From: an uncultured Pelagibacteraceae bacterium
GTDB lineage: Bacteria; Pseudomonadota; Alphaproteobacteria; Pelagibacterales; Pelagibacteraceae
Assembly: GCA_902632275.1 (NCBI GenBank)
Contig: CACPBW010000001.1
Location: 76,111 to 140,110, forward strand
DNA: 64,000 nucleotides
Reading direction: 5' to 3'
The notes under the pieces are model-generated. The model was not told the DNA's origin, made no database searches, and worked only from the letters and a program-made list of their open reading frames with translations. The first letter of the stretch is position 1. Every line of letters starts with the position of its first letter. Positions 1 through 64,000 of this stretch are shown here, one piece after another. The position numbers were made by a program, and so were the translations under genes.

Positions 1-387
1 TGTTGTTTTACTATCATTGATAATTTGTGGTAAATCACACAAACATTCTTTTGATTTATCTTCGTTGAAAATTTTAGATATTTTTTTTAGCTTATCTTTT
101 TCAAAACAATCGTCCGAGTCTAATAATAAAATTATTTCTCCTTTTGACGACTGAAATAGATTTTTAATAATATTGATTTGATTTAATTCAGCAGTTGGAA
201 ATTTTCTTTCTATATTAAATAGTTTAATATTTTTGAAAGAATTTATTATTTCAATGGATTTATCTTGTGAACCATTATCTCCAATTAGGATTTCGAAATC
301 AGTATAATCTTGATTTATGCAAGAAGATAAACATTCTTTAAGATACTTTTCTTTGTTGTAATTAGATATAAGTATAGAACAATACAT
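1..387 (-). CDS. Glycosyltransferase family 2 (3' end truncated by window edge)
   Basis: Reverse-strand translation MYCSILISNYNKEKYLKECLSSCINQDYTDFEILIGDNGSQDKSIEI...LLLDSDD; GT-A fold start and DxD-like motif. Confidence 0.85.
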   Translation of the reverse strand, partial: MYCSILISNYNKEKYLKECLSSCINQDYTDFEILIGDNGSQDKSIEIINSFKNIKLFNIERKFPTAELNQINIIKNLFQSSKGEIILLLDSDDCFEKDKLKKISKIFNEDKSKECLCDLPQIINDSKTT

Positions 388-1680
388 TAACCAAATACTC
401 TTTTAAAAATACGATTAATATTTTTAAAATGTTTTTTATAAACAAAAATTTGCTTCAATTCTTTTTCTGAAATTAGTTTTGAAACTTCTTTATCTGAAAT
501 TAGTAAATCCAATAAATTAATATCCTTTTCAATACTTTTTTTGGCGTTTTTCTGAACTTTTCTATAAGCTAATTCTCTACTTATGCCTTTTTGGGTAAGT
601 TTAAGCATTACTTCTTGGGAAAATACCACTCCATTTGTCAAATTAAGATTTTTCAACATCTTTTTTTGGATAAACAATCATTTGATCCAGGATGTTTCCA
701 AGTCTTACTAAAGCAAAATCTAAAGTAATATTAGCATCTGGTCCGATATTTCTTTCAACGCTTGAATGAGAAATATCTCTTTCATGCCATAGAGCAATAT
801 TCTCCAATGCGGGGAACACGTAACTTCTAACCATTCTTGCTAATCCTGTTAAATTTTCACTCAGAATAGGATTTTTTTTATGAGGCATCGCTGAAGATCC
901 TTTCTGATCTTTAGAAAAGTATTCTTGTAACTCATAAACCTCGCTTCTTTGCAAATGTCTGATCTCAGTAGAGACTCTTTCAATTGATCCCGCAATTATT
1001 CCCAGGACTGAAAAATAATATGCATGTCTATCTCTCGGAATTATTTGTGTAGAAATTGTTTCAGGCTTTAGCTTTAGTTTTTTTGCAACATGTAATTCAA
1101 TTCTAGGATCAATATTAGCATATGTCCCAACAGCACCAGATATTGCACAAGTTGATATTTCATGAATTGCATTTTCAAGCCTTTTTTTGTTTCTTTTAAA
1201 TTCTGCATAATAAGATGCAAGTTTTAAACCAAATGTTATAGGTTCTGCATGAATTCCATGACTTCTACCAATACATGGAGTGAACTTATATTTTTTTGCT
1301 TTCCTTTTTAAAACTGAAAGTATTTTTTCAATATCTTTAAGAAGAATATTTCCTGATTGAACTAATTGAATATTAAAACTTGTGTCTAAAACATCTGACG
1401 AGGTCATGCCTTGATGCAAATATCTTGCTTTAATTCCCGCTTGTTCTGTGATTGATGTTAAAAAAGCTATTACATCGTGCTTAACTTTTCTTTCAATATC
1501 GTGAATTCTTTTAACTTTAATTTTACCTTTTTTTTGCACAATTTTAGATACACCCTTTGGAATAATTTTATATTTTTCCATTGCTTGTGCAGCTGCAACT
1601 TCTATATCTAGCCAAACTTTATACTTGTTTTCTTCTGACCAAATTTTAACTAATTCTTTTCTTGAATAACGAGATATCAT
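387..1680 (-). pseudogene. purB: Adenylosuccinate lyase, split into two frames by an A7 tract (345 aa + 96 aa ORFs)
   Basis: N-part contains SSAMPHKKNP signature; C-part KNLNLTNGVVFSQEVMLKLTQKGISRELAYRKVQKNA continues PurB in the other frame; junction at T7 (+ strand) 661-667. Confidence 0.85.
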
Positions 1681-2450
1681 TAGTACGGGGGCTTTGTATA
1701 ACCCTTATCAGATTCTGTAAAAATTTCATAACCATTTTCTGTAATTCCAACTGTATGTTCAAACTGTGCAGAAAGTGATTTATCTTTTGTTACTGCTGTC
1801 CATCCATCATTTAACAGCTTAGATTCAAATTTGCCTGCATTTATCATCGGCTCAATAGTAAAAGTCATTCCAGGAATTAACTCTTTTCCAGTATTTTTAT
1901 TACCATAGTGTAAGACATTAGGTGGTTCATGAAATACATCGCTAATACCATGGCCACAAAAATCTCTTACAACACTAAATCCTTTAGCTTCAACGTAAGT
2001 CTGTATCTCGTGTCCAATATCTCCAAGTTTTACTCCAGGTTTTAGAATTTTGATTGAATTTATTAATGACTCGTAAGTTGCATCAATCAAATTTTTTGCT
2101 TTAACAGAAATATCTGGCACAACAAACATTCGACTTGTATCACCATAAAAATCATTTACGACAGCAGTAACATCAATATTTAATATATCACCTTCAACAA
2201 GCGTTCTATCTGATGGAATTCCATGACAAATAACATGATTTAAGGATGTGCAAACAGATTTTTTAAATCCTCGATAAAACAAAGGTGCAGAATATCCACC
2301 ATTATCTCTAATATACTCAAAACATAAATTATCAATTTTTTCGGTGCTTATTCCTGGTTTAATATGATCGGTAATCATATCTAATGTATTGGATGCAAGT
2401 TTTCCTGCAATCCTCATTTTTTCAAATTTCTCAGAATAATTACTCATCAA
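1680..2450 (-). CDS. map: Type I methionine aminopeptidase
   Basis: GHGISDVFHEPPNVLHYGN, FTIEPM motifs. Confidence 0.95.
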   Translation of the reverse strand: MMSNYSEKFEKMRIAGKLASNTLDMITDHIKPGISTEKIDNLCFEYIRDNGGYSAPLFYRGFKKSVCTSLNHVICHGIPSDRTLVEGDILNIDVTAVVNDFYGDTSRMFVVPDISVKAKNLIDATYESLINSIKILKPGVKLGDIGHEIQTYVEAKGFSVVRDFCGHGISDVFHEPPNVLHYGNKNTGKELIPGMTFTIEPMINAGKFESKLLNDGWTAVTKDKSLSAQFEHTVGITENGYEIFTESDKGYTKPPY

Positions 2451-3126
2451 TAATTTTAATTTTCTTTTCTATCTTAATTTCTTTGTTGTTAATTTCACAT
2501 CTGTAAGCAATAAATTTAACACCATGTTTTTTAGCTAAAAGATAATTTTCATAATATTTTTCATCAATATCCTTAGCGATTTTAAATTTTTTTATACCCT
2601 GAATTTGAGTTAAAAATAAGACATAGGGTTTATAGCCCTTTTTGATTGATTCTTTAAGATTAAGTAAATGTTTTGACCCCCTGCTTGTTATTGCATCTGG
2701 AAATTCACTTATATCATTCTCACGATTTAAAGTAACATTTTTGACTTCGATTAAGTTTTTATCACACAAGAAATCAAATCTTGTATCCTTTGAATATTTA
2801 AATTCTGGTTTTATATTTTTTATATTTTTAAACTCTTCCATTAATTTATTTTCAAGTGCATGTTTTACAATTTTATTTGCTTTATGAGTATTCACTCCAA
2901 CTAAATTATTTTTAACTTTTATAACTTCTAATGTGAACTTAAGTTTACGATTTGGATCATCATTTTTCGTTAACCAAACTTCATTATCTTTATCTAGTAA
3001 TCCTTGCATTGAACCAGTATTTGGACAATGAGCAGTTATGACTTCATTTTTTACTTTTATATCAACAAAAAATCTTTTATATCTTTTGATTAATTTGCCT
3101 TTAATTAAACTATTGGTAAACTTCAT
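2440..3126 (-). CDS. sfsA: SfsA family DNA-binding/sugar fermentation stimulation protein
   Basis: HCPNTGSMQGLL, FPDAITSRGSKHLLNL motifs. Confidence 0.95.
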   Translation of the reverse strand: MKFTNSLIKGKLIKRYKRFFVDIKVKNEVITAHCPNTGSMQGLLDKDNEVWLTKNDDPNRKLKFTLEVIKVKNNLVGVNTHKANKIVKHALENKLMEEFKNIKNIKPEFKYSKDTRFDFLCDKNLIEVKNVTLNRENDISEFPDAITSRGSKHLLNLKESIKKGYKPYVLFLTQIQGIKKFKIAKDIDEKYYENYLLAKKHGVKFIAYRCEINNKEIKIEKKIKIIDE

Positions 3127-3148
3127 TGAAATTTATTTATATTTGTAA

Positions 3149-3901
3149 ATGACAAATAAAAAAGAAATAATTGCAGGAATTATAATAATAGGTAATGAAA
3201 TATTATCTGGTAGAACTCAAGATATTAATACTAAAACTATATCCTTATGGTTGAATACTATTGGTATTAAAGTAACCGAGGTAACAATCATACCTGATAT
3301 AGAGCAAACAATCATTGATACGATAAATGAATTTAAAAAAAGATTTAATTATGTCTTTACATCTGGTGGAATTGGACCAACGCATGACGATATCACTGCT
3401 CAATCTGTTTCAAAGGCTTTTAATATTGAATACGGACCTCACAAAGAAGCAATGAAGATTTTAGAAAATTATTACCAACCAGGAGAATTTTCAGAAGGTA
3501 GACAGAAAATGGCATGGATGCCTGTTTCAGCAAAATTAATTTATAATCCTAGTAGTGGCGCACCAGGTTTTAATGTTGAAAATGTTTATTGCTTACCAGG
3601 TGTGCCATCCATACTTAAATCTATGATTGGAGGCCTAACAAACGAACTTGTTGGTGGAGATCCAATTATAAGTCACACACTCAGCTTAAGAACTGTAGAA
3701 AGTGAAATTGCAAAATCTTTATCAAACGTGCAAGATAATAATAAAGATGTAGATATAGGCAGTTATCCTTTTTTTAAAGCAGGAAAATTAGGAGTATCAA
3801 TTGTTTTAAGATCACCAGAGCAAAAAAAAATTGATAAGTGCAATTCAGAGATACTCAAATTTGTAAAAGAAAAAAATATTGAACTAGTAGAAAATAGTTG
3901 A
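3149..3901 (+). CDS. CinA-like molybdopterin-binding domain protein
   Basis: GNEILSGRTQDINT, TSGGIGPTHDDITAQSVSKAF. Confidence 0.9.
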   Translation: MTNKKEIIAGIIIIGNEILSGRTQDINTKTISLWLNTIGIKVTEVTIIPDIEQTIIDTINEFKKRFNYVFTSGGIGPTHDDITAQSVSKAFNIEYGPHKEAMKILENYYQPGEFSEGRQKMAWMPVSAKLIYNPSSGAPGFNVENVYCLPGVPSILKSMIGGLTNELVGGDPIISHTLSLRTVESEIAKSLSNVQDNNKDVDIGSYPFFKAGKLGVSIVLRSPEQKKIDKCNSEILKFVKEKNIELVENS

Positions 3902-4308
3902 TGCTTTATTTTGCTTACGGAAGTAATTTAAATCACTTTCAAATGAAGAGAAGGTGCAAAGACTCAATATTTTTAAAAAAATATAACCTTAAGGACTTTA
4001 AACTAACTTTTAGAAGCAAATATAGAGCCGCAGATATAGAAAGAAAAAAAAATTCAATTGTTCCAGGTGGTATTTTTGAAATTTCAAAAAGTGATGAAAA
4101 AAAATTAGATATTTATGAAGACTTTCCAATTTTATATAAAAAAATCTTTATCAATTATTATAATAAAAAAATGATGACCTATACCATGGTTGATAAGACT
4201 GAATTTAGGTATCCAACCGAAAGATATTTAAATGTAGTAAAAAAAGGTTATAAAGATTGTAATTTAGATATGAAATATTTAATTACTGCGTTAAAGAATA
4301 CTAGATAA
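3898..4308 (+). CDS. Gamma-glutamylcyclotransferase/AIG2-like family protein
   Basis: LYFAYGSNLNHFQMKRRC N-terminal motif. Confidence 0.8.
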   Translation: MMLYFAYGSNLNHFQMKRRCKDSIFLKKYNLKDFKLTFRSKYRAADIERKKNSIVPGGIFEISKSDEKKLDIYEDFPILYKKIFINYYNKKMMTYTMVDKTEFRYPTERYLNVVKKGYKDCNLDMKYLITALKNTR

Positions 4309-4639
4309 AAGAAACAAAATATTTATGTATTAAATAGCCAACTACCAATAACAGTATTCCTGATCCATAAATTAAATAAAAATTCATACCAAAAGCCTTT
4401 GAAAAGAAAAAAGGCAAAAAGAACAAGTAACTTACTGGAATCGCAATTAATATACTCTTAGTAAAAGTTACAGTTTTATCTACGTCTTTGTATTCGTAGT
4501 ATGAAAATAAAATTGCTATTAATGAGACGATTGGTAATGCAATAATAAATCCTGCTAATTTTGGGTAAATACCAGATAACCAACTTGAAAAAGCTATTAT
4601 TAATGCTGCTATGATTATTTTAAATGTAAAAAATATCAT
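4301..4639 (-). CDS. Small integral membrane protein
   Basis: Hydrophobic 112 aa ORF in tight context. Confidence 0.6.
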   Translation of the reverse strand: MIFFTFKIIIAALIIAFSSWLSGIYPKLAGFIIALPIVSLIAILFSYYEYKDVDKTVTFTKSILIAIPVSYLFFLPFFFSKAFGMNFYLIYGSGILLLVVGYLIHKYFVSFI

Positions 4640-4642
4640 GTT

Positions 4643-5041
4643 TTACTTTTTACATTTTTTACATAATCCAAAAAATTCTAAATTATACTTATTATATCTC
4701 ATACCAGTCTCATCCTGAAAATTAGCTAAATATTTAGAAAGTTTCGGATTGCTTATCTCTGTAACCATTTCACAGTTATCACATATTGAAAATGCTGTTG
4801 CGTTAGATATTGTACAACTATCGTTTTTACATGCTACAAAAGCATTTTTACTCTCAATTTTGTGAATTTTTCCAAGTTTAATTAATCTATCGAGCGCTCT
4901 ATATACTTGCGGAGGTGCTTTTATTCCTTTTTTTTGGACACTAAATAAAATTGAATAAGCTTTTAAAGGTTCTTTAGCTTTTTCAATAATTTCTAAAACT
5001 ATTTGTTGGTTTTTTGAGAGGAAATCTATTTTTTGTGTCAT
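4643..5041 (-). CDS. zur: Fur-family regulator, probable Zur
   Basis: Winged-helix Fur-like ORF with CxxC pairs (CDNCE, CKKCKK), next to znuBCA. Confidence 0.88.
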   Translation of the reverse strand: MTQKIDFLSKNQQIVLEIIEKAKEPLKAYSILFSVQKKGIKAPPQVYRALDRLIKLGKIHKIESKNAFVACKNDSCTISNATAFSICDNCEMVTEISNPKLSKYLANFQDETGMRYNKYNLEFFGLCKKCKK

Positions 5042-5063
5042 AAGTTATTTTATCAAGTTCACA

Positions 5064-5867
5064 TTATTTTTTCAATTGTTTGAATTTTCTTATATTAAAC
5101 ATAGAAAGAATAAACAAAACTAACGCCGCTGTTATAATAGATGGACCAGATGCCGTATTAAATTCCAGTGATGAATATAAACCTAAAACCACCGCCAAAA
5201 GTCCACCGATAATTGAAATAATAATCATTTGTTTTGGATTATTAGCTAAATTTCTAGCCATTGCCGCAGGTATAATAAGCATTCCTGTAATTAATAATAT
5301 TCCAACCATTTTAATTGATATCGCAATAATTGCTGCCATCAAAATTGTAAATACTGCATTTATTTTTTCAGGTTTCATTCCTTCAGCTTCAGCAAGTTCA
5401 TAATTTACTGTTGATGCGAACAGAGGTTTCCAAATTAACTTAAGGATAAGTAGTATTATTGCGCCACCTACCCATATAACTAATAAATCTTTTTTGTTTA
5501 CCGCAAGAATATCCCCAAACAATAAACCCATTATATCAAAGCGGATATATGATAAAAAGCCTATAACAACCAATCCTATTGCAAGGGATGAGTGGGCCAA
5601 TAAACCTAATAAAGCATCACTTGGGAGCTTAGTTGTTTTTTGTAATCTTAATAAAATTAATGCTACGGCAGATGAAATTAACAATACTGAAAAAGAAATA
5701 TTTATATCAAATGAAAAAGCAAGAGTTACACCTAATAATGAGGAGTGAGCTAATGTTCCAGCAAAAAAGGATAATCTTCTCCAAATTACAAAACATCCTA
5801 GTGGCCCTGTTACTAAAGCTACACCAAGACCAGCAAAAAGTGCTCTTATAAAAAAATCATCAAACAT
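5064..5867 (-). CDS. znuB: Zinc ABC transporter permease
   Basis: ABC-3 family membrane protein; GPLGCFVIWRRLSFFAGTLAHSSLLG. Confidence 0.92.
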   Translation of the reverse strand: MFDDFFIRALFAGLGVALVTGPLGCFVIWRRLSFFAGTLAHSSLLGVTLAFSFDINISFSVLLISSAVALILLRLQKTTKLPSDALLGLLAHSSLAIGLVVIGFLSYIRFDIMGLLFGDILAVNKKDLLVIWVGGAIILLILKLIWKPLFASTVNYELAEAEGMKPEKINAVFTILMAAIIAISIKMVGILLITGMLIIPAAMARNLANNPKQMIIISIIGGLLAVVLGLYSSLEFNTASGPSIITAALVLFILSMFNIRKFKQLKK

Positions 5868-6617
5868 TTATTTTTTTGTTTCTATTGTTCCATCTGGAGA
5901 GTGAGTATGATCATGGTCGTGTTCATAAACTGATAAAATTGTTGATGCACGATCACCAAATAACTCTTTATACTTACTGTCTTTTACAACTGTTTGTGGT
6001 GTTCCAGAGCAACACACGTGTCCATTAAGGCATAAAACATGGTCCGTTGCGGACATAACCACATGTAAATCGTGAGATATAAGTAATATACCACAACCTA
6101 GTTTTTCAGAAATTTCTTTTATTAATTCGTACAACGCTAGTTCACCTTTAAAATCTACACCCTGAACAGGTTCATCTAATACTAAAAGATCCGGTTTTTT
6201 TGATATAGCTCTTGCAATCAACACTCTTTGAAATTCACCACCAGACAAATTTCTTAAATCATTATTTTTTAAGTGGTCAACACCAGTAAGTTTTAACGCA
6301 TTATTAATTTCATCATTAGTGAGAACTTCAGTTAACAACATAAAATCAGATACCCTAATAGGTAATGTCCAATCAATTGAAATTTTCTGAGGTACATAGC
6401 CAATTTTATCTGTATATTTTTCTACTTTTCCCTCTATATTTTTGTAAATTCCTAAAGCGATTTTAGCTGTTGTAGATTTTCCAGATCCATTTGGTCCTAT
6501 TAAAGTAACAATTTGCCCTTTTTTAACCTCTAAGGAAACACCTTTTACTAACCACTTGTTATCAAGCATAACACCGGTGTTTTCTAACTTAACTAGAATA
6601 TTATTATTTAAACTCAT
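5868..6617 (-). CDS. znuC: Zinc ABC transporter ATP-binding protein
   Basis: Walker A GPNGSGKST, LSGGEFQRVLIARA, LLVLDEP. Confidence 0.93.
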   Translation of the reverse strand: MSLNNNILVKLENTGVMLDNKWLVKGVSLEVKKGQIVTLIGPNGSGKSTTAKIALGIYKNIEGKVEKYTDKIGYVPQKISIDWTLPIRVSDFMLLTEVLTNDEINNALKLTGVDHLKNNDLRNLSGGEFQRVLIARAISKKPDLLVLDEPVQGVDFKGELALYELIKEISEKLGCGILLISHDLHVVMSATDHVLCLNGHVCCSGTPQTVVKDSKYKELFGDRASTILSVYEHDHDHTHSPDGTIETKK

Positions 6618-6640
6618 TTTTTTGTTGACTAATCATATTT

Positions 6641-6671
6641 GTTATAATATTACGCTTTGTTATAATATAAC
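6641..6671. promoter_or_regulatory. Two adjacent Zur-box-like palindromes between divergent znuC and znuA
   Basis: GTTATAATATTAC (6641-6653) and GTTATAATATAAC (6659-6671), close to the known E. coli-type Zur consensus TGTTATANTATAACA. Confidence 0.8.
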
Positions 6672-6683
6672 ATTTTTAAAATT

Positions 6684-7697
6684 ATGCACTTAAAAAAAAA
6701 AATTCCTCTAATTATATCAATAATTTCAGCTTTATTTTATTTTTCTGCATTAAAAGCAGAAATTAAGGTAGTAACTTCAATAAAACCAATACATTCATTG
6801 GTAAGTTATATAATGGAAGGCGTTGGCTCGCCTGATTTAATAGTTGATGGATACAATTCTCCACATGGATTTAGCTTAAAACCATCTCATGCTAAAATGC
6901 TACAAGAGGCTGATATTGTAATATATGTTGGTGAAGGTCTTGAGGAATTCTTAGAAAAACCTTTGGAGTCTTTAGCTCAGAACGCAGTTAAATTTGAATT
7001 ACTTAAGCAAAGTGGAATGAAAAAATTAAAGTTCAGAGAAAGAAATATTTTTGAAGGTCACGATGATCATGACGACCATGGACACGGAAAAAAGAAAAAA
7101 GACGATCATGAAGATCACGACCATGGCAAAAAAGCAAAGAAAGAGGATCATGATAATCACGGACATGACGACCATGGACACGGACATGGTGAGTTTGATC
7201 CACATATTTGGTTAGACCCAATGAATGCAAAAATAATTGTTAAAAAAGTAACAAATCAGTTATCAAAATTAGATAAAGAAAACAGCTCAACCTATAAATC
7301 AAATTCTAAAAAAGCATTAAAAGAAATTGATAATCTTATTAAACAAGTAAAATCAGACATTAACAAAGACGTTAAGGTCGTAGTATTCCATGATGCATAC
7401 CAATATTTTGAAAAAAGATTTGATTTAAATATTATTGGAGCATTAACTGTAAATACTGATGTTTTACCTGGTGCAGAACAACTTGCAGAGATTAGAGAAG
7501 TAATTGAACATGAAAAAGTAACATGTGTTCTTTCAGAACCTCAGTTTAACCCTCAGATAATTGAAATAATAGCGAAAGATACAAACACAAACATGGGAGT
7601 TTTGGATCCATTAGGAGCTAATCTTGTTAAAGGAAAAAACCTATACTTTGATTTGATTAAAAATATCTCAATTTCTTTTGAAAATTGTAAGAAATAG
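6684..7697 (+). CDS. znuA: Zinc ABC transporter substrate-binding protein with His/Asp-rich loop
   Basis: HGFSLKPSHAKMLQEAD, FDPHIWLDP, His-rich segment GHDDHDDHGHGKKKKDDHEDHDHG. Confidence 0.95.
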   Translation: MHLKKKIPLIISIISALFYFSALKAEIKVVTSIKPIHSLVSYIMEGVGSPDLIVDGYNSPHGFSLKPSHAKMLQEADIVIYVGEGLEEFLEKPLESLAQNAVKFELLKQSGMKKLKFRERNIFEGHDDHDDHGHGKKKKDDHEDHDHGKKAKKEDHDNHGHDDHGHGHGEFDPHIWLDPMNAKIIVKKVTNQLSKLDKENSSTYKSNSKKALKEIDNLIKQVKSDINKDVKVVVFHDAYQYFEKRFDLNIIGALTVNTDVLPGAEQLAEIREVIEHEKVTCVLSEPQFNPQIIEIIAKDTNTNMGVLDPLGANLVKGKNLYFDLIKNISISFENCKK

Positions 7698-7747
7698 TTC
7701 TTAAAACTAAAAAAAAGGGTCTTTTTAGCACATTGGAATTTTAAAAA

Positions 7748-7768
7748 ATCCGACTAGATCAGTCGGGT
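7748..7768. other. Stable hairpin directly abutting the aox start codon
   Basis: ATCCGACT-agatc-AGTCGGGT, 8 bp stem (one GU) ending one base before ATG 7769; on the minus strand it is followed by T6. Confidence 0.65.
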
Positions 7769-8467
7769 ATGGATGATTTAAGTAAACATTTAAAACCAAA
7801 AAACTTAAGCGACAAGGTAGCTTTAGGTTTCACTAAATTTTTAAGATTTTTAGCAGATACTTTTTTTAGAAAAAGATATGGGCACAGGGCAGTTGTTTTA
7901 GAAACTGTTGCTGCGGTTCCTGGTATGGTCGCAGGAATGTTAATTCATTTTAAATCACTACGAAAGATGGAGGATGATAAAGGTTGGATAAAAACGCTTT
8001 TGGAGGAAGCTGAAAATGAAAGAATGCATCTGATGACATTTATTCATATAGCAAAACCAACTTGGATTGAACGAATAATTATTTTAATTGCACAATTTAT
8101 ATTTATTATAACTTATGGATTTATATACTTAGTATCACAAAGAACAGCTCACAGGATTGTAGGATATTTTGAGGAAGAGGCAGTTAGAAGTTATACTGAG
8201 TACTTACATGAATTAGAAACAGGTAAGATTAAAGATCAACCAGCACCTGAAATTGCAATAAACTATTGGAATTTACCTTTACACTCTACTTTAAAAGATG
8301 TTGTAAAAGTTATAAGAGATGATGAAGCAGGTCACAGGGATGTTAATCATAACTTTGCTGACGTGATTGATAGACGAACAAGGATTTATAAATCAATCAA
8401 TATTGAGAAAAAAAATAAAAAGCAAGTTAATAAAGACAGCACTAATCAGGAAGTAAAAGAAAATTAA
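7769..8467 (+). CDS. aox: Alternative oxidase (di-iron quinol oxidase)
   Basis: [48 protein letters not shown] di-iron ligand motifs. Confidence 0.93.
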
Positions 8468-8468
8468 A

Positions 8469-8918
8469 ATGGAAAAAAATTTAAATATTCTGTGGGCATC
8501 AACTGGCGGTAATGCAGAAGGCGTTGCAAATCGATTAAATGAAAAAGCTGGTCAATTAGGAATTAAAATAGATCAACAAGAGTTGAATGATGTATCAATA
8601 AAAAAATTTTCAGAAATGAAAAATGTTGCAGTAGTGACTTCAACATTTGGAGAAGGAGACTTTCCTGCAAACGGTGAGGAATTTTGGCAAGATATTGAAA
8701 ATAAAGATTTAGACCTTAAAGAAATGAATTATAGTATATGTGCGTTAGGTGATAGGTCGCATGATATTTTTTGTGGAGCTGGAAAGAAGCTAGATGAAAA
8801 ATTAATTAAATCAGGTGCCAATAAGATTTTAGACAGACAAGAATGCGATGGATCTGATGAAGGTTCTGAAGAATGGTCAGAAAACTTTTTAAAAAAAATA
8901 AATGGAATGCTAACTTAA
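8469..8918 (+). CDS. Flavodoxin domain protein
   Basis: ASTGGNAEGVANRL FMN-binding loop, TSTFGEGDFPANG, CALGDRSHDIFCGAG. Confidence 0.9.
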   Translation: MEKNLNILWASTGGNAEGVANRLNEKAGQLGIKIDQQELNDVSIKKFSEMKNVAVVTSTFGEGDFPANGEEFWQDIENKDLDLKEMNYSICALGDRSHDIFCGAGKKLDEKLIKSGANKILDRQECDGSDEGSEEWSENFLKKINGMLT

Positions 8919-8925
8919 TTTAAAT

Positions 8926-9432
8926 ATGAAAAAAATTTATTTAATCTTAGTAATATCGATATTGTTTAATACAACTTTATTTGCTGATAAAAATATGAAG
9001 ATTGGCTCTAAGGGTAAATTATCTGATGTAACAAGAACTATAGAAGTAAAAATGTATGATAATTATTATGAACCAAATGTTTTCAAAATTAAAAAAGGTG
9101 AAACTGTAAAATTTAAAGTGAAAAATTTAGGTGAATTAGTTCATGAATTTAATATTGCTAATCCAATGATGCATATTAAACATCAGCCAGAGATGGAACT
9201 CATGGTTGAGAATGAGATATTATTAGGTGATAGAATTGATAAAGACAAAATGCAAAAAATGGCTGCAATGGATAAATCAATGGGCCATTCCCACAGCAAT
9301 AGTGTTTTATTAGCTCCAAAAGAAGAGGGGACTTTAATTTGGAAATTTGAAAACGCTGTAAATATCGAGATAGCATGCAATGTTCCTGGTCATTATCAAG
9401 CTGGCATGATTGCAGCAGTTAATCTAGACTAA
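8926..9432 (+). CDS. Exported cupredoxin-like copper-binding protein
   Basis: Signal peptide; GETVKFKVKNLGELVHEFNI and CNVPGHYQAGM blue-copper motif. Confidence 0.88.
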   Translation: MKKIYLILVISILFNTTLFADKNMKIGSKGKLSDVTRTIEVKMYDNYYEPNVFKIKKGETVKFKVKNLGELVHEFNIANPMMHIKHQPEMELMVENEILLGDRIDKDKMQKMAAMDKSMGHSHSNSVLLAPKEEGTLIWKFENAVNIEIACNVPGHYQAGMIAAVNLD

Positions 9433-9444
9433 AGTTTTTTAATA

Positions 9445-9888
9445 ATGAGTTCTGAAGCGATTAAATTTAACTGGAATTGCAAACATACTTGGAGAAGAAG
9501 CGCTAAAAATACTGCCTGGTGTTTACTTGGTTGTGCAATTGGGGATTTTGGAACAATTTTATTTTTTCAAATTACAAAAATACCATTTCCTGTACTAGGA
9601 ATTATGACACTTGCTATCATCAATGGATTGATAACAAGTATTATTTTAGAAACTATAATTTTGTTACGACAAAATTTTAAATTTTCTAATGCTTTAAAAA
9701 CAGCATTAGGAATGAGCTTTATCTCTATGATTAGCATGGAAGTTGCGATGAATTTTACTGATTATCTACTTACTGGCGGCGCGATACTTACATGGTGGGT
9801 TGTACCAATTATGCTTATAGTAGGATTTTTAACCCCTTGGCCTTATAATTATTGGAGATTAAAAAAGTTCAATATTAGTTGTCATTAA
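9445..9888 (+). CDS. DUF4396-like membrane protein
   Basis: Multi-TM ORF; ALGMSFISMISMEVAMNFTDYLLTGG and LTPWPYNYWRLKKF. Confidence 0.65.
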   Translation: MSSEAIKFNWNCKHTWRRSAKNTAWCLLGCAIGDFGTILFFQITKIPFPVLGIMTLAIINGLITSIILETIILLRQNFKFSNALKTALGMSFISMISMEVAMNFTDYLLTGGAILTWWVVPIMLIVGFLTPWPYNYWRLKKFNISCH

Positions 9889-9945
9889 AACTTTACTTTT
9901 AAAAGAAATTAACCATAAATTGGAAAATAATTTTGCGAGTATTTA

Positions 9946-12060
9946 ATGTCGTCTAAACATTTTTTTTTATTTTTACTTTTTTTCCTCTATATTTTTGGAT
10001 CTGATTCTTTTGCTGATTTGCAATTTAAACAATCAAAAGATATTTCTGATGATACTGATGACTTAAGAGGAATTTTTATAAAACCAGATGGAACAAGGGT
10101 ATACGTTACTTCTGATGATGCAACTCCTACAGTCATTGAATATTCATTAAATGTCCCATTTGATATCAGTACTGCTTCTAAAACTTCTCAAACCAATCTT
10201 TTGGTTTCAGGAGGTGCTGCTATGGATAAGCCCCATGCAATAGAATTTAAACCTGATGGAAAAGTCATGTATGTAATTCATAGTAATTCAGGATCGGTTG
10301 GTGTAGAACAGTTTAATCTTACTACTGCCTGGGATACTCAAACTTTATCATATGATACTAGCTTAAGTATTTCTGATGATGTTCAGATAAGAGCTCTAGC
10401 TTTTAAATCTGATGGTACTCGTGTGTATATCGCGCAAAGAGATTATGGAAAAGTCAAACAATTTGATTTAACAACACCATGGGACCTATCGAGTGCAACT
10501 AATAAAGTGGAGTCAAATTCTTTTTCAGGTGAAGAAAATAATTTAAGAAATATACAATTTAGTTCAGATGGAACCTTTATGTATTTAGGTGGAAATGGGG
10601 GAGATGATATTAATAGATATAAGCTGCCAATTGCATGGGATATAAGCACAATTACACATGAAACTACTTTTTCAATTAGCGCACAAACAGGTGAGATGCG
10701 AGGATTTAAATTTACAGCTAATTTTACAAAACTATATGTTACCGGAGATGACGGAAGCAGTTCAGATGACAATGTAATTTATGAATATGATCTTGATTGT
10801 GCTGGAACTATAACTTGTCTTGATGCATCAACTAATGCTGATGTTAAAGCTATCATCGAGGCAAATGTTGATACTGCTAAAAGAATAATAAAAAATAATA
10901 CTCTTCCAATATTTCATAGAACTGAATGGTTAAGAAGACATAAAAATAAAGATAACCTTTCGAACTTAAATGCAGAAATTGATTTTACAAATCAAAAAAT
11001 TGAAAAAATAGCTAATGCTCTAAACACTCTTAAAAAAGAAAAAGATAGAACCTATAATAGCGATGATTGGTTTGAATGGAGCGAAGGAAGAATTAGCTTT
11101 GGTAAAAAAGATACAAATGGTGCATCTTCAAGAGATATCTATAGTTATGGTTTTTCCATTGGTGCAGATAAGATTAAAAAAAGAGATAGAGATTCAATGT
11201 ATGGTTATGTTTTTCAATATACAAATGATGATGTTGAAATTGGAGGCAATGGTACAAATCTCAATACAGACTCATATGGTTTAGCTTTATACGAAACTAA
11301 GTTAAGAGATGATCAATTTTTTACAGATAGTGTTATTGGTTTTAATTTATTACATATTGACCATCAAAGAGTGACCTATGGCAACACTTTAAAAGGTGAT
11401 AGAGAGGGACAGCAAATATATGGTTCAATTAATTTTGGAAAAAGATTAGTTGAGGAAGAAATTAATTATAATCCAGGAATAAAATTAGATTTAGGATATA
11501 CAAAATTAAAAGCTTTTAGAGAAAAAACTACAGTAGGAAATGCTTTAACTGACTCATTAATCTACAAGGAACAAAATATTAAAACCGCATTAGCAACAAT
11601 TGGATTACTTTTTGATACAGCAAATCAGCAAGAAGAAAAAACTACCAATCATCATGGAAGATTAGAGTACGTAGCAGATTTTAGTCCATCTTCAAACGCT
11701 GAATTTTATTACGTAAATAATCAAAGTACTAATTATGAATATAAATCAAACAATAAATCTAGTCACAATTATAGAATTGGTTACGGTTTTGACATAACCT
11801 CTAAATCAGGTTGGTCGATAGTAACAAATTTTGAAAGATTTGGTGCATCTGGAGAAGGTTATGTTAATGAGCTATATTTATTATTAGGATATATTCCAAT
11901 AGATGATACCGAATATGCTATGAGTTTAGATAATGACAAAGCATCTCTAACTTATAAAAAAATTTTAAACAGTTTTGATATCAAAATGAGTTCAAATTAT
12001 AATTTCATCGGTGAAATCCCAGATTATGGTGCAAATTTAGAAATATCGAATAAATTTTAG
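9946..12060 (+). CDS. Autotransporter-like outer-membrane protein with beta-propeller passenger
   Basis: Signal peptide, ~5 repeats of F(K)xDGTxxYV...WDIST, then beta-barrel-like C-terminus ending in Phe. Confidence 0.8.
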   Translation: MSSKHFFLFLLFFLYIFGSDSFADLQFKQSKDISDDTDDLRGIFIKPDGTRVYVTSDDATPTVIEYSLNVPFDISTASKTSQTNLLVSGGAAMDKPHAIEFKPDGKVMYVIHSNSGSVGVEQFNLTTAWDTQTLSYDTSLSISDDVQIRALAFKSDGTRVYIAQRDYGKVKQFDLTTPWDLSSATNKVESNSFSGEENNLRNIQFSSDGTFMYLGGNGGDDINRYKLPIAWDISTITHETTFSISAQTGEMRGFKFTANFTKLYVTGDDGSSSDDNVIYEYDLDCAGTITCLDASTNADVKAIIEANVDTAKRIIKNNTLPIFHRTEWLRRHKNKDNLSNLNAEIDFTNQKIEKIANALNTLKKEKDRTYNSDDWFEWSEGRISFGKKDTNGASSRDIYSYGFSIGADKIKKRDRDSMYGYVFQYTNDDVEIGGNGTNLNTDSYGLALYETKLRDDQFFTDSVIGFNLLHIDHQRVTYGNTLKGDREGQQIYGSINFGKRLVEEEINYNPGIKLDLGYTKLKAFREKTTVGNALTDSLIYKEQNIKTALATIGLLFDTANQQEEKTTNHHGRLEYVADFSPSSNAEFYYVNNQSTNYEYKSNNKSSHNYRIGYGFDITSKSGWSIVTNFERFGASGEGYVNELYLLLGYIPIDDTEYAMSLDNDKASLTYKKILNSFDIKMSSNYNFIGEIPDYGANLEISNKF

Positions 12061-12091
12061 ACTTATTAAAAATTTTTGATAAAATTAAAAT

Positions 12092-12274
12092 ATGAACCCA
12101 ACAGATATATTACTTAGTATAGCAATCGTTGGGATATATACACTAGTTTATGTATATTTAAGGCATAACTATAAAAGTAATAAAATGATTATTAAACTTT
12201 TTAGCGAAGGTTTTGTTTATGCAACAGCGATTACTGGTATTCTTTATTATTTAATTAAGCATATAGCCTCATAA
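12092..12274 (+). CDS. Small membrane protein, hypothetical
   Basis: 60 aa ORF with two hydrophobic segments. Confidence 0.45.
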   Translation: MNPTDILLSIAIVGIYTLVYVYLRHNYKSNKMIIKLFSEGFVYATAITGILYYLIKHIAS

Positions 12275-12277
12275 TAT

Positions 12278-12343
12278 ATGAAAAAGCTTTTAGAGATTGT
12301 GGTTCTGGGTTTTTTGTTAAGTGTTACTGCTTACGGAGCGTAG
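12278..12343 (+). other. Truncated MKKLLxIVVLG signal-peptide ORF (21 aa then stop)
   Basis: MKKLLEIVVLGFLLSVTAYGA*; DNA resembles starts at 18934 and 19172. Confidence 0.55.
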
Positions 12344-12359
12344 CAAACAAAAGCTAGAT

Positions 12360-13052
12360 ATGAAAAAATTTAATTGGTTTATTATCATTGGATTATTTTT
12401 AATTTTTATATTCTTTATTAAAGAAAAAGTTGTTGAGAAATATTTTTTTTATAAGGTTTCTAAATGGCTAGAAAGAAGAGTAGATTTTGATGAATTTAAA
12501 TATAATTTTCCAGGCTATATATCTATTCAAGGATTTAAGGTACGTAATGAAGATACAAAATTTTATAAAAATACTTTTAATGCAGATAAAATTTTCTTAA
12601 ATATAGATTTAAATTCATACCTTTTTAAAAAACTTGTTATAATTAATGAATTAAAAATAGAAAACCCAGAATTTTATTTAGAAATTATTGAAAAAAAAAA
12701 TACATCTGATGATAATAAAGAAGAAAATGTTGAAAGTACTTTTAAAGATAATATTGGTATAGCTGAAAAGATCAATAATAAAGTGCCTGATAAAGTTTGG
12801 CCTGAAAAAATTAGAGATATAAATTTCTTAATTTTAAAGAGCTATATTATTAATGGAAAAGCATTTGTTAAAATTTCATCAATACCAAAACAATCAAATA
12901 TTGAACTTTCTTCTTTTGAATTTACCAATGTAGGCAATGATAAAAAATTTCAACATTATAAGAATGCATTAGAAATTATGTTATTTGACATACTAGGTCG
13001 AATTAATGATTTTGATAAACGAAAAATATTAGAAAAAGCTTATAATTTATAA
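12360..13052 (+). CDS. Membrane-anchored protein, AsmA-like N-terminus
   Basis: N-terminal TM; FDEFKYNFPGYISIQGFKVRNED...ADKIFLNIDLNSYLFKKLVIINELKIENPEF. Confidence 0.6.
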   Translation: MKKFNWFIIIGLFLIFIFFIKEKVVEKYFFYKVSKWLERRVDFDEFKYNFPGYISIQGFKVRNEDTKFYKNTFNADKIFLNIDLNSYLFKKLVIINELKIENPEFYLEIIEKKNTSDDNKEENVESTFKDNIGIAEKINNKVPDKVWPEKIRDINFLILKSYIINGKAFVKISSIPKQSNIELSSFEFTNVGNDKKFQHYKNALEIMLFDILGRINDFDKRKILEKAYNL

Positions 13053-13085
13053 TTTAAATTTATTTAAATGAGAAAAATAAAAAAA

Positions 13086-13187
13086 TTTTACTTATTAATC
13101 TTGTTCAATTATAAATATTAGCATAAATACTCATGAAAATAACTTATGCCCTCGTGGTGAAATTGGTAGACACAAAGGACTTAAAAT
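13086..13187 (+). repeat. Left copy of duplicated tRNA-Leu promoter region + tRNA 5' half (tRNA fragment 13148-13187)
   Basis: ~102 nt, ungapped match at offset +1416 to 14502-14603, about 6 mismatches; 40 nt of tRNA part identical. Confidence 0.9.
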
Positions 13188-13210
13188 AGTTTGAGTTGAG
13201 GAATCCCAGT

Positions 13211-13240
13211 GTCTCTAATAGTCTCTAATGGTCTTAATCC
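13211..13240 (+). repeat. Tandem decamers gtctctaata/gtctctaatg/gtcttaatcc
   Basis: Read directly; helical-period direct repeats inside islet end. Confidence 0.6.
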
Positions 13241-13311
13241 CTCATAATCCTATATTTTTTAAAATCATTGGATTATTTTTATTGGAAATTCTTACTAATT
13301 AATTTTCAGAT

Positions 13312-13345
13312 TCTCGGACCATTCTCGGACATAGAAAGATAAAAT
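13312..13345 (+). repeat. Subterminal direct repeat, left copy
   Basis: tctcggaccattctcggacatagaaagataaaat vs 14461-14494, 29/34 identical; includes 11-nt tandem ttctcggacca/ttctcggacat. Confidence 0.75.
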
Positions 13346-13359
13346 GATATATTGAGTTT

Positions 13360-13596
13360 ATGAAATTCTTTACAAATATAAATTTAATTAAAATTATAAT
13401 TATATATTGGATGGTTCTTATAATTGTGCAAATTTTTTTTGGAACCTTCACAGAGTTTGGTGCAAGAGAACAAATAACAGATACAAGTTTTAGGTTACCA
13501 AAGGTATATAAGTGGGGCTTGTTATTTAATTTTGTTATTCTAATTCCAGCATTTTTTGTTGTCATATTTAAAATAATTGGTTGGAAAAAAAGATAA
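13360..13596 (+). CDS. Small two-TM membrane protein, islet cargo
   Basis: 78 aa, two hydrophobic stretches. Confidence 0.55.
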   Translation: MKFFTNINLIKIIIIYWMVLIIVQIFFGTFTEFGAREQITDTSFRLPKVYKWGLLFNFVILIPAFFVVIFKIIGWKKR

Positions 13597-13603
13597 TATA
13601 ATC

Positions 13604-13759
13604 ATGCTTATAATTAAATTTGATTCAAACATATCCTTATTCAAACTAGATGAATTTGTATTGCAATTTAAAGAAAAATATAAAAATGAAGAAATGCAAA
13701 TGAATTTTAAATTCAGTAACACAAAACTATTTGTTTATATTTATAGAAGGACACATTAA
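13604..13759 (+). CDS. Small hypothetical protein, islet cargo
   Basis: MLIIKFDSNISLFKLDEF...; stop overlaps next start. Confidence 0.45.
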   Translation: MLIIKFDSNISLFKLDEFVLQFKEKYKNEEMQMNFKFSNTKLFVYIYRRTH

Positions 13760-14427
13760 TGAAAAAATACGATTTTAATTTAAATACTCTTAAAAAAAAT
13801 TTTAATTTTAAAAACTTCTGTGAAGAACTAGATTATTTAGTAGGGCTCAGATATGAAAATTGGGATCTTTATAAAGAACAAGTTGGTATTTATAAATATC
13901 TTATTTATTTCTCATTTTACCAAAAAGTCCCATTATTAAATACTGTTATGGAAGCAGATGATACTTCAGAATTTGGCAAAGATTATCATATTATAGATAA
14001 GGAATTTGGTAGTAAAAAAAACTCCAAGATCAGAGAAGAAATTATCACAAAAATAGCTGATGGATCCATATTTGAATTTTTTAATGATAATTTTAAATTG
14101 ATTTATCATTTTCCTATGAATTGCTTTGTTGCCAGTTTAATTTACTCAAAGTTCAATAAAACATATTATCATATTGTTTTCCATCCTTTTGATTTAAAAA
14201 AGAAAAAAGATTTTGATTATAGTCTTCATCATGTAATAGATTTTTATGATAAAAAAATTTCTGAAAAAGTTTTCTTTAACGATATTTTAAAATATTATAG
14301 AGAGGATGTTTTAGGTTTTAATGATGGAAAGTTGATAAAAGGCCGAGATGAACATGAATTTCAAGATCTATATAATAAAAAGGTAAATTATTGGCGAAAA
14401 ATTGCTTATGATAATTTTGATAAATAA
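13759..14427 (+). CDS. Hypothetical protein, islet cargo
   Basis: 222 aa ORF, no family recognised. Confidence 0.65.
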   Translation: MKKYDFNLNTLKKNFNFKNFCEELDYLVGLRYENWDLYKEQVGIYKYLIYFSFYQKVPLLNTVMEADDTSEFGKDYHIIDKEFGSKKNSKIREEIITKIADGSIFEFFNDNFKLIYHFPMNCFVASLIYSKFNKTYYHIVFHPFDLKKKKDFDYSLHHVIDFYDKKISEKVFFNDILKYYREDVLGFNDGKLIKGRDEHEFQDLYNKKVNYWRKIAYDNFDK

Positions 14428-14460
14428 TAGATTGAATTTGTTTTGATATTTTATAAATAA

Positions 14461-14494
14461 ACTCGTACCATTCTTGGACATAGGGAGATAAAAT
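14461..14494 (+). repeat. Subterminal direct repeat, right copy
   Basis: actcgtaccattcttggacatagggagataaaat; see 13312-13345. Confidence 0.75.
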
Positions 14495-14501
14495 AAAAAA
14501 A

Positions 14502-14603
14502 ATTTACTTATAGGTCTTGTTCAATTATAAATATTGGCATAAACACTCATGAAAATAACTCATGCCCTCGTGGTGAAATTGGTAGACACAAAGGACTTAA
14601 AAT
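14502..14603 (+). repeat. Right copy of duplicated tRNA-Leu promoter + 5' half
   Basis: Matches 13086-13187. Confidence 0.9.
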
Positions 14604-14649
14604 CCTTGCCCTTTTGGGAGTGCCAGTTCGAGTCTGGCCGAGGGCACCA
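14564..14649 (+). tRNA. tRNA-Leu(TAA)
   Basis: 86 nt class II tRNA, anticodon loop CTTAAAA, encoded CCA. Confidence 0.95.
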
Positions 14650-14653
14650 CTAA

Positions 14654-15418
14654 ATGTCAAAACCACAAATAATTTCTGACACTAATAAAAAATCATTAAG
14701 AATTAAATCTTTTATAAAAAACAAACTTTCGAAAATAAAATTAAAATATGTAAACATAGTCATTGGTGGTGATGGTTTTATGCTCAAAACTTTAAAAAGA
14801 AATAAGCATTCATCTAATTTTTTTTATGGAGTGAATTCTGGTGATTATGGTTTTTTAATGAATAAGTTTTCATCAAAAACAATTATAAAAAATATTAATA
14901 AGGCTAATTTAATTACTATCTCTCCATTAGAAATGAAAGTAACAAATAAGCAAGGATCGAAGAAAAAATATTTAGCAGTAAATGAAGTTTCAATTTTAAG
15001 ACAAAGTAGGCAAGCAGCCTCAGTTTTGATTAAGGTAGGATCAAAATTAATAATGAAGCGTTTAATTTCTGACGGTGTTTTAGTCTCAACACCTGCAGGG
15101 AGCACTGCTTACAATTTATCAGTAAGAGGACCTATTCTAAGCTTAAATTCAAAAAAACTATCTATAGCACCTATAAGCCCGTTTAGACCAAGGAGATGGA
15201 ATGGAAAAATAATTAATGAAAGCCATAAAGTTTTAATAAAAAATTTAAATATAAATAAAAGACCGATTAGTGCAGTTGCTGATAATATTGAGGTTAGAAA
15301 TGCAAAAATCATTGAGGTAAAAATAAATAAAAAAATTAAATTTAAACTTTTATATGACAAAAATAGAGGGCTCCAAAAAAAAATCAAAATAGAACAATTA
15401 AGAAAAGAAACTAATTAG
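14654..15418 (+). CDS. nadK: NAD kinase
   Basis: VIGGDGFMLKTL, VNSGDYGFL, GVLVSTPAGSTAYNLS. Confidence 0.93.
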   Translation: MSKPQIISDTNKKSLRIKSFIKNKLSKIKLKYVNIVIGGDGFMLKTLKRNKHSSNFFYGVNSGDYGFLMNKFSSKTIIKNINKANLITISPLEMKVTNKQGSKKKYLAVNEVSILRQSRQAASVLIKVGSKLIMKRLISDGVLVSTPAGSTAYNLSVRGPILSLNSKKLSIAPISPFRPRRWNGKIINESHKVLIKNLNINKRPISAVADNIEVRNAKIIEVKINKKIKFKLLYDKNRGLQKKIKIEQLRKETN

Positions 15419-15419
15419 A

Positions 15420-17063
15420 ATGGAGTTTATCTTTTTTATTTTAACATATTTTCTTTTAACATCTGTTGTAATTGGTTTCGGTTCTTTTTTTGCAAAAAAT
15501 ATATCTACTTATAATAGTAATTCAAATATTGGGTATATAGGATTATATGGAATTTTTTCACTTACATTAATTTCATATGTAACAAATTTATTTATAAAAC
15601 ATGATTACTTACATAATTTTATTATATTATTTATAGGTATATTTTTGTTTATCCAATATATTTTTTCTAATAAAAAATCAAAAAGAAATAAGGACATCAA
15701 ATATTTTTTATTTTTTTTAATTATATCAACACTTTCAATTTTCTATTTCAAGAGTCATGATGATTTTCCATATTATCATTTGAGTTTTATACACAATTTA
15801 ACTTTAAATAAGCTTGAATTTGGACTTGGAAACTTTGATTTGGCGTTTAATCATGTTTCATCATTATTTTTTTTTCATTCATTGTTCAAACTTCCTTTTA
15901 CGGAAGACTATTTTTACTTTTTAGGCCCAGTTTTAATAATGGTTTTTTCCAATATAATACTTGTCAAAAGTATTCTCGAAGATAAAAAAAAATTAAATTT
16001 TATTTTTTTTTTAAAATTATTTACTTTTATATTTATAAATACTTTATTTTATAGGCTAGCAGAGCATGGAACAGATAGATCAGCAATAATTTTGATTTTT
16101 GTCAGTATTATAATAATTTTTGAGATACTTCAAAATAGGAAATTATCACATCAAGCATTTGAAAATTTTTTAATATTTCTCACACTTATAATAAGTTTAA
16201 AGTCGTTTTATGCTATTTATGGTTTATTATTTTTTGGAGTTTATTTTAAATATTTTAAATTATCACAAATTTCCAATTTCTATAAAAATTTTAAAATTAT
16301 AAATATTTCAATTATTTTTGGTATGCTGATATTATTTTATAATATAGCTTATACTGGATGCTTGATATATCCATTGACAGTAACTTGCTTTGAAAATTTT
16401 TATTGGAGCATGGACATCGAAAGAATTGAGTCAGCAGCAGTTTGGTATGAGTTATGGTCAAAGGCAGGTGCCACACCCAATTATAGGGTGGATGATCCAA
16501 TAAATTATATTAAAGGTTTAAATTGGTTAGGTGTATGGATAGATAATTATTTTTTTAATAAAGTATCTGACACAATAGGTGGCATAATACTAACAGTATT
16601 TGTCTTTTTAATTATATTTAAACCAAAAAGGATAAAATTTACTTTTAATTCTAAATATAACATAATCCTATTACTCCTATTTTTTTTATTCATTGAGTGG
16701 TTTTTTTATCATCCTTCACTTCGGTATGGGGGGTACCATTTATTAGCTTTACTGTTTTTCATTCCTTCAGCAATTATTTTAGAAAATCAAAATTATTCTT
16801 ACTCAAAAAACTTTAAAAAAATTAATATTATTTTATTAATAGGTATTACAATATTTTCTGTTAGAAATATTGATAGAATCATTGATGAAAATAAAATTTA
16901 TAATTACAACCCTATAAAATCACCTAGATATAATATTAATAAAAAAGATTATTATTTAAAAATAAAAAAAGAAGAAATTCTTCAAAAAACTAATCAATGT
17001 AAAAATGAATTTAAAAAAGATAGTAATTGTAAAATAGTTAATTCTTATAGAATATTTTATTAG
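15420..17063 (+). CDS. Polytopic membrane protein, possibly glycosyltransferase/glycan-related
   Basis: 547 aa, many TM segments; HDDFPYYHLSFIHNL; next to GT4. Confidence 0.6.
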   Translation: MEFIFFILTYFLLTSVVIGFGSFFAKNISTYNSNSNIGYIGLYGIFSLTLISYVTNLFIKHDYLHNFIILFIGIFLFIQYIFSNKKSKRNKDIKYFLFFLIISTLSIFYFKSHDDFPYYHLSFIHNLTLNKLEFGLGNFDLAFNHVSSLFFFHSLFKLPFTEDYFYFLGPVLIMVFSNIILVKSILEDKKKLNFIFFLKLFTFIFINTLFYRLAEHGTDRSAIILIFVSIIIIFEILQNRKLSHQAFENFLIFLTLIISLKSFYAIYGLLFFGVYFKYFKLSQISNFYKNFKIINISIIFGMLILFYNIAYTGCLIYPLTVTCFENFYWSMDIERIESAAVWYELWSKAGATPNYRVDDPINYIKGLNWLGVWIDNYFFNKVSDTIGGIILTVFVFLIIFKPKRIKFTFNSKYNIILLLLFFLFIEWFFYHPSLRYGGYHLLALLFFIPSAIILENQNYSYSKNFKKINIILLIGITIFSVRNIDRIIDENKIYNYNPIKSPRYNINKKDYYLKIKKEEILQKTNQCKNEFKKDSNCKIVNSYRIFY

Positions 17064-17094
17064 AATAAATAGAATGTCAAAATCAAATTTTATA

Positions 17095-17169
17095 GGGACT
17101 GTAGCTCAATAGTAGAGTACCTCGTTGACATCGAGGGGGTAGTAGGAGCGTAACCTACCAGTCCCACCA
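17095..17169 (+). tRNA. tRNA-Val(GAC), non-canonical D/T loops
   Basis: All stems pair (GGGACTG/CAGTCCC; CCTCG-TTGACAT-CGAGG; GTAGG-AGCGTAA-CCTAC), encoded CCA. Confidence 0.88.
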
Positions 17170-17210
17170 TTTTGACAAAATTATTAGTTATAAAATATAT
17201 AAATTTAAAA

Positions 17211-18308
17211 ATGATTAAGAAAAATTTAATAATCTTCATTCCATCTATTGAGCAGGGTGGTGTTGAAAAAAATTTATTTTTAATATCAAACTTTCTTGCA
17301 ACAAAAATAAATAAGGTCAAATTAATTACAGCAAGCAAAGATCACAAACATTTTAAAAAAATAAATATATTAGGACCAAAATCAAAAATTTGGTCAAATA
17401 CTAGTAGATACTCAAAATACTTTATATGTTTAGTTATACTTTTTAAATTATTTTTAAAAAGTAAAAATTATGTAGTATTCGCATTTCAGGCTAACTTATA
17501 CTGTATTATTATATGTAAGCTATTCGGTATAAAAATAATAGTAAGATCAAACACATCTTCTATTGGATGGTCGCAAAACTTTATTAAAAAATTCTTTTAC
17601 AAAAAAATTTTGATGATTGCTGACCAGGTAATTGTAAATAGTAATGATTTTAAAAAAGAATTAAAAAAATCTTTTTCAATCAATGCTAAATGTATTTATA
17701 ACCCTTTAAATAAAAACGAGATAATTAAAAGATCAAAAGAAAAGCTAAAATTTAATTTTCTAAAAACAAGTTCAATTAAAATTATTAATATAGCAAGACT
17801 TACAGACCAAAAAGATCATTTGACTTTACTTAATGCTATGAGGAAAATTAAGGAAAAAATTAAATTTCGTTTGGTGTTAATTGGCACAGGCCCAAATAGA
17901 AATTTAATAGAAAATTATATTTTAAAATATAATTTAAAAAAAAATATTAAAATATTAAATTATCAAAAAAATCCATTTAAATATATTAGAAATTCTGATA
18001 TTTTTATATTAACATCAAAATTCGAGGGTCTTCCAAATGTACTTCTTGAAGCAGCTGTGTTAAAAAAGTTTATTATTTCAACGAATTGCCCCACAGGACC
18101 AAGAGAAATATTATCAAATGGCAAAGGTGGAGAATTAGTTAAAATAGGTAACTTCAAGTCAATTTCAGAAAAAATAATTTCTTACAGTAAAAATAAAAAT
18201 AAATTTATTAAAAAAATTAATTATAATTTTAAATCACTTAAAAAGTTTGATTATTATATGAATTTAAATCAGTATTTACTTGTTGTTGAAAAATATTTAA
18301 AAAGTTAA
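17211..18308 (+). CDS. Glycosyltransferase family 4
   Basis: EQGGVEKNLFLISNFL, IARLTDQKDHLTLL, ILTSKFEGLPNVLLEA. Confidence 0.9.
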   Translation: MIKKNLIIFIPSIEQGGVEKNLFLISNFLATKINKVKLITASKDHKHFKKINILGPKSKIWSNTSRYSKYFICLVILFKLFLKSKNYVVFAFQANLYCIIICKLFGIKIIVRSNTSSIGWSQNFIKKFFYKKILMIADQVIVNSNDFKKELKKSFSINAKCIYNPLNKNEIIKRSKEKLKFNFLKTSSIKIINIARLTDQKDHLTLLNAMRKIKEKIKFRLVLIGTGPNRNLIENYILKYNLKKNIKILNYQKNPFKYIRNSDIFILTSKFEGLPNVLLEAAVLKKFIISTNCPTGPREILSNGKGGELVKIGNFKSISEKIISYSKNKNKFIKKINYNFKSLKKFDYYMNLNQYLLVVEKYLKS

Positions 18309-18314
18309 ATTTAT

Positions 18315-18363
18315 TGGTGCCCCCGCACGGACTCGAACCGCGGACCTATTGATTACAAATCAA
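18315..18363 (-). repeat. Detached 3' half of tRNA-Thr (att-like duplicate)
   Basis: 49 nt identical to 19812-19860. Confidence 0.93.
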
Positions 18364-18389
18364 GAATCTAAACTCAAAAAGACAAACAC

Positions 18390-18402
18390 TATCAACGTTA
18401 AT
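18390..18402. repeat. Inverted repeat near left islet end (atcaacgttaatt)
   Basis: Reverse complement aattaacgttgat near 19787-19799. Confidence 0.6.
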
Positions 18403-18416
18403 TGAAAGTTATTACA

Positions 18417-18439
18417 AATCTGTACACACTATAGTCACA
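18417..18439 (+). repeat. Subterminal direct repeat, left copy
   Basis: aatctgtacacactatagtcaca vs 19724-19746 aatctgttcacactatagtcaca, 22/23. Confidence 0.85.
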
Positions 18440-18455
18440 ATGATAAAGTTTTCTT

Positions 18456-18932
18456 ATGAAAGATTTTGATATCAAGTCTTTAACTGACCAAGAAGTTATT
18501 TCTTTGTATCCAAAAACTTTGCAAGAATTAAAAAATAGAAAAATAATAAGAACAAATAATTTAGTTGGAGATTTAGGAGAGTATTGGTGTATTAAAAAAT
18601 ATAATGAGATTGCGGGACTACCTAAACTTCAAGATGCTCCGGAGAGCACAAAAAATATTGATGCAATCAGCGTTAAAGGCGAAAGATATGCAATTAAATC
18701 TACATCAGGATCAGGGACAAGTACTTTTGCAAGTATTCCTATAAATGATGACACAAAACCACTTTTTGAATATGTAGTTTTAGTTCTTTTTGATAAAGCA
18801 TATGTTTTAAAAGAAATTTATGAATTAAATTGGGAACAATTTTTGAAATTTAGAAGAATGAAGCCACCAGAAAATAAGTGGAATATTAGAATAACAAAAA
18901 AATTAAAAGAAGAAGCCAAAAGAATATTTTAA
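18456..18932 (+). CDS. Putative PD-(D/E)XK-like / DUF6998-like protein, islet cargo
   Basis: RTNNLVGDLGEYWCIKKYN...TKNIDAISVKGERYAIKSTSGSGT: E...D-x(n)-xxK arrangement. Confidence 0.6.
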   Translation: MKDFDIKSLTDQEVISLYPKTLQELKNRKIIRTNNLVGDLGEYWCIKKYNEIAGLPKLQDAPESTKNIDAISVKGERYAIKSTSGSGTSTFASIPINDDTKPLFEYVVLVLFDKAYVLKEIYELNWEQFLKFRRMKPPENKWNIRITKKLKEEAKRIF

Positions 18933-18933
18933 A

Positions 18934-19170
18934 ATGAAAAAACTTTTAGCGATCGTGGTTCTGGGCTTGTTCTTAACTAGCAAAGCTTTGGCTTGTGGTG
19001 GAGACTTTTATACTGGCTTATTTGATTTTTCAAAAGAACATAAGATATGTGGAAAGTATGCAAGATCTTTGGATGGAGATAGCTTTCAAAAAAATGATGC
19101 ATACTGTGACTGCAGAGAAAGGTTAGATAATAAAAAAAAATACGGTATTGAAAAAATTTTTGATGATTAA
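18934..19170 (+). CDS. Small secreted Cys-containing protein, islet cargo
   Basis: Signal peptide MKKLLAIVVLGLFLTSKALA, mature part with 4 Cys. Confidence 0.65.
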   Translation: MKKLLAIVVLGLFLTSKALACGGDFYTGLFDFSKEHKICGKYARSLDGDSFQKNDAYCDCRERLDNKKKYGIEKIFDD

Positions 19171-19171
19171 T

Positions 19172-19693
19172 ATGAAAAAACTTTTAGGGATCGTGGTTCT
19201 AGGTTTGTTGATAAATTCCTGTTCAGATTTAAAAAATAAATCAGCTTTAGAAAATTGTGCAACTAAAACTTATTTAGAAGATGGTGAGGGAATGAGAGCT
19301 AATAAATATTATTATACAGAAAATGACTGGGTGATACTTAGTGACAAAAAATTTTTAGAAAAAACAAAAAAAATGGTACAAGAACTACCCAATATAATCC
19401 CTGAATCAAAATATTATAAAAAAATAGAAGGTATCCACTCAAAATCTTTTGATGAAAAAGTTAAAATTCTACATCAAAATTATGTACAAATTAAAAATTA
19501 TTCAAAGAACCCTTTTTTTATAATCAATACGATGCCATATATGTTAGAAAGAAGTGATCTTTTAAAAAAAAAAATTCCAAAATTATCTTTAAAAAAGAAG
19601 AGAAACCTGATTGGATTTATAGAGTTTTATCAAAACTGTGAAAGAGCAAGTATAAGAAATCCTGAAACATTTAAATTAAAATACGTAGATTAA
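19172..19693 (+). CDS. Putative lipoprotein, islet cargo
   Basis: MKKLLGIVVLGLLINSCSD: signal peptide with lipobox-like INSC. Confidence 0.65.
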   Translation: MKKLLGIVVLGLLINSCSDLKNKSALENCATKTYLEDGEGMRANKYYYTENDWVILSDKKFLEKTKKMVQELPNIIPESKYYKKIEGIHSKSFDEKVKILHQNYVQIKNYSKNPFFIINTMPYMLERSDLLKKKIPKLSLKKKRNLIGFIEFYQNCERASIRNPETFKLKYVD

Positions 19694-19723
19694 AAAGACT
19701 AAAAGAATACTTGATTAATACAC

Positions 19724-19746
19724 AATCTGTTCACACTATAGTCACA
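19724..19746 (+). repeat. Subterminal direct repeat, right copy
   Basis: See 18417-18439. Confidence 0.85.
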
Positions 19747-19811
19747 CTCACTAGAGAAATTTGAATGATATTAAAATTATAAAAAAAATTAACGTTGATT
19801 TTATTGATTGA

Positions 19812-19887
19812 TGGTGCCCCCGCACGGACTCGAACCGCGGACCTATTGATTACAAATCAATTGCTCTACCAGCTGAGCTACAAGGGC
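19812..19887 (-). tRNA. tRNA-Thr(TGT)
   Basis: GCCCTTGTAGCTCAGCTGGTAGAGCAATTGATTTGTAATCAATAGGTCCGCGGTTCGAGTCCGTGCGGGGGCACCA. Confidence 0.95.
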
Positions 19888-19919
19888 ATACTGAGTTTTT
19901 AATATTATTTAAAATATTA

Positions 19920-20660
19920 TCAAGTTATTTTTTTAGAATTTATATGGTGAAATACAATTGCAGCACTATTTGAAACATTTAAACTTTCAACATTTTTATC
20001 AATTTTTATTTTAACTAAAAAATCAGTATATTTTTTTGTATGAACTTTAATACCATAACCCTCAGAGCCAAATAGTAATATTTTATTTCCTGTCCATTCG
20101 ATTTCTGTAAAATCTTTTTGCGAATTTGAATCAAATCCATATATCCAAAAATTATTTTCTCTTAAATATTTTAAGGTTGTATTAATATTTGGTACTTCAA
20201 AAATATTAATATTTTCAATCGTTCCACTGGCTGATTTATACATAAGTTTACTTTCAGAAGGAAATGACCTTTCTTTTATAATTATTCCATCAACTTTAAA
20301 TGAAGCTGCACTTCTGATAATAGATCCAATATTTCTTGGGTCTGTAATTTCATCTAAACATGCAAATGTTAAATTTGTCTTATCTTTTATGTAATCTTTT
20401 AACTCTATTTTTTCTAGTTGTTCTATCTCTGCTACAAAACCTTGATGTTGAATACCCTCATTTCTTGTATATTTATCCAATTCCTTTTTAGTTTTAAAAA
20501 AAATTTTCTGATTTTTTAAAAGATTAATTCTTGGACTGACCCTATGTATAGTTTTTTTACTTTCCTCAGTCAAAAAAAGTCGTAAAACTTTTCTATTAGG
20601 ATTTTTTAGCGCCTCAATGACTGCATGCTTGCCAATTATAAAAAAAGACGATTTTGACAT
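19920..20660 (-). CDS. rlmB: TrmH/RlmB-type SpoU rRNA 2'-O-methyltransferase
   Basis: LDEITDPRNIGSIIRSAASFKVDGII, LLFGSEGYGI, SLNVSNSAAIVFHH. Confidence 0.92.
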   Translation of the reverse strand: MSKSSFFIIGKHAVIEALKNPNRKVLRLFLTEESKKTIHRVSPRINLLKNQKIFFKTKKELDKYTRNEGIQHQGFVAEIEQLEKIELKDYIKDKTNLTFACLDEITDPRNIGSIIRSAASFKVDGIIIKERSFPSESKLMYKSASGTIENINIFEVPNINTTLKYLRENNFWIYGFDSNSQKDFTEIEWTGNKILLFGSEGYGIKVHTKKYTDFLVKIKIDKNVESLNVSNSAAIVFHHINSKKIT

Positions 20661-20713
20661 AAAATTTAGCCCTTTATATCTAATTTTTTGCTAATTTCCC
20701 TCAATTTCTATTA

Positions 20714-20741
20714 TTGCATTTACGTTATAAAAATATATAAA
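20714..20741 (+). promoter_or_regulatory. Sigma70-like promoter upstream of tRNA-Tyr cluster
   Basis: TTGCAT-16 nt-TATAAA. Confidence 0.5.
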
Positions 20742-20793
20742 ACGCATGTTGTTTAAGCTTTATTGAACAAGGGGACGCTTCCCCAACTTAAAA

Positions 20794-20879
<86 letters not shown>

Positions 20880-20918
20880 TTCATAAAGTATTAAAGACTT
20901 GGAGTGTAACTTGGTTAT

Positions 20919-20992
20919 GCGGGTGTAGTTCAATGGTAGAACGCTAGCCTTCCAAGCTGGATGTAAGGGTTCGATTCCCTTTACCCGCTCCA
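20919..20992 (+). tRNA. tRNA-Gly(TCC)
   Basis: GCGGGTGTAGTTCAATGGTAGAAC...CTTCCAAG...TTCGATTCCC...CCCGCTCCA. Confidence 0.95.
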
Positions 20993-21025
20993 AAAACTAT
21001 AAATTATTATGAGGTAAAAAAAGTA

Positions 21026-22216
21026 ATGTCGAAAGAAAAATTTAATAGAAGTAAACCACATTGCAATATTGGAACTATTGGACATGTGGACCACGGAAAA
21101 ACAACTCTTACAGCAGCAATTACAAAAGTTCTTGCTGAGGCTGGCGGAGCTCAATTTGTAGCGTATGATCAAATTGATAAAGCACCAGAAGAAAAAGAAA
21201 GAGGAATAACTATTTCTACCGCACACGTAGAATATGAAACAGACAAAAGACATTACGCACACGTTGATTGCCCAGGCCACGCAGACTACGTAAAAAATAT
21301 GATAACTGGTGCAGCACAAATGGATGGAGCTATATTAGTTGTAAATGCTGCCGATGGACCTATGCCACAAACAAGAGAACACATACTTCTTGCGAGACAA
21401 GTTGGTGTACCTGCTATTGTAGTTTTTTTAAATAAAGTTGATCAGGTTAAAGATAAAGAATTAATAGAGCTTGTTGAAGAAGAAATAAAAGAGCTATTAA
21501 CTTCTTATAAATTCCCTGGAGATAAAACTCCAATCATTAAAGGTTCGGCATTAGCTGCAGTCGAGGGTAAAGATGAAGAAATCGGAAAAAAAGCTATCAT
21601 GGAATTAATGAAAGCCGTTGATGAACATATACCTCAACCTGATAGACCAAAGGATAAACCTTTTTTGATGCCTGTTGAGGATGTTTTTTCAATTTCTGGA
21701 AGAGGAACAGTTGTAACTGGAAGAGTAGAACAAGGTGTTGTTAAAACTGGTGAAGAAATTGAAATAGTAGGAATAAGAGAAACAAAAAAATCAGTTTGCA
21801 CAGGAGTAGAAATGTTTAGAAAAATATTGGATACCGGTGAAGCTGGTGACAACATAGGAGCTCTTCTAAGAGGCGTTGAAAGAACAGATGTTGAAAGAGG
21901 TCAAGTTTTAGCTAAACCAGGATCTGTTACTCCACATACTGAATTTGAGGCACAAGCATATGTTCTTAAAAAAGAAGAAGGTGGAAGACATACACCTTTC
22001 TTCACAAAATATAGACCTCAATTTTATTTTAGAACAACAGATGTAACAGGTGAGGTGGAACTTCCATCAGGAACAGAAATGGTTATGCCTGGAGATGATG
22101 CTAAATTTAAAGTGAAATTAATTACACCTATTGCAATGAGTGAAAAATTAAATTTTGCCATTAGAGAAGGTGGTAGAACAGTAGGAGCTGGAGTAGTAAC
22201 AAAAATTATTAAATAA
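21026..22216 (+). CDS. tuf: Elongation factor Tu
   Basis: [33 protein letters not shown]. Confidence 0.99.
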
Positions 22217-22225
22217 GCTACCAAT

Positions 22226-22301
22226 AGGAGTGTAGCTCAATTGGTAGAGCGCCGGTCTCCAAAACCGGAGGTTGGGGGTTCGATTCCCTCCGCTCCTGCC
22301 A
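22226..22301 (+). tRNA. tRNA-Trp(CCA)
   Basis: AGGAGTG...CCGGTCTCCAAAACCGG...CGCTCCTGCCA. Confidence 0.95.
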
Positions 22302-22310
22302 AAATGAATT

Positions 22311-22502
22311 ATGAAAAACCCATTAAAATTTATACAGGAAGTAAAACAAGAAGCTTTCAGAGTCACTTGGCCCACTGGGAAAGAAACAGTTCAAGGCAGT
22401 CTGATGGTAGTAGCTATGGCTATCATTGCTGCAATATTTTTTCTTTTAGTTGATCAAATTTTTAAATCTTTATTAGATATAATTTTAAAGGTAAGTTTGT
22501 AA
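22311..22502 (+). CDS. secE: Preprotein translocase SecE
   Basis: EVKQEAFRVTWPTGKET. Confidence 0.95.
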   Translation: MKNPLKFIQEVKQEAFRVTWPTGKETVQGSLMVVAMAIIAAIFFLLVDQIFKSLLDIILKVSL

Positions 22503-23032
22503 TGAAAAATTGGTATATTGTTCAATCACACTCAAGTTTTGAAAATAAAGTAGCTCAGAATATTAAAGATGAGGCTGAAAAGGCTAAAATTTCCGAAAAA
22601 TTTGAGGAAATTGTTGTACCAACTCAAGATGTAACAGAAGTTAAAAGAGGCAAACGAGTTCAAAGAAAAAAAAAATATTTCCCTGGATATATTTTAATAA
22701 AAAGTGAAATGGATGATAATATTTATCATATGATTAAAGGAATTAAAAAAGTCAGTGGATTTTTAGGTGCCAAAGGTATCCCATCACCCGTATCAGATAA
22801 GGAAATTGAAAAGATACTGGGTCAAATCAAAGACGGTATAACTCAAGCGCAAACCGGAATTGAATATTCTGTTGGAGAAAAGGTTCAAGTAATTGACGGG
22901 CCTTTTGCATCTTTTAATGGTTTGGTAGAGGATGTTGATGAAGATAAATCAAAGTTAAAAGTTTCTGTTTTAATTTTTGGTCGACCAACACCTGTTGAGT
23001 TAGAATATAATCAAGTTGAAAAGGTTAGCTAA
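22502..23032 (+). CDS. nusG: Transcription termination/antitermination factor NusG
   Basis: [19 protein letters not shown] domain. Confidence 0.97.
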
Positions 23033-23460
23033 TGGCAAAAAAAGAAATTAGTGGATATGTAAAATTACAAATTAAAGGCGGTCAAGCAAATCCAGCTCCA
23101 CCAGTAGGTCCAGCACTAGGTCAAAGAGGTATTAACATAATGGAATTTTGCAAAGCATTTAATGAAAAGACCAAAGACTTTATGGGTAAACCTGTCCCTG
23201 TTGTGATAACAGTTTATAAAGATAAAAAATTTGATTTCATCATCAAATCCCCACCAGCATCTCATTTTATTAAAGAGGCTGCAAAACTTAAAGGTGGATC
23301 TCAAGAACCAGGTAGAAATATTGTTGCATCTATTACCAAAAAACAGGCAGAGGAGATTGCAAAAAAAAAGATGAAAGATTTAAACGCTCATGATTTAGAT
23401 CAAGCAACAAAAATAATAATGGGATCAGCAAGATCAATGGGTATCGAGGTAAAAGAATAA
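23032..23460 (+). CDS. rplK: Ribosomal protein L11
   Basis: [29 protein letters not shown]. Confidence 0.98.
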
Positions 23461-24149
23461 TGACTTCAAAAAGATTTAAAAAACTTCCAGAAAATACAAG
23501 AGAAATTAATTCTGAGAGTATTGAAAAATTATTACCAATTATAAAAAAAAATTGCACTACAAAATTTGATGAGGGAATTGATTTAAGTTTTCAAATTAAC
23601 AATAAACAGAAGAAAAATGAAATAAATTTGAGAACTGTAATTAATATGCCAGGAGGAACAGGTAAAAAAGTTAAAATAGCAGTAGTCTGTGAAGATACTA
23701 AAAATAAAGATGCAAAAGATGCAGGGGCAGATATTGTAGGTGGCGACGAGCTGATTGAAAAGATTAAAGGTGGTTATTTGGATTTTGAAAAATTAATTTG
23801 TACTCCATCTATGATGATTAAATTATCTAAATTAGGAAAAGTATTGGGTCCTAAAGGTTTAATGCCGAATCCAAAATTAGGAACTGTAACTGAGGATATT
23901 AAAAAAGCTGTAAAAGATTCTAAGTCTGGACAGGTTGAATTACGTAATGATAAAGATGGGAATATAGGAGTTTCAATAGGAAAAAAATCTTTCTCTGATG
24001 AGAATTTAATTAAAAATTTTAATGCTATTATTGACACCTTAGAAAAAGAAAAATCTAACACAACAATAAAAGGTGATTTAATTAAAAGCTCATTCATTAC
24101 ATCTAGTATGGGTGTTTCCTATAAACTTAAATTAAATAAAAATATCTAA
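23460..24149 (+). CDS. rplA: Ribosomal protein L1
   Basis: GKVLGPKGLMPNPKLGTVT. Confidence 0.98.
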   Translation: MTSKRFKKLPENTREINSESIEKLLPIIKKNCTTKFDEGIDLSFQINNKQKKNEINLRTVINMPGGTGKKVKIAVVCEDTKNKDAKDAGADIVGGDELIEKIKGGYLDFEKLICTPSMMIKLSKLGKVLGPKGLMPNPKLGTVTEDIKKAVKDSKSGQVELRNDKDGNIGVSIGKKSFSDENLIKNFNAIIDTLEKEKSNTTIKGDLIKSSFITSSMGVSYKLKLNKNI

Positions 24150-24150
24150 T

Positions 24151-24660
24151 ATGATGGATAAAGTAAAAAAACAGGAATATATTGAGAAAATGAGTTCTCA
24201 GTTTGATAAATCCGAAGCTGTAATAGTTACCCACTATCAAGGATTAACAATGCAGCAGCTTGACGACCTAAGAAATAGAATGAGAGAGCATGGTATACAA
24301 TTTAAAATTACAAAAAACAGAATTACTAAACTCGCACTTCAAAAAACAAGATGCAAAGAGTTATCTGATTTATTTTCAGGACCAACAGCTGTTGCTCTTT
24401 CAGAGGACGCAATTACATCTGCAAAAATATTAACCAAATTTTCTAAAGAAAATTCAAAGTTAAAGATTCTTGGCGGTATAATGGGATCTGACATTTTAGA
24501 CGTTGCAGGTGTACAAAATGTAGCAACTTTACCCACACTTGATGAAGCAAGAGCTAAAATTGTTGGAATATTGAGGTCTCCAGCTCAAAAAATAGCAAGT
24601 ATTTTACTTGCACCTGCCTCAAAAATCGCTATTTTAGCGCTCGAAAAATCAAAAAAATAA
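24151..24660 (+). CDS. rplJ: Ribosomal protein L10
   Basis: Position and L10 motifs. Confidence 0.96.
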   Translation: MMDKVKKQEYIEKMSSQFDKSEAVIVTHYQGLTMQQLDDLRNRMREHGIQFKITKNRITKLALQKTRCKELSDLFSGPTAVALSEDAITSAKILTKFSKENSKLKILGGIMGSDILDVAGVQNVATLPTLDEARAKIVGILRSPAQKIASILLAPASKIAILALEKSKK

Positions 24661-24672
24661 CCGGAATAAATT

Positions 24673-25047
24673 ATGGCTGACTTAAATAAAATCATTGAAG
24701 ATCTATCAAGCTTAACTGTTGTTGAAGCAGCTGAGCTTTCGAAACAACTTGAAGAAAAATGGGGAGTAACAGCGGCAGCGGCAGTTGCAGCAGCACCCGC
24801 GGCAGGTGGAGCAGGAGCTGCACCAGCAGAAGAGAAAAGTGAATTCACAGTAGTATTAGCGTCTGCAGGTGATAAAAAAATTAATGTAATTAAAGAGATT
24901 AGAGGTGTTACATCTCTTGGTCTTAAAGAAGCAAAAGATTTAGTTGAAGGCGCACCAAAAGAAGTCAAATCAGGTGTGAATAAAAAAGAAGCAGAGGAAA
25001 TCAAAGCTAAATTAGAAGCTGCTGGAGCAAAAGTAGAACTTAAGTAA
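24673..25047 (+). CDS. rplL: Ribosomal protein L7/L12
   Basis: Ala-rich hinge, [17 protein letters not shown]. Confidence 0.98.
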
Positions 25048-25061
25048 TAAACAAAATTTAA

Positions 25062-25088
25062 ATTGCTGATTATTTATTAATTAGCAAT
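25062..25088. other. Hairpin in rplL-rpoB intergenic region
   Basis: attgctgatt-atttatt-aattagcaat, 10 bp stem, no following T run. Confidence 0.6.
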
Positions 25089-25098
25089 AAGAACATTG

Positions 25099-28000
25099 AT
25101 GCAATTATCTTTTACTGAGAAAAAAAATATCAGGAAAAACTTTGGTAAACTTAAAGAGGGATTATCTATTCCTAATCTAATTGAGGTACAAAAAAATTCT
25201 TACAAAGAGTTGACGGAACTTAAAGACAATATTGATACAAATTTAGTAAAAGGTTTTGATAGAGTATTTAAAAGTATATTTCCAATTGAAGATTTAAATG
25301 ACAAAGCAACTTTAGAGTATGTTTCATATAGATTAGAAAAACCTAAATTTGATGTAGAGGAGTGCATACAAAGAGGATTAACTTATTCATCCGCATTAAA
25401 GTGTACTCTTAGACTAGTGGTATACGAAATAGATCAAGAAAATAATACAAAAGAAATTTTATCCGCGAAAGAACAAGAAGTCTATATGGGTGAAGTTCCA
25501 ATGATGACAAACAGTGGTACATTTATTACCAATGGGGTTCAAAGAGTTGTTGTAAATCAAATGCACAGAAGTCCAGGTGTGTTTTTTGACCATGACAAAG
25601 GAAAAAGTCATGCAAGTGGAAAATTATTATTTAATTGTCGAGTAATACCAAACAGAGGCTCGTGGTTAGATTTTGAATATGATGTTAAAGATTTGTTATA
25701 TTTTAGAATTGATAGAAAAAAGAAGATTTATGTATCTACTTTACTGTTAGCACTAGGTTATTCCAAAAATGATATTGTAAACGAATTCTATGACAAAGAA
25801 GTTTACACATTTGACAAGAAAATTAATAAATGGAAAACCAAGTTTAATCCTGAAAACTATAAATCTAAAAATTTTTCCGAAGAAATAGTTGATGCAAAAA
25901 CTCAAAAGACAGTAGTTAAAATGGGTGATAAAATCAATTTCCTTACAGCAAAAAAACTATTTAATGATGGATTAAAAGAAATCTTTGTATCTAGCAATTC
26001 ATTAAACGGAAAATATCTTCACAAAGATTATGAGTTTAAAGATGAAAAATTTAAAATAGGTACAGAATTAAATGAGACAATAATTGAAAAATTCTTAACT
26101 AATGATATTAACGAAATATCTATTTCTTCAACAAACTCTATTAGTAAAGGCCCTTATCTTCTTCAAACAATATTCAATGATAAAAATGAAACAAAAAATG
26201 ACTCAATAAATGAGATTTACAAGGTATTAAGACCAGGTGAACCCCCAACCGTTGAAATTGCAACCCAGATTTTTAACAATCTTTTTTTTAGTTCAGATAG
26301 ATACGACTTATCAGATGTTGGAAGAGTAAAAATGAATTCCAGACTAAATCTAAATTGCTCAGACAAAATAACTATTCTAAGAAATGATGATATTTTAGCA
26401 ATCATTCAAAAGATGCTAGATCTAAGAGATGGCAAAGATGAAATTGATGACATCGATCATTTAGCGAACAGAAGAGTGAGATCTGTTGGAGAATTGGTAG
26501 AAAACCAAGCTAGAATTGGAGTATACAGAATGGAAAGGGCTATCAAAGAAAAAATGACTACACTTGATGTGGAGTCAGCTATGCCTCAAGATTTAATTAA
26601 TGCTAAACCATTAACTGTTTCACTAAAAGACTTTTTTGCAACTTCGCAGTTATCACAATTTATGGACCAAACAAATCCGTTGTCAGAAATAACTCATAAA
26701 AGAAGAGTGTCTGCTTTAGGTCCAGGCGGTCTAACACGTGAAAGAGCAGGGTTTGAAGTTAGAGATGTTCACCCAACTCATTATGGAAGAATTTGTCCAA
26801 TTGAAACTCCTGAAGGTCCTAATATTGGATTAATTAACAGCTTATCTACTTACTCAAAGATAAATAAATATGGATTCATTGAAAGTCCATATAAAAAAGT
26901 TAAAGATGGTAAGGTTGAAGATAAAATAGAATATCTTTCAGCAATGGAGGAAACTAAATTTACTATTGCTCAAGCTAATTCTAAAATAGATAAAAATGGA
27001 AAGTTTACAGAAGAGCTTGTGTCGTGCAGACAAAATTTAAACTTTATTTTGTCAAAACCAGAAAATATTGATTATATCGATGTTTCTCCCAAACAACTTG
27101 TATCAGTTGCTGCATCTTTAATCCCTTTTTTGGAAAATGATGATGCAAACCGTGCTCTAATGGGCTCAAATATGATGAGGCAGGCAGTGCCATTATTGAA
27201 ACCCGAATCTCCTTTAGTTGGAACTGGCATTGAAAGCGATGTTGCATTGGACTCGGGTGTAACGATAGTTGCTAAAAGAGAAGGAATTGTAGACAAGATA
27301 GACGGTAAAAGGATAGTAATAAAAGCTACCTCTGAAAGTGATTTTACCAAATCAGGTGTCGACATATACAATTTACAAAAATTTAAAAGATCAAATCAAA
27401 ATACGTGCATAAATCAAAAACCTCTTGTGCGTGTAGGTGATAAGGTAAAATCTGGAGATATAATTGCTGACGGTCCTTCAACAAAACTAGGTGAATTAGC
27501 TCTAGGTAAAAATGTGACTGTAGCTTTCATGCCATGGCAAGGTTATAATTTTGAGGACTCTATCTTAATTTCGGAGCGATGTGTGACCGATGATGTTTTC
27601 ACATCAGTCCATATAGAGGAATATGAAATAATGGCTAGAGACACTAAGTTAGGTGAAGAGGATATTACACGAGATATACCAAATGTTAGTGAGGATGCAT
27701 TAAAAAACCTTGACGAGTCCGGAATAGTTTATATTGGAGCAGAAGTTAAACCAGGAGACATATTAGTCGGAAAAGTTACACCTAAAGGCGACTCAGCTTC
27801 TGGTCCAGAGGAAAAATTACTAAGATCTATATTTGGAGAAAAAGCAATAGATGTTACAGACACATCTTTAAAAATGCCTAGTGGAAGCGGTGGTATTGTA
27901 GTTGATGTAAGAGTTTTCAATAGACATGGTATAGAGAAAGACGAAAGATCTATAACAATAGAAAGAGCTGAGATTGATTCAGTTCAGCAAGATAAAATAG

Positions 28001-29181
28001 TTGAAGAAGAGATTTTAGAGAGAAGTATTAAACAAAGAGCTTTGGAAATATTAGATGGAATTCCAATAAATAAAAAAACAAAAGACTTAGAGGCTGGAAC
28101 GAAGCTATCAAGTGAAACAATAGAGAAAGTTACTGTTTCGGATATTTTAAAAATATCATTATCAGATGATAAAAAAACGGCTGCTTTAGATCAACTTAAG
28201 GATCAATATAATAAGGCAAAACAAGATATACAGGAAAGATTTGAAGACAAAGTGCTTAAAATTCGACAGGGTGATGAACTTCTTCCAAGTGTAATGAAAA
28301 TGGTAAAAGTTTTTGTTGCAATAAAAAGGAGATTAAGACCTGGAGATAAAATGTCTGGTAGACATGGTAATAAAGGTGTTGTCAGTAAAATTGTTCCTGT
28401 AGAGGACATGCCTTATAGAGAAAACGGTAAACCAGTTGATATTGTTTTAAACCCGCTTGGTGTTCCAAGCAGGATGAATGTTGGTCAGATTTTAGAAACA
28501 CACTTAGGTTGGGCATGTTCAGAGCTAGGTGAAAACATGAAAAAACTAGTAAATGAGAATCAAAAAAGAGTTGAAAAAAATGAGAAAATTTCAAACTTTT
28601 TGAAATCAGTTTATGGTAAAGAAATATTTTCTGAAAATTTGGACAAACTCTCAAAAACTGAGTTTAAAGATCTTTGCGAAAATTTACAAGGTGGTGTTCC
28701 AATAGCAACACCTGTTTTTGATGGAGCAAAAGAGCAAGATGTAACAAACATGTTGGACCTCGCTACGTTGCCAAAATCTGGTCAAACAATGCTTTGGGAC
28801 GGGAGAACAGGTGAAAGATTTGATCGAGAGGTCACCGTTGGAACTATTTATATGCTTAAGTTACACCATTTGGTGGAAGATAAAATCCATGCTAGGTCAA
28901 CAGGACCTTATAGTTTGGTAACTCAACAACCATTGGGCGGTAAAGCTCAATTGGGTGGACAACGTTTTGGAGAAATGGAAGTTTGGGCATTAGAGGCTTA
29001 TGGTGCATCTTATACATTACAAGAAATCTTAACTGTAAAATCAGATGATGTTGCAGGAAGAGTAAAAGTTTACGAAACCATTGTGAAAGGTGAAGAAAAT
29101 TTCGAATCTGGTATTCCAGAATCGTTTAACGTTTTAGTTAAGGAAATAAAAGCGTTAGCATTAAATGTAGAGTTAAATTAA
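25099..29181 (+). CDS. rpoB: RNA polymerase beta subunit
   Basis: [46 protein letters not shown]. Confidence 0.99.
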
Positions 29182-29182
29182 T

Positions 29183-32100
29183 ATGAAAAAAGATTTAAAA
29201 GATTTATTCAAAGATACAGATATTTCAGAGGCACAAAATTTTAATAGTATTAAAATTACATTAGCAAGTCCTGAAAAAATTAAATCCTGGACTTACGGTG
29301 AAATCAAAAAACCTGAGACTATAAACTATAGGACTTTTAGACCTGAAAAGGATGGCCTATTTTGTGCAAGAATATTTGGACCAATCAAAGATTATGAGTG
29401 TTTGTGTGGAAAATACAAAAGAATGAAGTTCAGAGGAATTATTTGTGAAAAATGTGGAGTTGAAGTTACAAAATCAAATGTACGAAGAGAAAGAATGGGT
29501 CATATAAACCTAGCAACTCCAGTTGCCCATATTTGGTTCTTAAAATCTTTGCCTAGTAGAATTTCATTAGCTATAGACATGAAACTTAAAGAGGTTGAAA
29601 GAGTTCTTTATTTTGAGAGTTTTATTGTTATTGAACCTGGTCTGACAAGTTTAAAAAAGAATCAGCTTCTAAATGAAGATGAGTTAAATAAATATCAAGA
29701 AGAATTTGGTGATGAGGCTTTTACAGCAGGTATTGGAGCCGAAGCTATTTTAGAAATCTTAAAATCAATAGACCTAAATAAAGAAAGAGAAATTCTTCTT
29801 AAAAATATAAACGAGACTAAATCTAAAGTTGCAGAGGAAAGATCCATTAAAAGATTAAAATTAATCGACTCATTTATTGAAACTGGAAACAAGCCGGAGT
29901 GGATGATATTAACTACAATTCCTGTAATTCCACCTGAATTGAGACCTTTAGTTCCCCTCGATGGTGGACGATTTGCTACTTCAGATCTTAACGATCTTTA
30001 CAGAAGAGTGATAAATAGAAATAACAGACTTAAAAGATTAATGGATTTAAAAGCTCCTGATATAATTGTAAGAAATGAAAAAAGAATGCTTCAGGAATCG
30101 GTTGATGCATTATTCGATAATGGTAGAAGAGGCAGAGTAATCACAGGCACTGGAAAACGACCTTTAAAATCACTTGCAGAAATGTTGAAGGGTAAACAAG
30201 GAAGATTTAGACAAAACCTCCTTGGTAAAAGAGTAGATTATTCTGGTAGATCTGTAATTGTTGTTGGACCTGATTTAAAATTACACGAATGTGGTTTACC
30301 GAAAAAAATGGCGCTTGAATTGTTTAAACCTTTTCTCTACGCAAGATTAAATAAACTTGGACTAGCCTCTACAATAAAACAAGCTAAAAAATTAGTCGAA
30401 AAAGAAACAAACGCAGTATGGGATGCACTTGAACTTATTGTAAGAGAACATCCTATTTTATTAAATAGAGCACCAACTTTACACAGATTGGGTGTTCAGG
30501 CATTTGAGCCAAAACTAATTGAGGGTGATGCCATAGAATTACATCCACTAACATGTGCAGCTTTTAACGCTGACTTTGATGGTGATCAAATGGCGGTACA
30601 TATTCCACTTAGTTTAGAGGCACAACTAGAGGCAAGAGTATTAATGATGTCTACTAACAATATTTTAAGTCCATCAAATGGAAAACCGATAATAGTCCCA
30701 AGTCAAGATATGATCTTAGGTATATACTATTTGTCCCAACCCCCATATCAAACAGAGAACGTTGAGGGATATTTTGTAAATAACTCTGAAATTGAACAAG
30801 GCTTAGAGTCTGGAAGCATAAATGTCCATTCAAGAATTATATCAAGATTTGAAACTGTTGATGAAACAGGAAAGATAATTAATCAAAAATTTACAAGTAC
30901 GGCTGGAAGATTTCTTCTTGCCAACTTACTTCCTAAGCACAAAGATATTAAATTTTCATTAATCGATAGACTTTTACCAAAAAGAACTGTGTCGGAAGTT
31001 ATCGATATTGTATTTAGGTTTACTGGTCAAAAAAACACAGTAATATTCTGTGATAAATTAAAGGATCTTGGTTTTAAACATGCTTTTAAAGCTGGTATTT
31101 CTTTTGGAAAAGATGATTTAATAATTCCTGAAAACAAATCTCAATTAATTGATGAAACGAAAAAATTAATAGCTGATTATGAAAATCAATATGCGGAAGG
31201 TTTAATTACTAGAGGCGAAAAGTATAATAAAGTAGTTGACGCTTGGTCAAAATGTACTGATCGAGTTGCTGGAGAAATGATGAAAAGGATTTCTGCAACA
31301 GAGACAACTAAGGATGGTTTAAAAATTAACTCAGTCTTTATGATGGCTGACTCAGGAGCAAGGGGATCAGCTGCTCAAATGAAACAACTAGCTGGTATGA
31401 GAGGGCTTATAGCAAAACCTTCTGGTGAAATTATAGAGTCTCCAATTACTTCTAATTTTAAAGAGGGTTTGACAGCATTAGAATATTTTAATTCAACTCA
31501 CGGGGCAAGAAAAGGACTGGCTGATACTGCTTTAAAGACAGCTAACTCAGGTTACTTAACAAGAAGATTATGTGATGTTGCTCAGGATTTAACTATAACA
31601 AAGAAAGACTGCGATTCTAAAAATAGAGGAAGTATAGCGTTATCAGAGATAATAGAGGGAGGAAATGTTATAGTTGCATTATCAGAAAGAGCTTTAGGAA
31701 GAATTACCGCTAGTGATATTAAAAATCCAATTTCAGGAGAAACAATTATCAAAAAAGGTGAAATGATTGATGAGGCAGGCTGTGAGAAAATTGATGCAGC
31801 AGGTGTTAAATCTATTAGAGTTTACTCAGTTATAACTTGTGGATCAAAGGAAGGTGTCTGTGCAACTTGTTATGGAAGAGATTTATCTAGAGGAAAAATG
31901 GTTCACGTAGGTGAGGCAATTGGAATGATTTCTGCTCAATCAATCGGTGAACCGGGAACACAGCTCACCATGAGAACCTTTCACGTTGGAGGAACAGCAT
32001 CAATTAAACAAGACTCTCAAATCATAAGTAAAAACGAAGGAACATTAAAAATTATAAATACAAATTTAATTGAGGATTCCAAAAAAAATTCAATTGTAAT

Positions 32101-33352
32101 GGGAAGAAATACTCAACTTTCCTTAGAGGATGACAAAGGTCTGCAAATAGCAATTTACAAAGTACCATATGGCTCAAAATTATTTTTTAAAAATGGTGAA
32201 AAAATAAAGAAAAATTCAAAAATTTGTGAATGGGATCCTTATACGACACCTGTCATCGCAGAAAAAAGTGGAATAGCTAACTTTGTTGATTTAATTGATG
32301 GTGTTTCATTATCAGAAACAGTTGATGATGCTACTGGTATTTCATCTAAGTCAGTATTAGATTGGAGATCACAATCTAAAAACACAGATCTTAAACCAAG
32401 AATTACTCTTAGAGATGAAAAAGGAAATGTAATTAAAAAAGCTGATGATAATGAAGCAAGATATTATTTAGTCCCAGACTCAATTTTATCTGTTAAAGAT
32501 GGACAAAAAATTTCAGCTGGTGATGTAATCGCACGTTTACCAAAAGAAACATCTAAAACAAAAGATATAACAGGAGGTTTACCTCGTGTAGCAGAATTAT
32601 TTGAAGCCAGAAAAGCAAAAGACAGCGCAATAATTGCTGAGAATGATGGAAAGGTATTATTTGGAAAAGAAGTGAGAGGGAAACAAAGAATATCTATTGT
32701 TTCTGATAATGGAGAAAGTTCAAATTATTTAATTCCAAAGGGGAAACATATTAACTTTAATGAAGGCGAAAAAATTAAAAAAGGTGAGTATTTACTAGAT
32801 GGCCAACCATTACCACATGATATTCTTAGAATATTAGGTATTGAAGAATTGACAGAGTATTTTGTAAATCAAGTTCAAGAAGTTTATAGACTTCAGGGAG
32901 TAGTTATTAACGATAAACATATTGAAACAATTTTAAGACAAATGCTTAAAAAAATAGAGGTTAAAAATTCTGGTGATTCTAGTTTATTACCTGGTGAAAT
33001 AATAGATAGGATTAAATTTGAAAGTATGAATGAAGAGTTGAAGAAAAACAACAAAAAACCTGCTTTTGGTGAGAGAGTTTTGATGGGTATAACCAAAGCA
33101 TCTTTGCAAACCGAGTCATTTATTTCTGCAGCTTCATTCCAAGAAACTACAAGAGTTTTGACTGATGCTGCTATAAAAGGAAAAGTAGATGTTCTTCAGG
33201 GGCTTAAAGAAAATGTCATTGTTGGTCGATTAGTACCTGCTGGAACAGGAAGCATTAAAAATGATTGGAACAGAAAAGCTTTGAAAGACGATGAAAAATT
33301 TTTATCAGAGCAGCAATCTGTGGATCCGACAGAAACTCAAGTAAATCAATAA
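29183..33352 (+). CDS. rpoC: RNA polymerase beta' subunit
   Basis: [12 protein letters not shown]. Confidence 0.99.
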
Positions 33353-33381
33353 AAATTTCATCTCATATTCAGCATTTTGAA

Positions 33382-33511
33382 TTGACAAATATAGATTCTA
33401 TAGTAATTTGGCGATAATTTTTGGTTGGAATGTAATACCATTGGGGTATTAAACGCTGCCACAACATAATCAGTTGTTTAACTTTTCATCCATAAACTAT
33501 TGTAATAATTT
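33382..33511 (+). promoter_or_regulatory. Structured leader upstream of rpsL with candidate -35 TTGACA
   Basis: TTGACA 33382-33387; hairpins TAATACC-attgg-GGTATTA (33433-33451) and ACAAC...GTTGT (33461-33477). Confidence 0.45.
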
Positions 33512-33883
33512 ATGCCGACAATTAATCAGTTGCTTAGAAAAAGAAGACGAAAGCCTTCGTCAAGAGATAAAGTCCCTGCACTTGAAAAGTCTCCTCAAAA
33601 AAGAGGTGTTTGCGTAAAAGTTTATACTACAACTCCAAAGAAACCAAACTCAGCCTTAAGAAAAGTAGCCAGAGTACGATTGTCTAATGGGCATGAAGTG
33701 ACTTCATACATTCCAGGTGAAGGACATAATTTACAAGAACATTCAGTTGTTTTAATAAGAGGAGGTCGTGTTAAAGATTTACCCGGTGTAAGATATCACA
33801 TTTTAAGAGGAAATCTTGATACACAAGGTGTTACAGCAAGAAAGCAACAACGTTCAAAATATGGAGCTAAAAAGGGTAAATAA
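33512..33883 (+). CDS. rpsL: Ribosomal protein S12
   Basis: [17 protein letters not shown]. Confidence 0.99.
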
Positions 33884-33885
33884 TT

Positions 33886-34356
33886 ATGTCAAGGAAAAGA
33901 AAAGCTCCAAAAAAAATACCAATAGTAGATCCAAAGTTTAAATCTGCAGTTATTCCTAAACTAATTAATTCTATAATGTATGATGGCAAAAAAACAATAG
34001 CAGAAAAAATAATTTATGATGCTATTGACAAAATTAAATCTAAAACAAAAGATGAACCAATCAATATTTTCAATCAAGCAATAAACAATATTAAGCCAAC
34101 AGTAGAAGTAAGATCAAGACGAGTAGGAGGAGCAACTTACCAAGTTCCTGTTGAAGTTAAAGCGAAAAGATCCCAAGCACTTGCTTTGAGATGGCTTATA
34201 GACGCATCAAGAAAAAGAAAAGATAAAAATATGTCAGATAAAATATTCAATGAAATATTCGATGCTTATCAAAATAGAGGATCGGCTATTAAAAAAAAAG
34301 AGGATACACATAAGATGGCAGAGTCCAACAAAGCCTTTGCACACTTTAGATGGTAA
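33886..34356 (+). CDS. rpsG: Ribosomal protein S7
   Basis: VRSRRVGGATYQVPVEV. Confidence 0.98.
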   Translation: MSRKRKAPKKIPIVDPKFKSAVIPKLINSIMYDGKKTIAEKIIYDAIDKIKSKTKDEPINIFNQAINNIKPTVEVRSRRVGGATYQVPVEVKAKRSQALALRWLIDASRKRKDKNMSDKIFNEIFDAYQNRGSAIKKKEDTHKMAESNKAFAHFRW

Positions 34357-34362
34357 AAATTT

Positions 34363-36438
34363 ATGAGTAGAACACACACATTAAATAAATATAGAAACAT
34401 TGGAATTATGGCGCATATAGATGCCGGAAAAACAACAACTACAGAAAGAATTTTATATTACACGGGAAAAAGCCATAAAATTGGTGAAGTACATGATGGT
34501 GCGGCTACAATGGATTGGATGGAACAGGAACAGGAAAGAGGAATAACTATTACCTCTGCAGCAACAACATGCTTTTGGAGAGACTATAGAATAAATATTA
34601 TTGATACTCCTGGTCACGTGGATTTTACAATAGAAGTTGAGAGATCTTTAAAAGTTTTAGATGGTGCTGTAGCTGTTTTTGATGGTGTTGCAGGCGTTGA
34701 GCCACAGTCAGAGACTGTATGGAGACAAGCTGACAAATATAAAGTTCCGCGAATTTGTTTTGTTAATAAGCTAGACAGAACTGGAGCAGATTTTTTTAGA
34801 TGTGTAGATATGATAAAAGATAGACTAGGTGCCAAACCCCTAGTTATGCAAATTCCGATAGGTGCTGAAGCTTCATTACAAGGTGTTGTAGATCTTATAA
34901 AGATGAAAGCTATAGTATGGAAAAACGAAGACTTAGGTGCAGAATGGGAAGAAAAAGATATACCATCAGATTTAAAAGAAATATGTGAAAAATATAGACA
35001 AGAATTAGTAGAAACAGCTGTAGAGCAAGACGAAAAACTAATGGAAAGTTATTTAAATGGAGATACAATTTCTTCTGAGGATTTAATTAAATGCGTTAGA
35101 AAAGGTTGTTTAAACTTTGATTTTGTACCTGTTCTTACAGGTTCCGCTTTTAAAAACAAAGGTGTACAACCATTATTGGATGCAGTCGTAGATTATCTGC
35201 CCAGCCCTCAAGATATTGGTTCAATTAAAGGTACTAAACCAAATTCTGAAGAGGAAATGACAATGAAATTTGATGATAATGCACCATTTTCTGCATTAGC
35301 ATTTAAAGTTGCTAACGATCCATTTGTAGGATCCCTAACATTTATAAGAGTTTATTCAGGAACTGTAAAAACCGGTACGGCAATTTACAACACTTCGAAA
35401 GACAAAGAAGAACGAGTTGGAAGAATGCTGTTAATGCACGCCAACTCAAGAGAAGATATCAAGGAAGCTAATTCAGGAGATATTGTTGCATTAGCAGGAC
35501 TCAAAAATACTATTACAGGTCATACTTTGTCAGATGAAGACAATCCTGTTTTACTTGAACCTATGGAGTTTCCTGATCCGGTTATAGAAATTGCTGTAGA
35601 GCCAAAAACAAAAGGAGATCAAGAAAAGATGGGCGAAGCTCTAGGTAGACTTGCGAAGGAAGATCCGTCATTTAGAGTAAGTTCAGATGAAGAGTCTGGT
35701 CAAACAATAATTAAAGGAATGGGTGAATTACACCTAGATATTATTGTTGATCGTATGAAGAGAGAGTTTAAAGTTGAAGCAAATGTTGGTGCTCCACAAG
35801 TCGCTTATAGAGAGACAATTGAAAAGAGCACAGAATTTGATTATACGCACAAGAAACAAAGTGGTGGTGCTGGGCAATTTGCTAGAGTTAAACTTTCAGT
35901 AGAGCCATTAGAACCTGGTAAAGGAAGAGAAATTGAGAGTAAAATTAAAGGTGGAGCAATTCCAAAAGAATTTATCCCAGGTGTAGAAAAAGGAGTTGAA
36001 ACAGTAGCAGACAATGGAATTTTAGCTGGTTTCCCATTGATTGATTATAAAGTAACTATACTTGATGGATTACATCATGATGTAGACTCTAGTGTGTTAG
36101 CTTTTGAGCTAGCATCAAGACAGTGCTTTAAAGAAGCGTGCACAAAAGCAACTTTAAAATTATTAGAGCCAGTAATGAGAGTAGAGGTAGTAACTCCAGA
36201 AGATTATATGGGTGATGTAATAGGTGATCTAAATAGTAGAAGAGGTCAAATAAATACACAAGAGCAAAGAGGAAATGCAACTGTAATAACAGCAATGGTG
36301 CCTTTAGCAAATATGTTTGGATATATTAATAATTTAAGATCTATGTCTCAAGGAAGAGCTCAATATTCAATGTTTTTTGATCACTATGCAAAAGTACCGC
36401 AAAATGTTCAAGATGAGGTAACCAAAAAAACTGGATAA
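34363..36438 (+). CDS. fusA: Elongation factor G
   Basis: [24 protein letters not shown]. Confidence 0.99.
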
Positions 36439-36443
36439 ACAAA

Positions 36444-36752
36444 ATGCAGAAACAAAATATAAGAATTAAATTAAGAGCATACGACAATAAGGTGTTAGAT
36501 CAATCGACTGAAGAAATTGTAAATACTGTAAAAAGAACTGGAGCTAACATTAAAGGACCAATACCTTTGCCAACTAAAATTGAGAGATATACAGTTTTAA
36601 GATCCCCACATATAGATAAAAAAAGTAGAGAACAGTTTGAAACTAGAACACATAAAAGATTGATTGATATAATTGAACCAACACCTCAAACAGTAGAAGC
36701 ATTAATGAAATTAGATCTTGCTTCTGGAGTAGATGTAGAAATTAAAATTTAA
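36444..36752 (+). CDS. rpsJ: Ribosomal protein S10
   Basis: [16 protein letters not shown]. Confidence 0.98.
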
Positions 36753-36759
36753 AAAAATT

Positions 36760-37470
36760 ATGAATGAAATTGGATTATTAGGAAAAAAAATTGGAATGAC
36801 TAGAGAGTTTTATAAAACTGGACAGTCTGTCCCTGTAACTGTTCTGAAGATTGAAAAAGGAAGAATAATAAATGTTATTGAGGAAAAAGACCGTGGTTAC
36901 AAAGCAATACAATTAGGATTTGGAAAAATAAAAAATTCTAAACTGACAAAGGCTATGAAAGGATACTTTTCAAAAAAAAATACTGAACCAAAAAAGAGGC
37001 TAAAAGAATTTAAAGTCAAGGATACTGCTATTTATAAAGCTGGCAATGAATTTGGATTAGAGATTTTTAAAGATGTTAAATTTGTAGACATTAGATCAAA
37101 AACCATAGGAAAAGGTTTTGCTGGCGGCATGAAAAGACATAATTTTAGCGGTTTAAGAGCAACTCACGGTGTTTCAGTTTCCCATAGATCGCATGGTTCT
37201 ACAGGTCAAAGACAAGACCCAGGTAAAGTATTTAAAGGAAAAAAAATGGCAGGTCACATGGGTGATAAAATAAGGACTATGCAAAATATAGAAATAATTA
37301 AGTCAGATTTAGAAAATGATCTTCTGTTTATAAAAGGGTCAATACCTGGCACAAAAAATACTGAAATTTTAGTAAAAACATCAGTAAAAAATATTAACAA
37401 ACTTACAATTAAAGAAAAAATTGAAGCAATTGAAAAATTGAAAAAAGTACCTGAAAAAAAAAAGAAATAA
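36760..37470 (+). CDS. rplC: Ribosomal protein L3
   Basis: LLGKKIGMTREF; THGVSVSHRSHGSTGQRQDPGKVFKGKKMAGHMG. Confidence 0.98.
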   Translation: MNEIGLLGKKIGMTREFYKTGQSVPVTVLKIEKGRIINVIEEKDRGYKAIQLGFGKIKNSKLTKAMKGYFSKKNTEPKKRLKEFKVKDTAIYKAGNEFGLEIFKDVKFVDIRSKTIGKGFAGGMKRHNFSGLRATHGVSVSHRSHGSTGQRQDPGKVFKGKKMAGHMGDKIRTMQNIEIIKSDLENDLLFIKGSIPGTKNTEILVKTSVKNINKLTIKEKIEAIEKLKKVPEKKKK

Positions 37471-37471
37471 A

Positions 37472-38095
37472 ATGAAAATTGATAAATTAAGTTTAGACGG
37501 TAAAAAAGATTCTATTGATATTCTAGATTCAATAATAGCATCCAAAATAAACAGAAAACTTGTTAGTAATTTGCTTTATAAAACTAATGCAAATTACAAA
37601 GGTAGAAAAGCTAAAACCAAACAAAAAAATGAAATTATAGGATCTACCTCTAAGATATATGCTCAAAAAGGTACTGGTAATGCTAGACACGCAAGTAGAA
37701 AGGCTCCAATATTTGTTGGTGGTGGTATAGCTCACGGTCCAAAAGGTGAAGATAATTACAAGATAAGAAAAATAAACAAAAGTGAAAAAAAGAAAAGTAT
37801 TACATCCTTAATAACAGAAAAAAATAATGAGAAAAATTTAATTATTTTTTCTGACTTTAAAAATGAAATTTCAAAAACTAAAGAAATGAATAAAATTTTA
37901 GAAAAATTTAAGGCAAAAAACTCATTAATGATTTTAGATAAAGCCTCGAAAAACAAAATTCTAAGATCAGTAAAAAATATTCCAAATGTTAAGGTAACAG
38001 ACATTAACCATTTTAGCAGTTATGATGTGATAAAATTCAAAAAAATTATATTTACAGAGACATCCATGAGGGAATTGGAGAAAAAATATGCATAA
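37472..38095 (+). CDS. rplD: Ribosomal protein L4
   Basis: QKGTGNARHASRKAPIFVGGGIAHGP. Confidence 0.97.
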   Translation: MKIDKLSLDGKKDSIDILDSIIASKINRKLVSNLLYKTNANYKGRKAKTKQKNEIIGSTSKIYAQKGTGNARHASRKAPIFVGGGIAHGPKGEDNYKIRKINKSEKKKSITSLITEKNNEKNLIIFSDFKNEISKTKEMNKILEKFKAKNSLMILDKASKNKILRSVKNIPNVKVTDINHFSSYDVIKFKKIIFTETSMRELEKKYA

Positions 38096-38381
38096 ATTTC
38101 ATTCATACGATAAAATTTTGTCTCCTATAGTTACTGAAAAGTCGACAAACATGTCTGATCAAAATAAAATTGTTTTTAAAGTCCCAAATTCGACAAATAA
38201 GGAAATAATCAAAAAAAATATTGAAAAAATATTTAAAGTTAACGTCACCAAAGTGAACATAATTATTAAACAACCCAGAATCAAACTTACTAGAGGAAGA
38301 AAAGTTAAAGTGAAAGGTTACAAAAAAGCAATTATTACATTAAAAAAGGGTCAAACAATTGATTTGACTACAGGAATTTAA
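38088..38381 (+). CDS. rplW: Ribosomal protein L23
   Basis: Position; ILSPIVTEKS. Confidence 0.96.
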   Translation: MHKFHSYDKILSPIVTEKSTNMSDQNKIVFKVPNSTNKEIIKKNIEKIFKVNVTKVNIIIKQPRIKLTRGRKVKVKGYKKAIITLKKGQTIDLTTGI

Positions 38382-38383
38382 TC

Positions 38384-39220
38384 ATGGCACTAAAATCTTT
38401 TAAACCGTATACAAAAACTACAAGAGGTACAGTTTTGATTGATCGAACAGGTTTATGGAAGGGAAAACCTTATAAACCACTTACATCTGTTAATAACTCT
38501 TCTAAAGGTAGAAACAATCTTGGTAGAATAACATCAAGAAATCACGGTGGTGGACATAAACAAAAATATAGAAATGTAGATTTTTACAGAAGAAAGTTCG
38601 ATTCTACTGCTGAGGTAGAACGTATAGAATATGATCCAAATAGATCTTGTCATATCATGTTAGTTAAATTTGAAGATGGTAAAAAGTTTTATTATCTAGC
38701 TCCACAAAAAATTAAAGTAGGAGATAAAGTACAGAATGGTTCAAATATTGAAATTAAAGTTGGTAATTGTATGCCTTTGCATGAAATACCTACTGGTATT
38801 GAAATACATAATGTTGAATTACAACCTGGAGCAGGCGGTAAAATTGCAAGATCTGCTGGAACCTCAGTGACTGTATCTGGAGTAGATGGAAATTATTCTT
38901 TAGTGAAAATGACCTCTGGGGAAGTAAGAAAGATAAATTCAAGATGTATGGCAACAATAGGGGTTCTGTCTAATCCTGATCAAAAAAATATAAAAATTGG
39001 AAAAGCAGGTAGATCTAGATGGTTGGGAATTAGACCTCATACAAGAGGTGTTGTAAAAAATCCCGTAGATCACCCACATGGTGGTGGTGAAGGTAAGTCA
39101 GCAGGTGGTAGACATCCAGTTTCACCAACAGGACAATCGGCAAAAGGATTAAAAACTAGAGATAATAAACGAACCGATAGGTTTATTGTTTCAAGAAGAA
39201 GAAAAAAGAAAAATAGGTAG
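38384..39220 (+). CDS. rplB: Ribosomal protein L2
   Basis: [36 protein letters not shown]. Confidence 0.99.
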
Positions 39221-39222
39221 AT

Positions 39223-39531
39223 ATGGCACGATCAATTTGGAAAGGACCGTTTGTAGAAGAAAGTGTTATCAAAAAGGTCGATAAACAAAAAAGTGATCCT
39301 AACAAGAAGCCAATAAAAATTTGGTCAAGGAAATCAACAATTATTCCTGATTTTGTAGGTATTAGCTTTTTAATATATAATGGAAAAAAATTTATTCCCA
39401 TCACAGTATCAGAAGATATGGTAGGACATAAGTTTGGTGAATTCGCACCAACAAGGCAGTTTTTTGGGCACACACCAGCAGATAAAAAAGCTAAAGAAGG
39501 TACAGATTCAAAACCAGAGGCGAAAAAATAA
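39223..39531 (+). CDS. rpsS: Ribosomal protein S19
   Basis: [13 protein letters not shown]. Confidence 0.98.
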
Positions 39532-39533
39532 TA

Positions 39534-39926
39534 ATGATAAAAAAAGATAAAAATACAGAAAAAATTGTAAAATCTATAAATAAGAACGTTAGATCAAGCA
39601 CACGAAAGTTAAAACCAATTTTAAGATCAATTGTTGGCAAAAAAGTTGATATCGCTGTTAGGGATTTATCATTTTCTGATAAAAGAATTTCAAACGATGT
39701 AAAAAAAACATTATCCTCAGCAATAGCAAATGCAGAGAATAATTTTCAGTATGATATTGATAAACTCATTGTAAAAGAGGCGTTTTGTGGAAAACAGGTT
39801 GTAATGAAGAGATTTAGGGCTAGAGCTAAAGGTAGAGCAGCACCGATTAAAAAACCTTATTCAAATCTAACAATTATTTTAACTGAAACAAAAAAAAACG
39901 AGGAGAAACATGGGACAAAAAGTTAA
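39534..39926 (+). CDS. rplV: Ribosomal protein L22
   Basis: Position; [22 protein letters not shown]. Confidence 0.97.
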
Positions 39927-40569
39927 TCCTGTTGGTTTAAGACTTGGTATTAATAGAGGTTGGGACTCAGTCTGGTACGCAAAAAAAAAAGATTTTGGAA
40001 ATTTTCTTATAGAGGATTTTAAAATAAGAGAATACATCAAAAAAAATGTAATTAACTCAGGTGTATCAAAAGTTATGATAGAAAGAACATCCAAAAAGTG
40101 CTTTGTAACCATTTATACTTCAAGACCAGGCTTTGTGATAGGTAAGAAAGGTAGCGACATAGAAAAAATTAAAAATAAACTATCAGCACTCACAACTAAT
40201 GAAGTCAATCTAAATATTAAAGAGGTAAAAAAACCTGAGACTAATAGTTATCTCGTTGCAGAAAATATTGCTCAACAACTTGTTAAAAGAGTTTCATACA
40301 GAAGAGCCATGAAAAGATCTATGCAGTCAGCTTTAAGACTTGGAGCAAAAGGTATCAAAGTTTCTGTAAGTGGTAGATTAGGTGGAAACGAAATAGCAAG
40401 GACCGAGTGGTTAAGAGATGGAAGCATTCCCTCTCATACTTTAAGAGCCGACATTGATTATGCTGAAGCTGAGGCCCTTACTACATATGGCATAATTGGA
40501 ATAAAAGTTTGGATTTATAAAGGGGAGATATTCACAAAAGAATTTAGCCAAGAAACTAATAAAAAATAA
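39910..40569 (+). CDS. rpsC: Ribosomal protein S3
   Basis: [24 protein letters not shown]. Confidence 0.99.
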
Positions 40570-40571
40570 TT

Positions 40572-40982
40572 ATGTTACAACCGACAAGAACAAAATTTAG
40601 AAAAGCTCATAAAGGTAGAATACACGGAAATGCGTCTAGATGTAACTTTATGAATTATGGAGCATTTGGTTTAAAGGCAATGTCACCAGAAAGAGTGATA
40701 TCAAAACAAATTGAGGCAGCAAGAGTTGCTCTGACAAGACACATGAAAAGACAAGGCAGAGTATGGACAAGAGTATTTCCTAATATCCCAGTATCAAAAA
40801 AACCAACTGAGGTAAGAATGGGTAAGGGTAAGGGGTCTCCTGAATTTTGGGCATGTAGAGTTAAGCCAGGAAGAATACTGTTTGAAGTAGACGGTGTGTC
40901 TGAGCAAATAGCAAGAGAGGCATTATATAAAGCTTCTGCTAAATTACCTATTAAAACAAAATTTATAAAAAGGTTTGGATAA
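40572..40982 (+). CDS. rplP: Ribosomal protein L16
   Basis: [19 protein letters not shown]. Confidence 0.99.
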
Positions 40983-41173
40983 TGAAAAAAAAAGAAGCAA
41001 AAAAATTAACAAAAGAACAAGCTTTAAAAGATTTAGATAAATTTAAAAAAGATTTATTTAATTTTAGATTTCAAAAAGTGAATGGTCAATTAACTAATTC
41101 ATCTAAAATTAATGAAACTAAAAAAAATATTGCTAGATTAAAAACTATAATTGATAGGAAGACAAATGCCTAA
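40982..41173 (+). CDS. rpmC: Ribosomal protein L29
   Basis: Position; LFNFRFQKVNGQL...ARLKTI. Confidence 0.94.
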   Translation: MKKKEAKKLTKEQALKDLDKFKKDLFNFRFQKVNGQLTNSSKINETKKNIARLKTIIDRKTNA

Positions 41174-41402
41174 AAAAATATTACATGGTATAGTTGTGAG
41201 TGACAAAGAGAACAAAACCATAAAAGTTATGATAGAAAGAAAGTATCAACATCCATTATTTAAAAAAGTTGTCAAAAGTAAAAAAAAATACAGCGCTCAT
41301 GATGAGAAGAATAAATTTAAAATTGGAGACAAAGTATCAATCATTGAATGTAAGCCACATTCTAAAAATAAGAAATTTGAAGTTTTAGAGGATAAGAGAT
41401 GA
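41166..41402 (+). CDS. rpsQ: Ribosomal protein S17
   Basis: [28 protein letters not shown]. Confidence 0.97.
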
Positions 41403-41767
41403 TACAAATTCAAACTGAATTATTAGTAGCTGATAACACAGGAGCAAAAAGAATAGAGTGCATCAAGGTTCTTGGGGGATCTAAAAGGAGATATGCAAGT
41501 ATAGGTGACACTATTGTCATTGCTGTCAAAGAAGCAATTCCTAAGGGTAAAGTTAAAAAGGGTTCTGTTCACAAAGCGGTAGTTGTGAGAGTAAAAAAAG
41601 GAATTCATAGAGATGATGGATCTAAGGTTAAATTTGATAACAATGCTGCAGTTCTAGTTGATGATAAAGGTGAACCTGTAGGAACTAGAATTTTTGGGCC
41701 AGTAACTAGAGAATTGAGAAGTAGAGGTCAGATGAAAATCATATCACTAGCACCTGAGGTTTTATAA
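41399..41767 (+). CDS. rplN: Ribosomal protein L14
   Basis: [27 protein letters not shown]. Confidence 0.99.
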
Positions 41768-42018
41768 TGAATATAAAAAAAGGAAGTAAAGTAAAAATTT
41801 TAGTTGGTAAAGATAAAAATAAAGAGGGAGAGATAATAGAGATTAATAGACTAATGTTTAGAGCAAAAGTAAAGGGTCTAAACTTAATAAAAAAACATGT
41901 GAAAACTACAAAAGAAAAAAAAGGTGGAATTTTTGAAAAAGAAAATTTTATAAATCTTTCAAATTTAGCTTTGATAGAAAGTGAAAAAAAAAATAAAAAA
42001 GAAAAGGTTAAAAAATGA
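41767..42018 (+). CDS. rplX: Ribosomal protein L24
   Basis: [20 protein letters not shown]. Confidence 0.96.
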
Positions 42019-42569
42019 TACCAAGATTAAAAGAATTATATAAAAAGCAAATCCAAATAGATTTAAAAAATCATTTTGGTCTTAAAAATATATTAATGGC
42101 GCCAGAAATTAAAAAGGTTGTAATAAATATGGGGCTTGGTGTAGATGGAAATGACAATAAAATTTTAAAATCATGTGAAGACGACCTAGGAAAAATAACA
42201 GGTCAGAAACCAGTTATTACAAAGTTTAAAAAATCTATATCTAATTTTAAAACTAGAAAAAACTCTAATGCTGGACTAAAAGTTACACTTAGAAAAGATA
42301 AAATGTATGAATTCGTTGATAGACTAGTTAATATTGCTCTACCAAGAATTAAAGATTTTAGAGGACTGTCATTAAAAGGTTTTGACAATTTTGGAAATTA
42401 TACTTTTGGAGTAAAAGAGCATATAATTTTTCCTGAGGTCAATTTTGATAAAGTCGAAAAAATTAGAGGTCTAGATATTTCAATTATTATATCATCAAAA
42501 AGTAAAGAACATAGTTTGGAATTACTTAAAAAACTCAATTTTCCATTTAAAAGTGAAAGGAGCAATTAA
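42015..42569 (+). CDS. rplE: Ribosomal protein L5
   Basis: [34 protein letters not shown]. Confidence 0.98.
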
Positions 42570-42572
42570 AGA

Positions 42573-42878
42573 ATGGCAAAACTTAGCGCAATAAACAAGA
42601 ATAATAAGAGAATAAAACTTTCTAATAAGTTTTATAAAAGAAGACTTAAATTGAAAAAGATTGTTATGAACAAAAAGCTTTCTTTGGAAGAAAGGTTTAA
42701 AGCACAACAAAAACTATCAAAATTACCCAGAAATTCAGCGAAAGTAAGAGTAATGAATAGGTGTCAAATCACAGGTAGACCTCACGGAGTGTACAGAAAA
42801 TTAAAAATATCAAGAATAGCATTAAGAAAACTTGGACTTGAGGGTAAAATTCCAGGGATGGTTAAATCTAGTTGGTAA
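42573..42878 (+). CDS. rpsN: Ribosomal protein S14
   Basis: [23 protein letters not shown]. Confidence 0.98.
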
Positions 42879-42890
42879 GGAGGAAAATTT

Positions 42891-43286
42891 ATGAGCTTAA
42901 GTGACCCAATAGGAGATATGTTAGCGAGAATTAAAAATTCTCAGATTAGAAGTCAAAAAAAAGTTGAAATGCCTTCATCTAAATTCAAAACTAAAATTGC
43001 AGCTGTTTTGAAAGAAGAAGGGTTTATTATTGACTATAAAGTCGAGGATAATGATAAAAAACAAAATCTGGTTATTACACTCAAATATAATTTTGGTAAT
43101 CCAGTAATTAATACTATAGAGAGAGTATCGAAACCTGGTAGAAGAATATTTTCAAGTGCCGAAAGTTTGCCAAAAATTAACAATGGGTTAGGAATTGCAA
43201 TTATATCTACCCCAAAGGGCGTTATGACAGATGTAAATGCAAGAAAACAAAAAATTGGTGGAGAAATAATTTGTAAGGTATTTTAA
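42891..43286 (+). CDS. rpsH: Ribosomal protein S8
   Basis: MSLSDPIGDMLARIKNSQ. Confidence 0.98.
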   Translation: MSLSDPIGDMLARIKNSQIRSQKKVEMPSSKFKTKIAAVLKEEGFIIDYKVEDNDKKQNLVITLKYNFGNPVINTIERVSKPGRRIFSSAESLPKINNGLGIAIISTPKGVMTDVNARKQKIGGEIICKVF

Positions 43287-43825
43287 TGTCTAAAATTGGT
43301 AAAATAAGCATATCTATCCCTGAAAAAGTTAAAGTAGTACTATCAGGTAATATTTTAAACGTAGAAGGACCTTATGGTAAAAAAACTTTACCGATAGATA
43401 TAGATAATTTTGATTTAAAAATCGATGAAGGAAAAACTATTTCTATAAAACCGAAGAAAAACGATCAAGACTCAAAAAGGCTATGGGGAATGAATAGAAG
43501 TTTGTTAAATAATGCAATTATTGGTGCAGCAAAAGGATATGAAAAAATACTGGAGCTAGTTGGAGTAGGTTATAGAGCCGCTTTAAAAGGCACTCAATTA
43601 AATTTACAACTAGGATTTAGTCATGATATTAATTTTGATATCCCTAAAAATATTAAAATAACTGTTGAAAAACAAACAACAATAAAAATTAGCGGTGTTG
43701 ACAAACAAGAAGTAGGCATGGTTGCTTCAAAAATTAAATCATTTAGACCTCCAGAGCCATACAAAGGTAAGGGAATAAAAGAAAAAGGACAATATATTTT
43801 GAGAAAAGAGGGTAAAAAGAAATAA
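43286..43825 (+). CDS. rplF: Ribosomal protein L6
   Basis: [27 protein letters not shown]. Confidence 0.98.
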
Positions 43826-44178
43826 TGAAACTAACAGCAACAATCAGAAGAAAATTTAGAGTTAGAAATAAACTTAAAAAAATCTCAAGCAATGAAAGAT
43901 TGAGATTGTCAATAAGTAGATCGACCAAAAATATTTCAGCCCAAATTATTGATGACAAAAATCAGGCTACCATATTATCTGCATCCTCAAATGAAAAAGA
44001 TTTTAAATCAATTAAAAAAAATAAAACTGAAATTTCTGTTATTGTTGCTGAAAAACTTGCAAAAAAAGCTCAAGAAAAGAATATAACAAAAATATATTTT
44101 GATAGAGGTGTTTACAAATATCATGGCAGGGTAAAAATCTTTGCTGAAACATTAAGAAAAAATGGAATGAAATTTTAA
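43825..44178 (+). CDS. rplR: Ribosomal protein L18
   Basis: Position; [32 protein letters not shown]. Confidence 0.97.
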
Positions 44179-44180
44179 TT

Positions 44181-44681
44181 ATGGAAAAAAATACAGATTT
44201 TGTAGAAAAATTAGTTCACATTAACAGAATTACTAAAGTCGTAAAAGGAGGAAGAAGATTTGGTTTTTCAGCATTAGTGGTTGTTGGCAATCAAAATGGT
44301 AAAATTGGTGTTGCTCATGCAAAAGCTAAACAGGTTCCAGATGCAATTAAAAAGGCAAATGAACTAGCTAGAAGAAATTTAATCCAGATACCACTAAGAG
44401 AAGGTCGAACTATACATCATGATATATTTGGTAAAGATGGAGCTGGTAAAATTAAATTAAGGTCTGCTCCAAAAGGTACAGGAATTATTGCAGGTGGTCC
44501 TGTTCGAGCAGTATGTGAGGTTTTGGGTATAAAAGATATTGTAGCTAAATCTTTAGGTACTGCTAACCCGCATAACGTTATAAGAGCATGCATGAAGGCT
44601 TTACTTAAACAAACTTCACCTAAACAGATATCAAACATAAGAAATAAAAAAATTTCGGAAATAATTGAAAAAAGAGGATAA
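44181..44681 (+). CDS. rpsE: Ribosomal protein S5
   Basis: [23 protein letters not shown]. Confidence 0.98.
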
Positions 44682-44682
44682 A

Positions 44683-45135
44683 ATGTATCTAAATTCAACA
44701 AACTCTGTAAAAGAAAAAAAAATTAGACCAGGTAGGGGTATAGGATCGGGTAAAGGAAAAACTTCTGGTAGGGGTCATAAAGGTCAAAAATCAAGAAGGG
44801 GTGTTGCAATAAAAAGTTTTGAGGGTGGACAAATGCCACTTTACAGAAGATTGCCAAAGAGAGGTTTTAATCCGATTAAAAATAATTTTGTAGCTGTTTT
44901 AAATATAGAGAATATTCAAAAATTAATTGATTCAAAAAAAATTAAAAATACCGATAAAATTGATTTATCTCTGCTTAAAAAATTAAAATTAATTAATAAA
45001 AAAATAAAAAGAATTAAAATATTAGGAAATGGCGTTCTTAAAGATAAAATTAATATTGAGGTTGATTTTATATCAAAATCAGCCAAAGATAAACTATCTA
45101 AAAACGGAAGTACTATTAAAGTTAAAAATATTTAA
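44683..45135 (+). CDS. rplO: Ribosomal protein L15
   Basis: RPGRGIGSGKGKTSGRGHKGQKSR. Confidence 0.98.
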   Translation: MYLNSTNSVKEKKIRPGRGIGSGKGKTSGRGHKGQKSRRGVAIKSFEGGQMPLYRRLPKRGFNPIKNNFVAVLNIENIQKLIDSKKIKNTDKIDLSLLKKLKLINKKIKRIKILGNGVLKDKINIEVDFISKSAKDKLSKNGSTIKVKNI

Positions 45136-46415
45136 TGAGCTCAAGTACTCCTTCAAATGATTTAAGAAATAGAATTTTATTCACAATCTTTATACTATCC
45201 ATATATAGACTGGGTACTTTTGTTCCGTTGCCAGGAATTGATCCAGAGCAGTTACAAATAATGATGGAAGGAAACCAAAAGGGTTTGTTAGGAATGTTCA
45301 ATGTATTCGCGGGTGGAGCTGTTAGTAGAATGGCAATATTTGCTTTAGGAATAATGCCATATATTTCATCTTCAATTATAGTTCAGCTATTAACAGGAGT
45401 TTCGGATTACTTTAAAAATTTAAAAAATCAGGGTGAAATTGGAAGAAAAAAAATTACACAAATTACTAGATATGGAACTGTATTACTTGGAACAGTACAA
45501 GGATATGGTTTAGCTGTTGGTTTAGAGTCTTCAGCAAATTTAGTTATTAATCCTGGGATTTTTTTTAAAATATCGACAGTCACCACTATAGTAGCTGGAA
45601 CAATATTTCTAATGTGGCTTGGTGAACAAATTACTCAAAGAGGAATTGGAAATGGTATCTCATTAATTATTTTCTCAGGTATTGTTGCTGAGATACCAAG
45701 GGCACTTGTAACTACCTTCGAACTTGGAAAAACAGGGGCAATCTCTGGATTTATGATATTTATGATATTAGTACTGCTAGTAGCTACTATTATGTTCATA
45801 GTATTTATGGAAAGGGCTTTGAGAAAAATTTTGATTAATTATCCAAAAAGACAAATGGGAAACAAAATGTATGGTGGTGACTCTTCGCATTTGCCACTTA
45901 AAATAAATGCTGCCGGTGTAATTCCTGCTATATTTGCATCTGCATTACTATTATTACCTGTAACTTTTTCTAATTTTAGTATTTCTGAAAATGAAACTTT
46001 TTTAAATATTTCCTCTTTCTTCTCACAAGGACAGCCTCTTTACATGTTATTATATGCCTCAGGAATAATTTTTTTTACTTTTTTTTATACTTCAATAGTT
46101 TTTAATCCAAATGAGACAGCAGAAAATTTAAGAAAATATGGAGGATTTATACCAGGTATTAGACCGGGTGAAAGTACAGCTTTGTATATAGATAATATTT
46201 TGACTAAGCTTACAACTATTGGAGCATTGTATTTAACTTTAGTTTGTTTAATGCCTGAATTTTTAATTGCGAATTATCCAATACCATTTTATTTAGGTGG
46301 TACATCTATTTTAATTGTTGTAGTTGTAGCAATAGATACTGTAACTCAAATTCAAACTAGATTAATGAGTTCTCAATATGAACAATTAATTAAAAAAACA
46401 AAATTTGGTAAATAG
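45135..46415 (+). CDS. secY: Preprotein translocase SecY
   Basis: YRLGTFVPLPGIDPEQL; GIRPGESTALYID. Confidence 0.98.
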   Translation: MSSSTPSNDLRNRILFTIFILSIYRLGTFVPLPGIDPEQLQIMMEGNQKGLLGMFNVFAGGAVSRMAIFALGIMPYISSSIIVQLLTGVSDYFKNLKNQGEIGRKKITQITRYGTVLLGTVQGYGLAVGLESSANLVINPGIFFKISTVTTIVAGTIFLMWLGEQITQRGIGNGISLIIFSGIVAEIPRALVTTFELGKTGAISGFMIFMILVLLVATIMFIVFMERALRKILINYPKRQMGNKMYGGDSSHLPLKINAAGVIPAIFASALLLLPVTFSNFSISENETFLNISSFFSQGQPLYMLLYASGIIFFTFFYTSIVFNPNETAENLRKYGGFIPGIRPGESTALYIDNILTKLTTIGALYLTLVCLMPEFLIANYPIPFYLGGTSILIVVVVAIDTVTQIQTRLMSSQYEQLIKKTKFGK

Positions 46416-46419
46416 TTAG

Positions 46420-46983
46420 GTGAATATTATAATTTTTGGTCCCCCAGGAGCCGGAAAAGGTACTCAAGCAAAAAATCTTGTAAGTAAATTAAAAAATTTT
46501 CAAGTATCAACTGGTGATATGCTAAGAGATGAAATCAAAAATAACACTGAGATTGGAAAAAAAATTATTAATAATATGAATGATGGTAAATTTGTAGATG
46601 ACCAAATAGTTAATAAGTTACTTGAAAATATTGTGTTTGATAAGGACAAAAAAAACAAATTAATTTTCGATGGATACCCTAGAACAATTAATCAAGCTAA
46701 AAACTTAGAAAAATTACTTAATAGGTCTAATCAAAAAATAGATTATGTTTTTTTTTTAAATGTAAATAAGGACTCTATTGTAAAAAGAATTGAAAAAAGA
46801 AAGGTTTTGGAAAAAAGATCAGATGATGATGCTGAGACTATACTTAAAAGATATAATAATTATATGGAGGTTACAAAACCTGTTTTAGACTATTATCTAA
46901 AAAACCCAAATTTTCATGAAATAGACGGATCTATGGAAATAACTGATATTTCAAAGAAAATTGAGGAAATACTTAACGTTTAA
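46420..46983 (+). CDS. adk: Adenylate kinase
   Basis: IIFGPPGAGKGTQAKNL (GTG/ATG start ambiguity), FDGYPRTINQA. Confidence 0.97.
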   Translation: MNIIIFGPPGAGKGTQAKNLVSKLKNFQVSTGDMLRDEIKNNTEIGKKIINNMNDGKFVDDQIVNKLLENIVFDKDKKNKLIFDGYPRTINQAKNLEKLLNRSNQKIDYVFFLNVNKDSIVKRIEKRKVLEKRSDDDAETILKRYNNYMEVTKPVLDYYLKNPNFHEIDGSMEITDISKKIEEILNV

Positions 46984-46987
46984 TTCA

Positions 46988-47015
46988 TTGACATTAAAAC
47001 ATCTTCTTATATAAA
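46988..47015 (+). promoter_or_regulatory. Sigma70-like promoter upstream of rpsM-rpsK-rpoA-rplQ
   Basis: TTGACA-16 nt-TATAAA. Confidence 0.65.
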
Positions 47016-47039
47016 AGGCTAAATTTTTAATCACTATAT

Positions 47040-47423
47040 ATGGCTCGTATTGCAGGTGTTAATATACCACAAAATAAGATTGTCCAAGTAGGGCTTACCT
47101 ATATTCACGGTATAGGAGATAAATTTTCACGGCAAATTTGTAAGGATTTAGAAATTCCAAAAGCAAAAAGAGTAAATGAATTATCGGATGATCAAATTCT
47201 GAAAATTCGTGAATACATTGATAAAAATTTTACTGTAGAGGGTGACCTAAGAAGAGAAACATCCTTAAGTATAAAAAGATTAATAGATTTAGCTTGTTAC
47301 AGAGGCTCAAGGCACAAAAAAAAATTACCAGTAAGAGGTCAAAGAACAAGATGTAATGCCAGAACAAGAAAAGGAAAGGCAATTGCTATAGCTGGTAAAA
47401 AACTTACACCATTGAAAAAGTAA
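47040..47423 (+). CDS. rpsM: Ribosomal protein S13
   Basis: [31 protein letters not shown]. Confidence 0.98.
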
Positions 47424-47426
47424 ATT

Positions 47427-47861
47427 ATGAGTTCTGAAAAAAAAGACCAAAAGGAGAAAGAGGTTAAGTCCTTAAAGAAAAGCACTTATTCTAAAAAGAA
47501 GAAAGTAAAGAAAAATATAGTCAATGGTAAAGCATTTGTTTTATCAACATTCAATAATACTATTATATCAATTTCTGATACTAGCGGAAATGTTGTTTCT
47601 TGGTCATCTGCAGGACAGAAAGGTTTTAAAGGTTCAAGAAAATCTACACCATACGCAGCACAAGTTGCAGCAGACACTGCGGCAGCAAAAGCTTTAGAAT
47701 ATGGTATGAAAACTTTAACAGTAGAAATTAAGGGACCAGGTTCTGGAAGAGAAACTGCGTTAAGAGCTTTACAGGCTAGAGGGTTCAAAATTTTATCAAT
47801 CAAAGATACAACACCTTTACCACATAATGGGACAAGGCCACCAAAAAAGAGGAGAGTATAA
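47427..47861 (+). CDS. rpsK: Ribosomal protein S11
   Basis: [38 protein letters not shown]. Confidence 0.98.
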
Positions 47862-48890
47862 ATGGAAAGTATGGATGTAAATGTTAAAAACTGGAAATCA
47901 TTAATTAAACCACCAAAACTAGATATTAAACTAAATGATGACAAATCATTTGCTAAGATCACTGCTGAACCACTTGAGAAAGGTTATGGACTTACACTTG
48001 GAAACTCACTTAGAAGGATTTTGTTATCATCAATAAGAGGTGCAGCAGTTACCTCTATTCAAATAGATGGAGTTCTTCATGAGTTTAGTTCTATAAAAGG
48101 TGTAAGAGAAGATGTTACTGATATAGTGTTAAATGTAAAATCGTTAGCTCTCAAAAATCATTCTGAAGGAACAAAAAAATTAATATTGGACGCTAAGGGT
48201 CCTGGTGAAATTAAAGCTTCAGATATATCTAAAGTTGCTGATATAGAGATATTAAATCCAGATCTTGTAATATGTAATCTAGATGAAAATACCAATTTTC
48301 ATATGGAAATGAACGTTGGAACAGGGAAAGGATATGTTTCTGCGGATATGAACAAACCTGAAGATCCTCCACTAGGATTAATACCTATTGACTCTCTCTA
48401 TAGCCCTGTAAAAAGGGTGTCTTATTCAGTAAGTACTGCTAGAGAAGGAAAAGCATTAGACTATGATAAGTTAACAATGGAGGTAGAAACTAACGGGTCG
48501 ATTTCAGCTGAAGACGCTGTAGCATATGCTGCTAGAATTTTTCAAGATCAGTTGGGCATGTTTGTAAATTTTGATGAACCTCAAGAAGTTATTGTTAGAG
48601 AGCAACCTACAGAACCAGAATTTAACAAAAATCTTCTAAGAAAAGTTGATGAGTTAGAACTATCAGTAAGATCTATGAATTGTCTGAAGAATGACAATAT
48701 AATTTATATTGGTGACTTAGTGCAAAAATCTGAAGGTGAAATGCTAAGGACGCCTAATTTTGGTAGAAAATCTCTAAATGAAATTAAAGAAGTTTTAACA
48801 GGTATGTCGCTATATTTAGGGATGGAAATACCAAATTGGCCACCAGATAATATTGCAGAATTATCAAAAAAACTTGAGGAAGCAATATAA
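47862..48890 (+). CDS. rpoA: RNA polymerase alpha subunit
   Basis: [30 protein letters not shown]. Confidence 0.99.
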
Positions 48891-49339
48891 TGCGCCACAA
48901 ATTTGGTTATAAAAAACTCAATAGAACGTCAGAACATAGGAAAGCATTAATAAAAAACATGCTTAATTCTTTAATTAAATATGAGCAAATAAAAACTACC
49001 TTGCCAAAAGCTAAAGTTTTAAAGCCTGAGGCAGAAAAAATCATTACCCTGGGTAAAAAAGAGAGCTTAAAAAATAAAAAAATACTTATCTCTAAACTTC
49101 AAGATAAAAAATCAGCATCAAAAGTCGTCAAAACTTTATCTAAAAGATATGAAAAAAGAAATGGTGGATACACTAGAATTATTAAAGCTGGATTTAGATA
49201 TGGTGATAAAGCTCCTGTCGCTATAATAGAATTTGTTGATAGAGACCTAGAAGCAAAAAAGGTTGATAAAAAGAAAAAGGATTCATCAAAGGTTACTGAT
49301 AAAGAAAAGATTGAGGAAAAAAAAGTAGCTTCAGCCTAA
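48890..49339 (+). CDS. rplQ: Ribosomal protein L17
   Basis: [24 protein letters not shown]. Confidence 0.98.
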
Positions 49340-49357
49340 AACAGTATTATCATTTTA

Positions 49358-50269
49358 ATGATAAAAACTTTTACAGTAGACGAACAGTTCTCAGACATGA
49401 GAATTGATAGATATATTAAAAAAGCTATTAAAGATATTCCACAAGGGTTAATTGAGAAAAGTTTAAGAAACGGAAGGATAAAACTTAATAACAAAAAAGT
49501 AAAAAGTTCACAAAGAGTTAAGATTAGAGATGAATTAACATTTTATAATCTGAATTTCAATGAAGGTGTCTCAAAGAATAAAAAATTCTTCCAGCCAACA
49601 AAAACAGTAATCAAATCAAACGAAAGACTTATTATTGAAAATAATGAGAATTTTGTTGTAATAAATAAAGATGCAGGTATCTCAGTTCAAGGTGGCACGA
49701 AATCTAATAAAAACCTAATTGATATATTTAGAAATAGTAAAATATTTGAAAACACGAAGCCTTTTTCTGTTCATAGATTGGATAAAGATACTTCAGGAAT
49801 TTTTATAATTGCAAAAAACAGAAAAACTGCACAATTGCTAACCTCACTTTTCAGACTTCGAAGAGTTCATAAATCATATTTAGCTATTTGCCATGGATCA
49901 ATAGATAGTTCGAAAGGAGTTTTAAAAAATATTCTAGTTAGATATGATAACAAAAAAAAAATAAATGAAAATGCAGAAACAATGTTTAGAGTAATTGATA
50001 AAAATAGATACTGTTCTTTTGTTGAAATGAGACCTATTACAGGACGTAAACATCAATTAAGAAAACAAATGCTATTATTGGGTCATCCAATTATTGGTGA
50101 TAGCAAATATAACTTACAAAATCATATTAACCAAAATAAAAATCTAATGCTTCATTCTAGTCAAATTAAATTTATGATTAATAGTAAAAAGTTTACTTTT
50201 AATGCTCCTTTACCCGTATATTTTGAAAAATATCTTAAAGTAAAAAGATTAAGATTCAAAATATTTTAA
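49358..50269 (+). CDS. RluA-family pseudouridine synthase (RluC-like)
   Basis: S4-like N-terminus; VHRLDKDTSGIFIIAKN; GRKHQLRKQM. Confidence 0.93.
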   Translation: MIKTFTVDEQFSDMRIDRYIKKAIKDIPQGLIEKSLRNGRIKLNNKKVKSSQRVKIRDELTFYNLNFNEGVSKNKKFFQPTKTVIKSNERLIIENNENFVVINKDAGISVQGGTKSNKNLIDIFRNSKIFENTKPFSVHRLDKDTSGIFIIAKNRKTAQLLTSLFRLRRVHKSYLAICHGSIDSSKGVLKNILVRYDNKKKINENAETMFRVIDKNRYCSFVEMRPITGRKHQLRKQMLLLGHPIIGDSKYNLQNHINQNKNLMLHSSQIKFMINSKKFTFNAPLPVYFEKYLKVKRLRFKIF

Positions 50270-50869
50270 AAAAATTTTAATTAATTTTTTTTCAAATGTT
50301 TTATAATTTTGTTTTTTAATTTTAGAAAGATTGGTTAATCCTCTTCTTTTTATACCGCAGGGAATAATTTTATTATATTTTTGTAAATCATTGTTTATAT
50401 TTATTGAAAAACCATGATATGCAATCCATTTTCTAACCTTGACACCAATTGCAGCAATTTTCAAAATTTTATTTTTCTTTTTTACCCATATACCAACATT
50501 TTTCCTATCAGCAAATGACTCAATTTTATATTCTTTAAGTGTCTTCATAATTATTTTTTCAATATTATTTATAAATTTACGTATATCTTTGTCTCTTTTT
50601 GATAAATTTATTACAAAATAAAAAATTTTTTGCCCTGGTCCATGCCATGTTATTTTTCCACCCCTATTTGTCTTTATCACTTTAATTTTTTTATCTAGAA
50701 TTTCAGTATTTTTTGAGGAAATTCCAGCTGTATATGTACTTGGATGACTTAATACCCATAATAACTCATCCCCATTATTTTCCTGTACGGACCTAACTCT
50801 TTTCTCAAGATAATTAATAGCTTTATTATATTCTATGGGTTTTTTTGATATTTTGATCTCAATACTCAT
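50249..50869 (-). CDS. lipB: Octanoyltransferase
   Basis: RGGKITWHGPGQKIFYFVINL; AAIGVKVRKWIAYHGFSININND. Confidence 0.92.
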   Translation of the reverse strand: MSIEIKISKKPIEYNKAINYLEKRVRSVQENNGDELLWVLSHPSTYTAGISSKNTEILDKKIKVIKTNRGGKITWHGPGQKIFYFVINLSKRDKDIRKFINNIEKIIMKTLKEYKIESFADRKNVGIWVKKKNKILKIAAIGVKVRKWIAYHGFSININNDLQKYNKIIPCGIKRRGLTNLSKIKKQNYKTFEKKLIKIFLKYFES

Positions 50870-50930
50870 TAAATATTTGTATTCTATAAATTATGCATTA
50901 ATAAGGCATATAATTTAATTATAGAATTTT

Positions 50931-52310
50931 ATGACTTTAGAAAAAAAAATTAAAGATAAAAAAGTAAATTTTGAATTCAATAAAGAATATATCAAAGTTG
51001 TAACTGAAAAAATATCAAATAATGATGCCAATTTTATTACAAATTCGTTTAAAGAAATGCATCCCTCCGACGCTGCTGATATTATTGAACACTTAAATGA
51101 AACAGATAGAGAAAATTTAATAAAACTTAATAATTTTAAGTTGGATCCACAAGTATTTGTGGAATTAAATGAATCTATACAAACGGAGATAATAAAATAT
51201 TTATCAAACGACTCTATAGTAGATATTCTTAAAAATTTAGAATCTGATGATGCTATTAAAATATTAGAAAATTTAGAGGAGAAAAATAAAAACGATATTC
51301 TAGGATCGTTGCCACCAAAAGACAGGTTTGTATTGCTAGAAAGCTTAAGTTATCCTGAGGATTCTGCTGCAAGAATAATGCAAAGAGAATTTACAGCAAT
51401 ACCTAGTAATTGGTCCGTTGGTCAAACTATAGATTATTTGAGAGAAAATAAGGATTTACCTGAAGAATTTTTAGAAATATTTATTGTAGATAGTGAATTT
51501 AAACCAATTGGAACTGTTCCATCATCGAAAGTTTTAAGAACACCAAGAGATTCCAAAATGATCTCTATTATGAACAAGTCTCAACTTTTAATACCTGTTG
51601 ATATGGATAGAGAAGAAGTTGGCCATTTGTTTGAAAATTATAATTTAAACTCTGCTTGTGTAGTCGACAAAGCCAATAAACTTGTAGGTATGATAACAAG
51701 TGATGATGTTTTAACAGTTCTTAAAGAAGAGGCAGAGGAAGATGCATTAAGACTTGCTGGTGTTGGCGATGAGGAGATAACAGATGGAATATTTAAAAAA
51801 ACTAAACGGAGATTCAATTGGCTTTTACTAAATTTATTTACAGCAATAATTGCGTCAGTGGTAATAGGTTTTTTTCAAGAAGATATCGAAAAAGTTGTGG
51901 CATTAGCTGTATTAATGCCAATTGTAGCATCAATGGGTGGTAATGCTGGAATGCAAACTTTAGCTGTAACTATTAGAAGTATTGCAACAAATGAATTAAC
52001 AAAAAATAACTTTAGTCAGAACGTAATTAAAGAATTCTCAATAGGAATTTTGAACGGAATTATTTTTGCAATAATAAGCGCAATCGTTGTTCACATATGG
52101 TTCAATGATCTTACTTTATCTTTAATTATTTCAATATCCATGGTTTTAAACATGATTGTGGCTGGTCTTTTTGGGATTTTAGTACCAATTTCTCTCAAAA
52201 AATTTAATATAGATCCGGCTATTGCATCTAGTGTTTTTGTAACAACAATAACAGATGTTATAGGTTTTTTGTCTTTTTTAGGAGTTGGTGCTTTCTTTTT
52301 TTATAATTAG
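50931..52310 (+). CDS. mgtE: Magnesium transporter MgtE
   Basis: MgtE N domain, CBS domains, PIVASMGGNAGMQTLAVTIRSIA. Confidence 0.96.
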   Translation: MTLEKKIKDKKVNFEFNKEYIKVVTEKISNNDANFITNSFKEMHPSDAADIIEHLNETDRENLIKLNNFKLDPQVFVELNESIQTEIIKYLSNDSIVDILKNLESDDAIKILENLEEKNKNDILGSLPPKDRFVLLESLSYPEDSAARIMQREFTAIPSNWSVGQTIDYLRENKDLPEEFLEIFIVDSEFKPIGTVPSSKVLRTPRDSKMISIMNKSQLLIPVDMDREEVGHLFENYNLNSACVVDKANKLVGMITSDDVLTVLKEEAEEDALRLAGVGDEEITDGIFKKTKRRFNWLLLNLFTAIIASVVIGFFQEDIEKVVALAVLMPIVASMGGNAGMQTLAVTIRSIATNELTKNNFSQNVIKEFSIGILNGIIFAIISAIVVHIWFNDLTLSLIISISMVLNMIVAGLFGILVPISLKKFNIDPAIASSVFVTTITDVIGFLSFLGVGAFFFYN

Positions 52311-53116
52311 AAATTATCAATCAACCGAACATCATTTAAGTAATAAGCTATAAAAATCTTAAAATTTTTTTTATTAATATTTTTTTTTAAATTGTTTTTA
52401 TTTCTTATTTCTAAATAATCAACTCGAGAACATATTCTAGAAATTTTATTAGTAATCATCTCAATTTCTTTTGCTTTATTAAAATGTTTAATTATTTGTT
52501 TACGATATTTTTTTAAAATATTAGAAATCAAAATACCTTTTTTAATATTTTTTTTTGTGAGCAGTTTATTTCTTGAGGAATAGGCAAATGAGTTATTAAA
52601 TCTTATAGTTTTACAACTAATTATTTTTGTTTTAAATTTATTGCTTAAATATTTTCTAATTAAATATACTTGCTGAAAATCTTTATCACCTAAAAACATA
52701 AATTTTGCTTTGATATTTTTTAAAAAAATGGAAATAACAGCTAAAACACCTTCAAAATGACCAGGTCTATATTTAGAGCATAGTATTTTGTCGTTTTCTT
52801 TAAGTTTAATTTTCATCTGTTTTTTGTTTTTGTAAATATCCTTAATTGATGGAATTAACACGTAATCAACTCCTAATTTTTTTAAGATTTTAAGATCATT
52901 AATTATGTTTCTTGGATATTTTTTAAAATCTGTTTTTTTATTAAATTGAGCTGGATTTACAAAAATACTAACAAGAGTTTTATAACATCTTCGTTTTGAC
53001 GTTTTTATTAAAGATACATGTCCTTTATGTAATGATCCCATTGTTGGAACAAAGCCAACATTTGCCTTAAAATTAACTTGATTTTTTAATTTATTAATAC
53101 TTTTAAAAATTATCAT
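52307..53116 (-). CDS. panC: Pantothenate synthetase
   Basis: VGFVPTMGSLHKGHVSLIKTSK; VSIFVNPAQF; FLGDKDFQQ. Confidence 0.93.
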   Translation of the reverse strand: MIIFKSINKLKNQVNFKANVGFVPTMGSLHKGHVSLIKTSKRRCYKTLVSIFVNPAQFNKKTDFKKYPRNIINDLKILKKLGVDYVLIPSIKDIYKNKKQMKIKLKENDKILCSKYRPGHFEGVLAVISIFLKNIKAKFMFLGDKDFQQVYLIRKYLSNKFKTKIISCKTIRFNNSFAYSSRNKLLTKKNIKKGILISNILKKYRKQIIKHFNKAKEIEMITNKISRICSRVDYLEIRNKNNLKKNINKKNFKIFIAYYLNDVRLIDNF

Positions 53117-53147
53117 TTATGATAGCCATTAAATAATACAATAACCA

Positions 53148-53963
53148 ATGATTAAACAAGCTATAATACCATTAGCAGGCTTAGGCACAAGACTTTTACC
53201 TCTTACAAGTGTCTTTGCAAAGGAACTTCTCCCAATGAATGGTAAACCAGGTGTTGAATATATACTGGATGAATGTATTGATGCTGGAATTAAAGAAGTT
53301 GTATTCATTATTTCAAATAAAAAGAAAATTATAAAAAAATATTTTTATAATGATAATTTTTTTAAAAAAATAATAAAAAAAAAAAGAGATAAAAGATTAA
53401 TAGATGAATATAAAAAAATTAAAAGGTACAAGAAAATGATCAAATTTGTTTATCAGAACAAACCTTTAGGCACAGGTGATGCGGTTTATAAAACAAAAAG
53501 ATTTATCAAAGATAATTTTTTTTTAATGCTGCTGCCTGATGACCTGATAATAAAAAAAAATTGCTCAAAAGCTATGATATCTATCCATAAAAAGAAAAAG
53601 TGTTCTGTCATGGCTAGCATGAAAGTTCAAAGAAAAACTGTAAATAGGTGGGGCATTTATATGAAAAAAAATAACATAGATAAAAAAAACTTTTTCATAA
53701 GAGATGTAATTGAAAAACCTAACACTAAAGATGCACCCTCAAACAATGCGGTAATTGGTAGATATATTTTACCCAAAAAAATATTTAAAATTTTAAAAAA
53801 TCAAAAAAAAGGCAAAGGTGGGGAAATTCATATTACAGATGCTATTAGAACATTGATAAAACAAAAAAATAAATTTATTGGTCATAATTTTGATGGAAAA
53901 TACTTAGACTGTGGCACAATGCATGGATATATTAAATCATCATTGGAGATTGCTAAATCATGA
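53148..53963 (+). CDS. galU: UTP-glucose-1-phosphate uridylyltransferase
   Basis: IIPLAGLGTRLLPLTSVFAKELLPMNGKPGVEYILDE. Confidence 0.94.
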   Translation: MIKQAIIPLAGLGTRLLPLTSVFAKELLPMNGKPGVEYILDECIDAGIKEVVFIISNKKKIIKKYFYNDNFFKKIIKKKRDKRLIDEYKKIKRYKKMIKFVYQNKPLGTGDAVYKTKRFIKDNFFLMLLPDDLIIKKNCSKAMISIHKKKKCSVMASMKVQRKTVNRWGIYMKKNNIDKKNFFIRDVIEKPNTKDAPSNNAVIGRYILPKKIFKILKNQKKGKGGEIHITDAIRTLIKQKNKFIGHNFDGKYLDCGTMHGYIKSSLEIAKS

Positions 53964-55258
53964 AACTTTGTATGATAGGTACTGGTTATGTGGGTCTAGT
54001 AAGCGGTGTTTGTTTTTCAGATTTAGGAAATAATGTTATTTGTGTTGATAAAGATAAAGAAAAAATTAAATCATTAAAAAAAGGTATAATTCCTATTTAC
54101 GAACCAGGTTTAGAGGAATTGGTATTAAAAAATTACAAAAACCAAAGACTTAATTTTTCTACTGATCTAAAAGAGTCTGTAAAAAAATCAGATATAATTT
54201 TCATATGCGTGGGTACACCGACGAAAAAGGGTGGTAGTGGTGCTGACTTAAGTCAAATATATGATGTTGCAAAAGAGATTGGTACATCAATCAATAAATT
54301 TAAAATAATAATTACTAAATCAACTGTTCCAGTTACGACAGGAGATGAAATTGAAAAAATTATTAGAAAAAAAAATAAAAAAAAAAATTTCTCGATAGTG
54401 TCAAATCCTGAGTTTTTAAGAGAAGGGGAGGCTATTAGAGATTTCGTTTATCCTGATAGGGTTGTGGTTGGCACTAAAGATGTTAAGTCAAATAGAATTC
54501 TTAAAACTCTCTACGCACCATTAATTTCTAAAGGGGCTCAATATTTAAATACATCAAGAAGAGCAGCAGAATTAATTAAATACGCCTCTAATGCATTTCT
54601 TGCAACCAAAATAACTTTTATTAATGAATTAGCTAACTTGTGTGAACAAACAGATATTAATATCGAAGATATATCAATAGGAATGGGCCTTGATAAACGT
54701 ATTGGTGGACGATTTTTGAGAGCAGGACCAGCATATGGGGGCTCTTGTTTCCCAAAAGATACAAAAGCAATAATAAACACCGCTGATAAGTTCAAAATAA
54801 AACTTTCAGTTATTAAAAGTGTGGTCAAATCAAACGAAAATAGATCTAATCTTTTACTAAAACGTGTGAATCTGTTGTTAAAAAACAGAATTAAAAATAA
54901 AAAAATATGTTTCTTAGGAGTTACATTTAAAGCCAATACAGATGATATGAGAGATTCATCAAGTCTCATTATGATTCCAGCATTAAGTAAAAAAGGAGCC
55001 AAAGTTAGTTATTATGATCCCACAGGGTATAAGAAAGAATTTGACAAATATAAAAATGTTACCTTTGAAAAAAATATTAAAAACGCTTTAAATAAATCAG
55101 ATATGATAATTATTCACACCGAATGGAATGATTTTAAATCAATTAATTTCAAATCATATATTAAAAGTAAGAAAACTATTATATTTGATATGAGAAATAT
55201 TTATTCACCATCAAAAATGAAACAGCAAGGATTTAAATATTTTGGTGTTGGTAGATAA
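53960..55258 (+). CDS. ugd: UDP-glucose 6-dehydrogenase
   Basis: MIGTGYVGLVSGVCFSDLGNNVICVDKD; GPAYGGSCFPKDTKA. Confidence 0.95.
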   Translation: MKLCMIGTGYVGLVSGVCFSDLGNNVICVDKDKEKIKSLKKGIIPIYEPGLEELVLKNYKNQRLNFSTDLKESVKKSDIIFICVGTPTKKGGSGADLSQIYDVAKEIGTSINKFKIIITKSTVPVTTGDEIEKIIRKKNKKKNFSIVSNPEFLREGEAIRDFVYPDRVVVGTKDVKSNRILKTLYAPLISKGAQYLNTSRRAAELIKYASNAFLATKITFINELANLCEQTDINIEDISIGMGLDKRIGGRFLRAGPAYGGSCFPKDTKAIINTADKFKIKLSVIKSVVKSNENRSNLLLKRVNLLLKNRIKNKKICFLGVTFKANTDDMRDSSSLIMIPALSKKGAKVSYYDPTGYKKEFDKYKNVTFEKNIKNALNKSDMIIIHTEWNDFKSINFKSYIKSKKTIIFDMRNIYSPSKMKQQGFKYFGVGR

Positions 55259-55267
55259 TTATATAAA

Positions 55268-55729
55268 TTAATTTAACTCAAATATAGCATCTACCTCAAC
55301 CGCTACACCTAGGGGTAAACTATTTACACTTACAGCTGCTCTTGTATGCTTTCCTGAATCTCCAAATATTTTTGAAATAGTATCTGATGCACCATTAATT
55401 ACTTTTGGTTGGTCTGTAAAAGTATCAGTTGAATTTACAAACCCGGTTAGTTTTATACAAGTTTTAATTTTTGATAGATCTCCATTAGTAGCTTTTTTGG
55501 ATTGTGCTACTATACTTAATGCACATCGAATTGCAGCCTGATAACCTTGATCTAATGATAACTCTTTACCAATTTTACCCTTGATGAGTTTACCATCAGC
55601 GTCTATAGAAATTTGTCCTGAAATATAAAGTAACTTTCCAACTATTTTGGTCGCTACGTACGAACCAACAGGGTCGGCTGCACTAGGCAATGTAATATTA
55701 TTTTTTTTAATATTCTCTTCAAAATTCAT
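55268..55729 (-). CDS. RidA/YjgF family protein
   Basis: LYISGQISIDADGKLIKGKIG; HTRAAVSVNSLPLGVAVEVDAI. Confidence 0.93.
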   Translation of the reverse strand: MNFEENIKKNNITLPSAADPVGSYVATKIVGKLLYISGQISIDADGKLIKGKIGKELSLDQGYQAAIRCALSIVAQSKKATNGDLSKIKTCIKLTGFVNSTDTFTDQPKVINGASDTISKIFGDSGKHTRAAVSVNSLPLGVAVEVDAIFELN

Positions 55730-55973
55730 TTTTTTTGAATAAATCCTTCAACGTTTTTTTACTATCAAATTTTTTATATTTTTCTTTTATACCAGATTTT
55801 TCCAAATTTTTATCGATTTTTTCCTTTATCACTTTACCTTGTTCCTTAGATTTTTCAGCTAAACATTTTGCATAATCTGTAGATAATTTATCTAATTCGC
55901 TACAGTCTATTTCATTAGAATATATAGGACTGGAAAAATAAATGAACAAAATAATTAATAAAAATTTTTTCAT
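55719..55973 (-). CDS. Small exported hypothetical protein
   Basis: Signal peptide MKKFLLIILFIYFSSPIYS; charged mature part. Confidence 0.6.
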   Translation of the reverse strand: MKKFLLIILFIYFSSPIYSNEIDCSELDKLSTDYAKCLAEKSKEQGKVIKEKIDKNLEKSGIKEKYKKFDSKKTLKDLFKKNEF

Positions 55974-58531
55974 TTTTTTTTCTTTTTTTTATTTCTATCG
56001 TATTCTCTTCTTTTCTCAATTAAAATTAAGGCCTCTTCCATATTAATTTCGGTAGGATCTTTTTCTTCAGGTATAGTCGCGTTTAAAGATTTATATTTAA
56101 TGTATGGTCCGTACTGGCCTTTCATTATTCTGACTGGTTTTTTATCTTCTGGATGTTCACCCAAATCTTTAATTAACGACGAAGAGATTCTTCCTGGTTT
56201 CGCTTCAGCTATTAACGTTATAGCTCTATTTAATCCTATTGTAAAAATATCTTCGACATTTTCTAGTCTTGCAGATTTATTTTCACATTTTAAGTATGGA
56301 CCAAATCTTCCAGAATTTAGAAAAATTTCTTTTTGATTTTCAGGATTTAAACCAAGATTTTTTGGTAGAGAGCATAAATATTTCGCTTTATCTAAGTCTA
56401 TTGAGTCAATATCAATACCTTTGGGTATAGATACATTTTTAAAATTATCATCTTTTTGTTTTTTAAGTTTTTTCTTTTTTTTAGGTTTTTCTTCAATTTC
56501 CTCTTTATCAATTTCGTATTGTAGATATGGACCGAACCTTCCATTTTTTAAATATATATCTTTCCCATTTTCGAGCTTTCCTATTAATTTCGGCTCAGCT
56601 AAGTTTAATTGTTCAGCTGCTTTAGCTTTTGAAAGTGGTCTTGTAAATTTACATTCTGGATAGTTGGAACAACCTATAAATGCACCTCCTCTAAAGCTAT
56701 TTTTTAAACTCAAAATACCATCAGCACACAGCTTACATTTTCGATCAACTTTTCCATCCTTATTTGTTTCGAAAACAAGACTACCTAAACTTTCATTAAG
56801 TAAATCTAATACTTCTCGAGTTCTCTTTTCCTTTACAGTTGTTACGTTTTTATTAAAATCTGCCCAAAATTGCTCAAGAACTTTAATCCAGTCCTCCTTA
56901 CCAGATGTAATATCATCCAATTGATCTTCAAGCTTGGCTGTAAACCCATAATCAACATATTTAGTGAAAAGCTTTTCCAAAAATGCTGATATTAACTTTC
57001 CTCTATCTGTTGGAAAAAATCTCTTATTTACGATATCTGCATATCCTCTATTAGCAATAACTGAGATAATACTTGCATAAGTTGATGGTCTTCCAATACC
57101 TAATTCTTCAAGTTTTTTAACTAAACTAGCCTCAGAGTATCTTGGAGGCGGTTGAGTAAAATGCTGTTCATCGATAAAACTCTCAATATTTATTGGACCT
57201 TTGTTTACCTCTGGAAGTATTTTTTCATCACTTTGATCGTCTTCAATTTTATAAAGTTTTAAAAAACCATCAAATTTAATTACAGATCCACTTGATCTCA
57301 AAACATTTTTAGAGTCATCTGACTCTATAGATATAGTTTTTCTATCAAATTTTGCAGATTCCATTTGTGAAGATAAGGCTCTTGACCAAATTAAATTATA
57401 AAGTTTATTTTGATCAGAGCTTAAATATTTTTTCATTTTTTCAGGTGAATTTTCGATATTAGTTGGTCGTATAGCTTCGTGCGCCTCTTGGGCATTCTTA
57501 GCTTTCTTACCAGAATAATTTAATGGTTGTTCAGGTAAATAACCCTTGCCAAAATTATCATCTATATAAGATCTAAACTCATTTACAGCTTCTTTGGAAA
57601 TGTTCGTTCCATCAGTTCTCATATATGTTATCAAGCCTTTTGTATCGCCATCAATATCTATACCTTGATATAATCTCTGTGCTATTTGCATAGTTCGTGA
57701 GGCACCAAAACCTAATTTGCTTGACGCTGTTTGTTGTAAAGTAGATGTTGTAAATGGTCCAACAGGATTTCTAGTAAATATTTTAGATGTAATATCAGTA
57801 ATTTTATATTTTTTACTTTTAATTTTTTCGATTGCTAAATTAATATCCTCTTTATTCTTAAAACTAAATTTCTCAATTTTATTTCCATCTAGTTGTAAAA
57901 TTGTAGAATTAATTTTTGAATTATCATTGGTATTAAAATTTACGTTAAGAGTCCAAAACTCATCTGGTTTGAATATTTCTATCTCATGCTCTCTTTCCGT
58001 AAGTAATTTTAAAGCTACTGACTGAACTCTACCTGCCGATTTTGAACCTGGAAGTTTTGTCCAAAGTATTGGTGAAATATTAAAACCAACCAAATAATCC
58101 AAGGCTCTTCTTGCCATATATGCATCTACCAATTGATCTTCAATTTTTCTTGGATTTTCAATACCTTTTGTAACTGCATTTTTAGTTATCTCATTAAAAA
58201 CTACTCTTTCTATTTTTTTATCTTTTAAAAGTTTTTTTTCATCTAAAAATTCTTTTACATGCCAGGCAATAGCTTCACCTTCACGATCAGGATCGGTTGC
58301 AAGAATTATCTTTTCAGACTCTTTTGCAACATCTGTAATTTCTTTCAAATATTTTTTAGAAAAACTATCAATCTCCCATATCATTTTAAATTTATTTCCA
58401 GGATCAACAGATCCGTTTTTTGATGGAAGGTCTCTTATATGACCATAACTTGCTAGAACAGTATAATTATCTCCTAAATATTTATTTATAGTTTTTGCTT
58501 TTGCGGGACTTTCAACAATAACAAGATTCAT
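55970..58531 (-). CDS. topA: DNA topoisomerase I
   Basis: VIVESPAKAKTINKYLG; TDPDREGEAIAWH; SAGRVQSVAL. Confidence 0.98.
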   Translation of the reverse strand: MNLVIVESPAKAKTINKYLGDNYTVLASYGHIRDLPSKNGSVDPGNKFKMIWEIDSFSKKYLKEITDVAKESEKIILATDPDREGEAIAWHVKEFLDEKKLLKDKKIERVVFNEITKNAVTKGIENPRKIEDQLVDAYMARRALDYLVGFNISPILWTKLPGSKSAGRVQSVALKLLTEREHEIEIFKPDEFWTLNVNFNTNDNSKINSTILQLDGNKIEKFSFKNKEDINLAIEKIKSKKYKITDITSKIFTRNPVGPFTTSTLQQTASSKLGFGASRTMQIAQRLYQGIDIDGDTKGLITYMRTDGTNISKEAVNEFRSYIDDNFGKGYLPEQPLNYSGKKAKNAQEAHEAIRPTNIENSPEKMKKYLSSDQNKLYNLIWSRALSSQMESAKFDRKTISIESDDSKNVLRSSGSVIKFDGFLKLYKIEDDQSDEKILPEVNKGPINIESFIDEQHFTQPPPRYSEASLVKKLEELGIGRPSTYASIISVIANRGYADIVNKRFFPTDRGKLISAFLEKLFTKYVDYGFTAKLEDQLDDITSGKEDWIKVLEQFWADFNKNVTTVKEKRTREVLDLLNESLGSLVFETNKDGKVDRKCKLCADGILSLKNSFRGGAFIGCSNYPECKFTRPLSKAKAAEQLNLAEPKLIGKLENGKDIYLKNGRFGPYLQYEIDKEEIEEKPKKKKKLKKQKDDNFKNVSIPKGIDIDSIDLDKAKYLCSLPKNLGLNPENQKEIFLNSGRFGPYLKCENKSARLENVEDIFTIGLNRAITLIAEAKPGRISSSLIKDLGEHPEDKKPVRIMKGQYGPYIKYKSLNATIPEEKDPTEINMEEALILIEKRREYDRNKKKKKK

Positions 58532-58570
58532 AAAGACTAAAACTACACATAAATTATACTTTTAGTCAAA

Positions 58571-59146
58571 CTAATAAATTTTTGTCTTCGATTCTGTATT
58601 ATTTTTTAGGCGTTTTATATTTTCTCTGTGGGTAATCAATATGAGCAAAAATAAAATAATATAAAAATAATAGTTGATATCATTAAATAAAAAATAACTT
58701 GATAGAGGAACAAACAATGATGCTATCATTGAAGCTAGAGAGGAATATTTTGATATAATAAACACTACAAACCAAACAATTATAAAAATAACTGCTAAAT
58801 AAATATTTATACAAAAAAGTATACCAACGTATGTAGCCACTCCTTTTCCACCCTTAAATTTTAACCATATAGGAAAAACATGTCCTAAAAAAACTGCAAT
58901 TGATGATGTAAATAAGTATTCAGAAAAATTCAACTTTATTATAATAAGTAAAGTCACTGCTTTACTTATATCTAAAACTAATGTGCTATAGCCAATTAGT
59001 TTATTACCTGTCCTTAATGCATTTGTTGCACCAATATTGCCTGATCCAATTTCACGTATATCTTTTTTTAAAAAAATTTTTGTTAGTAAAAAACCAAATG
59101 GTATAGATCCTATTAAATAGCTAATAAGTAAAATTAAGTATAACAT
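58571..59146 (-). CDS. plsY: Glycerol-3-phosphate acyltransferase PlsY
   Basis: LIGSIPFGFLLTK; IGSGNIGATNALRTG; FKGGKGVATYVG. Confidence 0.96.
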   Translation of the reverse strand: MLYLILLISYLIGSIPFGFLLTKIFLKKDIREIGSGNIGATNALRTGNKLIGYSTLVLDISKAVTLLIIIKLNFSEYLFTSSIAVFLGHVFPIWLKFKGGKGVATYVGILFCINIYLAVIFIIVWFVVFIISKYSSLASMIASLFVPLSSYFLFNDINYYFYIILFLLILITHRENIKRLKNNTESKTKIY

Positions 59147-59148
59147 AT

Positions 59149-60438
59149 TTAATTCGATTTATATAGCTCTTCACCGTTTACAAATGTCGATAAAACTTTT
59201 CCTTGCATTTTTTTATCCTCAATAGATGTATTTTTAGATTTAGAAACTAAATTTTCTTTTTTAACTATCCATGGTTTATTTATATCTACTACACAAAAAT
59301 CTGCATCATTTCCTATTGTAAGATTTCCCTTATTTATTTTAAGTATTTTAGCTGGATTACTTGTCAATAATTCAATAATTTTAAAAAGTTTAATTGAATT
59401 ATTGTGATATTGTTCTAATGCCAGTGGTAAAAGTGTTTCTATACCTGATGCACCTGTTGCAGCTTGTGAAAAAGTTAATCTTTTTGACTCTTCATCCTCC
59501 GGTTTATGGTCCGAAACAATTACATCGATAAGATCTTTATTAATTGCATCTACAAGTGACTTCCTATCCTCTTCAGTTCTTAATGGGGGAGACAATTTTA
59601 AGAAGGTTCTAAAATCACCAATATCATTTTCATTTAAAGATAAATTATTAATTGATACTCCAGTAGTAAATTTTACAGAATCTTTCTTTTTTTTTATTAC
59701 ATCTACTGACTTTGATGATGAAATTTGTGAAATATGATACCTACAATTAAAATCTTCTAATAAAGTTAAGTCTCTTTCAATAATTATTCTTTCTGCTAAG
59801 TCAGGTATACCTTGTAAACCTAAACGAGTTGCAACTATACCATCATTTACGCTTCCATTTTTTGATAATTCAAAATCTTCTGCATGCTGCATTACTAAAC
59901 AATCAAGATCGTAAGCTGATCTCATAATTCTGGACATTAATCGAGTATTTTGAATTGTTTGAATACCGTCTGTAAATGCTATAATTCCTTTCTTTTTTAA
60001 AAGTCCAAATTCAGTCATGTTTGTACTTTCTAAATTTTTAGTCAGTGATGCAGAGGGATAAATATTTATCTTGGACTTATCTCTACCTCTACGTTTTAAA
60101 AAGTCTACAATAGATACATTATCTATAACTGGCGATGTATTTGGCATTGTAACAACTGATGTTACACCTCCAGATAGAGCAGCATTACTTAGGGTTTTAA
60201 AATTCTCTTTATATTCAAAACCAGGTTCACCCACAAATACTCTCATATCTACTAGTCCCGGGAATATATGTTTACCATTTAAATCAATAAATTTTTCTCT
60301 AGACGGAATATTATTTTTATTTACTTTTTTTCCAACAGCCTCGATTTTACCTTCCTCATTTACTATCAATCCTCCGATTTCATCAATTGCATTATAAGGA
60401 TCTATTATATTTGCATTTAAAAAAAACTTTTTCTTCAT
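59149..60438 (-). CDS. Dihydroorotase-like protein, probably non-catalytic PyrC'/PyrX
   Basis: Amidohydrolase fold with [13 protein letters not shown]; HxH metal motif replaced: [15 protein letters not shown]. Confidence 0.85.
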
Positions 60439-61385
60439 TGTTGTCCAAAAATTTTTAAGCAAGCCATTCGTACAGCTACCCCAAGTTCAACTTGTTCCTT
60501 AATAACACTTTTGTTAATATCATCAGCGAGTTTTGTATCTATTTCGATACCTCTATTCATAGGTCCAGGATGCATTATTAGGGCATCATCTTTTGCTAAT
60601 TTAAGTTTATCTGGTGTCAGGCCGTAATACTCATAATACTCTCTATTTGATGATAAAAATGAGCTTGTCATTCTTTCATTTTGTAATCTCAACATCATTA
60701 CAATATCACAATCTTTGACACCATCTTTCATATTGGTAAATTTGTTTATTCCTAATTTTTCAATATCCTTTGGCATTAAATTTGATGGTGCAACAATATT
60801 TAATTCAGCACCTAGCATATTAAGCAAATAAATATTTGATCTTGCTACTCTTGAATGTAGAATATCACCGCAAATTGCAATTTTTAATCCACTGATTTTT
60901 TTCTTTCTATCTATTATTGTTAATGCATCTAATAAAGCTTGAGTTGGATGTTCTCTTCTTCCGTCTCCAGCATTTAATACAGCGCAATTTACTTTTTGTG
61001 AAAGTAGATTACATGCTCCAGAATCCTGATGTCTGATAACAATGATATCTGGATGCATTGCATTTAATGTCATTGCAGTATCGATTAAGGTTTCACCTTT
61101 TTTAATTGCTGAATTTACAATATTCATTGACATTACATCTGCGCCTAATCTCTTACCTGCTAACTCAAAAGAGCTCTGCGTTCTTGTTGACGGTTCAAAA
61201 AAGAGATTAATTTGAGTTTTACCTCTCAAAATATCAATTTTTTTATTTTTGCTCTTATTTAAAGTTATAAATGATTTAGCTTCGTCTAAAATTAAATTTA
61301 TATCAGAAATAGAAAGGTCTTGTATTCCTAGAAGGTGTTTTTTGGAAATTTTAATAGCTTTTTTATTAATTGCCATTAAAACCAA
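60435..61385 (-). CDS. pyrB: Aspartate carbamoyltransferase catalytic subunit
   Basis: [34 protein letters not shown]. Confidence 0.97.
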
Positions 61386-61419
61386 CTCTATAAACTTTAA
61401 ATGCCACTAAGGCAAGGGT

Positions 61420-61875
61420 TTAATTATTTAAATAATCAATAGCTCCTTGAAGTATAAATGTAGCCGCTTTTTCGTCGATTTTCTTTTTTTTTTGAGAAAA
61501 TTTTATGTCGAGATCACTCGACAAACTATAAGCCCCTGATGTCGATAGCCTTTCATCCCACAAACAAACCGGAATAGCAGTTTTTTCCTCAATAATTTTA
61601 GCTTTATCTCTGATTGATTGTGAACTTTTACCAAATGACCCGTCCATATTTAACGGATTTCCAACAATTATACCCGAAATGTTATTTTCTTTTATTATAT
61701 TAGCAAGTTCAGAAGATAAATTTTCTATGTTGGTAAATTGAATAGTCTTATAAGGAGTGGCAATTTTCCTCCTATCATCACAGACAGAAACGCCAATTCT
61801 TTTAGATCCTAGGTCTAAACCTAACAATCTTGAATTATTATCTAATTTATCTTTCAGGGCATCAATTGTGATCAT
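61420..61875 (-). CDS. ruvX: RuvX/YqgF Holliday junction resolvase-like
   Basis: LGLDLGSKRIGVSVCDD; LWDERLST. Confidence 0.93.
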   Translation of the reverse strand: MITIDALKDKLDNNSRLLGLDLGSKRIGVSVCDDRRKIATPYKTIQFTNIENLSSELANIIKENNISGIIVGNPLNMDGSFGKSSQSIRDKAKIIEEKTAIPVCLWDERLSTSGAYSLSSDLDIKFSQKKKKIDEKAATFILQGAIDYLNN

Positions 61876-61920
61876 ATTGTAATTTTCAGATTAAATGATA
61901 GTTTTCAATATCCTTATCAT

Positions 61921-62208
61921 ATGACTATAGATCTTAAAACAGTAAAGCATATCTCTAAATTGTCCAGAATATCGATAGATGATAATAAAGCTAAAAAATT
62001 AAGTGATGATTTAAATTCAATATTTAAATTTATCGAAAAACTAGAAGAGCTAGATACTGAAAAAATTGAACCACTTACATCAATTGCTGAAACAAATTTA
62101 AAACTAAGAAAGGACGAAATTAAATCAAAAAATATAAGAGAAGATATACTTAAAAACTCACCTGAAGATAGTAAAGATTTTTTTGTAGTCCCAAAGGTTG
62201 TTGAATAA
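61921..62208 (+). CDS. gatC: Asp/Glu-tRNA amidotransferase subunit C
   Basis: VKHISKLSRISIDDNKAKKLSDDLNSIFKFIEKL. Confidence 0.94.
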   Translation: MTIDLKTVKHISKLSRISIDDNKAKKLSDDLNSIFKFIEKLEELDTEKIEPLTSIAETNLKLRKDEIKSKNIREDILKNSPEDSKDFFVVPKVVE

Positions 62209-63665
62209 TGTCTAATATAATTGATTTAAAATTATTTGAGTTAGTTGAAAAAATAAAAAAAAAAGAAATTTCATCTACAGAAATTGCTAAAGCATTTATT
62301 GACAGGTCACAAAAATCAAAAAAACTAAATTCTTATATTACAGAAAATTTTGAAAACGCATTACAAAAAGCTAAACAATTTGATGAAAAACCAGATTTTA
62401 ATAAAAAATTACCCGGTATTCCTTTAGCAGTAAAAGATCTTTTTTGTACCAAAAATATTCGAACTACTGCTGGTAGTAAAATTTTAGAAAATTTTATTCC
62501 CACATATGAATCGACCGTTACCCAAAATATTTTAAATGAAGGCGGCATTATCATTGGAAAATTGAATTGTGATGAATTTGCAATGGGATCGTCTAATGAA
62601 ACTAGTTATTTTGGAAATGTACAAAATCCTATATATGAAAATTTAGTTCCAGGAGGTTCATCTGGTGGTTCATCTTCAGCTCTTGCAGCAAAGTTAACAC
62701 CTGTTACAATAGGAACAGACACGGGTGGTTCAATTAGACAACCAGCCTCTTTCACTGGTACAGTTGGACTAAAACCAACATATGGAAGCTGCTCAAGGTA
62801 TGGCATCGTAGCTTTTGCATCCTCTTTGGACCAGGCCGGTCCAATGACTCAAAACGTTAAGGACTGTGCTTTGATGCTAGAAGTTATTAGCTCTTATGAC
62901 AATAAAGACTCAACATCTGTTGATTTTAAAAGAGGCCAATATCTAAAAGATCTTAATGAAAATATCAAAGGAAAAAAAATAGGAATACCTAAGCAATATA
63001 GAGTTGATGGAATGCCTAAAGAAATAGACGAACTCTGGAAAAAAGGTATGAAAATAATCGAGGACAATGGAGGAGAAATAATTGAAATTAATTTACCAAA
63101 CACTAATTATGCCTTACCAACTTATTACATAGTAGCTCCTGCAGAAGCTTCATCAAATTTAGCTAGATACGATGGCGTAAAGTATGGGTTTAGATCAAAG
63201 GGAGAAAATCTGATTGACATGTATGAAAAGACGAGATCTGAAGGATTTGGTGATGAAGTAAAGAGACGGATAATGATTGGAACATATGTTCTATCTTCTG
63301 GTTATTATGATGCATATTATTTAAAAGCACAAAAAGTAAGAAGATTAATTAAAAATGATTTTGATGAAGCTTATAATAAGGTTGATGCTATATTAACACC
63401 GTCAACTCCGAGCTCAGCTTTTAAGATTGGTGAAAAAACAAATGACCCTGTTTCAATGTACTTAAACGATATATTTACTGTACCGATTAACTTAGCAGGC
63501 TTACCAGCTATATCTATACCGGCTGGTCATGATAAATCAGGTTACCCTTTAGGACTTCAAGTGATAGGCAAAGCTTTTGATGAACAAAATATTCTTAATA
63601 TAGCTTATTCAATTGAAAAAAATATTAATTTTAAAAATAATATTAATGATTGGTGGATAAATTGA
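62208..63665 (+). CDS. gatA: Asp/Glu-tRNA amidotransferase subunit A
   Basis: [36 protein letters not shown]. Confidence 0.98.
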
Positions 63666-64000
63666 GTAAGGAAAATAAAGAATATTTAATTAAAAGAAAC
63701 ACTAATGAATATGAAGTAGTTATTGGTCTTGAGGTACATGCTCAAGTATTGTCTGAGTCTAAGTTATTTTCAACTTCTCCAACAAAATTTGGCTCAGAAC
63801 CAAATACACAAGTAAGTTTAGTAGATGCTGCTTTTCCTGGAATGTTACCTGTTATAAATGAGTTTTGCATTAAACAAGCAATTAAAACAGGTATAGGACT
63901 TAATGCCAAAATAAATAAAAAATCAATTTTTGATAGGAAGAATTATTTCTATGCCGATTTACCTCAGGGATATCAAATTTCACAATACAAAAATCCTATT
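63662..64000 (+). CDS. gatB: Asp/Glu-tRNA amidotransferase subunit B (truncated by window edge; TTG start)
   Basis: [27 protein letters not shown]. Confidence 0.95.

Follow-up and report, generated by a model that had tools for sequence, protein, structure and literature searches.

The islet examined here lies at a tRNA-Thr(TGT) gene of an uncultured Pelagibacteraceae (SAR11) bacterium, is about 1.5 kb long, is framed by copies of the tRNA 3' half and encodes no recombinase, and the question that it raises is how such an islet could have entered this site and whether it is still able to move. The locus was analysed within a stretch of 64,000 nucleotides (hereafter the window), for which an initial annotation had proposed either a minimal non-autonomous element mobilised in trans or a decayed remnant. 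With a probability of roughly 0.83, we read the islet as a non-autonomous integrative cassette, which has the attachment ends of a tyrosine integrase specific for tRNA-Thr(TGT), carries cargo in place of the integrase gene, and would be moved by an integrase acting in trans. The features of the islet, from left to right, are the following.

18315-18363 (-): distal att core, a duplicate of the tRNA-Thr(TGT) 3' half, running from the anticodon stem (TTGATTACAAATCAA, 18349-18363) to the tRNA 3' end
18391-18403 (+): left inverted-repeat element ATCAACGTTAATT
18423-18444 (+): left arm, two 11-bp-period units, TACACACTATA and GTCACAATGAT
18441-18458 (+): promoter-like box TGATAAAGTTTTCTTATG, conserved in islets and ending in the cargo 1 start codon
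18456-18932 (+): cargo 1, a 158-aa restriction-endonuclease-like protein
18934-19170 (+): cargo 2, a 78-aa protein with a signal-peptide-like N-terminus and no family match
19172-19693 (+): cargo 3, a 173-aa lipoprotein-like protein with no family match above cut-off
19706-19716 (+): right-end motif AATACTTGATT (family form CGACTACTTGATT)
19719-19751 (+): right arm, three 11-bp-period units, TACACAATCTG, TTCACACTATA and GTCACACTCAC
19787-19799 (+): right inverted-repeat element AATTAACGTTGAT
19812-19887 (-): intact tRNA-Thr(TGT), of which 19812-19860 forms the proximal att core

As annotated, the two 49-nt copies of the tRNA 3' half were identical (shuffled sequences would be expected to yield none), and the 23-nt direct repeat just inside the ends (18417-18439 and 19724-19746) matched at 22 of 23 positions, was absent elsewhere in the window and arose in none of 100 shuffles. 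This repeat proved to be a portion of a larger array with an 11-bp period, two units of which lie on the left and three on the right, and a search of the draft genome (31 contigs, ~75% complete) for its 20-nt core, allowing up to three mismatches, returned only these two places. By comparison with other loci described below, the left arm probably represents integrase arm-type sites. The annotated 13-nt inverted repeat was likewise exact, though taken alone it is only weakly above chance, with at least two matches at one mismatch obtained in 5 of 100 shuffles; the stretch around its left element is kept across end types (CAACAATAAT-like). A by-eye comparison of the inverted repeat with the IHF consensus gave no match.

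The three cargo genes were recovered as ORFs on the same strand, and an integrase is absent from the window islet, as had been stated. A total of 94 nt of end sequence precedes the ATG of cargo 1, and the box TGATAAAGTTTTCTTATG may act as a promoter. The cargo 1 product matched the PADLOC Type II methyl-directed REase family (E 5.5e-51), Pfam DUF6998 (E 6.8e-7) and, in the structure database, Eco15I (PDB 8q5m, E 7.6e-8). A 72%-identical homologue (L235, G175:C9, ~7822-8284) is preceded by a hisH-like gene and followed by a hisA-like gene, with no tRNA at the locus, suggesting that this restriction-like family inserts elsewhere too. Cargo 2 and cargo 3 are predicted to be two small exported proteins. 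The 5' ends of these two genes (18929-18976 and 19167-19214) are near-identical (88% over 48 nt) and encode the signal peptide MKKLLxIVVLGLL; this piece of DNA occurs in their own genome in these two copies only, is also present in the islets of genomes G017 and G009, and resembles a secretion-signal module put to repeated use.

The closest relative of the window, AG-919-O05 (G017), shares 98.1% identity over 2715 bp of the left flank and 94.2% over 4303 bp of the right flank, and its left islet end is 90% alike, yet its cargo is unrelated to that of the window except for a 34-nt signal-peptide piece; its own restriction-like protein is distant (35%) from that of the window. Outside the window, the arm was found in only two named records, both from uncultured Pelagibacteraceae (SAR11) genomes. 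One of these (L003) retains the cores, arms and inverted-repeat elements of both ends around differing cargo, and the other (L004, contained whole in L234) is near kin of the window, again with differing cargo. A further locus (L055, genome G009) shares the left-flank glycosyltransferase gene with the window (71-72%) and holds other islet cargo. The initial annotation had anticipated different cargo between the same repeats, and this expectation was borne out in AG-919-O05, L003 and L055.

The islet belongs to a larger family. The tRNA-Thr(TGT) core was matched in 293 of 399 genomes of the window's genus (SAR11), and in about 105 of the 399 there were two to five core copies at one locus, bounding mostly integrase-less islets; this last figure is a hand count and a lower bound, as many of the genomes are in fragments and the search missed distal cores that have more mismatches. 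Examination of 37 multi-core loci (L005-L041) and 23 single-core loci (L042-L064) delimited 51 islets, most of them 0.7-2.5 kb in length and the largest 9.8 kb, with tandem arrays extending to four islets (one array). Empty sites, another expectation of a mobile element, were also recovered: in 11 of the 23 single-core loci, the nadK stop codon meets the tRNA core directly or within a few bases, and the nadK flank also precedes the distal core at filled sites (for instance, L026, L028 and L032). Two islets, L013_0 and L040_0 in hosts G106 and G244, are 99.9% identical over 1080 bp, whilst the host flanks are 83.3% identical over 2002 bp, and the two occupy different array positions; this comparison indicates a recent transfer of the whole islet between species.

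Cargo across the family is diverse, with 146 proteins falling into 109 clusters. Among the 88 proteins of short islets were restriction-related domains (Mrr, MrcB, SRA, DpnI and T5orf172), together with Mom, trypsin-like and PADLOC candidate families. A prepilin-type N-terminal motif was present in 13 of the 88, an unusual expansion. A 4-kb islet of G106 (L013, 3123-7127) contains six to seven genes, most of which are mutually related and have further relatives in the 13-protein cargo cluster, the largest of all. Mixed ends were seen in some islets (for instance, L011, L013_2, L025 and L055), indicating that homologous exchange between islets also happens. The same cargo gene is found under different end types in L026 and L032 (93% over 960 bp), L011 and L030 have a common cargo gene under unlike end types, and L009 has apparently lost its right arms.

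The ends of the islets are more constant. When counted as a start codon that begins a frame of 60 codons or more (background 0.009 per position), the first cargo start is placed at precisely 95 nt inward of the core in 27 of 42 short islets, and at 92-98 nt in 37 of the 42. A conserved TGATAAAGTTTT-like box lies ahead of this start, which we infer to be a promoter, with the message starting at or near the AUG. Several types of arm unit were distinguished, including TACACACTATA/GTCACA, GACAACAATCT, GTCACACTNAC and CGACACACGTA, and the left and right arms match within an islet (mean score 13.7, versus 8.3 +/- 0.5 for shuffled partners; 0 of 10,000 shuffles). Most of ~40 islets with unrelated cargo retain the arms on either side as well as the 94-nt left end. 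In most islets the motif CGACTACTTGATT stands directly before the right arms, a related form being present in the viral integrase element L086, and exact GACYACTTGATT matches, compared with core positions in 32 genomes, were located at islet right ends in 15 of 17 cases.

The larger islets have another end type, which also possesses matched 11-bp repeats. A 7.7-kb element at the same tRNA-Thr (L006, genome G039, 2001-9743) encodes a second kind of tyrosine integrase and a 768-aa primase/helicase-like protein, and it has arms similar to those of the larger islets that lack an integrase (L009, L014, L017, L020, L021, L033 and L036). These apparently constitute a second independent system of helper and cassettes.

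The short islets encode no integrase, none being present among the families shown for their 88 proteins; one islet, in genome G373, holds a fragment. The most informative integrase locus is the 8.9-kb viral contig L086, where the same tRNA-Thr core is followed, ~95 nt on, by the start of a 328-aa tyrosine integrase gene. It has 11-bp arms on both sides, the arm word CCGCAATCTGTCCGCA being identical in islet L013_3, and its AAA helicase-like and terminase small-subunit genes, as a satellite would have, suggest that it is satellite-like. In the SAR11 genome G248 the same tRNA is adjoined by an integrase gene whose product is 73% identical, and the CTGCAACA arms there are like those of islets L034 and L035. 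In G373, a 78-aa N-terminal integrase fragment lies inside an islet at the usual integrase start, with arms like those of L010 and L016, whilst a 76%-identical integrase in G253 is apparently located at a tRNA-Asn. Chromosomal tRNA-Thr integrases of the L086/G248 type are rare, amounting to one intact gene and one fragment in 398 genomes. In the arm-match control, which was limited to 20 query shuffles, L086 and L107 stood clear and L091 less so.

The reading of the repeats as att cores plus arm sites was strengthened by these loci, as the islet ends copy the layout found upstream of the L086 and G248 tyrosine integrase genes. Since the same order of core, ~95 nt, two repeats and start codon is found at the integrase genes, the islets look like attP ends that bear cargo in place of the integrase. 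The predicted mobilisation in trans is strongly supported by the empty sites, the exchange of cargo and these integrase-linked ends taken together.

It had further been suggested that the arm repeat would be found next to an integrase gene, and this held in part: L086 and G248 share the core and have arms of the same kind, but the exact arm of the window (type A) was not found beside an integrase. A search of IMG/VR for the exact arm CTGTNCACACTATAGTCACA returned no match; a relaxed 17-mer of the type-A arm returned one unrelated match, which lay in a coding stretch and not upstream of an integrase. The type-B arm was located in 16 viral stretches of IMG/VR, none recognisably of SAR11, and in five of these the arm word stands directly before the gene of a tyrosine integrase, a result in favour of reading the repeats as arms. 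The words concerned, GACAACAATCTGACAACA or GGCAACAATCTGGCAACA, lie 8-28 nt before the integrase genes of unrelated viral contigs (L140, L146, L147, L148 and L151), and may be a widespread integrase arm word. IMG/VR searches with the core recovered mostly phage-carried tRNA-Thr genes, L086 being the exception, and searches of INPHARED with the L086 attachment region and the islet as queries recovered essentially tRNA similarity. A wider integrase search of viral contigs retrieved relatives of 27-38% identity, and of 80 loci scanned none had the tRNA-Thr core and none had a GC content below 37%. SAR11 integrases at several other tRNAs (L092-L106) are preceded by a similar succession of RNA-gene end, ~90-100 nt, short direct repeats and integrase start.

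The layout of the islets, their specificity for this tRNA, the empty sites, the swaps of cargo, the passage of a whole islet between species and the matching layout at integrase genes are all observed. The core corresponds to the part of the tRNA from the anticodon to the 3' end, with arm-type repeats of 11-bp period on each side, and the cargo, which in the window consists of one restriction-like enzyme and two small proteins predicted to be exported, sits where autonomous elements start their integrase gene. The proposed mechanism would proceed as follows. An integrase from a satellite or phage, acting in trans, would excise the cassette and insert it at the tRNA; insertion at the anticodon-stem part would restore the tRNA and leave a displaced core, and repeated insertion events would stack cassettes in tandem. 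The left end would act as a promoter, such that the cargo message would start at or near its AUG. The cell-to-cell route is the least certain step: a 1.5-kb circle is small for packaging, hence co-excision with an adjacent satellite (accretion), transduction of host DNA and DNA uptake are all candidate routes.

The alternative already raised by the initial annotation is that the islets are remnants of integrase-bearing islands that have lost their integrase and are now fixed and dying. The G373 fragment, positioned at the integrase start, does indicate that some islets derive from complete elements by loss, and L009 seemingly lacks right arms. Dead remnants, however, should neither keep matched ends nor move, and this reading fits poorly with arms and left ends that remain intact around unrelated cargo, with a fixed cargo start, with a near-identical islet at another array position in hosts whose flanks are only 83% identical, and with cargo that differs where host flanks are 94-98% identical; we regard it as highly improbable for the family. 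Slightly less so, though still improbable, is the view that the ends are simply homology arms and that the islets spread today by homologous recombination of taken-up or transduced DNA, with no integrase involved. Mixed ends, the same cargo under different end types (L026/L032 and L011/L030) and the rarity of intact helpers in chromosomes would all accord with it, but it leaves unexplained why 11-bp-period repeats match from left to right, why the ends copy integrase attachment-site layouts, and how islets enter empty sites that have no arms.

Most islet-bearing genomes encode, elsewhere in the chromosome, a single conserved Xer-like gene (301-317 aa) as their tyrosine recombinase, and in the closed genome G385, which has two islets, it was the only one detected. 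The gene is Xer-like by look only, its scores for the Xer family falling below curated cut-offs. That this recombinase moves the islets is nevertheless extremely unlikely, as it consists of SAM-like and catalytic domains only and is not expected to read arms, and the arms and layout of the islets match phage-type integrases instead.

A broader proposition can be put forward, to which we assign about even odds: SAR11 may maintain an integron-like cassette economy without an integron, in which standard ends and a built-in promoter carry one to few genes of any kind, several lineages of arm specificity coexist and each depends on a dedicated satellite or phage integrase acting in trans, and a single tRNA-Thr is where the cassettes accumulate in stacks and are exchanged.

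Several known systems bear comparison. Additive flexible genomic island cassettes have been described at tRNAs of streamlined marine bacteria, namely Ca. Actinomarinales (PMC7771536) and Methylophilaceae (PMC10872708). The SAR11 islets are like these in their small size, tRNA-fragment repeats, tandem growth at one tRNA and mostly unknown genes that vary among close relatives, a repeated tRNA fragment bounding the variable cargo in each case. They differ in having fixed ends, matched integrase arms, a fixed cargo start and candidate cognate integrases, whereas the end structure and recombinase of the additive cassettes are left undefined in the passages compared. The cis-mobilizable elements (CIMEs), which are described as moving by accretion with adjacent islands, include tandem islands without an integrase at ssrA of Dehalococcoides (PMC3146451). 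The SAR11 islets are likewise att-flanked, lack integrase and transfer genes, and lie in tandem beside complete elements at one site, but they are much smaller, have standard ends and exchangeable cargo, and comprise many lineages.

Phage satellites, including tycheposons, VEIMEs and PICMIs (PMC10803314, PMC11389934), carry an integrase of their own, and satellites of this kind are likely helpers, given that L086 and L006 carry an integrase and helicase/primase-type genes and lie at or target the same tRNA-Thr. The SAR11 islets themselves encode no integrase, replication or packaging gene, and none is present in the window islet. The CALIN arrays also consist of small gene cassettes with a recombinase in trans, in that case the integron integrase (PMC11389934); the sites of the SAR11 islets are, by contrast, tRNA cores with phage-type arms, and the junctions (tRNA-Thr 3' half with arms on both sides) and the phage-type integrases adjoining such sites set them apart from integrons and CALIN. 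The islets also differ from MITEs, which are short, non-coding and moved by a transposase, in being ~60-97% coding and site-specific at a tRNA. A literature search of incomplete coverage found no description of these SAR11 cassettes or their ends. Both tRNA-anchored cassettes and cis-mobilizable elements are thus already known, and the SAR11 islets are a variant with standard integrase-type ends.

The SAR11 bacteria are among the most abundant marine bacterial groups; their genomes are very small, and few mobile elements have been recognised in them. The presence of exchangeable one-to-few-gene cassettes in about a quarter of the sampled SAR11 species genomes would explain in concrete terms how genes at tRNAs could turn over quickly, several of the cassette genes being restriction-like, defence-candidate or pilin-like. 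The islets would also show selection for elements that retain only the docking ends of an integrase, and would provide a search rule for such cassettes elsewhere, namely a tRNA 3' half, ~95 nt, 11-bp repeats and a start codon. Most likely moved by phages or phage satellites that visit the cell, the islets seem to represent a frequent, hitherto unexplained gene-swap route in some of the ocean's commonest bacteria.
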